Below, one piece after another: positions 1 to 35,712 of a stretch of 35,712 bases of DNA. Below the pieces are notes generated by a model that searched no databases, was not told where the DNA came from, and worked only from the letters and a program-made list of their open reading frames with translations. The number at the start of each line of letters is the position of its first letter. The first letter of the stretch is position 1. The stretch spans positions 1 through 35,712 of the forward strand of contig DATCBN010000109.1 of assembly GCA_036511855.1 (NCBI GenBank). Reading direction: 5' to 3'. This DNA comes from Candidatus Eremiobacteraceae bacterium (GTDB lineage Bacteria; Vulcanimicrobiota; Vulcanimicrobiia; Eremiobacterales; Eremiobacteraceae). A program made the position numbers and the translations under genes.

Positions 1-194
1 CAAGCGATGCTTGCCCTAATACGGCGACCGCGGGGCAAGCGATGTTTGCCCTAATACGGCGACCGCGGGGCAAGCGATGTTTGCCCTAGTACGGCGACCG
101 CGGGCCAGGCGATGCTTGCCCTAGTACGCCGACCGCGGGGCAAGCGATGCTTGCCCTAATACGGCGATCGCGGGGCAAGCGATGCTTGCCCTAA
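1..194. repeat. Tandem array of six 35-bp REP-like palindrome units
   Basis: CAAGC (or CAGGC) recurs at 1, 36, 71, 106, 141 and 176, an exact 35-bp period. The first unit is cut by the window edge. Each unit is a hairpin core, GGGCAAGC-GAT-GCTTGCCC, followed by TAATAC or TAGTAC and then a conserved GGCGACCGCG-type linker. Units 2 and 3 carry GATGTTTGCCC, which weakens the stem, and unit 4 has GGCCAGGC. The linker is as conserved as the hairpin, so there are no unique spacers and this is not CRISPR. The reverse strand of each unit reads GTAT or GTAC, two bases, then the hairpin, the same layout as the dispersed copies elsewhere in the window. The array lies downstream of the M3 peptidase gene and may extend left of the window. 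Confidence 0.9.
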
Positions 195-198
195 TACG

Positions 199-212
199 AG
201 TACGCCCGTACT
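199..212. repeat. Short inverted repeat AGTACG-CC-CGTACT
   Basis: A perfect 6-bp inverted repeat with a 2-base centre lies between the 35-bp array and the stop codon of the M3 peptidase gene. It may be a degenerate end of the array or a weak transcription-end hairpin. No T-tract follows on either strand, so a terminator role is only a possibility. Confidence 0.45.
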
Positions 213-224
213 ACATTTCTATCG

Positions 225-2291
225 TTATTTCGGTGGTGTGATCCCTAAGTATTTGTAGAAGGCATCGTAGCTGACCGGTCGGCCCAGAAATCTTTCGAGC
301 AGCACGTCGGGTTCGTAGACGCCGCCCGGCTCCAAGATATCTTTCCGATAGCGCATGCCGGCCACCGGGCTCTCCAGGCCGTAATGTTGGAACACCGTGA
401 ACATGTCTTGCGCGAATACTTTCGACCACAAGTAGCCGTAGTAGCCCGCGTCGTAGCCGCTCATGAGATGTCCGAAGGCCGCTTCCGGATATGTGCCGGG
501 GATCATGTGGCCGACGGTCATCGTGGACTGCAGGCTCGACCAAAGCTTGGTGGCGTCCACCGTCGGACCCGAACTGTGCAGCGTCATGTCGTATTGCGCA
601 TAGAACGCCTGACCGGTGTAGTCGAGTCCGTCGGTGACGTGCTCGAGCGCCACCATCTTCGTGATCAGACTATCCGGCAGCGGCGCGCCCGTTTTGACGT
701 TGCTCGAAACGATCTTCAAAATCGACGGCTGCCACATCCAGTTCTCGAGCATCTGCGATGGCGCTTCGACGAAATCACCGCGCACCGCCGTGCCGTAAAG
801 CGTCTCGTACGGCGCGATCGAAAGCGTCGAATGCATAGCGTGACCAAACTCGTGGAAGAACGTCACGACATCGCCGTGGCTGAGCAGCGCAGGCTGGCCG
901 GGCGCAGGCGCAGGCCAATTGCCCACGATAGCGGTGACCGGCTTTTGAACCGAGCCATCGGGCAATAGGCGGCCGGGCCGTACGCCGAAGTCGGCGAAAT
1001 GATCATACTTGCCGGCCCGCGGAAAGAGGTCGAGATAAAACCAGCCGATAGCTTTTCCGCTTGCGGTATCGTCTATCACGTATTCGCGCACGTCGGGGGC
1101 CCAGGCGTCGGGCGCCGGCAACTGCGTGAACGTCACGCCGAGCAGCTTTTCATAGATGGAGAACACGCCGCTGATCACGTGGTCCACGGGAAAATATTGG
1201 CGCACGATCGAGTCGTCTACCGCGTATCTTGTCTTGATGAGTTTGGTCTCGTAGTACGGCGTATCCCAGCTCGCGAACGGCGTCAGGTCGCCGTCTGCTT
1301 TTTTCAGTTCGGCGAGCCGGGCGCGTTCGGCGCGGGCAGCGGGCAAAAGCGTGGAGTCGATCTGCGCCAGGAATTTTTGGACACGAGCCGGCGATTTGGC
1401 CATCTTCGCCGCTAGCTGATAGGTGGCCCACTGTCCGAAGCCGAGCGTGCGCGCGATCTTGTAGCGCAGCGCGACCGCTTGTTCCAGCCGCGTCACGTTT
1501 GCCGGGCCGCCCCGGCGGCCGTACGCCGTGGCGAAACGTTCCCGCGCCGCGCTGTCCGGTTCGTTGTCCATGAACTGCGCGTACGTGCTCTCGTTCACCG
1601 GCACGTCGAATCCGGTCGCCGTCGGTTTGACGTTCGCGACAAAAGCCTCTGGCAGCGGTTTGGCATCCGCCGCCGAGATGTGGATGACGGTCTTATCTTC
1701 GGAAAGCGTTCGCCCGAACGCGATCGTCAGATCGCTGAGCTGTTGGAATAGTTTGGTCAACTGATCGCGCTGCGCGGGCGGCAACGCCACGCCGGCGCGC
1801 ACGCCGGTCAGCACGTACGTCTCCACGAGCTTCTTGTCGGCGTCCGTCTTCGCGTCACCGATCGCAGTCACGCGCGCCGCCATCGCATAGATCTTTGGGT
1901 CTGCGCTGAGCGTCGAATAGTAGTCGGACACTTCTTGCTGACATTTGTTCGCCGCGTCTCGAACGTCCGACGTCGGCGCAACGGCCGAGAGGAAAGTTTG
2001 CGCGGTGGTGCCGTCGTTCAAGTCGGCGACGGCCGTTTCGATTGCCTGAACCGAGTCGGCGAATGTCCATTCGGGCGCGGACTGTGACTCGATCTTCGCG
2101 ATCTCGGTTTTTGTCGTAGCGATTTGGTCTTCACACGACTGCAGCACCTGGGCCGCCGTTTGATGCCATTGCAGGCCGGTCGCGGGCGGAAGCGTTTCCG
2201 GCGCCGGCGCGGCGATGGCTCCGAGCGGCGCGCTGGCGAAAGCGAGTACGAACGCGGCCGCCGAAACGACGCCGAGGAGATGCTTGTTCAT
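225..2291 (-). CDS. Exported M3 family zinc metallopeptidase (thimet oligopeptidase/Dcp-like)
   Basis: A 688-residue protein that hydrolyses short peptides. Zinc-site residues are visible: the motif HEFGH with H480 and H484 as ligands and E481 as catalytic base, and E509 in EAPSQ as third ligand, 25 residues after H484 as expected for M3. The length fits the M3A group. The first 28 or so residues are a signal peptide (hydrophobic stretch, then an AIA-A type cleavage site), so the enzyme is probably periplasmic or secreted, whereas many M3 enzymes are cytosolic. The ATG at 2291 has AAGGA five bases upstream, which supports this start. It is the last gene of a minus-strand run and follows the CoA-transferase genes by 27 bases. 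I infer a role in exported peptide breakdown feeding amino-acid use; substrate is unknown. Confidence 0.9.
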   Translation of the reverse strand: MNKHLLGVVSAAAFVLAFASAPLGAIAAPAPETLPPATGLQWHQTAAQVLQSCEDQIATTKTEIAKIESQSAPEWTFADSVQAIETAVADLNDGTTAQTFLSAVAPTSDVRDAANKCQQEVSDYYSTLSADPKIYAMAARVTAIGDAKTDADKKLVETYVLTGVRAGVALPPAQRDQLTKLFQQLSDLTIAFGRTLSEDKTVIHISAADAKPLPEAFVANVKPTATGFDVPVNESTYAQFMDNEPDSAARERFATAYGRRGGPANVTRLEQAVALRYKIARTLGFGQWATYQLAAKMAKSPARVQKFLAQIDSTLLPAARAERARLAELKKADGDLTPFASWDTPYYETKLIKTRYAVDDSIVRQYFPVDHVISGVFSIYEKLLGVTFTQLPAPDAWAPDVREYVIDDTASGKAIGWFYLDLFPRAGKYDHFADFGVRPGRLLPDGSVQKPVTAIVGNWPAPAPGQPALLSHGDVVTFFHEFGHAMHSTLSIAPYETLYGTAVRGDFVEAPSQMLENWMWQPSILKIVSSNVKTGAPLPDSLITKMVALEHVTDGLDYTGQAFYAQYDMTLHSSGPTVDATKLWSSLQSTMTVGHMIPGTYPEAAFGHLMSGYDAGYYGYLWSKVFAQDMFTVFQHYGLESPVAGMRYRKDILEPGGVYEPDVLLERFLGRPVSYDAFYKYLGITPPK

Positions 2292-2318
2292 GAATGTCCT
2301 TTTGGGAAAAGGCCTAGA

Positions 2319-3053
2319 TTATAAGAACAACCGGTCCGGATCCAGCACATCTCGAAGCAGATGGAGCTCTTCACTTGTGGGCGGCGGAATATTTTCGAGC
2401 GTCGCGCGCACGCGAAGCGGCCAGCCCACCTTGTGCTTGACTTCTTCAACCTCGACGTTGGGATAGATGCCCACCAATTCGAGCTCGCCGTCGTCTGGTG
2501 ACGGCTCCAAAATACCCACATCGGTGACGATCCGCACTGGACCGCCGCCCGGCTGCTTCAGTTCCTTTCGCGTTCCATATTTCCCCGCGTGGCCCGGCGA
2601 TGTGATGAAATCCACCGAGGCCGGAAATGAGCGCGCGGATAGCGCGGTGGCGATGATAACTCGGTGTGCATGCACTGCGATCTCGCACGCGCCGCCGCTG
2701 CCCGGCAAACGCACTTTCGGTTTGTCGTACGATCCGATCACGGTCGAGTTGATATTGCCGTAGCGATCGACTTGCGCGCCGCCGAGGAAGCCGACCTGAA
2801 TCCGCCCCCCTTGAAGATACATCATGAAAATATCCGCCATCGATGCGACGGACAGTGAACCGGTGACAAGCGCCGGATCGCCGATGGAGACCGGCAGCCG
2901 ATCGGGGACGGCACCCACCGCACCCGATTCATAGATGAGCACGAGATTCGGCGCGTGGGTGGCGCGCGCGAGATTGCACGCGAGATTCGGCAGCCCGATG
3001 CCGACGAAAACGACGTCGCCGTCGCGCAGTTCTTTGGCGGCGCGCACGGCCAT
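2319..3053 (-). CDS. CoA-transferase subunit B (GctB-like)
   Basis: Small (beta) subunit of a class I CoA-transferase. It carries the N-terminal GIGLPN segment and the ESG motif (E42 from this start), the glutamate that forms the glutamyl-CoA intermediate in this family. The frame is open back to an ATG at 3182, but that would overlap the A-subunit gene by about 100 bases. I prefer ATG 3053, preceded by AGGA about five bases upstream, or the adjacent TTG 3056. This gives 244 residues, slightly short at the N-terminus compared with relatives, so a non-standard start nearer 3090 is possible. It lies just after subunit A, and the two should form one enzyme. Acyl substrate is not readable from sequence; glutaconate, 3-oxoacid or an IpdAB-type ring-opening role are alternatives. 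Confidence 0.85.
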   Translation of the reverse strand: MAVRAAKELRDGDVVFVGIGLPNLACNLARATHAPNLVLIYESGAVGAVPDRLPVSIGDPALVTGSLSVASMADIFMMYLQGGRIQVGFLGGAQVDRYGNINSTVIGSYDKPKVRLPGSGGACEIAVHAHRVIIATALSARSFPASVDFITSPGHAGKYGTRKELKQPGGGPVRIVTDVGILEPSPDDGELELVGIYPNVEVEEVKHKVGWPLRVRATLENIPPPTSEELHLLRDVLDPDRLFL

Positions 3054-3081
3054 CAATTCCTGGTTCGAATACGCGCCGATT

Positions 3082-4017
3082 TCAGAAACCGTAGTTGACT
3101 CCTTCGCAGAACATGTCGTCGGCCGCGAGCCTATCCTGCACGGCCGCGCCCAGCTTGCGCATATAGCCGGCGCGGTCGTCAACGCCGTAGACGTACTCTT
3201 CCAACCAATTGCGCAGGCCGTCCTCGTCTTTGGAAATCGCTTCCCACGCGACGTAGAAATCGTTGTCGCGGTCGTAGAACCCTTGCGAATACGACGGATG
3301 GGCGCCCCACGGCTCGTGCACGACGGCGTCGACGATGATTCCGGGAATCAGCGTTCGATTGGGATCGGCGCGCACGACCGACTCGTCGACGATCTCCTCG
3401 ACGACGACGATCACGCGTTTGGCCGCGAACGCCGCTTCCTTTTGCACGCCGTAGAGTCCCCAAATCTGCGTATCGCCGTGCTGATCGGCGCGCTGCGCGT
3501 GCACGATGGTCACATCTGGATTTATGGCGGGCACCGTGGCGAGCTCTTCGCCGGTGTACGGACACGTCACGGTCTTGATGCGCGGGTTCACCGCCGGCAG
3601 ATCACTCCCGCGATAGTTGCGCAACGGCCAAAATGGCAGCTTCGCCGCGCCCGCTGCGAAGCGCGCCACCAAACCGTAGTGCGAGTATTCTTCTATTTCC
3701 ACGGGATGCGGCACTCCCTTTTCCACTGCGCGCCGCAGCGCGAACAGCGAGCCGACACCAGGATTGCCCGCCCACGAAAAGACGAGTTTCTTCGCGCAGC
3801 CCGCGGCGATCATCTGATCGTAGATGAGGTCCGGTGTAAGCCGGCACAACGTCAGGTCGCGTCTTCGTTGACGGATGATCTCGTGAGCGGCCGCGAAACA
3901 GATGAGATGCGTGAAGCCTTCGATGACGAGCGTATCGCCGTCGTGGACGAAGCGGGCGATCGCTTCTTTCATGGGCATCAACTTCGTCGATGCCGGTCGA
4001 CCGGAGTCGACGGTCAC
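3082..4017 (-). CDS. CoA-transferase subunit A (GctA-like)
   Basis: A 311-residue alpha subunit of a class I CoA-transferase. The early VHDGDTLVIEGF segment and the later SWAGNPGVGS and QIWGLYG stretches resemble the glutaconate CoA-transferase A family. Its ATG at 4017 overlaps the stop of the upstream aminotransferase gene (stop 4014-4016), a four-base ATGA junction that suggests translational coupling. Subunit B follows directly. The arrangement aminotransferase, then CoA-transferase suggests that the acid left after transamination and oxidation is activated as a CoA ester. That pathway assignment is inference; family membership is secure. The IpdA-type cholesterol ring hydrolase is a related alternative. 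Confidence 0.87.
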   Translation of the reverse strand: MTVDSGRPASTKLMPMKEAIARFVHDGDTLVIEGFTHLICFAAAHEIIRQRRRDLTLCRLTPDLIYDQMIAAGCAKKLVFSWAGNPGVGSLFALRRAVEKGVPHPVEIEEYSHYGLVARFAAGAAKLPFWPLRNYRGSDLPAVNPRIKTVTCPYTGEELATVPAINPDVTIVHAQRADQHGDTQIWGLYGVQKEAAFAAKRVIVVVEEIVDESVVRADPNRTLIPGIIVDAVVHEPWGAHPSYSQGFYDRDNDFYVAWEAISKDEDGLRNWLEEYVYGVDDRAGYMRKLGAAVQDRLAADDMFCEGVNYGF

Positions 4018-5318
4018 GCCGGGACTCTAAGCTCAGTCAGCACTTCGTCGAACACGCGCAATCCAATGCGGACGTCCTCTTCATCGATGATCAGGGGCGG
4101 CGCGATGCGGATCGTGCTGCGGCCGCAGCCGAGCAGAAGCAGACCTTTGCCGAAGGCCGCAAGCTCGATCTGATGCACGAGGTGCTCGTACGGCTCTTTC
4201 GTCGCGCGGTCGCGCACGAATTCGACACCGATCATGAGTCCGACGCCGCGCACGTCGCCGATGATGTCGTGCTTCGCTTTCATCGCTCGCAGGCCGGTGA
4301 GGAGCAGCCCGCCCATCTTGGCGGCGTTGTCCATCAAGCCGCCTTCGACGAGGTCGAGCGTGGCAAGCGCGGCTGCGCACGCGACCGGATTGCCGCCGAA
4401 CGTGCTGCCGTGGCTGCCGTGGGCCCACGACATCACCGACTCTTTGGCGATGATGGCGCCGATGGGAAGGCCCGAGCCGAGACCCTTTGCCAACAGTGTG
4501 ACGTCGGGAGTGACGCCGAGTGTTTGCGACGCGAACATCGTGCCGGTGCGGCCGACGCCCGACTGCACTTCATCGTAGATCAGCACTGCGCCGTGCTCGT
4601 CGCAGAAATCGCGCCAGTACTGCAAGAACTCTTTGTGCGGCACGACGTAGCCGCCCTCGCCCAAGATCGGCTCCATGACGACGGCCGCGATCTCGTCCTC
4701 GCCGACGCGCTCGCGGAAAAGGTTCGCCGTGGCGGTGCGCCAGTCGGTGGCGTGATAGGGGTTGTCGTACGGCAGATGATACACGCCCGGCATGAGCGGT
4801 CCGAAGTGCCTGCGGTACTTCACTTTCGACGACCCGAGCGAGATTGCGCCCATGCTGCGGCCGTGGAACGAACCTTCGAATGAGATGACGTTCTGCCGCT
4901 TCGTGTGGCTGCGCGCGAGTTTGATGGCGCCTTCGACGGCCTCGGTGCCGGAATTGGTGAGGAAGACGCGCTTTCTTTCGGCGCCCGGCGCGAGCTTGGC
5001 GAGCCGTTCGCAGAGCTGTGCGAAAACCGGGTAGTAGAAATCCGTGGCGCACATGTGCGCGAATTTGTTCAACTGCTCGGTGGCGGCGGCTACGACTTTG
5101 GGGTGCGCGTAACCGGTGGACGATACGGCGATGCCGGCCATGAAGTCCAGATAGCGGTTGCCGTCGACGTCTTCGACCATCGCGCCGCTGCCGCGTGCGG
5201 CCACGAGCGCGTATTCTTTGATATACGAGGTCGAGGCGTAGCGCTCGTCTTGCGCGATGATCTTCTGCGCGTTCGGACCCGGCGGCGCGACGCCGATGAA
5301 AGGATAGTTCTTTTCCAT
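4014..5318 (-). CDS. Class III aminotransferase, 4-aminobutyrate aminotransferase-like
   Basis: A 434-residue PLP enzyme of fold type I, class III. Visible marks are the NSGTEAVEGAIKLAR segment, the FHGRSMGA segment, the DEVQSGVGRTG motif with its cofactor-ring aspartate, and K278 in LLAKGLGSG, the expected Schiff-base lysine. The closest recognisable subgroup is GabT, which moves the amino group of 4-aminobutyrate (or 5-aminovalerate) to 2-oxoglutarate. Ornithine or acetylornithine aminotransferases are alternatives. It lies 102 bases after an aldehyde dehydrogenase gene and overlaps the CoA-transferase A gene by ATGA. The neighbours fit a route from an omega-amino acid through a semialdehyde to an acid and a CoA ester. 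Confidence 0.88.
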   Translation of the reverse strand: MEKNYPFIGVAPPGPNAQKIIAQDERYASTSYIKEYALVAARGSGAMVEDVDGNRYLDFMAGIAVSSTGYAHPKVVAAATEQLNKFAHMCATDFYYPVFAQLCERLAKLAPGAERKRVFLTNSGTEAVEGAIKLARSHTKRQNVISFEGSFHGRSMGAISLGSSKVKYRRHFGPLMPGVYHLPYDNPYHATDWRTATANLFRERVGEDEIAAVVMEPILGEGGYVVPHKEFLQYWRDFCDEHGAVLIYDEVQSGVGRTGTMFASQTLGVTPDVTLLAKGLGSGLPIGAIIAKESVMSWAHGSHGSTFGGNPVACAAALATLDLVEGGLMDNAAKMGGLLLTGLRAMKAKHDIIGDVRGVGLMIGVEFVRDRATKEPYEHLVHQIELAAFGKGLLLLGCGRSTIRIAPPLIIDEEDVRIGLRVFDEVLTELRVPA

Positions 5319-5342
5319 AATGATTGTTCGTTCTGGACGGCC

Positions 5343-5385
5343 TGACGGGCAACCTTTTTAGGCTATATTGGCTAGTCGCCCGTCA
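5343..5385. repeat. Inverted repeat TGACGGGC / GCCCGTCA upstream of the GabT-like gene
   Basis: Perfect 8-bp arms at 5343-5350 and 5378-5385 enclose 27 AT-richer bases containing a run of five T. A second pair, ATGATTG at 5320-5326 and CAATCAT at 5384-5390, partly overlaps the right arm, so the right side reads as one block that is split on the left. The element sits between the aldehyde dehydrogenase stop and the aminotransferase start, where an operator, attenuator or terminator could act. The function is not known. Confidence 0.45.
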
Positions 5386-5420
5386 ATCATTAGCCTCGTG
5401 CCGTATTCCATATGCATTTG

Positions 5421-7007
5421 TTAGGTCATGCGCGTGCGCGACTGTTCGCGAAGGAACTGCGAGACGTAGTATGGTCCGCAGCCGCCTTTTCCCGTCACCC
5501 CGGAACCTTTCCAGCCGGTGAACGATTGAACCCCCGGCCAGGCGCCGGTTGTAGCCCCGCTTCGCCGGTTCACGTACAGAACGCCGGCTTCCATCTCATC
5601 GAAGAACCGCTCGATCTCTTTTTCATCGCCGGAAAAGAGGCCGCCGGTCAGGCCAAGATGCGATTTGTTCGATTCTGCCAGAGCTTGATCGAACGAGTCG
5701 ACGACCCCGACCGCGAGGATGGGCAAGAAGAGTTCGCGCTGGAATAGTTCGTGATCGAGCGGCAATTTCGCCACCGTCGGCGCGACGTAGTAACCGCTGG
5801 CGAGCTTGCCGGTCTTGAGCCGCTCGCCGCCGGTCAGTATTCCGCCGTTCGCGCCGGCGGCTGCGGTGCTCTCTTCGTAGGTCTTGACCGCGCTTTCGTT
5901 GATCACCGGACCCATGTATACGTCTTTGTCGGTGGGGTCGCCGATCGTGAGCTTCTTCGTCTTCTCCACGAGCATAGTCATAAAGGCGTCGGCGACTTTT
6001 TTGTGCACGTACACTCGCGAGCACGCGCTGCATTTCTGGCCTTGCAATCCGAAGGCCGAGCGCATCACGCCGTCGGTGGCCATGTCGAGATCGGCACTCT
6101 CCGCGACGATGGCGGCGTTCTTGCCGCCGAGCTCGCCGAGCACCGGCTTTGCGAACGGTCCACCGGAGCCGAATTCGCGCAACAGCCGCATGCCGACTTC
6201 TTGCGAACCGGTGAACGCGATGCCGTCGACGTCTTTGTGACTGATCAAATGCTCGCCGACCGTCGCTCCGGATCCGTAGATCAAATTGAAGACGCCTTTG
6301 GGCATGCCCGCTTCGTCGTACACGCGCGCGAGCATCGCGCCCGTGAGTTGGACCGTGTTTGCCGGCTTGAACACGACCGCGTTGCCGGCGACGAGCGCAG
6401 CGCTGGACATGCCGGTGGCGAGCGCCATCGGGAAATTGAACGGCGCGATGACGGCGAACACGCCGAACGGCCGCAGCACGTCTTGGGTCTGCTCGTTCGG
6501 CGAGAGCTTGCCGAGCGGGCGCCGAAAGCCGTCGCTCTGCTCGACTTGGTCGGCGTAGTAGTCGATCAAATCGGCGGATTCTTCGGCATCGCCGAGCGAC
6601 TCCATGCGGTTCTTGCCGACTTCGATGCTCATGACCGCGGCGATCTCGAATCGCATTTCGCGGATCTTTTCCGCCGCGCGGCGCATGACGGCGACTCGCT
6701 CGCGCCAGGGAAGAGCGCCCCACTTCTTCTGTGCTGCTTTTGCGGCGGCGACGGCGCTGTCGACTTGTGCGAGCGATGCCGCCGTGAAATTGCCGACGGT
6801 GACGTCGAGGTCGATAGGTGTTTGCGTCGCGTGCGTGCCGCCTTGGCCCTTCACCCATTCGCCGTTGATGTAGAGAAGGTGTTCGCCGCCGAGCGACGCG
6901 CGCAGTGATTTGACAGCCTTATCGAACGAGCTGTGGATCTCGTCCATGTTGCCGCCGACGGCGGAATAGGTGATCTTCGGCGCTTTGGTCGACGTTTGTG
7001 CGGTCAT
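5421..7007 (-). CDS. Aldehyde dehydrogenase, L-glutamate gamma-semialdehyde (P5C) dehydrogenase-like
   Basis: A 528-residue NAD(P)-dependent aldehyde dehydrogenase. The catalytic cysteine is C326 in GQKCSAC, with GELGGKN upstream carrying the conserved glutamate. The C-terminal stretch around TGAWPGVQSFTGWKGSG and the ending QFLREQSRT are typical of PruA/RocA-type enzymes, which oxidise glutamate semialdehyde to glutamate. The frame is open to 7067, but the extension is repeat DNA. ATG 7007 has AGAGG at a good distance and is the likely start. No proline dehydrogenase gene is present, so semialdehyde would have to come from an aminotransferase (ornithine type) or from elsewhere. Two class III aminotransferase genes flank it, which supports this. 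Another semialdehyde substrate is possible. Confidence 0.88.
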   Translation of the reverse strand: MTAQTSTKAPKITYSAVGGNMDEIHSSFDKAVKSLRASLGGEHLLYINGEWVKGQGGTHATQTPIDLDVTVGNFTAASLAQVDSAVAAAKAAQKKWGALPWRERVAVMRRAAEKIREMRFEIAAVMSIEVGKNRMESLGDAEESADLIDYYADQVEQSDGFRRPLGKLSPNEQTQDVLRPFGVFAVIAPFNFPMALATGMSSAALVAGNAVVFKPANTVQLTGAMLARVYDEAGMPKGVFNLIYGSGATVGEHLISHKDVDGIAFTGSQEVGMRLLREFGSGGPFAKPVLGELGGKNAAIVAESADLDMATDGVMRSAFGLQGQKCSACSRVYVHKKVADAFMTMLVEKTKKLTIGDPTDKDVYMGPVINESAVKTYEESTAAAGANGGILTGGERLKTGKLASGYYVAPTVAKLPLDHELFQRELFLPILAVGVVDSFDQALAESNKSHLGLTGGLFSGDEKEIERFFDEMEAGVLYVNRRSGATTGAWPGVQSFTGWKGSGVTGKGGCGPYYVSQFLREQSRTRMT

Positions 7008-7031
7008 GTTGCCCTCTTCTAACTCGGTTCC

Positions 7032-7086
7032 GTAGTAGGGTGAGCACCGCTCACCCATTTTGGGCAAGCGATGCTTGCCCTAGTAC
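7032..7086. repeat. REPIN-like doublet (GGGTGAGC hairpin + GGGCAAGC hairpin)
   Basis: GTAG, two bases, hairpin GGGTGAGC-ACC-GCTCACCC (7038-7056), spacer ATTTT, hairpin GGGCAAGC-GAT-GCTTGCCC (7062-7080), two bases, then GTAC. The two hairpins face each other, each with GTAN outside, the layout described for REPINs. It lies between the class III aminotransferase (stop at 7102) and the aldehyde dehydrogenase start (7007). A second copy follows at a 51-bp offset. Confidence 0.85.
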
Positions 7087-7137
7087 GAGGGTGAGCATCG
7101 GTCACCCATTTTGGGCAAGCGATGCTTGCCCTAGTAC
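7083..7137. repeat. Second REPIN-like doublet, overlapping an aminotransferase 3' end
   Basis: GTAC (shared with the preceding copy), two bases, GGGTGAGC-ATC-GGTCACCC (7089-7107, one stem mismatch), spacer ATTTT, GGGCAAGC-GAT-GCTTGCCC (7113-7131), two bases, GTAC. The minus-strand aminotransferase gene runs into this element and takes its stop codon (7102-7104) from the first hairpin. Confidence 0.85.
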
Positions 7138-8481
7138 GGCGCCGGCGGTCGCCGCAAGGGCGCCGCGCAAACTCTCGGTCAGCTCGTCGATCTCTTCGAG
7201 GGTGATGGTGTACGGCGGCGCGATCATGATGAGGTCGCCGTCGTGACCGTTCGCGTGGCCGACGTTCGGCCAGACGACGAGGCCGTGAGCAAGGCATTCC
7301 TTGACGAGCGTCTCAACGACTTTCATCGCTCGCGGGAATGGCTTCTTCGTATCGCGGTCTGCCACCAGTTCCACCGCCGCCAACATGCCGATGCCGCGCA
7401 CGTCGCCGACCATGTGCGCTCCGGAGCCTTTTGTGAGCAGCGTCTTCAGCGCTTTTTGCAGTTCGGCGCCTAAAAGCGCCGCCCGCTCCACGAGCCGGCG
7501 GTCGCGCACGTAATGCATGGTGGCAAGCGCCGCAGCGGCGGCGAGCGGATTGTGCGAATACGTCTGGGCGTGCACGAAACTGCCGCTGCCGCGTGCGATG
7601 GTGTCGACGATGGATGTCTTGACCAGCAGCGCCGACAACGGCGAGTATCCGCCGTTCAAGCTTTTGCCTAACGTGATGATGTCCGGCACCACCGGTCCAC
7701 CGTCACGCGCGCGAAAGTGCTCGAGTGCGAGGAATTTTCCGGTGCGGCCGGCGCCGCTCAGCACTTCATCGGCGATGAAGAGGATGCCGTGCGCGTCGCA
7801 CAGCTCGCGAATGCGCGCGTAGTAATCGGGCGGAGGCACCGATGCGCCGGTGGACGATCCGCCCACGGGCTCGGCGATAAAAGCGGCGACATTGCCCGGA
7901 CCGACTCGATCGAGCGCCTTGGCGAACGCCTCGCCGGTCATCGCGGGCGAAGAGTCGCCGAGCGGACCCGCCCGGTATGGATACGGGGCGTCGATCATCG
8001 TGACGTCCAGAAGCCACGGCGCATAAATCTTACGGTAGGGCTCGCGCGCGGACGCGGAAAGTGCGAGCAGCGTGTTGCCGTGATAACCCGGCGTGCGGGC
8101 GATGATGATTTTGCGCTGCGTTTCGCCGCGCTCCACATGGTACTGCCGCGCGAGTTTTAGCGCCGCCTCAACCGCTTCGGAACCGCTGCTCAAGAAATAC
8201 GCTTTGCCGATGCCCGGCGGCGCGTGCGCGCACAGCAAATCGGCCAGTTTCTCGACGGGTTCGTTGGTGAATGCGGTGCCGTTGACGTAGGTGAGTCTGT
8301 GGGCTTGCACGCCGATTTCAACGGCGACCTCGTCGACACCGTGACCGATGCATGCCACCATCGCGCCGCCCGATCCGTCGAGGTAGCGTTTGCCTTTGTC
8401 GTCGTACAGGTACACGCCCTTGCCGCGGACGATAAGCGGCAACTCGACGTTGAGCTTCCGGTAAAAAACGTGGCCATTCAT
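7102..8481 (-). CDS. Class III aminotransferase, repeat-encoded C-terminus
   Basis: A 459-residue PLP-dependent class III aminotransferase. It shows SSGSEAVEAALKLAR, PGYHGNT, the DEVLSGAGRTG motif, and K273 in LGKSLNGGYSPL as the likely cofactor lysine. The LGKSLNGGY variant resembles the BioA-like/omega-aminotransferase branch rather than GabT; I cannot name a substrate. The last dozen residues (AVLGQASLAQNG) and the TGA stop are encoded by the REPIN element at 7083-7137, so the native C-terminus probably ended near residue 446. It starts seven bases after the flippase stop codon. The aldehyde dehydrogenase gene follows after the repeats. It may deliver a semialdehyde to that enzyme, which is inference from order only. 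Confidence 0.87.
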   Translation of the reverse strand: MNGHVFYRKLNVELPLIVRGKGVYLYDDKGKRYLDGSGGAMVACIGHGVDEVAVEIGVQAHRLTYVNGTAFTNEPVEKLADLLCAHAPPGIGKAYFLSSGSEAVEAALKLARQYHVERGETQRKIIIARTPGYHGNTLLALSASAREPYRKIYAPWLLDVTMIDAPYPYRAGPLGDSSPAMTGEAFAKALDRVGPGNVAAFIAEPVGGSSTGASVPPPDYYARIRELCDAHGILFIADEVLSGAGRTGKFLALEHFRARDGGPVVPDIITLGKSLNGGYSPLSALLVKTSIVDTIARGSGSFVHAQTYSHNPLAAAAALATMHYVRDRRLVERAALLGAELQKALKTLLTKGSGAHMVGDVRGIGMLAAVELVADRDTKKPFPRAMKVVETLVKECLAHGLVVWPNVGHANGHDGDLIMIAPPYTITLEEIDELTESLRGALAATAGAVLGQASLAQNG

Positions 8482-8488
8482 CGGACGT

Positions 8489-9829
8489 TCAAAGTTCGGC
8501 GGACGGGGGGCCGGGCGCCTGCGGCACGTGCGACCGATGCTCCATCGGCGCGGAGCGCAGCGCCTGCGCCACGCAGAATGCGATGCACGGAACGAGCGCC
8601 GCGTTGATGGCGATCGCGATGATCAGCAGCGCGAAGGCGGTCTTGCCTAGCGACGCCATCAGCGCGGCCTCCAGCACCACCGCCGGCACGAGAAATCGCG
8701 CGACACGATAGTCGCGCACCGCGACCAGATAGGCAAAGCCGAGGGTGCACGCTCCGAGAATGCCTTCGTCGACTGCGTATAGGCGAAGCAACGGAATCGA
8801 CGCCACGAATTTCGCGCCATATGATGCGGCGATCACCTGGCTTGGGGCGCCGACCAGCAGCGCCACCACAACCCCGGTCACGAGCAGCCCGGCGCCGAAC
8901 GCGATCGCGAGCAATCGTGAAAGCGATTCCCGGCTCGCGTGATGCGCTGCCGCCGCTTTCGGCATGAGCACCAGACCGATCAGGCCGACGCCGTAGGGAA
9001 TGATGCGCGCGATCGTCCCTGCTGCTCCATAGTAGCCCGCTTCGTCGCCGGACAGATGATGTTTGGCGAAGATGGTATCGATGAACATGAGCGCGGCGGT
9101 GCACGCACCCACGCCGAGAACTTTGAGCGATTCTCCGCCGAGGCGCAGATGCGAGTGTTCGGCTTGGTCGTACGTCGATGCCGGGGCGCGCGCGATGAAC
9201 GGCGGCACGAGCACGCCGGCAGCGAATGCGCTACCTGCCACGAATCCGGCCAGCGCACCGAGCACCTGCCAGCCCAAAGCGACGAACGTCACGGCCACGA
9301 TCAATTTGACGACCGATTCGCCGATGAGCGACGATGCAAAAAAACCGAAACGGTGCGCTCCCTGCGCGCAGCCGCGCAGGAACGAAGCGAATATATTGGC
9401 GGCGCAATATGTGGCGAATGCGATCCATAGATCCCACCGCTCGATGTGCAGATATGGGGCGAGCGCTAAGCTCGCGACGAGTATGCAGACGCCGACGACG
9501 AGCGCAACGCCGAACGCGGCGCGCGCGGCGTGCCGCACGAACGAACCGATGTCGTCGTCGCGATGGCCGACCCAAAGCTTGGCCCCTTCCTGAACCGCGA
9601 CGCCGTTCAGCGCCGTGCCGACAACGCCTACCAGAGCCGCGATCGCGATCAATGCGGTCAGCGTGCCGTATTGTTCGGGACCGAGCCTGCGCGAGACGAT
9701 GAAATGGAATGCGTAATTGAGTAGATTTGCTACCAGCGCCGCCCCGATGACGAGGCCTGCGTCACCGGCGAGACCTCGCAGATCGAACGCGCCCCGTGCG
9801 GACGGTACGGGCGGCGTCACGGAATCCAT
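8489..9829 (-). CDS. Polysaccharide flippase-like membrane protein (MATE/Wzx type)
   Basis: About 446 residues with roughly 12 hydrophobic segments. The N-terminal pattern (LVANLLNYAFHFIVSRRLGPEQYGTL) is typical of oligosaccharide flippases and polysaccharide biosynthesis membrane proteins, where the RxLGPxxYG motif follows the first helix. It probably moves a lipid-linked glycan across the inner membrane. The frame extends to a TTG at 9901 with AGAGG four bases upstream. I prefer ATG 9829, because the extra 24 residues look unlike the family, but the longer form is possible. It is first in the minus-strand run and divergent from the small gene at 9953. It does not obviously belong with the amino-acid catabolic genes that follow. 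Confidence 0.8.
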   Translation of the reverse strand: MDSVTPPVPSARGAFDLRGLAGDAGLVIGAALVANLLNYAFHFIVSRRLGPEQYGTLTALIAIAALVGVVGTALNGVAVQEGAKLWVGHRDDDIGSFVRHAARAAFGVALVVGVCILVASLALAPYLHIERWDLWIAFATYCAANIFASFLRGCAQGAHRFGFFASSLIGESVVKLIVAVTFVALGWQVLGALAGFVAGSAFAAGVLVPPFIARAPASTYDQAEHSHLRLGGESLKVLGVGACTAALMFIDTIFAKHHLSGDEAGYYGAAGTIARIIPYGVGLIGLVLMPKAAAAHHASRESLSRLLAIAFGAGLLVTGVVVALLVGAPSQVIAASYGAKFVASIPLLRLYAVDEGILGACTLGFAYLVAVRDYRVARFLVPAVVLEAALMASLGKTAFALLIIAIAINAALVPCIAFCVAQALRSAPMEHRSHVPQAPGPPSAEL

Positions 9830-9952
9830 CGCAAAGCCATTGTCTGCGCCTTCGCAACCGGCCTTCACAAAAGGGCGGCGCGACGCTTGGACCGAAGGCA
9901 ACGCGCCTCTCGGGCTGCGTGAGCATTGCTGCTTGTGCGTGAGGATATTTTC

Positions 9953-10396
9953 GTGGCAACCGTCGTCGGCATATTTCCGGATACCGCATCCGTAGCGTCT
10001 CTGCTCAGCGCGCTAGGCGCCGCCGGCCATGACGTCTCGCGCGCTCAAATCCTCGGCAACATGGATGTGCCGACGGAGATCGCAAATACCGGCGCGCAAT
10101 ACACGTGGCTCGGCGACGTGAATCGCGGGAGCGGCGGCGGCGGCTTCGGGAATTTGGCCGGAGGCGTCGGGGTTCCCGGAATCGGCCTCGGCGACCGCAC
10201 CGAAGGCGTCATCTACGGAGATAGCGTCAATGATTATCTGGCGTCGTTGAATGTGCCTGATGGCCGCAACGACGACTACGCCATCGCGATTGAATCCGGT
10301 CGGACCGTAGCGGGCTTGCTCGTACCCGACACCGACACCGACGCAGTGCGCAACCTATTCACGTCTTCCGGCGCAACGGTCGTCGACGTCTTCTAG
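9953..10396 (+). CDS. Small glycine-rich protein of unknown function
   Basis: 147 residues from GTG 9953, which has GAGGA six to seven bases upstream. The frame opens earlier at 9926 (TTG), but without such a site. The N-terminus (ATVVGIFPDTASVASLLSALGAAG) and the C-terminus (AIAIESGRTVAGLLVPDTD...GATVVDVF) look like two beta-alpha halves of a ferredoxin-like fold, joined by a glycine-rich linker (GSGGGGFGNLAGGVGVPGIG). This shape resembles stress-induced YflT/17M-like proteins, in which residues are bound between repeats, but I do not recognise it with confidence. No signal peptide or membrane helix is clear. It stands alone between a divergent flippase gene and a palindrome with a T-run that may end its transcript. 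Confidence 0.75.
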   Translation: MATVVGIFPDTASVASLLSALGAAGHDVSRAQILGNMDVPTEIANTGAQYTWLGDVNRGSGGGGFGNLAGGVGVPGIGLGDRTEGVIYGDSVNDYLASLNVPDGRNDDYAIAIESGRTVAGLLVPDTDTDAVRNLFTSSGATVVDVF

Positions 10397-10409
10397 TCTT
10401 ATCGCATCT

Positions 10410-10443
10410 GTAGGAGGGCAAGCATCGCTTGCCCTGTTTTTTT
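10410..10443 (+). terminator. REP hairpin with T-run, probable intrinsic terminator
   Basis: GTAG, two bases, then GGGCAAGC-ATC-GCTTGCCC (hairpin 10416-10434), then TG and seven T (10437-10443). An 8-bp GC-rich stem with a 3-base loop followed by a T-run on the plus strand is the shape of a Rho-independent terminator. It lies about 20 bases after the stop codon of the small plus-strand gene. It is at the same time a REP copy. Confidence 0.65.
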
Positions 10444-10450
10444 GTTCCCT

Positions 10451-10475
10451 GTAGGAGGGCAAGCATCGCTTGCCC
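10451..10475 (+). repeat. REP copy flanking the RAYT gene (3' side)
   Basis: GTAG at 10451, two bases, then the perfect hairpin GGGCAAGC-ATC-GCTTGCCC (10457-10475). It lies 26 bases from the 3' end of the transposase-like gene, as expected for REP copies next to their RAYT. Confidence 0.85.
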
Positions 10476-10501
10476 TAGTCGACGCGACCTTATCATATAG
10501 A

Positions 10502-11035
10502 TCACCAGAACTGATCGACGATTCCGCACCAGCGATACTCGGTCGCCTCGCGAACGAGTGCGGCCCGTACCGGGTTTTGAGTAATGTAGTACGCTATACG
10601 AAACTCCGAGTCGTTGCCTCGTAGAATTCTGTCATAGTAGCCATAATGCCAGCGAATCGTTTCGCCCATGCTCTTCAGACTCTTCATACTTTCGTGCTTT
10701 AGGGTTGCGATTATTCGCGATAGACTTCGTTCGGATGATCTAAGCTTTAGCAGCATGTGCACGTGGTCGGGCATCACGCAATAGGATAGCAACCAATACC
10801 ATCCGCGTTCGCAATACCTAAAGATAACATCGCGCATAGCTCTAGCCGCTTCAGGTTTGGCGAATATCTGGCAGCGATCCCAGACGCTGAACGTTACAAA
10901 GAAAACGCGCTGACTAGCGTAATCCAGTGACGGAAGTCGTGGCGGCGTTCGTAGTTGTGGCACACCTTCGATGTCGCGTCTCCGAAACCGCGGGGCAAGC
11001 GAGGCTGCCCTCCTAAATTGGAAACGCCGGCGCAA
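10502..11035 (-). CDS. REP-associated tyrosine transposase (RAYT, Y1/HUH family)
   Basis: Up to 177 residues, the size of RAYT proteins. The HUH metal motif is H91-V-H93 in MPDHVHML. The candidate nucleophile is Y150 in YYITQNPVRAAL, matching the YI..NP.RA pattern of the family, and the tail EYRWCGIVD resembles the usual DWRWSSY end. Such enzymes cut and rejoin single-stranded REP hairpins and are normally single-copy chromosomal genes rather than self-mobile insertion sequences. Copies of the palindrome lie on both sides. The start is uncertain: TTG 11035 gives the longest form, but its first 20 or so residues are partly repeat-encoded. GTG 10963 would give 153 residues but has a poorly spaced ribosome site. 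Catalytic residues appear intact. Confidence 0.88.
   Translation of the reverse strand: MRRRFQFRRAASLAPRFRRRDIEGVPQLRTPPRLPSLDYASQRVFFVTFSVWDRCQIFAKPEAARAMRDVIFRYCERGWYWLLSYCVMPDHVHMLLKLRSSERSLSRIIATLKHESMKSLKSMGETIRWHYGYYDRILRGNDSEFRIAYYITQNPVRAALVREATEYRWCGIVDQFW
10993..11016 (-). repeat. Degenerate REP copy at the 5' end of the RAYT gene
   Basis: GGGCAAGC-GAG-GCTGCCC followed by TCCTAA, so the reverse strand reads TTAG, two bases, hairpin. One T has been lost from the right arm and GTAG has become TTAG. The preceding CCGCG matches the linker of the 35-bp array at 1-194, which ties the two loci together. Confidence 0.75.
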
Positions 11036-11061
11036 GCGATGCTTGCCCTAATACGGTTTCC
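11020..11061. repeat. REP copy inside a larger palindrome, downstream of larE
   Basis: The REP core GCGCAAGC-GAT-GCTTGCCC (11030-11048) plus ATAC (reverse GTAT) is enclosed by GGAAAC at 11020-11025 and GTTTCC at 11056-11061. The result is a 42-bp imperfect palindrome three bases beyond the larE stop codon. Its position would suit an end-of-operon hairpin, but no clear T-run follows on the larE strand. Confidence 0.65.
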
Positions 11062-11064
11062 ATT

Positions 11065-11868
11065 TTACGGTTCGTTGAGGGAGCCCATCCGATAGCCGCG
11101 CGCGTCGATCTCGATCGCCGCGTAACCGACTTCATGCAACGCTCGCTCCACGAGCACGCGCCGCGCGTGCAGCCGCGCGATGTCCGTCGTCGGGACTTCC
11201 ACGCGCGCGACCGAACCGAAATGGCGCACGCGCACCACGGGAAATCCTGTCGCGCGTAGAAAGCGCTCCGCCAAATCGATTCTGCGCAAGGCGTCGATCT
11301 CGATGCGCGTGCCGTGCGGCACGCGCGACGACAGACACGGTGTCGCGGGTTTATCCCAGACATCGAGCCCAAGATGCTTTGCGATCGACCGCACTTCGGC
11401 TTTGCAGATCCCGGCTTCGGCTAGCGGACTTCGCACGCCAAGTCGTTTCGCCGCGCCGCGGCCCGGCCGCGAATCGAGCGGCGCCGTGCCGTCGTCGGCA
11501 TTGAACCCGTCGACGACGTATGCAAACTCCTGCTCGCGCGCGATCGCGACGAGTTTGCCGTACAGCTCGTCCTTGCAATAAAAACAGCGGTTCACCGGAT
11601 TGGCGCGATAGCGCTCGTCTTCGAACTCTGCGGTTGCGATGGTCTCGTGGCGCGCTCCAATGGCTCGTGCCAGCGCTGCCGCCGCTTCCGCTTCACCGCG
11701 AGCGACCGACGGAGAAATGCCGGTTACGCCGAGCGCTCGTTCTCCGAGCTCTTGGACGGCGATCGCGAGCACGACCGAGCTATCGACGCCGCCGGAAAAG
11801 GCGACGACGGCGCTCCCGAGCGAACGCACGATCTCTCTCATGGACGTTTCGCGACGCGCGTCGATCAT
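11065..11868 (-). CDS. larE: LarE, sulfur insertase for the nickel-pincer nucleotide cofactor
   Basis: 267 residues from ATG 11868, which overlaps the larC stop as ATGA; a start at 11892 is possible but less likely. The N-terminal PP-loop SGGVDSS (25-31) binds ATP and adenylates the P2CMN substrate, which then receives sulfur. Three cysteines stand at key positions: C95 and C98 (CFYC) and C178 (PCLSSR). C178 corresponds to the sacrificial cysteine of Lactobacillus LarE. From my knowledge of the family, the added C-x2-C pair marks enzymes that hold a [4Fe-4S] cluster and do not destroy their own cysteine. I therefore infer the cluster-dependent type. It is third in the larBCE operon; no larA lies in the window. 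Confidence 0.92.
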   Translation of the reverse strand: MIDARRETSMREIVRSLGSAVVAFSGGVDSSVVLAIAVQELGERALGVTGISPSVARGEAEAAAALARAIGARHETIATAEFEDERYRANPVNRCFYCKDELYGKLVAIAREQEFAYVVDGFNADDGTAPLDSRPGRGAAKRLGVRSPLAEAGICKAEVRSIAKHLGLDVWDKPATPCLSSRVPHGTRIEIDALRRIDLAERFLRATGFPVVRVRHFGSVARVEVPTTDIARLHARRVLVERALHEVGYAAIEIDARGYRMGSLNEP

Positions 11869-13100
11869 CGGCGCGCTTTTCCAGCGAGCCATTCGTCGGC
11901 TATGCGTTCGGCCCGTCGCATCACGTCGACGAGCGCCGCTCCGTCGCGGCGCGCGATGGCCCGCACATCCTCGTATTCCGGCCTAGCGCGCGGTCCGGCG
12001 GGTGTCTGAGTGATTTTGACGCGAAACGATCCCATATCCGAATTGATCTGCTCGACCGCGCGCACGCCGATGGTGCGCCGCGCCGTCCACCTGCGGACGC
12101 CGATGCTCGTCGTCTCGGCGAGCATAACGGCCACCACTGCGTCCGCACGCTCGAGCGGCGCCAGCGCGCGGACCACGGTTCCCGGCCGCCCCTTTTTCAT
12201 CAGCGCAGCTTCAGTCCACACGTCGACCGCACCGGCCGCGAACATCCGCTCGAAGAGATGTTCGTATATCTGCGGATTCATGTCGTCGATGTTGGTCTCG
12301 ATCTGTTCGATGTCGCCCGCGCCATCGGCGCCGGATGCCCCAATCGCATCCTCCGCGAGCACGTCGCCGATCACGACGCGCAACACGTTTGCAAATGGAA
12401 ATTCGGAGCGCCCGCTACCGTAGCCGATGCCGCGCACCGTCATCGGGGGTCTGAGCCCGAATTGAGAAACGGTCGTCAAAATCGCCGCACCGGTCGGCGT
12501 GACCAGCTCGCCGTCGACGTCTATCTCGTAACACGGAAAACCGCGCAGGAGCTCCATCGTGGCAGGCGGCGGCGACGGCAAAGTGCCGTGACCCGCGTGA
12601 ACGCTTCCCCGTCCGCACGGCAAACGCGAGCAATAGACCCGGTCGATGTCGAGCATGAACAAGCCCAAAGCCGCTCCCGCGATATCCACGATCGCGTCGA
12701 TCTGGCCGACCTCGTGAAACGCGATCTCGTCGATAGGCACGCGGTGCACGCGCGCTTCGGCTTCACCAAGGCGGTGATAGATCGCACACGCCGTCTTCTC
12801 AACCGCAGCCGGAAAACCGGCGGCGCGAACGATTGCAAGCACGTTGGCGAGTTTGCGGTGTGCGTGCGCCCCGTGACCGCCCGCGCCCGCGAGATGATCT
12901 TCGCCGGGGACATCGACGTCGAGATACAACGCGCCGACACCGCGCTTGCTTACGGATTCGGCGCGCATCGTCCAGCCTTCAACCGGCAGCCGCCGCAGTT
13001 CGCGCTGCAGCGCGTCCATGCTCAAGCCCGCGTCCACCAGTGCGCCCAATATCATATTGCCGCTCGCGCCCGCGAAGCAATCGAAACACGCGATCCTCAT
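11865..13100 (-). CDS. larC: LarC, nickel insertion protein for the pincer cofactor
   Basis: 411 residues. LarC inserts nickel into the dithio-pincer nucleotide in a CTP-dependent reaction. The N-terminus MRIACFDCFAGASGNM, the internal HFHEVG-like segment (here AFHEVGQIDAI) and the ETNIDDMNPQ motif are hallmarks of this family. It appears as one continuous protein, whereas some lactobacilli make it from two frames by frameshifting. The start is fixed by an ATGA overlap with the larB stop (ATG 13098-13100), although the frame stays open upstream to 13655. The gene ends in another ATGA with larE. Tight coupling of B, C and E suggests the three are made together. Confidence 0.93.
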   Translation of the reverse strand: MRIACFDCFAGASGNMILGALVDAGLSMDALQRELRRLPVEGWTMRAESVSKRGVGALYLDVDVPGEDHLAGAGGHGAHAHRKLANVLAIVRAAGFPAAVEKTACAIYHRLGEAEARVHRVPIDEIAFHEVGQIDAIVDIAGAALGLFMLDIDRVYCSRLPCGRGSVHAGHGTLPSPPPATMELLRGFPCYEIDVDGELVTPTGAAILTTVSQFGLRPPMTVRGIGYGSGRSEFPFANVLRVVIGDVLAEDAIGASGADGAGDIEQIETNIDDMNPQIYEHLFERMFAAGAVDVWTEAALMKKGRPGTVVRALAPLERADAVVAVMLAETTSIGVRRWTARRTIGVRAVEQINSDMGSFRVKITQTPAGPRARPEYEDVRAIARRDGAALVDVMRRAERIADEWLAGKARR

Positions 13101-13900
13101 GCGTGGCGCTCCGCGGCGCGGACCGCGACCCGGTTGATGCGCGATGCGGCGCATGCCGCGCCAAATCCGTTGTCTATATTGACGACGGCAACGCCGCCGG
13201 CGCAGGCGTTGAGCATGGTCAGCAGCGCGGCGAGTCCGCCAAACGATGCGCCGTAGCCGACACTCGTCGGCACCGCGATCACGGGTTTGTCGGTGAGTCC
13301 GGCGATGACGCCCGGCAACGCGCCGTCCATTCCCGCCACCGCCACCACGACGTTGGCTTGGCGCAGTGCCCCGATGTGCCCGAGCACTCGGTGCAGACCA
13401 GCGACACCGACATCGTCTAAGCGCGCGACATTGTTGCCCATGAGGTCGAGCGCGACCGCTGCTTCGGAGCCCACCGCGCGATCTGCCGTACCGGCCGACA
13501 CCACGCAAGCCAGGCCCACGCGCGCTTGCGGTTCGCGTTCCAGCGCGATGATCCGCGCGTCGGCGTGAAAAATAGCGTGCGGCAACTCGCGCTGCACGGC
13601 GTCGAACTGCTCGCGCGTCACGCGCGTGGCCATCACCGTTCCGGCGCGCGCGCACAGCGCGACCGCGATCTCGGCGACTTGCCGCGGCGTCTTGCCCTCG
13701 GCGAAGATCACTTCGGCGAAGCCCGTGCGTTCGGCGCGCAGATGATCGAGCTCCGCATAGTCGAGAGCATCGTCGCGCACGTGTCCGCCAAGATAAGCCG
13801 ATGCCTCATCGATCGAGACGGCGCCGTCGCGCACCGATTGGAGCAGACGCGCAAGCGTGGAGCGTTCATCGTTGGTCACGGGGATGCGGGTTTCTACCAT
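13097..13900 (-). CDS. larB: LarB, pyridinium-3,5-bisdicarboxylate mononucleotide synthase
   Basis: A 267-residue first enzyme of nickel-pincer cofactor synthesis. It carboxylates and hydrolyses nicotinic acid adenine dinucleotide to P2CMN. The C-terminal half resembles AIR carboxylase (PurE), with SAGTADRAVGSEAA and the GMDGALPGVIAGL segment. The N-terminal helical half includes the FAEVIFAEGKTPRQV segment common to LarB. ATG 13900 is used. It heads the larBCE operon and is divergent from the aminotransferase at 14058; the gap between them holds a REP copy at 13964. The enzyme that uses the cofactor is not in view. Confidence 0.92.
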   Translation of the reverse strand: MVETRIPVTNDERSTLARLLQSVRDGAVSIDEASAYLGGHVRDDALDYAELDHLRAERTGFAEVIFAEGKTPRQVAEIAVALCARAGTVMATRVTREQFDAVQRELPHAIFHADARIIALEREPQARVGLACVVSAGTADRAVGSEAAVALDLMGNNVARLDDVGVAGLHRVLGHIGALRQANVVVAVAGMDGALPGVIAGLTDKPVIAVPTSVGYGASFGGLAALLTMLNACAGGVAVVNIDNGFGAACAASRINRVAVRAAERHA

Positions 13901-13963
13901 TTTGTGAATCCGCCCCCTAAGGGACAGTAAGCATTAAGGAATGATTCATGTTCGTTCATCTAT

Positions 13964-13988
13964 GGGCAAGCGATGCTTGCCCTCCTAC
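13964..13988 (-). repeat. REP copy between larB and an aminotransferase gene
   Basis: The perfect hairpin GGGCAAGC-GAT-GCTTGCCC (13964-13982) is followed by TCCTAC, so the reverse strand reads GTAG, two bases, hairpin. It sits in the 157-bp divergent promoter region of larB and the plus-strand aminotransferase, about 70 bases from each start. Confidence 0.85.
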
Positions 13989-14057
13989 ACGCGGGTTGCG
14001 GGAATCCGCCGCCGCCGCTTGGAACGACGTTGCGTACTCAACCGAACCGAGGTCCGA

Positions 14058-15308
14058 ATGTCTCTAGCCGCGCACGGCTCGCCTTCAGATACCCCAGTCT
14101 TCCGTTTCGCCAAACGCATGCGCGGTCTCAAAGCCAGCGCCATCCGCGAAATCCTCAAAGTCACCGAGATGCCCGACGTCATCTCGTTCGCCGGCGGATT
14201 GCCCGCGCCCGAGCTCTTCCCGGTCACTCAATTCGCCGAGGCGTGCCGCGAAGTGCTCGAGACCCAAGGCGCCGAGGCTTTGCAGTACAGCGTCACCGAG
14301 GGCTATCCACCGCTGCGCGAGTGGATCTCGGGGTATCTGCACGAGACCATCGGCCTCGAATGCACCGCGAACCAAGTGCTCATCATCAGCGGCTCGCAGC
14401 AGGGACTTGATCTCGTCGGGAAGGTGCTGCTCGATCCTGGCGACACCGTCATCATCGAAAATCCGGCGTACCTCGGCGCCATCCAAGCATTCGATGCATA
14501 CGAAGCGCGCTACATCAACGTCGGCACCGACGGCGACGGCATCGTCATCGCGGATCTCGAGCGCGCCCTGCGCGACGGCGTCCGCACCGGCAAGCGCGCG
14601 AAGCTCCTGTACCTCGTGCCGAATTTCCAGAATCCGAGCGGCATCACGCTCACGCTTGCGCGGCGTCTGGCCGTCATCGAGCTGTGCGCTCGATTCGGCG
14701 TGCCCATCTTCGAAGACGATCCGTACGGCCGTCTACGCTATTCCGGCGAGCACATTCCGTCGATCACCGCACTCGCCCACGGCGATAATTGCATCTACAT
14801 GAGCACCGTGAGCAAGACGATCGCGCCGGGCATGCGGATCGCGTGGCTCGTCACCAACGATCGCGCCGTGTACGAGAAGATCGTGCCCGCCAAACAAGCC
14901 GCCGACCTGCACACCTCGTCGTTCACGCAACGCGCGGTCTACGCGTACGCGCGGCGCCCGGGCCAAGTGGAGGGGCACGTCCGTGAGATGCTGCCGGTGT
15001 ACACGCGCCGGCGTGACGTGATGCTCGCCGCGCTCGCCGTGCACATGCCCGAAGGCACGACGTGGACGCGACCCGACGGCGGATTGTTCGTGTGGGTCAC
15101 GCTGCCCGGCGGAATAGACACGCAACTTCTATTGGCCCATGCCGCGCGCGAGAAAGTCGCGTTCGTGCCAGGCGCTCCATTTTGGGTCAACCGCGATGTC
15201 CGCAACACCATGCGCCTGAACTTCAGCAACGGCGCCGACGAAAAGATCAAGACGGGCATCGAACGGCTCGGCCGGTTGGTCAAGGCCTCGCTGGAAGGCG
15301 CGCTCTAG
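14058..15308 (+). CDS. PLP-dependent class I/II aminotransferase (2-aminoadipate aminotransferase-like)
   Basis: 416 residues from ATG 14058, which has GAGG five bases upstream; the frame extends to 13941 but that part is repeat DNA. It matches the MocR/LysN-type aminotransferases without a DNA-binding domain: ISFAGGLPAPELFP near the N-terminus, SGSQQGLDL, PNFQNPSG, EDDPYGRLRY, and STVSKTIAPGMRIAW, where the lysine binds PLP. The C-terminal arginine region (NTMRLNFS) would hold the substrate carboxylate. Such enzymes use 2-aminoadipate, aromatic or branched amino acids with 2-oxoglutarate; the actual substrate is unclear. The next gene begins three bases after its stop, suggesting co-transcription with the envelope gene. 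Confidence 0.88.
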   Translation: MSLAAHGSPSDTPVFRFAKRMRGLKASAIREILKVTEMPDVISFAGGLPAPELFPVTQFAEACREVLETQGAEALQYSVTEGYPPLREWISGYLHETIGLECTANQVLIISGSQQGLDLVGKVLLDPGDTVIIENPAYLGAIQAFDAYEARYINVGTDGDGIVIADLERALRDGVRTGKRAKLLYLVPNFQNPSGITLTLARRLAVIELCARFGVPIFEDDPYGRLRYSGEHIPSITALAHGDNCIYMSTVSKTIAPGMRIAWLVTNDRAVYEKIVPAKQAADLHTSSFTQRAVYAYARRPGQVEGHVREMLPVYTRRRDVMLAALAVHMPEGTTWTRPDGGLFVWVTLPGGIDTQLLLAHAAREKVAFVPGAPFWVNRDVRNTMRLNFSNGADEKIKTGIERLGRLVKASLEGAL

Positions 15309-15311
15309 CGG

Positions 15312-16919
15312 ATGTCTCGGGCCGTCGCCTGCGCGGCGCTCGTTCTCGCCGGAACCTTTCCCCCCGCTGCGGCGTTTGCCGCCACCGCTCATCCCGCGGT
15401 CACCGTCACAGGCGACCTCGTCTCGTTCTACGCCGGGCACGTCGTGCTCGACGCGCGCGGCCGCGCGCACCTCGACGACGGCGTGCTGCATGTCACCGCC
15501 GATCGCATCGTCCTCGATCTGCGCGCGAACCGGTACGTGGCCGCCGGCAACGTGGTCGCCGCGCCGGCGTTCGGGGGCGGCGCGCCGGTCAGCGGCGCGG
15601 CGATGAGCGTGGATCTCAAAACGCATCAAGGATTATTCGTCTCCGTCACGCCGGCGGTGTCGCGCACGGCAATCGATGGACAAAACGTCAGCGCCACCCT
15701 CGACGCGACGGTCCTTCCTCCGGATCCGCTCGCCCTTCCCGACGTCAGCGGCGAGATGCCGTTCGCCGTGGCGCCGCGCGCGGTCGCGCACCTCGGCGCC
15801 GACGTGCGCTTGCAGCGAGCGCGCGTGCTCGTGCCGGGCGGACGAACGGTCGGCCTCCCGTCATACGTGTACACGTTTTCGTCCGATCAAGGATACAACG
15901 TCACGAACATCGCCAACAGCGGTGAAGATGTGCCGATCCTGTTCGGCAGCACGCGCAACTCCATCCAGGGCGCGCACTTCGCGTACGACCAGCTCGTCAA
16001 AGTCAGCCTCGGACTCGACGAGCATATCGTCGACGGCCAGCGATCGTACCTCATCGCGTCGGTCGCGCCGCTCAACGGACCGCGTCACATCGGCAACTTT
16101 CTCTGGGTTGACGACGTGAACTCCCACACGACGCAGACCTATACCGCTGGCGCCGTGAACGGTTCGGGGGTGTCGCAAGGCTACGATTTATTGGACACGG
16201 CCCATCGTTCGTATTTCGATCTATCCGCGCAGACCTTTGGCGGATCCGGCCAGCGCTCCACAAGAATCGGCTGGCAAGGCTACGATCAGCAGTTCAGCCC
16301 CAAAGGACTCGGTTCGTTCTTGTACTTCCATCTCAGGAGCGAATACGGGTTGGGATACACGGCCACCCCATTCAACTCGATCCCGTTCGCGGCCGACGTC
16401 GTGCTGCCGCGCTCCGTCTGGCACACCGGGCTTGAGCTGTATACCTCGACGTCCGCGTTCAAGATCGCGCAAGGTTCGAGCGTCACGCTCTCCGCAGATT
16501 ACAAGTCGCTCCACGAGACGTTGCCGCACTCGCAATTCGCCGCATCGTACAGCGCATCGCTGAGCCACGTGTGGAGCAATCAATTGAGCACGAGTATTTC
16601 GGAGACGCTTGAACCGATCCACGACGGCTATCCAAACCCCGGTGACGGGCTGCCGCCGGCCGGCTATCGAACGGTTTTCGACAGCCAGCAAGCCGCGGTG
16701 TTCTATTCCAACGCAAGCGCGTTCGCGTTGAGTCTGAACGCCACGCACGATTCCGCCGGAACCGACAATCCCACCGGGATCGCGGTCCAGCCGTGGTCGC
16801 TCGGCGCCGACGTGCGGTTCCGCGTTTCGCGGTCCCTTTCGCTTGACATCAGCAGGTCTTACTTCTTCGGCTTTGAAGGCCGCCGCTTCGGCTCGTTCGG
16901 ATTTCAGATCTTTCCTTGA
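15312..16919 (+). CDS. OstA/LptD-like outer-membrane protein, copy 1
   Basis: 535 residues. A signal peptide (about 1-25, ending AAFAAT) is followed by an OstA/LptA-type beta-jellyroll segment (about 30-110) with the pattern of short strands ending VAAGNVVA. The rest is rich in alternating aromatic and polar residues, ending in phenylalanine-rich strands (SLDISRSYFFGF, FGFQIF), as for a beta-barrel inserted in the outer membrane. It is shorter than classical LptD (about 780 residues) and lacks an obvious set of paired cysteines. The C-terminal part aligns with the second copy at 30342-32216, so they are paralogs. The true start, ATG 15312, is three bases after the previous stop. A role in lipid or glycan transport to the surface is inferred. 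Confidence 0.78.
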   Translation: MSRAVACAALVLAGTFPPAAAFAATAHPAVTVTGDLVSFYAGHVVLDARGRAHLDDGVLHVTADRIVLDLRANRYVAAGNVVAAPAFGGGAPVSGAAMSVDLKTHQGLFVSVTPAVSRTAIDGQNVSATLDATVLPPDPLALPDVSGEMPFAVAPRAVAHLGADVRLQRARVLVPGGRTVGLPSYVYTFSSDQGYNVTNIANSGEDVPILFGSTRNSIQGAHFAYDQLVKVSLGLDEHIVDGQRSYLIASVAPLNGPRHIGNFLWVDDVNSHTTQTYTAGAVNGSGVSQGYDLLDTAHRSYFDLSAQTFGGSGQRSTRIGWQGYDQQFSPKGLGSFLYFHLRSEYGLGYTATPFNSIPFAADVVLPRSVWHTGLELYTSTSAFKIAQGSSVTLSADYKSLHETLPHSQFAASYSASLSHVWSNQLSTSISETLEPIHDGYPNPGDGLPPAGYRTVFDSQQAAVFYSNASAFALSLNATHDSAGTDNPTGIAVQPWSLGADVRFRVSRSLSLDISRSYFFGFEGRRFGSFGFQIFP

Positions 16920-16935
16920 GGAGCGCCGGCAAAAC

Positions 16936-17970
16936 ATGAAGGTACTCGTCACCGGCGGCGCCGGTTACATCGGCGTGGTGCTCTGCGAACAGCTCCTCAA
17001 CGCCGGCCACAACGTGCGCGTGCTCGACCGGCTCTATTGGGGCCGTGCGCCGTTGCGGCATTTGGCGGACCGTATCGAAGTCGTGCAGGCCGATGTCCGC
17101 GACGTCCCCGCAGACGTGTTCGACGGCATCGATGCGGTCGCGCACCTGGCCGGCCTCTCCAACGATCCGACGGCCGAGTACAATCCCAAAGCCAACTGGG
17201 AGATGAACGCGACCGCCACGGAACAGCTCGCGCACGCCTGCAAGAAACACGGCGTCAAGCGGCTGACGTTTGGATCGAGCGCCTCTATCTACGACGGACT
17301 CGGCGACGACATCTTCGACGAAGCCGCCCCCGTTTCGCCGCGCGGCGCCTACTCTTGTTCGAAACACGCCGCCGAGGCCGCGTTGCTAGCTGCAGCCGGT
17401 AAAGATTTCGCGCCGGTGATCCTGCGCCAGGGCACCGTCTACGGCTATAGCGCGCGCATGCGCCTCGATCTCGTCGTCAACACGTTCATCAAGGATGCGC
17501 TTTTGCGCGGCGCGCTCTATCTGCACGGCGGCGGATGGATGTACCGGCCGCTGGTGGACATCACCGATGTCGCCGCGGCGCACGTGCGCTGCCTCGAGGC
17601 GCCCGCCGAAGCGGTGGGCGGCGAGATCTTCAATGTCGTGCACGACAATTTTCAGATCCGCGAACTGGCCATGCTGGTCACCGGCTCGCTCTCACTCATC
17701 GGGCGCCACGCGCGGCTGGAAAATGCGCCCGTGCCCCTGATCAACCGCAACTACCGCTGCTCCAACCGGAAACTGCAAGATCGCATCGGATTTTCGCCGG
17801 GCGTCACCGTGCTCGAATCGATCGAGAAGATACTTTCGAATTTACCGGTCGACGACCCGACGCAGCTCTCGCATCCGCGCTACTACAATATCGGCTGGAT
17901 GACGCTGCTCGACGAAATCGTCGCCGAGCAAAACGGTTTCGCGTCGGTGTGGGAGACCGCTCGCCGCTGA
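16936..17970 (+). CDS. NAD-dependent epimerase/dehydratase (extended SDR)
   Basis: 344 residues starting at ATG 16936, where the Rossmann motif begins at once (MKVLVTGGAGYIG; glycines 7, 8, 10, 13). The catalytic pair is Y139 and K143 (YSCSK), with SSASIYD upstream supplying the serine. These enzymes change sugar nucleotides, for example 4-epimerisation of UDP-glucose, or reduce or dehydrate them. The C-terminal part (NVVHDNFQIRELA) is the usual substrate half. The substrate is not readable. GGAGCG lies about ten bases upstream of the start. It is third in a run with the OstA-like gene, consistent with envelope sugar production, and ends one base before the convergent TPR gene. Confidence 0.87.
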   Translation: MKVLVTGGAGYIGVVLCEQLLNAGHNVRVLDRLYWGRAPLRHLADRIEVVQADVRDVPADVFDGIDAVAHLAGLSNDPTAEYNPKANWEMNATATEQLAHACKKHGVKRLTFGSSASIYDGLGDDIFDEAAPVSPRGAYSCSKHAAEAALLAAAGKDFAPVILRQGTVYGYSARMRLDLVVNTFIKDALLRGALYLHGGGWMYRPLVDITDVAAAHVRCLEAPAEAVGGEIFNVVHDNFQIRELAMLVTGSLSLIGRHARLENAPVPLINRNYRCSNRKLQDRIGFSPGVTVLESIEKILSNLPVDDPTQLSHPRYYNIGWMTLLDEIVAEQNGFASVWETARR

Positions 17971-17971
17971 A

Positions 17972-18979
17972 CTAGCCGTGCAGGCTGTCGAGCAGCGATT
18001 GAGCGTCCTTGGCGTCGGACAGATCGCCGTTGACTTTGTACTGCTTCAATGCGGCCGCGGCATCGACGATGGCGCTCTTCACGTCGCCGAGATTTTTTTC
18101 TGCCGTGGCGCGATCGAAGAGGGCATCCGCACTATCTGGGACCGCCGCAAGGTACACGTCGCAATCCAGCTTGGCTTTTGCCCACTCGTCGAGATTCAAG
18201 TACGAGAGGCCGCGATAGAAATTGCAGAGTGTGATCGTCGAATCTTTGGCCAAGCATTTGCTCAATTCGGTGATGGCGGCGGCGTATTCGCCGGCCGTCA
18301 CTTCGAGATGTCCGAGTGACATGAGCGCGAACGGCCGGTCCGGGGTCAACGTCAGCGCTTGCTCGCAATCGGCGCGCGCGCCGGCGAGATTGTTGGCCTC
18401 GCGCCGTGTGTTGCAGCGATCGGCATATGCGTCGCCGTCGGTGTCGCGCAGCGAGATCGCTTTCGAAAGGTCCGCTTCCGCGCTCTTCAGATCGTCGAGG
18501 TAGTAGTTCGCTCGGCCGCGCCGCTCCCATGCGTAGCCGTCGGTGGGATCGAGGGCGATCGCTTTCGTGCAGTCTGCAACGGCGCCGTTGTCGTCGTTCA
18601 TGATATCCCGAGTGTCGCAGCGCGTCGCATACGCATATTCGTATTCCGGGTCGAGCGCGATGGCTTGATCGTAGTCGGCCAACGCACCCTTACTATCGTC
18701 GAGGTTGGCCTTCGCGTCGCCGCGTGCGGCGAATGCTTCGGCGTCGTTCGGCTCGACGGCGATGGCCTTGCTGAACATCTCGATTGCGGCGGCATTCTTG
18801 CCGCCCTTGATGAGCGTGCGCCCCTGCTTGACGAAGTCGGCGGCAGCTGCTGCGGCGCCCTTATCGGGCGACGCCGTCGGACTTGGCGCTGCGCAGGCAG
18901 CGGAAGTTCCCCAACTGGCGATCGTCGCGGCGACGACCAAGAGCAACAGGGTGCGCATATATTTCATCGTATCGCACAT
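17972..18979 (-). CDS. Exported tetratricopeptide-repeat protein
   Basis: 335 residues. A signal peptide (hydrophobic 9-28, ending CAA-A) is followed by an alanine-rich linker and six to seven TPR units of 34 residues, from about residue 45 to the end. The units carry the usual pattern A...G.A....D...A..D...A..LDP, for example ALADYDQAIALDP and AVADCTKAIALDP. TPRs bind other proteins; the partner is unknown. Starts at ATG 18979, 18967 or 18958 are all possible, and the latter two would give a tidier signal peptide. It is the last gene of a minus-strand run and meets the epimerase gene tail to tail with a one-base gap. Confidence 0.85.
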   Translation of the reverse strand: MCDTMKYMRTLLLLVVAATIASWGTSAACAAPSPTASPDKGAAAAAADFVKQGRTLIKGGKNAAAIEMFSKAIAVEPNDAEAFAARGDAKANLDDSKGALADYDQAIALDPEYEYAYATRCDTRDIMNDDNGAVADCTKAIALDPTDGYAWERRGRANYYLDDLKSAEADLSKAISLRDTDGDAYADRCNTRREANNLAGARADCEQALTLTPDRPFALMSLGHLEVTAGEYAAAITELSKCLAKDSTITLCNFYRGLSYLNLDEWAKAKLDCDVYLAAVPDSADALFDRATAEKNLGDVKSAIVDAAAALKQYKVNGDLSDAKDAQSLLDSLHG

Positions 18980-19030
18980 TCGTGGGTCGGCTTACGCGAC
19001 CTGCGACCGACCGCATGTGGACGTCGCGAC

Positions 19031-19462
19031 CTACGGCGCAGGGCTGATGCGGCGGACGAACGACATCAATCCGTGTTCGACTGCTCTGAACGCTTTGAGA
19101 AAAAGACCGACGAACGCCGAGGGCGCGACGTACCCGTCGTCGACATCGATGATGCGGATGAATACTTGATAGGGCGCTGGGAGCCGGTCCGACCAGCGCC
19201 GGACGCGCGCATCGTCGAAGCCGCGCGCGCGCAGCGCGGATAAAACCGCGGCATCGTCAGGCGAAGCGGCGACGATCGCCGCGAACTGTGCGGTCGTAAC
19301 CCCGAGCCGCTCCAGCAGCGCGCGGTCGATCGGTGAGTGCCCGAATAGATACGCGCCGAGTGCGCCGCCGCTGTCCATCTTGGCTTTGTCGATCAGTCGC
19401 GGCAGCCAACGGATGCCGTCGAGGTCATCGCTCCAGCGGCGCGGCGGCGAATGTGCGGTCAT
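19031..19462 (-). CDS. DUF5069 domain protein
   Basis: 143 residues from ATG 19462, which overlaps the rmlD stop as ATGA; the longer frame upstream overlaps rmlD and is rejected. The N-terminal segment LDGIRWLPRLIDKAKM followed by GALGAYLFGHSPID is typical of the DUF5069 family. Its members are small soluble proteins of unknown function that I recall from verrucomicrobia and several candidate phyla. It has a mostly helical make-up and no signal peptide. Coupling to rmlD may be only positional. Confidence 0.82.
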   Translation of the reverse strand: MTAHSPPRRWSDDLDGIRWLPRLIDKAKMDSGGALGAYLFGHSPIDRALLERLGVTTAQFAAIVAASPDDAAVLSALRARGFDDARVRRWSDRLPAPYQVFIRIIDVDDGYVAPSAFVGLFLKAFRAVEHGLMSFVRRISPAP

Positions 19463-20331
19463 GTGATGTGTCCTCGTGCCACGAGATACTCCCGCAGCGC
19501 CGCTTGCCACGGTCGCGACGCCAGTCCGAGTTCCCCCAACTTCTCGCTCGCCAGCGCCGAATACGCCGGCCTGCGCGCGCGTGAAGCTACATGCTCGGAA
19601 GCCACTGCGACGGCGCGTGTCGCAAGTCCGGCTGCCTCGAAGATGCCGTCCGCGAATTCGCACCACGAGCATGGGCCGCTATTGGTGAGATGATACACCC
19701 CCGCCGGCGCGCTGCGTGCGGCGAGCGCCACGGTCAGCGCCGCAGCATCGGCGGCATACGTCGGGGTCATCACGATGTCGTCCACGACTTCGATGCGTTC
19801 GCCGCGCCGCGCCTTTGCCAGCATCGTCTCCACGAAGTTGCCGCCTTTGCCGCTCGATCCCGCCGTGCCGAAGACGCTCGCGATGCGCAAGACGTACGCA
19901 TTTGGATTTGCGATGCGCACGAGCGTCTCGCCCGCGACCTTTGATGCTCCATAGACATTGACCGGCGCGACGCGGTCGGATTCGACGTATGGCTGCGTCG
20001 CGTGCGCGCTGCCGAAGACGTAATCGCTCGAATAGAAGGCTACCGATGCGCCGCGCTCGTTCGCTGCCGCCGACACGTTGTGGGCGCCGGTGCAGTTCAC
20101 GCCAAACGCAAGATCGGGCCGGTCCTCGCATTCGTCGGTGCGATGGAACGCGGCGGTATTGACGACGATGTCGCCGGGTCGCAAAGGCGCGAACGCTCGC
20201 GTTAGAGACGGCCGGTCGGTGACATCGCACTCCGCGCGCGTAAGAGGCAAGACGTCGATGCCGGCAGCGGCCGCGGCTTTCGCGACGTCGGTGCCGATTT
20301 GGCCGCCAGGTCCGATCAGCGCAAGGCGCAT
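19459..20331 (-). CDS. rmlD: dTDP-4-dehydrorhamnose reductase (RmlD-like)
   Basis: A 290-residue short-chain dehydrogenase. The Rossmann glycines are in GPGGQIG (7-13), the catalytic pair is Y127 and K131 (YGASK), and YSSDYVFG upstream matches the STDYVFDG signature of RmlD/RfbD. It reduces dTDP-4-dehydro-L-rhamnose to dTDP-L-rhamnose, the last step of the rhamnose donor pathway. RmlA, RmlB and RmlC are not in the window. It lies 28 bases after the O-antigen ligase-like gene and overlaps the DUF5069 gene by ATGA. This supports a surface polysaccharide role. Confidence 0.85.
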   Translation of the reverse strand: MRLALIGPGGQIGTDVAKAAAAAGIDVLPLTRAECDVTDRPSLTRAFAPLRPGDIVVNTAAFHRTDECEDRPDLAFGVNCTGAHNVSAAANERGASVAFYSSDYVFGSAHATQPYVESDRVAPVNVYGASKVAGETLVRIANPNAYVLRIASVFGTAGSSGKGGNFVETMLAKARRGERIEVVDDIVMTPTYAADAAALTVALAARSAPAGVYHLTNSGPCSWCEFADGIFEAAGLATRAVAVASEHVASRARRPAYSALASEKLGELGLASRPWQAALREYLVARGHIT

Positions 20332-20359
20332 GCCGGATGGGTCGAGTTCGATGGTGATG

Positions 20360-21712
20360 TCAAGATCGCGGATACGCGGGGTTGAGCGCCGCGAGGTCGG
20401 GCTTCTCCCGCATCGCGGGGATCATGGCGATCACGATGAAAAATGTGAGCGCCGCTTTGGGAAATGGCATGGTGTCGTCGACGAAACCGTGCAGCACGAT
20501 CGCAAGCAAGGCGCCGTATGCGCCCACGGCGATGGGATCCGACCAAAGCTCGGTGCCTCGCGCGCGCAACAACATCCCGCCCAGAAAGACCGCCAGCAGC
20601 GCGAGCCCCGCGAAGCCGAGATCGGCGGCCGTTTCCAAGTACCAGTTATTCGCGCTGCCGTGCCACGCTGCGTCAAGCTGCAGCCCGCAGCTCGCGTTGC
20701 GGTCGGCGAAGTTCCCTGCGCCGACTCCGAATATCGGCGCGGACGCGATCAACGAGTCGGCGCACGACCAAAGCTGGCCGCGGACCGACATCGATGCGGT
20801 CGCGGTGGGGGTCGCGAGAAACTCGTGCTTCAATGCGTCGGGCGACAGCACGGCGCCCGCAACCGGTATTACGAAGAGCGCCACCGACGCAGCCACGACC
20901 GCGCCGCGTTTGGGCAGCGCCGCTAGCACGTGGACGTCCGCGTTGCGCCGCGTCCAGATGTACGCAGCCACGACCAGCACGGTTCCCGCCGCGCACGCCC
21001 AGAACGCGCCGCGGGAAAACGACAGCAGCAGATCCGACGTCAAGAGGCCGAGCAGCAACGCGCCCGCGATGAACGCGATGCGGTGCAAGCGCGCGAACAG
21101 CAACACCGAAAGGAGCACGGGGATGACGGTCTCTAGGTACGCGCCGAATTGATTGGGGCCCTCAAGTGTGGATGCGATGCGCGGCACGAGTGTGCCGTCG
21201 GCGGCTTTGAAGACGTCCGGTGCGCCGGTGAAGCTCTGCCACAACCCGTCGAGGCCCACCACAGCACTTGCGATGAACAGCACGCTCGCGACTTTCATAG
21301 CATCGGCCGACGACCGCACCGCCACCGCGGTGATGCAAAACGCGCCGGCGTACCACCACCATTTGAGCGCGTCGCGAATGGCATCGGGCCTATTTTCGGA
21401 CCATGCGATGCTCGCCACCGCGAGAATTGCGAATGCGATCAGGGCGGACGGTGCGATGTCGCCCCGCAAGGCGCTCGCGAATTGCGCGCGGACTTGCGGC
21501 CGCACGATCGCCGCGATCAGCAAGCCGGCAAGCGATCCAACGAAGGCAGCCTTCGACACCGTGACGAGTGTGGGTCCAAGCGCGTGATACCACGCGAACG
21601 GTGCGGTGGCCGCAAGCGATGCGCCGGCGGTCCACGTCGCGCGATAAGCCAGCACGCCAGCGACGATAGCCAGCGCGATGTAGCATAAGGCAACGGGGGT
21701 CGTCAGCGGCAA
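20360..21712 (-). CDS. O-antigen ligase/polymerase-like membrane protein (Wzy_C family)
   Basis: 450 residues with roughly 11 hydrophobic segments and a large polar region between about 320 and 380. It contains SFSRGAFWAC and a later GVGAGNFADRN with NNWYLETAADLGFAGL, the pattern of the Wzy/WaaL family in which the arginine and the H/N-containing periplasmic loop are important. It joins or polymerises undecaprenyl-linked glycan outside the inner membrane. The start is TTG 21712 with AAGGA four bases upstream; the frame shows no better start nearby. The repeat cluster at 21736-21827 lies just upstream, so it probably has its own promoter. Confidence 0.8.
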   Translation of the reverse strand: MPLTTPVALCYIALAIVAGVLAYRATWTAGASLAATAPFAWYHALGPTLVTVSKAAFVGSLAGLLIAAIVRPQVRAQFASALRGDIAPSALIAFAILAVASIAWSENRPDAIRDALKWWWYAGAFCITAVAVRSSADAMKVASVLFIASAVVGLDGLWQSFTGAPDVFKAADGTLVPRIASTLEGPNQFGAYLETVIPVLLSVLLFARLHRIAFIAGALLLGLLTSDLLLSFSRGAFWACAAGTVLVVAAYIWTRRNADVHVLAALPKRGAVVAASVALFVIPVAGAVLSPDALKHEFLATPTATASMSVRGQLWSCADSLIASAPIFGVGAGNFADRNASCGLQLDAAWHGSANNWYLETAADLGFAGLALLAVFLGGMLLRARGTELWSDPIAVGAYGALLAIVLHGFVDDTMPFPKAALTFFIVIAMIPAMREKPDLAALNPAYPRS

Positions 21713-21735
21713 CGCATCCTTTTTCTATTCGCAAT

Positions 21736-21827
21736 GTAGGAGGGTGAGCAACCCGTACTAGGGTGAGCAACCCGTACTAGGGTGAGCATCGCTCACCCAT
21801 TTGGGCAAGCGATGCTTACCCTACTAC
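21736..21827. repeat. Cluster of GGGTGAGC hairpins with one complete REPIN-like doublet
   Basis: GTAG, two bases and a truncated hairpin GGGTGAGCAACCC (21742-21754); then GTAC, two bases and the same truncated hairpin (21761-21773). A complete doublet follows at 21774-21827: GTAC, two bases, GGGTGAGC-ATC-GCTCACCC, spacer ATTT, GGGCAAGC-GAT-GCTTACCC, two bases, CTAC. The truncated forms lack the six bases TCGCTC of the full hairpin. It lies between the nucleoside phosphorylase stop and the O-antigen ligase-like start. Confidence 0.85.
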
Positions 21828-21836
21828 AATTGCCTC

Positions 21837-23129
21837 CTACAATTCGGAGATAATATCGAGTACCAATAGGCGCTCCTGTGGTTTCGTCATACCCACTTTG
21901 ACTGCTTGATTAAGCAAACGCAAAATCTCTTGGTCGGGTTCCAGCGCTACGTAGCGGAGGATTGGATCCCCCACGCTTGCCTGCTCCCCGACGTGCCGGA
22001 GGACGCGAACGCCCACCCGGCGCGCGTCTTCCGCGGTCCGGCCGCGCTTCGCGAGGACGACGCTTTCGCCGATCGCGCCGGCGTCGATCCGGTTTATGAA
22101 GCCGTCGCTGGCGGATGCCACGTCCGTGCCGGCCGGAAATTTCCGGTCGAAATGGTCCAGAACGCCGCCCTGCGCATCGACCATCGCCTCTAGTTTCCGC
22201 CGCGCGGCGCCGCTTCGCAATGCGGTGTCGATGCGCACCTGGCCTTCCCCTATGCTCGCGACACCGCACACTTCCAGCATCGCAATGGCGACCGCTCGCG
22301 ACACGTCTCGCAATCGGGAACTTCCGCCGCCTTCGAGAACGAGCAATGCCTCATCGAGTTCGAGCGCGTCGCCGGCCGCATCCGCGAGCGGCTCGTCCAT
22401 CGCCGTCAGCAATGCTCTGACCCGTTTCCCCATCTTGGCGCCGATCTCCACCATCGTACGCGCAAGTTCGCGCGCTTCGCCCATCTCGCGCATGAACGCA
22501 CCGGCGCCGACTTTGACGTCGAGCACGATCGCCGACGCGCCTGCCGCGATTTTCTTGCTCATGATGGATGCGGCGATGAGCGGAATGCTCGCGACCGTGC
22601 CGCTGCGATCGCGCAAGGCGTACAGTTTCTTGTCGGCGGGCGCAAGCGCGACGCTCGCAGCCGCGACTGCGCATCCCACCAATTCTACTTGCGCTTTGAA
22701 TTCTTCGATGCTCAGTTCGACGCGCGCGCCCGGCACACACTCGATCTTGTCAAGCGTGCCGCCCGTGTGGCCGAGCGCGCGGCCCGAGAGCTTCGCGACG
22801 CGCGCGCCGCACGCAGCCGCGAGGGGCACCGCCACGAGTGTCACCGCGTCGCCGACCCCACCCGTCGAATGTTTGTCCACGACTGGACCGCCCAGGTCGC
22901 TCCAATCGATGGTCTCGCCGGACGCGACCATGGCGCGGGTCAACGCGGTGGTCTCGTCGATATCCATGCCTGCGGCGCAAACGGCGCGCAGCCAAGCCGT
23001 CATCGCTTCGTCGTCGACGCCGCCCTCGTCGTAAGCGCTGATTAGCCGTTCGATCTCGCGGTCGCTCAACGTCGCGCCGCCGCGCTTGCGCTCCGCCAGC
23101 CGTCGCGCGTCGTCGTCCGCGCGGCTCAC
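21837..23129 (-). CDS. Pyrimidine-nucleoside/thymidine phosphorylase
   Basis: 430 residues, the normal size of DeoA/Pdp. The phosphate-binding signature DKHSTGGVGD lies at 85-94, and SGRALGHTGGTLDKIE and the MSKKIAAG segment with its catalytic-site lysine are present. It splits thymidine or uridine with phosphate into the base and (deoxy)ribose 1-phosphate in the cytosol. The choice between deoA and pdp is not certain from sequence alone. It overlaps the purine nucleoside phosphorylase stop as ATGA, so salvage of both kinds of nucleoside is coupled. The C-terminus ends shortly before a repeat cluster but appears native. Confidence 0.9.
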   Translation of the reverse strand: MSRADDDARRLAERKRGGATLSDREIERLISAYDEGGVDDEAMTAWLRAVCAAGMDIDETTALTRAMVASGETIDWSDLGGPVVDKHSTGGVGDAVTLVAVPLAAACGARVAKLSGRALGHTGGTLDKIECVPGARVELSIEEFKAQVELVGCAVAAASVALAPADKKLYALRDRSGTVASIPLIAASIMSKKIAAGASAIVLDVKVGAGAFMREMGEARELARTMVEIGAKMGKRVRALLTAMDEPLADAAGDALELDEALLVLEGGGSSRLRDVSRAVAIAMLEVCGVASIGEGQVRIDTALRSGAARRKLEAMVDAQGGVLDHFDRKFPAGTDVASASDGFINRIDAGAIGESVVLAKRGRTAEDARRVGVRVLRHVGEQASVGDPILRYVALEPDQEILRLLNQAVKVGMTKPQERLLVLDIISEL

Positions 23130-24037
23130 GGGCCTACGTGCTCGACGATTCCTCGCAGAAGTGCAAGCACGTCGCCCGATGCTCGGCCGACGACCGCTTG
23201 TACGTCGGCGTGATTCGGATGTGCCGCGGGAGCGTCGGATTGGGCAAGCGATGCTTGCCCTAGTACAGGGGGCGATGCTTGCCCTAGTACAGGGGTAGCG
23301 GGTTGCCCTACTACGGCATCTCGTGGGACCGCGGAATTCGAGATCACCGAAATCCCCAACACGCGCAAGCCGGCGTGCCGCGCCGCGATGACCTCCGGCA
23401 CCGTCGACATCCCCACCGCGTCGGCGCCAAGACCCGCCAGCATGCGCAGTTCTGCATCGGTCTCGTATTGCGGCCCGATCATCGCGACGTACACACCTTC
23501 TTCAAGAGCGATGCCCGCGGCTGCCGCCGTGCGCCGGGCGATGTCGCGCAATCCGCTATCATAAGCGTCGCGCATTGACGGGAAGCGCGGTCCGGGCATC
23601 CCGGATCCGATGAGCGGGCTCGTGCCGGTCAGATTGATGTGGTCGCTGATCAGCATGATCGTGCCGGGACCAAACGCCGGATTGATCCCGCCCGCGGCAT
23701 TGGTGACGAGCAGCGTCGTCGCGCCCATCATCTGCGCGACGTAGACCGGGAACACGACTTCCCACATCGGATGGCCTTCGTAGAAATGAATGCGGCCGTC
23801 GAACAACGCGACGGGTACCCCGGCAAGCCGGCCGACGAGCAGCCGGCCGCGATGACCGGCGACGGTCGTCACCGGAAATTGCGGCAGTTCGTGATAGTCG
23901 AACGCGGTGGCGTCGGTCAGCGCATCCGCGATCGGGGCGAGACCTGAACCCAAGATGATCGCGATTTTCGGCTTCAGCCTCGTATGCTTGCCGATGTGAT
24001 TCACGTTGAGCGTGACCTGATGGGTCAGCGAGTTCAA
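23126..24037 (-). CDS. Purine nucleoside phosphorylase with repeat-encoded insert
   Basis: 303 residues of the trimeric PNP/MTAP family. It contains the phosphate-loop start ILGSGL, GHRG, GRIHFYEGH, TNAAGG, GPQYET and GMSTVPEVIAARH, so the active site is otherwise complete. It cleaves purine (deoxy)nucleosides with phosphate. After the base-binding asparagine N234 (SVISN), relatives have about 12 residues before the last helix (HADVQAVV...). Here there are about 41, and residues 242-267 are the translation of three REP copies (VLGQAS repeats). The reading frame stays open. The start is TTG 24037, five bases after the murJ stop, or GTG 24004; neither has a strong ribosome site. Whether the enzyme is still active is unknown. 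Confidence 0.9.
   Translation of the reverse strand: MNSLTHQVTLNVNHIGKHTRLKPKIAIILGSGLAPIADALTDATAFDYHELPQFPVTTVAGHRGRLLVGRLAGVPVALFDGRIHFYEGHPMWEVVFPVYVAQMMGATTLLVTNAAGGINPAFGPGTIMLISDHINLTGTSPLIGSGMPGPRFPSMRDAYDSGLRDIARRTAAAAGIALEEGVYVAMIGPQYETDAELRMLAGLGADAVGMSTVPEVIAARHAGLRVLGISVISNSAVPRDAVVGQPATPVLGQASPPVLGQASLAQSDAPAAHPNHADVQAVVGRASGDVLALLRGIVEHVGP
23242..23314 (-). repeat. Three REP copies inside the purine nucleoside phosphorylase gene
   Basis: A full hairpin GGGCAAGC-GAT-GCTTGCCC (23242-23260) with TAGTAC; a copy with a shortened left arm (about 23268-23284) with TAGTAC; and a degenerate copy ending GTTGCCC with TACTAC (to 23314). On the coding strand the GTAG/GTAC-two-base-hairpin order is kept, and the frame reads VVGQPATP, VLGQASPP, VLGQASLAQ. 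No stop codon arises in this frame. Confidence 0.88.
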
Positions 24038-24042
24038 GGCCG

Positions 24043-25635
24043 CTATTGTCTCGCCGCCGACGCCGCGCGCCGGCCTACGTAATCTGCCATGAACGCGAGC
24101 AATTGCGCGAGTTCTTTCACCCGCAGCAACGTGCCGGCGGCGAGGAAGACCGCACCCGAGGTGACGATGTCGACGGCGAGCGTGGCCAAGTGCTGCCAGA
24201 TGGTGCCCGCGTCATGCCAAAGTATGTCGTTGACGAAGTAGCCCGCGAACGCCATCAGGCCGGAAGCCAGAACGACCCTGAGGACCGACGCGCCGGCGAG
24301 TTCGTCGTCGGACGCGCCGATGCGGTTGCGCAGCAGCGAGTAGAGGATCACGGCCTCGGCGAGCGACGCGAACGAATTCGCCGACGCAAGTCCGTTGATG
24401 CCGAACGGATGCACGAGCAACGCCGAGAGGATGACGTTGAGCACCATCACCGAACTTGCGACGATCACCGGCGTGCGCGAATCCCGCATCGCGAAGAAAC
24501 AGCGCGTGAGCAAGATGCTGGCCGCGAGGCCGAGCAGGCCGACGGAATAGAACTGCATGGCTCCGGCCGTGCGCACGAGATCGCCGTGCGTGAACGCGCC
24601 GCGCTCGAAGAGCACGCTGATGACCGGCTGTGCGAGCACGATAAGCCCGAGTGCCGCCGGCATGGTGATGAGCGCGGTCATGCGCAGGCCTGCCGACGCC
24701 GTCACGCGCAACGACGGCAATTCGTTGCTCGCGAATTGTGCGGACAGGATGGGAAAGATAACGGTGGCGATAGCGACCGCGAACAATTGCTGCGGAAAAC
24801 CCACCACTTTGGTGGCGTACTGCATGGCGGCGATATTGCCGTTGGGCAGCATCGCCGCGAAGTACTTGTCGAAGAGCAGGTTGGCTTGGCCCACCGCAGA
24901 GCCCACGACGATCGGCCCCAGGATCACGAAAAGACTGAGCAGCCCCGGATGGTTCAGATCGATGACCGGCCGGTACTTGCAGCGCTTGAAGTAGCTGGGC
25001 AGCTGCACGAGCAACTGCGCCACCGCGCCCGCCGCCGTGCCGAACACAAGTCCGTAGATGCCGTAGCGGTCGTAGAGCCATAGCACGCCCGCGATGGCGC
25101 AGACGTTGAGCGCCACGCCTTGCAGGCTCGCGGCTTTGAAGCGCCGCATCGCGTTGAGCAAAGCCTGCACGACCCCTGCGATAGACGTCGCGATGATCGT
25201 CGGCATCATGATCTGCGTCATGCGCGTGGTCACGCCGGCCTGTCCGGCCGGGAATCCGAAAAGCGACACGATATACGGCGCCGCAAACCAGCCCGCCACC
25301 GCGCACACCGTGAGCACGATGAGCAGCACGTTGATGACGGTGCTGGAAAGCCGCCAAACCTCTTCGGTCTCGTCGGAGGCGAAGTAGCCGCTGAAGACCG
25401 GAACGAGCGCGCTCACGAGCGCCCCGTTGAAAACGCCGAACACAAGCGTGGGAATTATGGCGGCGACGAGAAACGAATCGAGTTCCCATTGCTCGCCGAA
25501 ATACCGCGCGTTGACCATCTCGCGGCCGAAGCCGAGCACCATGCTCATCAGCGTAGCGAGCATGACGGCAAGCATGTGTGCCGCCGGTCTTGCCACGGGC
25601 AACTCGGCGACTGCCGGCCGCTTGGCGGTAGCCAT
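24043..25635 (-). CDS. murJ: MurJ, lipid II flippase
   Basis: 530 residues with about 14 hydrophobic segments, the count expected for MurJ. The N-terminal LMSMVLGFGREMVNARYFG pattern and the internal LFERGAF and FFAMRDSRTPV segments, around the central charged cavity, are characteristic of the MviN/MurJ family. It moves lipid II from the inner to the outer face of the cytoplasmic membrane for cell-wall growth. ATG 25635 is the start. The purine nucleoside phosphorylase gene begins five bases after its stop, an unusual partner. It is divergent from metF with a 78-bp gap. Confidence 0.92.
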   Translation of the reverse strand: MATAKRPAVAELPVARPAAHMLAVMLATLMSMVLGFGREMVNARYFGEQWELDSFLVAAIIPTLVFGVFNGALVSALVPVFSGYFASDETEEVWRLSSTVINVLLIVLTVCAVAGWFAAPYIVSLFGFPAGQAGVTTRMTQIMMPTIIATSIAGVVQALLNAMRRFKAASLQGVALNVCAIAGVLWLYDRYGIYGLVFGTAAGAVAQLLVQLPSYFKRCKYRPVIDLNHPGLLSLFVILGPIVVGSAVGQANLLFDKYFAAMLPNGNIAAMQYATKVVGFPQQLFAVAIATVIFPILSAQFASNELPSLRVTASAGLRMTALITMPAALGLIVLAQPVISVLFERGAFTHGDLVRTAGAMQFYSVGLLGLAASILLTRCFFAMRDSRTPVIVASSVMVLNVILSALLVHPFGINGLASANSFASLAEAVILYSLLRNRIGASDDELAGASVLRVVLASGLMAFAGYFVNDILWHDAGTIWQHLATLAVDIVTSGAVFLAAGTLLRVKELAQLLAFMADYVGRRAASAARQ

Positions 25636-25713
25636 GCGAGGTGCGTTCGGACCGGCGGGCCGCGGCGCCTACTGCGGGGGAAGGTTTCTCATTCGCCCGT
25701 AATATTCGACAAA

Positions 25714-26673
25714 GTGAAAATCGACGCGATCCTGCAGCACCGCAAACCCTGCTTTTCCTTCGAATTCTTCCCACCGCAAAGCGACGAAGGCGTGGCGCGC
25801 CTGCTGTCGACCGTCGAAGTGTTGCGCCCGCTCGAGCCGGCCTTCGTTTCCGTCACCTACGGCGCCGGTGGGAGCACGCGCGCGCGCACCATCGAGGTGA
25901 CGAAGGCCATCAAGCGCGATCTCGGCGTCGAAGCGATGGCCCATCTGACCTGTGTCGGCGCCGATGTCGCCGGTCTGCGCGGCGTGCTCGATGAAGTGGC
26001 GGAGGCCGGCATCGACAATCTGCTGGCACTGCGCGGAGACCCGCCCGGCGGCACCGGCCGGTTCGTGCCCTATGCGGGCGGCTTGCAGCACGCATCCGAT
26101 CTGATGGCGCTGGCCACGCGCGACTACGACTTCTGCGTGGGCGGCGCATGCTATCCGGAGATGCACATCGAGTCGACCGACGCCGCGACCGATCTTCGTC
26201 ACGCGTTGCTCAAAGTCGCGTCAGGCGCGAAATTCCTCATCACCCAGCTGTTCTTCGACAACGAACGCTACTTCTCGTTCGTGGCGCGCGCGCGCAGGGC
26301 GGGAATCGGCGTTCCCATCATTCCGGGCATCATGCCGATCACCGGCGCCGATCAAATAGCGCGATTCACAAGCCGCTGCGGCGCGAGCATCCCCGACCGC
26401 CTCGGCCGCGCGCTTGAAGTGCGCAAGACCGAGCCCGAAGCCGTGCTCGATCTCGGCGTTGCCTATGCCACGCTGCAGTGCGTCGATCTGCTCGCGCGCG
26501 GCGTGCCCGCCATCCACTTCTATACGCTGAACAAATCGCCGGCCACGCGCGCGGTGGTGTCGGCGTTGCTCGCGGCGCGGCCGTGGGAGCCGGCGCGTGG
26601 ATTGCGATATCTCGACGGCGCCGACGCGTTATTGGAAGGCGCGCTCTCGTCGATCGACGATCGCTCGGAGTAG
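25714..26673 (+). CDS. metF: 5,10-methylenetetrahydrofolate reductase
   Basis: 319 residues from GTG 25714; the frame is open far upstream, but that region is the reverse of murJ. It contains FSFEFFPP with the catalytic glutamate, SVTYGAGGSTR, LLALRGDPP, and GGACYPEMH with ITQLFFDN, all typical of MetF. It is the bacterial catalytic domain only (about 300 residues). With FAD and NAD(P)H it makes 5-methyltetrahydrofolate for methionine synthesis. The start lacks a clear ribosome site. A TAATAT box at 25700-25705 lies only eight bases upstream, so a leaderless or near-leaderless message is possible. Homocysteine methyltransferase genes are not in view. Confidence 0.92.
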   Translation: MKIDAILQHRKPCFSFEFFPPQSDEGVARLLSTVEVLRPLEPAFVSVTYGAGGSTRARTIEVTKAIKRDLGVEAMAHLTCVGADVAGLRGVLDEVAEAGIDNLLALRGDPPGGTGRFVPYAGGLQHASDLMALATRDYDFCVGGACYPEMHIESTDAATDLRHALLKVASGAKFLITQLFFDNERYFSFVARARRAGIGVPIIPGIMPITGADQIARFTSRCGASIPDRLGRALEVRKTEPEAVLDLGVAYATLQCVDLLARGVPAIHFYTLNKSPATRAVVSALLAARPWEPARGLRYLDGADALLEGALSSIDDRSE

Positions 26674-26749
26674 CGCGGTCGTCGCGGGGCGTCCGCTTGG
26701 CTGCCGCGCCGGAAGGGAAAGCAGTCGAACGGCCCAAGTGGTCGCTGAT

Positions 26750-27544
26750 ATGCGCGCCACCATTGGATATCTGCTGATTGTCGCGGCGCTGACCGCGACG
26801 GTCTGTGCCAATGGCGCACGACCGTCGGCGGCCACGCCCGTTCCCAGAGCTTCGCAGACGGCGCCGCCGGACGTAGCGGCTCCTTCGCCAACTCCTCAGC
26901 CGCTCGAGATCGGCGGCCAAATCGTTGACCTCGAGCGCGGCTTCATCGTCTTCGCGAGCGGCGACGCATTTAAGCTCGATCCGCAAGTCGTCACACAGGA
27001 CGCGTCGACGGGCGCACCGCCGACATTTGCGATTCAACCTGGATCGTACGCGGTGGCGACGCTCGACCCTTCTAGCAGACTTGTGACACTGATCAGAATC
27101 TCCCGCACGCCGCTAAGTGAGGGAACGCCGGCCGCGCAAGTACCGCGAAAATACGTAGCGGTGGAGTCGTCGCCGCAGCCGAATCCAGATCTCGTTCCCG
27201 CCAAGTCGTTGTACACGAGTCCTCTTACGCCTACGGAAACGGTCACCGTCGTCGTGCAAGTTCCGGCGAACACGCCCTATACGGACGATGTCTACGTCGC
27301 CACCGACACGAGCGGCTGGAATCCGCAAGCCATCAAGACACAGCGAATGGACGGTCTGCATTTCCGCATTCAGTTCGAGCTTAAAGGAGGCACCGATTTT
27401 CACTATCTCTTCACGCGCGGCTCTTGGCAAACCGTCGAGCGAGACAGAGCCGGCCTTGCGCGCAAGCCGCGCGACCTTTACGTGCCCGGTGGCGCCGCGC
27501 AAGCCATCGATGCGACCGTTTTCCGCTGGGCCGATCTTCCGTAA
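26750..27544 (+). CDS. Exported protein with a CBM20/AMPK-glycogen-binding-like C-terminal domain
   Basis: 264 residues from ATG 26750. An N-terminal signal peptide (hydrophobic 5-18, ending ANGA) is followed by a proline-rich linker and a middle segment (about 45-130) without a family I recognise. The C-terminal domain (about 160-245) has the strand pattern VTVVVQVP...DDVYVATDTSGWNP...FRIQFEL...FHYLFTRGSWQTVE. The FTRGSW.TVE ending resembles carbohydrate-binding-like Ig folds fused to hydrolases. No catalytic domain is present, so binding rather than catalysis is likely. Its end overlaps the next gene by 35 bases, so the two are probably co-translated. Substrate and role are unknown. Confidence 0.75.
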   Translation: MRATIGYLLIVAALTATVCANGARPSAATPVPRASQTAPPDVAAPSPTPQPLEIGGQIVDLERGFIVFASGDAFKLDPQVVTQDASTGAPPTFAIQPGSYAVATLDPSSRLVTLIRISRTPLSEGTPAAQVPRKYVAVESSPQPNPDLVPAKSLYTSPLTPTETVTVVVQVPANTPYTDDVYVATDTSGWNPQAIKTQRMDGLHFRIQFELKGGTDFHYLFTRGSWQTVERDRAGLARKPRDLYVPGGAAQAIDATVFRWADLP

Positions 27545-28922
27545 CGCTGCTCTCGTTGCTGTCGCGCTATGCGCGCTCGGGCTCTACGCATGCGGCGGCG
27601 GCGGTGGCAGTTCCGCTGTTCCCAAGCCGCATCCAAGCCGGATGACGGATTCCGGTGCGATTCCGAATTACGTGCCGCCCAGCTTTCCGTCGGCCGAATG
27701 GCCTCAATTCCGTCGCGATGATCAGCGCACGGGAAACAACCCCAACCAGATGCTGATCACAAAGGCCAATGTGGCCACGCTCGCGCCGAAGTGGATATCC
27801 AATTCGGTCGGCGGCATGTTCGCGACGCCGATCGTCGTCAACGGCAGCGTGTATAAGGCCGACTTCGGCGGCCATATCCTCAGCTTGAACGAAGCGACCG
27901 GCGCGACGGCGTGGACATTTGTGACGGGCCAGGACGGCGCGTTTATCAGCACGCCGACCTATAGCAATGGAGTCCTTTACGAGGGCACGACCAGAGGCGT
28001 GTTCTACGCCATTGACGCCGCGACCGGCGCGCTCAAGTTCAAGTACCCGGATGTCGCGCTCAATGCGGGCTATGAAGGGTCGGCGATTGTCGCCGGCGGC
28101 GTTGTGTATGAAGGGGTCAGCAATTTAGATGAGGAGACCAACCGCTGCATCGCAGACGACCAATTTGTGTCATTTTCTTCCACGTCGCCCACGATATTGA
28201 ATACCCTTACGATAACGCCGCCGGGAAGCACGGGCGCAAGCGTTTGGGCATCGCCGATGATCGATCCGCAGGGGTATGCGTATTTGGCCACGGGCAACAC
28301 CTGTCTTGGGCCCCAGACCCTCCTCGAAGCCGATGCGATCCTCAACGTCGGTCCAGCCACGATGAAACTCAACTGGGCTGAGCCGGGTCCGCCGGACTCG
28401 CACGATCTCGACTTCGGCGCTACGCCTGTTTACGTCGATGGGATGGTCGTCGATGGGGCTAAAGATGGCTTGATCTACGCCTTTGCTACTCTCACGGGCG
28501 CGTTGGCCTGGAAGACAAACGGCGGCATTTCGAACGGCGCCATCATCGGCTCGCCTGCGACGGATGGAACGCATATCTTCGTGCCCTTTTACGTCGGGTC
28601 GACCGGTGGCGCGATCGTCGCGCTGAATCTTGACGGAACCGTTGCCTGGACCGTGCCGACGGAATCCGACGAGAACGGCTTCGGCCCGTTATCGGCGCCG
28701 GCCGTGTCGCAAGGAATGATCTTCGTCGGTTACACTGACACCGGCTGCGCCACCGGCCCGTGCGACGGCATATCTGCGCTCGATGCGAACACCGGCCAGC
28801 TGCTGTGGCGGTATAGGACCACGCACGCGATCTACACGGGACCTGCCATCGTCGACGGCGGCCTTTTCGTTGGCGAATTTGACGGCTCATCGGTCTACTG
28901 CTTCACGCCGAACGGCATCTGA
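27510..28922 (+). CDS. PQQ-type beta-propeller lipoprotein, copy 1
   Basis: 470 residues from ATG 27510, inside the end of the preceding gene; the longer upstream frame is antisense to sense and rejected. A lipoprotein-like signal ends at C28 (LGLYAC), although Tyr at -2 is unusual. It is followed by a glycine/serine linker, then WPQFRRDDQRTGNNPNQ and several blade repeats of the type G.VY..D..G...ALD..TG...W, as in BamB and PQQ-dependent dehydrogenases. No cytochrome c domain is present and quinone-binding residues cannot be judged. Several cysteines (NRC, GNTC, TGCATGPC, VYC) match those in copy 2 and may form disulfides outside the cytoplasm. Copy 2 follows directly as a tandem duplicate. 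Confidence 0.83.
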   Translation: MRPFSAGPIFRNAALVAVALCALGLYACGGGGGSSAVPKPHPSRMTDSGAIPNYVPPSFPSAEWPQFRRDDQRTGNNPNQMLITKANVATLAPKWISNSVGGMFATPIVVNGSVYKADFGGHILSLNEATGATAWTFVTGQDGAFISTPTYSNGVLYEGTTRGVFYAIDAATGALKFKYPDVALNAGYEGSAIVAGGVVYEGVSNLDEETNRCIADDQFVSFSSTSPTILNTLTITPPGSTGASVWASPMIDPQGYAYLATGNTCLGPQTLLEADAILNVGPATMKLNWAEPGPPDSHDLDFGATPVYVDGMVVDGAKDGLIYAFATLTGALAWKTNGGISNGAIIGSPATDGTHIFVPFYVGSTGGAIVALNLDGTVAWTVPTESDENGFGPLSAPAVSQGMIFVGYTDTGCATGPCDGISALDANTGQLLWRYRTTHAIYTGPAIVDGGLFVGEFDGSSVYCFTPNGI

Positions 28923-28971
28923 GGCCGAAACGGAGGCGCACATCATACATTTCTCTTCATGCCGGGCGAAG

Positions 28972-30345
28972 TTGCATTCGGCAACGCGGCTAGCGCTCGC
29001 GATCTGTTCGCTTGCCCTTGCTGCTTGCGGCGGTAATTCTGCCGGCCCCATGCCGCGTCATAGCACAGCGCCGCAGTCCGGCGCGATTCCCAATTACGTG
29101 CCGCCCAACTTTCCGTCGGCCGACTGGCCGCAATTCCGCCGCGACGATCAGCGCACGGGGAACAATCCCAACCAGACGCTGATCACCAAGGCCAACGTGG
29201 CCACCCTCGCGCCGAAATGGATATCTAATTCACCGGGCGGCATGTTCGCGTCGCCTGTGGTCTTCAACGGCGAGGTGTACAAGGCCGACCTCGGCGGACA
29301 CATTCTCGAATTGAATGAAGCCACCGGTGCGACGGCATGGACGTTCTTGTCGGTCGACGGCGCCGGGTTTATCAGCACGCCTGCCTACAGCAACGGCGTT
29401 CTCTACGAAGGAACGGTCAAGGGCGGATTTTACGCCGTCGACGCCGCGACCGGCGCGTTGAAGATTCAGTACCCGTCGGTCACGCCAAATGCGAGCTTTG
29501 AATCGTCGGCGCTAGTCGCAGGAGGCGCCGTATATGTGGGCGTCACCAACCTGCACGAGGACAGCACTGGCTGTATCGTCGCTGATCAATTTGTCGCGTT
29601 TTCGCCTCAGTCGCCAACGATCGTGAATGACCTTACCATAACACCTCCGGGATCCAGCGGCGCAAGCGTCTGGTCGTCGCCGATGATCGATCAGAACGGG
29701 TATGCCTATATTGCCACCGGCAACTCGTGTACGGGGCCGGCGCTTGAAGCCGCCGACGCGATCCTCAAAGTGGGTCCCGCGACGATGAAGATCAACTGGG
29801 ACCAACAGGGGCCGCCGGACGGCCACGATCTCGACTACGGTGCGACGCCGGTCTACGTCAACGGCATGGTCGTTGATGGATCAAAAGATGGCAATGTCTA
29901 CGCGTACGTCGCAGCCACCGGAGTGCTGGCTTGGAAGACCAATGCCGGCATCGCGAGCGGCGCCGTCATCGGCTCGCCCGCGAGCGACGGGTCGCACGTC
30001 TTCGTGCCTTATTACGTGGCGGGGGCGGGCGGCGCGATTGTCGCGCTAAATCTTGACGGAAGTGTGGCATGGACTCTGCCGACGGCCCGCGATCAGAGCG
30101 GCATCGGCGTCCTGTCGGCACCGGCCGTCTCGCAAGGCATGATTTTCGTGGGCTACGCAGAGGCCGGCTGCACGACCGGACCGTGCAACGGCATATCGGC
30201 ACTCGATGCGAACACTGGCCAGGTGCTCTGGCGCTACGCCACGATCCACGCGATCTATGCCGGACCGGCCATCGTCGACGGCGGCTTAATCGTAGGCGAA
30301 TTTGACGGCACGTCGGTATATTGCTTCACGCCGAACGGCATATGA
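28972..30345 (+). CDS. PQQ-type beta-propeller lipoprotein, copy 2
   Basis: 457 residues from TTG 28972, chosen because it gives a proper lipoprotein signal (LALAICSLALAAC, C19). No ATG or GTG lies in frame between the previous stop and the signal peptide. From SGAIPNYVPP to the identical end VYCFTPNGI it follows copy 1 almost without gaps, roughly three quarters identical by eye, including the cysteines. A tandem duplication is the simple explanation. The signal peptides differ much more than the propellers. The stop codon (30343-30345) overlaps an ATG of the next gene as ATGA. Function may be scaffolding like BamB or a periplasmic dehydrogenase; the sequence does not decide. Confidence 0.83.
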   Translation: MHSATRLALAICSLALAACGGNSAGPMPRHSTAPQSGAIPNYVPPNFPSADWPQFRRDDQRTGNNPNQTLITKANVATLAPKWISNSPGGMFASPVVFNGEVYKADLGGHILELNEATGATAWTFLSVDGAGFISTPAYSNGVLYEGTVKGGFYAVDAATGALKIQYPSVTPNASFESSALVAGGAVYVGVTNLHEDSTGCIVADQFVAFSPQSPTIVNDLTITPPGSSGASVWSSPMIDQNGYAYIATGNSCTGPALEAADAILKVGPATMKINWDQQGPPDGHDLDYGATPVYVNGMVVDGSKDGNVYAYVAATGVLAWKTNAGIASGAVIGSPASDGSHVFVPYYVAGAGGAIVALNLDGSVAWTLPTARDQSGIGVLSAPAVSQGMIFVGYAEAGCTTGPCNGISALDANTGQVLWRYATIHAIYAGPAIVDGGLIVGEFDGTSVYCFTPNGI

Positions 30346-32216
30346 TGGCCCCTGTAGGAGGGCAAGCATCGCTTGCCCCGTCTGATTGTAGGGGCCGACC
30401 TTTATGGTCGGCTCCGCTTGCCCCGGTGCTGGACGCCCCTGTACTAGGGCAAGCATCGCTTGCCCATCGCGCAATCGCGATCGCGGCATTATTACTGATC
30501 TCCTCGACGGCTAGCGCCAATGCGGATCAGCAGCCAGTGACCGTCGGTCACGCGCCGATCACGATCGCCGCGGACCGCGTGATGTACTTCAGTAACGAGG
30601 CGACCATCCAAGCACGCGGACACGTGCGCGCCACGTTGCCCGACGGCGCATCGTTGACGGCCGACGCTTTTTCGATGGATCTTTCGCTTGAGCGCATCGT
30701 CGCAGCCGGGCACCTCACGATTCACACTTCTGCCGGCGATTTCTCCGGCGCCGCGATTGCCGATTTTCTGCCCTTCCGGCGCTTGTACTTCGTCCCTCTA
30801 GTCCCCGGCGCGGATCGTTGGACGTTTCTGAACGGAGACTACGCGCATCCGGAAAAAGGCCGCGAGATGCCGGGAGACGCGTTCTTCCTCGCCGACTTCG
30901 GCGCCACACGCCCGTTCATCGTCGCCAAGCGTGCGATCATTGACCCGACGACCTTCGCCCGTTTCGCCCCGGCGTCGTTCGGTCTGTTCAACGGCACGAT
31001 CCGCACGCCGCCATTGCCGCCGTTCGTCGAGAATTTCTCCGAGGACCCCAATTTCGGAGTGAACGCCCTTTCCGGCGCGACGTATGACATCCCGTACGGT
31101 TTCGCGGGTTCCGCCACTACGCTCGACGCGGTCCACTTGCGCTACGATCAGACGCTCAACACGTATGCCTCGTTCGAACATCATCTCGTCGCTCCGAGCG
31201 GCGCATATGCCGTGTTCAGCCTGAATCCGGCGACGCAACTGAACAAACAATGGAATCTCTTAGGATATGCCCCGCTTGGCGCTAAGGCCGCGCTCGAATT
31301 GACCACGCAATTGTTCACGTTCCAATCCGGGCTTTCGCAGCCGCTTTCGTCAAACGGATTCGCCGACGTCAAAGTGCTGCGCGCGTTGCACCATTCTTCG
31401 CTCACGTTCGAGCTCACGCCGCAGTACGGGAACTTGCTCGCGCCCACGCCGCGCGGCTTCTACGGCAATTCGTCGCACACGTACGCGCAGAATCATCCGA
31501 TGACGTTCGGCGCATCTTGGTCGAGCTTCGACGAACCGCTGTGGAAATCGGGACTATCCTTTCGCGTGCAGTCGGGTTTCGGCTACGACCATGACTATTT
31601 TGGCATAGGAGTGCTGCACCCCCAGACCGTCACGACCAAGTTCGTAGGCGCATCGCTTGAAACGCCCGTCTACCCCGGTCCATTCAAGTCGGGACTCACG
31701 GCAGTGTATCAAATTCAGCGGACGTGGCTAAGCTTCCCCAACGTCGTCGACCGCGACACGCTCGCCGTCACCGACAGCCGCCGGTTCAACCGCTCCTTGA
31801 TCCTGCTCGCATCCGGCGTGTTCGATTCGATTTCGACGCACGATCTGGCCGCCACGTTCTCGGCACCCAACGCGACAACGGGTTTAACCCCGTCTCCACA
31901 GTCTAACAACGGCATCGCGAATGTGGGCGGCGTTGGCATCTATCCGCAATTCCTCGGCGCCACTAACCGGGCGTTCGGCCTGACGGCGGAATTCCAACCG
32001 AATAACGCCTTTCAGATGTCGATGTCGCTGCAGCAAAACAATTACTCACCGCTTCAGACGCCCACTCACTTCGGACCGCCGCGCTATCAATTCAGCGGTG
32101 ATGTGCGGTTCAAGATCTCAAAGACGACGTCGCTCGATATCGCGCGCGCCTATTTCTTCAACTGGGGCGGGCTCGGCTGGACGCCGCGGTTCTCGCTGCA
32201 GGTGACGCCGCAGTAG
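30342..32216 (+). CDS. OstA/LptD-like outer-membrane protein, copy 2, with repeat-encoded N-terminus
   Basis: Up to 624 residues. The signal-peptide core (AIAIAALLLISSTASANA) begins only about 45 residues after the ATGA-coupled ATG 30342. The stretch before it is translated repeat DNA (GQASLA twice and the GCCGACC palindrome between). GTG 30426 would leave a shorter n-region, still with one repeat. After the signal comes an OstA/LptA-like segment (ITIAADRVMYFSNEATIQARGHVRA) and a barrel-like remainder. The end GDVRFKISKTTSLDIARAYFF matches copy 1 (ADVRFRVSRSLSLDISRSYFF), and a YDQ segment aligns too. It is last in a plus-strand run with the two propeller lipoproteins, suggesting an outer-membrane assembly or transport set. 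Confidence 0.75.
   Translation: MMAPVGGQASLAPSDCRGRPLWSAPLAPVLDAPVLGQASLAHRAIAIAALLLISSTASANADQQPVTVGHAPITIAADRVMYFSNEATIQARGHVRATLPDGASLTADAFSMDLSLERIVAAGHLTIHTSAGDFSGAAIADFLPFRRLYFVPLVPGADRWTFLNGDYAHPEKGREMPGDAFFLADFGATRPFIVAKRAIIDPTTFARFAPASFGLFNGTIRTPPLPPFVENFSEDPNFGVNALSGATYDIPYGFAGSATTLDAVHLRYDQTLNTYASFEHHLVAPSGAYAVFSLNPATQLNKQWNLLGYAPLGAKAALELTTQLFTFQSGLSQPLSSNGFADVKVLRALHHSSLTFELTPQYGNLLAPTPRGFYGNSSHTYAQNHPMTFGASWSSFDEPLWKSGLSFRVQSGFGYDHDYFGIGVLHPQTVTTKFVGASLETPVYPGPFKSGLTAVYQIQRTWLSFPNVVDRDTLAVTDSRRFNRSLILLASGVFDSISTHDLAATFSAPNATTGLTPSPQSNNGIANVGGVGIYPQFLGATNRAFGLTAEFQPNNAFQMSMSLQQNNYSPLQTPTHFGPPRYQFSGDVRFKISKTTSLDIARAYFFNWGGLGWTPRFSLQVTPQ
30354..30378 (+). repeat. REP copy at the start of OstA-like gene 2
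   Basis: GTAG, two bases, perfect hairpin GGGCAAGC-ATC-GCTTGCCC (30360-30378). It lies nine bases after the stop codon of the second propeller gene and, if ATG 30342 is used, is translated as GGQASLAP. Confidence 0.85.
30388..30412 (+). repeat. Third palindrome family, GCCGACC-TTTAT-GGTCGGC
   Basis: GTAG at 30388-30391, two bases, then a 7-bp perfect stem with a 5-base loop (30394-30412). It keeps the GTAG-plus-two-bases rule of the other REP copies but has an unrelated stem sequence. It is the only copy of this stem that I see in the window. Confidence 0.8.
30441..30465 (+). repeat. REP copy directly before the OstA-like signal peptide
   Basis: GTAC, two bases, perfect hairpin GGGCAAGC-ATC-GCTTGCCC (30447-30465). 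In the OstA-like frame it reads VLGQASLA and is followed at once by HRAIAIAALLLI, the hydrophobic signal core. Confidence 0.85.
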
Positions 32217-32232
32217 CATTGCTGTAAACTCT

Positions 32233-32298
32233 GTAGGAGGGCCATTGTACTAGGGCGAGCATCGCTTGCCCATGGGTGAGCGTTGCTCACCCTACTAC
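32233..32298. repeat. REP remnant plus REPIN-like doublet
   Basis: GTAGGAGGGCC at 32233 is the left edge of a REP whose hairpin is gone. Then GTAC, two bases, GGGCGAGC-ATC-GCTTGCCC (32253-32271), spacer AT, GGGTGAGC-GTT-GCTCACCC (32274-32292), two bases, CTAC. The order of the two stem types is the reverse of that at 7032 and 21774. It lies between two convergent genes. Confidence 0.85.
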
Positions 32299-32311
32299 TA
32301 CCAGGCGTTGT

Positions 32312-33334
32312 TTACGCGAAGTAGCGGTAGAGTTCGGTGCCCGCGGCTTGCGCCGCCGCGAGCGGCACGTCCGGCTCTGTGAGTATCTTGGTGAGATCGG
32401 CGAGAGCCGCTTCCATGTTGCGTACGGCGTCACTTTTCTCCGGCTGAGAGTATCTTCCGACGTACACCGGAACCGCCTCGGCGCCAAGGCGAAGCTTGAA
32501 GTGAACGAGCCCCTCGTCTTCGGAGATGCCGAGATCGACCGCGCTAAATCCCTCGGTCGCGGCCTCTTCGAGAACCTTGCCCAGCAGGTAATGATTGGGA
32601 TGCAAGGACAGCAGGTCCAGATCGGATGCGCTGAATTTGTAGTACAGAGTGTCGCCCCACCGTATGAAAAGCATCGCCGCAACGGCGCGGTCGGCAGCGT
32701 GCGCCGCGACGACGAATCCACGGTCGGGAAAAAAGCGTTCGGCGAGCCGCTCAAAAAATTTGCGCGGCTGCGGCAGCAAGCGATGCTTGGCAACGCGCAG
32801 CCGCGAATGAAGGGCGTAGAATGTCTCGACGGATTCGTCACCGCTCAAGAGGCGATGCGTTAGTCCTGCGCGTTCGGCGGAGCGCATTCGCGCCCGCTGT
32901 TTTGGGTGCAGACGCGCGGTGACTCCGGGCGCTCCGCCGGCGAGAGAGACCGTCTGATGCACGCCGATTTCGCGCGAATCCGCGAGCGAACCGGGCGCGA
33001 CGCGCGACCGGATTTGCCACGGCACGCCTTCTGCGCACAACGCAGCTTCGAGCGCGGCCCAATCGTCGCCGAGCGGCTCGCACACGTCGGCGAACGCGAA
33101 CGCGACTCTGCGCCGGCCGCGAAAGTCATCGACTTCGGCGTACGGCAATCCGGCGACCACGCTGCCGCCGCGCACGAGCGCTGCAATCCGAACGGGAAAG
33201 CCGTACGTGGACGCGACGAGATCGCCCCAGTCGGAACTTTGGAATAGCGTCTGCCGATGCGACTTCGCGAAATCGAGCCAGCGCGCGCTATGGGGATCGA
33301 TATGCTCGAGCGTGGCGTCGTCTGTGCGTTCCAT
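32312..33334 (-). CDS. FemAB/GNAT-like acyltransferase (BioF2-like, Acetyltransf_6)
   Basis: 340 residues from ATG 33334, preceded by GGAG at a good distance; the longer frame overlaps the divergent gene and is rejected. The N-terminus (FQSSDWGDLVASTYGFPVRIAALV) and the C-terminal GNAT half (VVAAHAADRAVAAMLFIRWGDTLYYKFSASDLD...YLLGKVLEEAATEGFSAVDLG) match the FemAB-related acetyltransferase group. That group aminoacylates or acylates peptidoglycan precursors or sugars of exported glycans. The conserved HPKQRARMRSAERAGL segment fits the usual positively charged helix. The acceptor is unknown. It shares a 73-bp divergent promoter region with the phosphodiesterase-like gene, which also suggests surface-glycan work. 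Confidence 0.82.
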   Translation of the reverse strand: MERTDDATLEHIDPHSARWLDFAKSHRQTLFQSSDWGDLVASTYGFPVRIAALVRGGSVVAGLPYAEVDDFRGRRRVAFAFADVCEPLGDDWAALEAALCAEGVPWQIRSRVAPGSLADSREIGVHQTVSLAGGAPGVTARLHPKQRARMRSAERAGLTHRLLSGDESVETFYALHSRLRVAKHRLLPQPRKFFERLAERFFPDRGFVVAAHAADRAVAAMLFIRWGDTLYYKFSASDLDLLSLHPNHYLLGKVLEEAATEGFSAVDLGISEDEGLVHFKLRLGAEAVPVYVGRYSQPEKSDAVRNMEAALADLTKILTEPDVPLAAAQAAGTELYRYFA

Positions 33335-33407
33335 GAATCTCCGCGCGGCGATTGTGCGTGCGACGACGTGCGTTCGCGCTCGCCGTGCGGGAACCCCCGG
33401 ATGCGTG

Positions 33408-34787
33408 ATGGAAACTGCGGACGTGCGCTCCAAACGTCTGCTTGTCATCGGGCTCGATTGCGCGACGCCCGAACTGCTCTTCGACCGGCCTGATTGGAAG
33501 TTGCCCACACTGCGAGCATTGATGGCACGCGGCACCTACGGAACGCTGCGCACCGTCACGCCGGCCATCACCATTCCAGCATGGGCCTGCATGATGACGG
33601 GAAAAGATCCAGGCGAGCTCGGCATCTACGGATTTCGCAATCGAACCGATCATTCGTATACCGGTCTGCGGCTGGCCACGTCGTTGTCGGTCAAAGAACG
33701 AACGCTGTGGGATGTGCTCGGCGCCGCAGGCCGCGATATCGTCACCATCGGCGTGCCGCCGGCATATCCTCCGAAACCGGTGAACGGCACGACGGTCGGC
33801 TGCTTTCTCACGCCCGGACCGCAGAGCGCGTACACGTATCCCGCGAGTGCGAAAGATGAGATCGCCCAGCTCTTGCACGCCGACTATCTCGTCGATTGCC
33901 CGAATTTCCGAACCGAAGACAAAGACGGCCTGCTGCGCCAGCTTTACGACATGACGGAGCGCCGCTTCGCCGTGGTCGAAGACTGGCTCGAGCGCAAACC
34001 GTGGGACTTCTTCATGTTCGTCGAGATCGGTTCGGACCGTCTCCACCACGGCTTTTGGAAATTCTTCGACCCGCTGCATCGCGGGCACGTGCCCGGCAAC
34101 AAATATCAGGGCGTCATCCGCCAATACTACGAAGACCTCGACGCCATGCTGTCGCGGGCGCTTGCACGGATCGACCAAGACGAGACGCATATATTCGTCG
34201 TCTCCGATCACGGCGCAAAGCGCATGGACGGCGGCATCTGCATCAACGAGTGGCTCATCCGAGAGGGCTACCTCACGCTGAAATCGATTCCGGACTCGCC
34301 CACGCCATTCGCAAAGCTGGACGTCGACTGGTCGCGCACGTCCGTTTGGGGTGAAGGCGGATACTATGCGCGCGTCTTTTTCAACATCGCCGGCCGCGAG
34401 CCCGAAGGCACGGTGCCGCCCGGCCGCGTCGAAAAGCTGGCCGAAGAAGTCGCGCGCAAAATAGCAGCCATCCCCGACGATTTGGGGCGGCCTCTCGCCA
34501 ATGAAGTTTTCCGGCCGCACGAGATCTACCGCACAGTGCGCGGCATCGCACCCGATCTCATGGTCTATTTCGGCGATCTCCATTGGCGCTCGGTGGGATC
34601 GGTCGGCTACCGCGCGCTGCACACATTCGAAAACGACATCGGGCCCGACGACGCAAATCACGCCCGCTACGGCATCTACATCGAAGCGTTGGCGGACCGG
34701 CCGGGTCTCGGGCGATCAGACGACGTCGACATCCTTTCGATGTACGAGCGCTTCGCGCGCGCCTCGGGACTCGCGCTGGCCGGCTAA
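33408..34787 (+). CDS. Alkaline phosphatase superfamily protein (type I phosphodiesterase-like)
   Basis: 459 residues from ATG 33408 (GTG 33405 also possible). The fold is recognisable by its metal-site residues: D17 in VIGLDCATPELL, the likely nucleophile T55 in TPAITIPAWACMMTG, and D267-H268 in VSDHGAKRMDGG. The family hydrolyses phosphate mono- or diesters, or transfers phospho-groups. Members with the GLDxATPxLL start are often found beside glycan genes. No signal peptide or membrane helix is evident, so a cytoplasmic site is likely. The stop codon overlaps that of the convergent NHL-SGNH gene. The substrate is unknown. Confidence 0.85.
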   Translation: METADVRSKRLLVIGLDCATPELLFDRPDWKLPTLRALMARGTYGTLRTVTPAITIPAWACMMTGKDPGELGIYGFRNRTDHSYTGLRLATSLSVKERTLWDVLGAAGRDIVTIGVPPAYPPKPVNGTTVGCFLTPGPQSAYTYPASAKDEIAQLLHADYLVDCPNFRTEDKDGLLRQLYDMTERRFAVVEDWLERKPWDFFMFVEIGSDRLHHGFWKFFDPLHRGHVPGNKYQGVIRQYYEDLDAMLSRALARIDQDETHIFVVSDHGAKRMDGGICINEWLIREGYLTLKSIPDSPTPFAKLDVDWSRTSVWGEGGYYARVFFNIAGREPEGTVPPGRVEKLAEEVARKIAAIPDDLGRPLANEVFRPHEIYRTVRGIAPDLMVYFGDLHWRSVGSVGYRALHTFENDIGPDDANHARYGIYIEALADRPGLGRSDDVDILSMYERFARASGLALAG

Positions 34788-35712
34788 CCGCCGCATTTTG
34801 GCTTCTGCCGCCAGAAATGCAAGTGTTCGAGGCCTTTTGCGATGACGCTTGCGGCTAGCGCGCGCCCGTGTGGCGAATAATGACCATCGACGGTGCCGAA
34901 GAGCGGTACCCGCTGCGCATCTAATTCGGCGTGAACAAACGCAGGGTAGAGATCGATAGAAGGGACCTCGGTTCTCGCGATGACGCGCTGCAGGTCGCTC
35001 TCAAAATCGTTGCCCGCCGGCGGTCCGAGATCGAGCCACACCCAATCGGGAAATGAATACACTTCGGATGTCACGGCATCTTCGAGCGGCGAGACGTGCC
35101 CGACCGTCGGATTCGCGACGACGATCAGAGCGATACACGCGCGCGCAAGTTTGTCCTTCATGCGCATCAAGGACTCGCGCGTAGGTTCTTGCCAGGTCGC
35201 GTTGTAGGATTTCCAATCGATCTCGGCGGTTTTGGGCAGCGGGTACGAGTCGGCGATGTTGGTGTTGTTCAACTGTACGATGACGGCGTCCACGACACCG
35301 AGGGAAAGTATGTTGTCGATATATTCTTCAAAGCCGTCAAGGCCTTTTAGCGGTGAAATCGATACGAGCTTAGGCTCTTTTGGAAAGCCGAGCTCACGCC
35401 AGTTCGTCCGTAGCTTCGCTTCGACAAGGCCGGGGATGGAAGTGTCCCAGCGTGTATTGTAAAACGCATACGAGTTGCCGAGGTACGCGATGCGGTAGTA
35501 ACGATCGCTTAACCCGGGGAACGGGTCTTCGCCGGCCACGATCTCGCCGCTTCCGGGCGCATCGGACTTCGAGAATGTTCGCGCGCTGGGCTCGGCGCTT
35601 TGAACGGCTGGACCCGAAAGCGTGACCTTCCGAATCCTCCGATTGCCGGTATCGGCAACAATAAGGCTTCCGTCGGCCAATCTCGCCACGGCGAACGGCT
35701 CGTCGAACAGAG
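34784..35712 (-). CDS. NHL-repeat and SGNH-hydrolase-like fusion protein, 5' part outside window
   Basis: The C-terminal 309 residues of a longer protein; the frame is open to the right edge. The first visible part (FAVARLADGSLIVADTGNRRIRKVT) is the end of an NHL-type propeller repeat. A linker follows, then a domain starting RIAYLGNSYAFYNT with block-I-like GNS (serine nucleophile candidate; GDS is more usual), an NNTN segment, and DGHYSPHGRALA with the D..H pair near the C-terminus of SGNH/GDSL esterases. It may deacylate a glycan or lipid. An apparent start at 35689 is a GTG inside the NHL repeat and is not the real start. It is convergent with the phosphodiesterase-like gene, sharing four bases. 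Confidence 0.75.
   Translation of the reverse strand, partial: LFDEPFAVARLADGSLIVADTGNRRIRKVTLSGPAVQSAEPSARTFSKSDAPGSGEIVAGEDPFPGLSDRYYRIAYLGNSYAFYNTRWDTSIPGLVEAKLRTNWRELGFPKEPKLVSISPLKGLDGFEEYIDNILSLGVVDAVIVQLNNTNIADSYPLPKTAEIDWKSYNATWQEPTRESLMRMKDKLARACIALIVVANPTVGHVSPLEDAVTSEVYSFPDWVWLDLGPPAGNDFESDLQRVIARTEVPSIDLYPAFVHAELDAQRVPLFGTVDGHYSPHGRALAASVIAKGLEHLHFWRQKPKCGG

Follow-up and report, generated by a model that had tools for sequence, protein, structure and literature searches.

A RAYT gene between inverted REPs and a mostly GTAC-tagged REP population in a Candidatus Eremiobacterota genome

Can a small transposase-like gene lying between short palindromes account for the presence of the same palindrome throughout its genome? 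This question is raised by a locus in the window analysed here, a 35,712-nucleotide stretch of a 3.07-Mb Ca. Eremiobacterota genome (G000), for which a sequence-only reading had proposed that such a gene spreads the hairpins around it. The gene, at 10502–10963 on the minus strand, encodes a RAYT (REP-associated tyrosine transposase) of 153 amino acids.

RAYT identity and catalytic residues

The protein reaches the curated RAYT equivalog NF047646 at 96.1 bits (cut-off 80) and matches PF01797 in a domain search; it misses the IS200 TnpA model (29.4 bits, cut-off 55). A profile built from 14 family members recovered the Escherichia coli TnpA_REP (4ER8) at E = 2.3e-13, and 4ER8 is also the top fold match of the predicted RAYT structure (mean pLDDT 89; E = 3.1e-8; 16% identity over the aligned fold). 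The HUH motif is H67-V-H69, numbered from the GTG start, and Y126 aligns in the profile alignment with Tyr115, named as the catalytic tyrosine of E. coli TnpA_REP (PMC8266576). The gene is thus an intact RAYT, as had been read from the sequence, and the protein belongs within the RAYT/Y1 family, outside which that reading would have lost its footing. The HUH and tyrosine had been recognized correctly, but their numbering (H91/H93) rests on a far-upstream TTG. The GTG at 10963 is the likely start and is also the one retained in the genome's second RAYT copy.

In a tree of RAYTs, those of the bacterial family form one clade (support 95/98), and branching left unresolved both the order of the three congeners and their place among published RAYT groups. 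The gene is adjoined by larE and larC (nickel pincer cofactor genes; 11065–13655).

REPs at the RAYT and through the window

Hairpins lie on both sides of the gene. On its 3' side, two perfect plus-strand REPs (10410–10434 and 10451–10475) read GTAGGA followed by GGGCAAGCATCGCTTGCCC exactly; the first has a terminator-like T7 after the hairpin. On its 5' side are two minus-strand copies, one at about 10993–11017, degenerate, with the tag TTAGGA and one stem base lost, and one at about 11030–11054 with the tag GTATTA and one stem mismatch. The two perfect GTAG copies and the two degenerate ones (tags TTAG and GTAT) are therefore all where the sequence-only reading had placed them.

Recurrence of the hairpin through the window, also claimed, holds up: 17 copies are present at three mismatches or fewer against 0.35 expected, and none of 100 shuffles attains 17. 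A tandem array with a 35-nt period occupies 1–197 (minus strand) and includes two perfect copies tagged GTATTA (138–162 and 173–197). Two head-to-head hetero-REPINs in tandem, joining a GGGTGAGC stem to a GGGCAAGC stem, span 7032–7137, and a further hetero-REPIN (GTACTA GGGCGAGC / GGGTGAGC GTAGTA) lies at 32247–32298. At 21736–21827, two truncated REP leaders accompany a hetero-REPIN (GTACTA GGGTGAGC / GGGTAAGC GTAGTA). Lone REPs carry the tag GTAGGA at 13964–13988 (minus) and 30354–30378 (plus), and GTACTA at 30441–30465 (plus) and 23242–23266 (minus), the last with degraded tandem copies alongside.

A second RAYT copy (G000:C4:15012-15466; L002, L219, L220), 67% identical to the first, has a frameshift just ahead of the catalytic tyrosine, possibly an assembly error, and likewise lies between GGGCAAGC-type REPs. 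Both Y1 genes of the genome are therefore set between GGGCAAGC-type hairpins in inverted orientation with the tags outward, and no further Y1 gene was found in G000.

A genome-wide REP population

The whole-genome search that the sequence-only reading had called for returned 499 copies of GGGCAAGC-N3-GCTTGCCC at two mismatches or fewer, against 9 for the reversed pattern, so that 2 RAYT genes (one frameshifted) stand against 499 hairpins. Stem, tag, loop and placement statistics were taken from 989 kb of the genome, read directly, which hold 176 perfect 8-3-8 hairpins of the family. The repeated stems among perfect 8-3-8 hairpins in this sample are GGGCAAGC (125), GGGTGAGC (40) and GGGCGAGC (10); in these variants both arms are altered together and pairing is kept. 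The loop, read from the tag side, is strand-specific (ATC or AAC). Only 14 of the 176 REP midpoints fall inside called genes, though 84% of the sample is coding by crude gene calls. The spaces between convergent genes are enriched in REPs. A T-rich tract follows the hairpin in 45 of 174 copies. The hairpin has the general features of a REP: it is a short palindrome, high in copy number and extragenic, with an unpaired tag on one side.

Close pairs have the REPIN/BIME arrangement: 36 head-to-head pairs are at most 25 nt apart, with tags outside and an A/T-rich spacer. Different stems are joined in 32 of these 36 pairs (21.3 expected, p = 3e-5), and tandem neighbours are mostly alike, with stems differing in 8 of 36. 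Other REP families are also known to favour heterodimers, a bias that has been attributed to evasion of SbcCD (PMC3733652). In 34 of 176 cases, a full REP is immediately preceded on its 5' side by a truncated one consisting of the tag and 5' arm (for example, GTACTAGGGCAACC); truncated REPs of this kind lie at 21736–21773 and 23267–23300 in the window and at many other G000 loci.

RAYT and REP match across the family

We counted four REP families in 14 genomes of the bacterial family, G000 and its congeners G001 and G002 included. Copies of GGGCAAGC number 499 in G000, 86 and 96 in the two congeners and 2–7 in other family members. The other families peak elsewhere: GGCGGACC at 338 in G001 (39 and 59 in its congeners, 1–9 elsewhere), GGGCCGA at 359 in G002 (1 and 24 in its congeners, 0–7 elsewhere) and GCGGTCGAG at 497 in G004 and 325 in G011 (0–1 elsewhere). 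Each is the hairpin that flanks the RAYT of the genome in which it is most abundant, and its non-dominant copy numbers are 0–9 outside the genus and 1–96 within it. Copy numbers thus track each genome's own RAYT, in agreement with the claim that the genome-wide hairpin is the partner of this gene; equal abundance of the hairpin in relatives without the RAYT, which had been named as fatal to that claim, is not what the counts show.

Each RAYT locus of the family that we examined has the gene set between inverted copies of a hairpin of its own, with GTAG-related tags. These tags are GTAG in G001, G006, G008 and G009, GAAG in G002, GTGG in G003, and GGAG and GTAG in G004 and G011. In genus g3, two RAYT lineages coexist in the same genomes, each flanked by its own REP subtype and tag; hairpins with an inner A-T carry GGAG in 20 of 21 cases and those with an inner C-G carry GTAG in 12 of 12, RAYT-flanking copies counted in.

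Profile searches found no window-type RAYT in G001 or G002 and no RAYT of any kind in G005, G007, G012 and G013. In genome samples of the RAYT-less G007 and G012, no hairpin stem recurred three times. G005 (L176, L177, L182), with no detectable RAYT, has a small family, CGGTCGAA-N4-TTCGACCG, with a GTAG tag in 2 of 4 copies, perhaps a relic. Because G001 and G002 keep 86 and 96 GGGCAAGC REPs, and G005 a small tagged family, either REPs outlast their RAYT or a RAYT is missing from a metagenome-assembled genome.

Occupancy also differs between congeners. At four REP-bearing intergenic sites of the window (7032–7137, 13964, 21736–21827 and 23242), the orthologous positions of both G001 and G002 lack a REP; divergence of the intergenic DNA is too great for exact insertion boundaries to be read at these empty sites. 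The RAYT itself is absent from the orthologous place in both congeners, and REPs are present in that intergenic space in all three genomes. In G001, this place (L052:10773-11162, G001:C58) is occupied by a DUF6984 gene that has inverted GGCGGACC REPs on either side, an arrangement that looks as if REPs could carry a gene.

The tag is mostly GTAC

The sequence-only reading had described a GTAG-plus-hairpin rule. What is constant is GTA exactly six bases 5' of the stem (−6), found in 170 of 176 hairpins of the family and with no other stem in the 989-kb sample. The fourth base varies, and the rule does not hold: GTAC has 113 copies (64%), GTAG 51 (29%), GTAT 9 (5%) and GTAA 3 (2%). Strict membership of the GTAG-REP superfamily, with GTAG in most copies, is ruled out by the same counts. 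GTAC reads the same on both strands, and in some back-to-back pairs a single GTAC tag is common to both REPs (CCCTAGTACGAGGG; window 7083–7086 and L037).

GTAG is carried by 21 of 23 leftover copies of the same hairpin in G001 and G002. It therefore looks like the ancestral tag, with GTAC derived in the lineage of the window genome, as far as three species suggest. This shift matters because GTAC abolishes or redirects cleavage in published TnpA_REP assays: TnpA_Ec tolerates no change of GTAG, TnpA_Sm no longer cuts when the tag is GTAC, and TnpA_Mb on GTAC is redirected to GA or GT sites (PMC8266576). The published guide model predicts a GT or GA cut site for GTAC, a prediction not upheld in the REP flanks. 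GTAC REPs are preceded mainly by CC or TC, with G at −2 in 4 of 112. Since these flanks lack GT or GA, the simple guide prediction is unsupported by sequence alone. The base ahead of the tag covaries with it (T before GTAG, C before GTAC; p = 1.8e-9), which subfamily descent alone could explain.

The residues at the tag-contact positions offer a possible counterpart. W105, D111 and R115 of the window RAYT match the E. coli GTAG-contact positions W94, E100 and R104, and the position of Q95 is occupied by His106 (W105-H106 versus W94-Q95) and, in the second RAYT copy, by Lys. Q95 is well conserved among RAYT subclasses with typical REPs (PMC6006769). It is conceivable, if rather doubtful, that a joint recoding took the RAYT and its REPs from GTAG to GTAC, the conserved GTAG-contact Gln giving way to His or Lys and the cut site changing; were this true, the GAAG, GGAG and GTGG tags elsewhere in the family would be further steps of enzyme–tag coevolution. 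We sought a correlation between Gln95 and the tag across 82 distinct RAYTs of other phyla. Two near-identical Chloroflexi (Chloroflexota) RAYTs with His at the Gln95 place (L087, L088) have GTAA-tagged hairpins on both sides, an unproven independent case of a non-G fourth tag base. The correlation stays a lead, because a GTAA copy is found as well at a Bipolaricaulota RAYT that has Gln (L082).

Discussion

We consider it very probable that the locus is part of a RAYT/REP system, comprising a REPtron and a genome-wide REP population. This reading draws on the identity and fold of the RAYT, the REPs on both sides of it, the one-sided tag, the paired stem changes, the copy-number match across species and the lineage-specific occupancy of REP sites; the comparison of REP counts among the 14 genomes carries the most weight. 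As an HUH/Y1 single-strand nuclease, the RAYT would recognize its own REP in folded, single-stranded form: the stem is 8 bp long, the loop 3 nt, and the GTAN tag lies at −6. By analogy with studied TnpA_REP enzymes, it would cut near the hairpin and join strands, which would allow REPs, single or as inverted pairs, to be copied into intergenic regions, and the window copy may have driven the spread of its REP. Each REP family would rise and then decay along with its RAYT, and the main tag of this lineage would have moved from GTAG to GTAC. Three points count against this scheme: the REPs kept by G001, G002 and G005 in the absence of a matching RAYT, the frameshift ahead of the tyrosine in the second RAYT copy, and the CC or TC that mostly precede GTAC REPs where the guide model predicts GT or GA.

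The placement of the hairpins invites a simpler reading, that they are ordinary intrinsic transcription terminators maintained by selection, among which the RAYT happens to lie. Their enrichment between convergent genes agrees with it, as do the T-rich tracts and the terminator score of the REP at 10416. Termination, however, needs neither a one-sided GTA at a fixed distance, nor a strand-specific loop in tag orientation, nor a hairpin whose sequence varies along with the RAYT, and the T tract follows only a quarter of the copies; we regard this reading as very unlikely. Still less probable is that another nuclease of the genome moves the REPs and that the RAYT is flanked by coincidence. GTAG-tagged relics do persist in congeners without a window-type RAYT, but every family RAYT examined is bracketed by hairpins of the same kind, turnover of the REP goes along with that of the RAYT, and the genome yielded no other Y1 gene.

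The RAYT could also have been domesticated by its host as a REP-binding protein with a cellular function, in which case REP number would reflect host selection, not mobility. RAYTs are generally low in copy number and have been proposed as domesticated (PMC8266576), and one intact copy is present here. The four lineage-specific REP sites of the window, together with the tandem and paired arrays and the strong copy-number differences among congeners, point instead to amplification, and we judge domestication as the sole explanation unlikely. A host role in addition to amplification is compatible with the RAYT/REP system favoured here.

Among the closest known systems are those of Group 3 TnpA_REP/REP, REPtron Sm of Stenotrophomonas maltophilia and REPtron Mb of Marinomonas, which likewise combine a small HUH-Y RAYT with a short perfect hairpin, a single-strand tag 5' of it and REPs flanking both sides (PMC8266576). 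The S. maltophilia REP has the same 8-bp stem and 3-nt loop, so the core is not 'unusually simple', as had been suggested; nor is the two-base spacing between tag and stem unusual, being shared with REPtron Mb (PMC8266576) and with the GTAG-1 and GTAG-2 families (PMC3733652). The present system differs from the Group 3 REPtrons in its main tag, GTAC instead of GTAG, in the His at the conserved GTAG-contact Gln and in its host, Ca. Eremiobacterota. The E. coli system, with its Y and Z REPs in BIMEs, has in common the fold, the HUH and Tyr, and inverted pairs of two REP types (4ER8; PMC8266576), but its REPs are long, bulged and intolerant of a change in GTAG (PMC8266576). Members of the GTAG-REP superfamily are likewise high-copy tagged palindromes, extragenic, with a convergent bias and heterodimers; in that survey (PMC3733652) the tag changes at positions 2 and 3, whereas here position 4 varies. 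The Y1 HUH fold and a guide tetranucleotide 5' of a hairpin are shared with IS200/IS605 TnpA (IS608, ISDra2), although the window RAYT falls under the IS200 model cut-off.

One open-access literature search found no paper naming Eremiobacterota together with repetitive extragenic palindromes, which is not proof of absence. The RAYT/REP system itself is already known; the value here lies in a natural tag shift and a clean comparative set of RAYT–REP pairs. The way in which a RAYT selects its REP and its cleavage position is only partly understood, and most mutated tags have failed in vitro. The bacterial family studied here supplies natural variants, GTAC, GTAG, GAAG, GGAG and GTGG, each with a RAYT and including two RAYT–REP pairs with different tags within one genome, and it offers a clear comparative case of REP families turning over with their RAYT.
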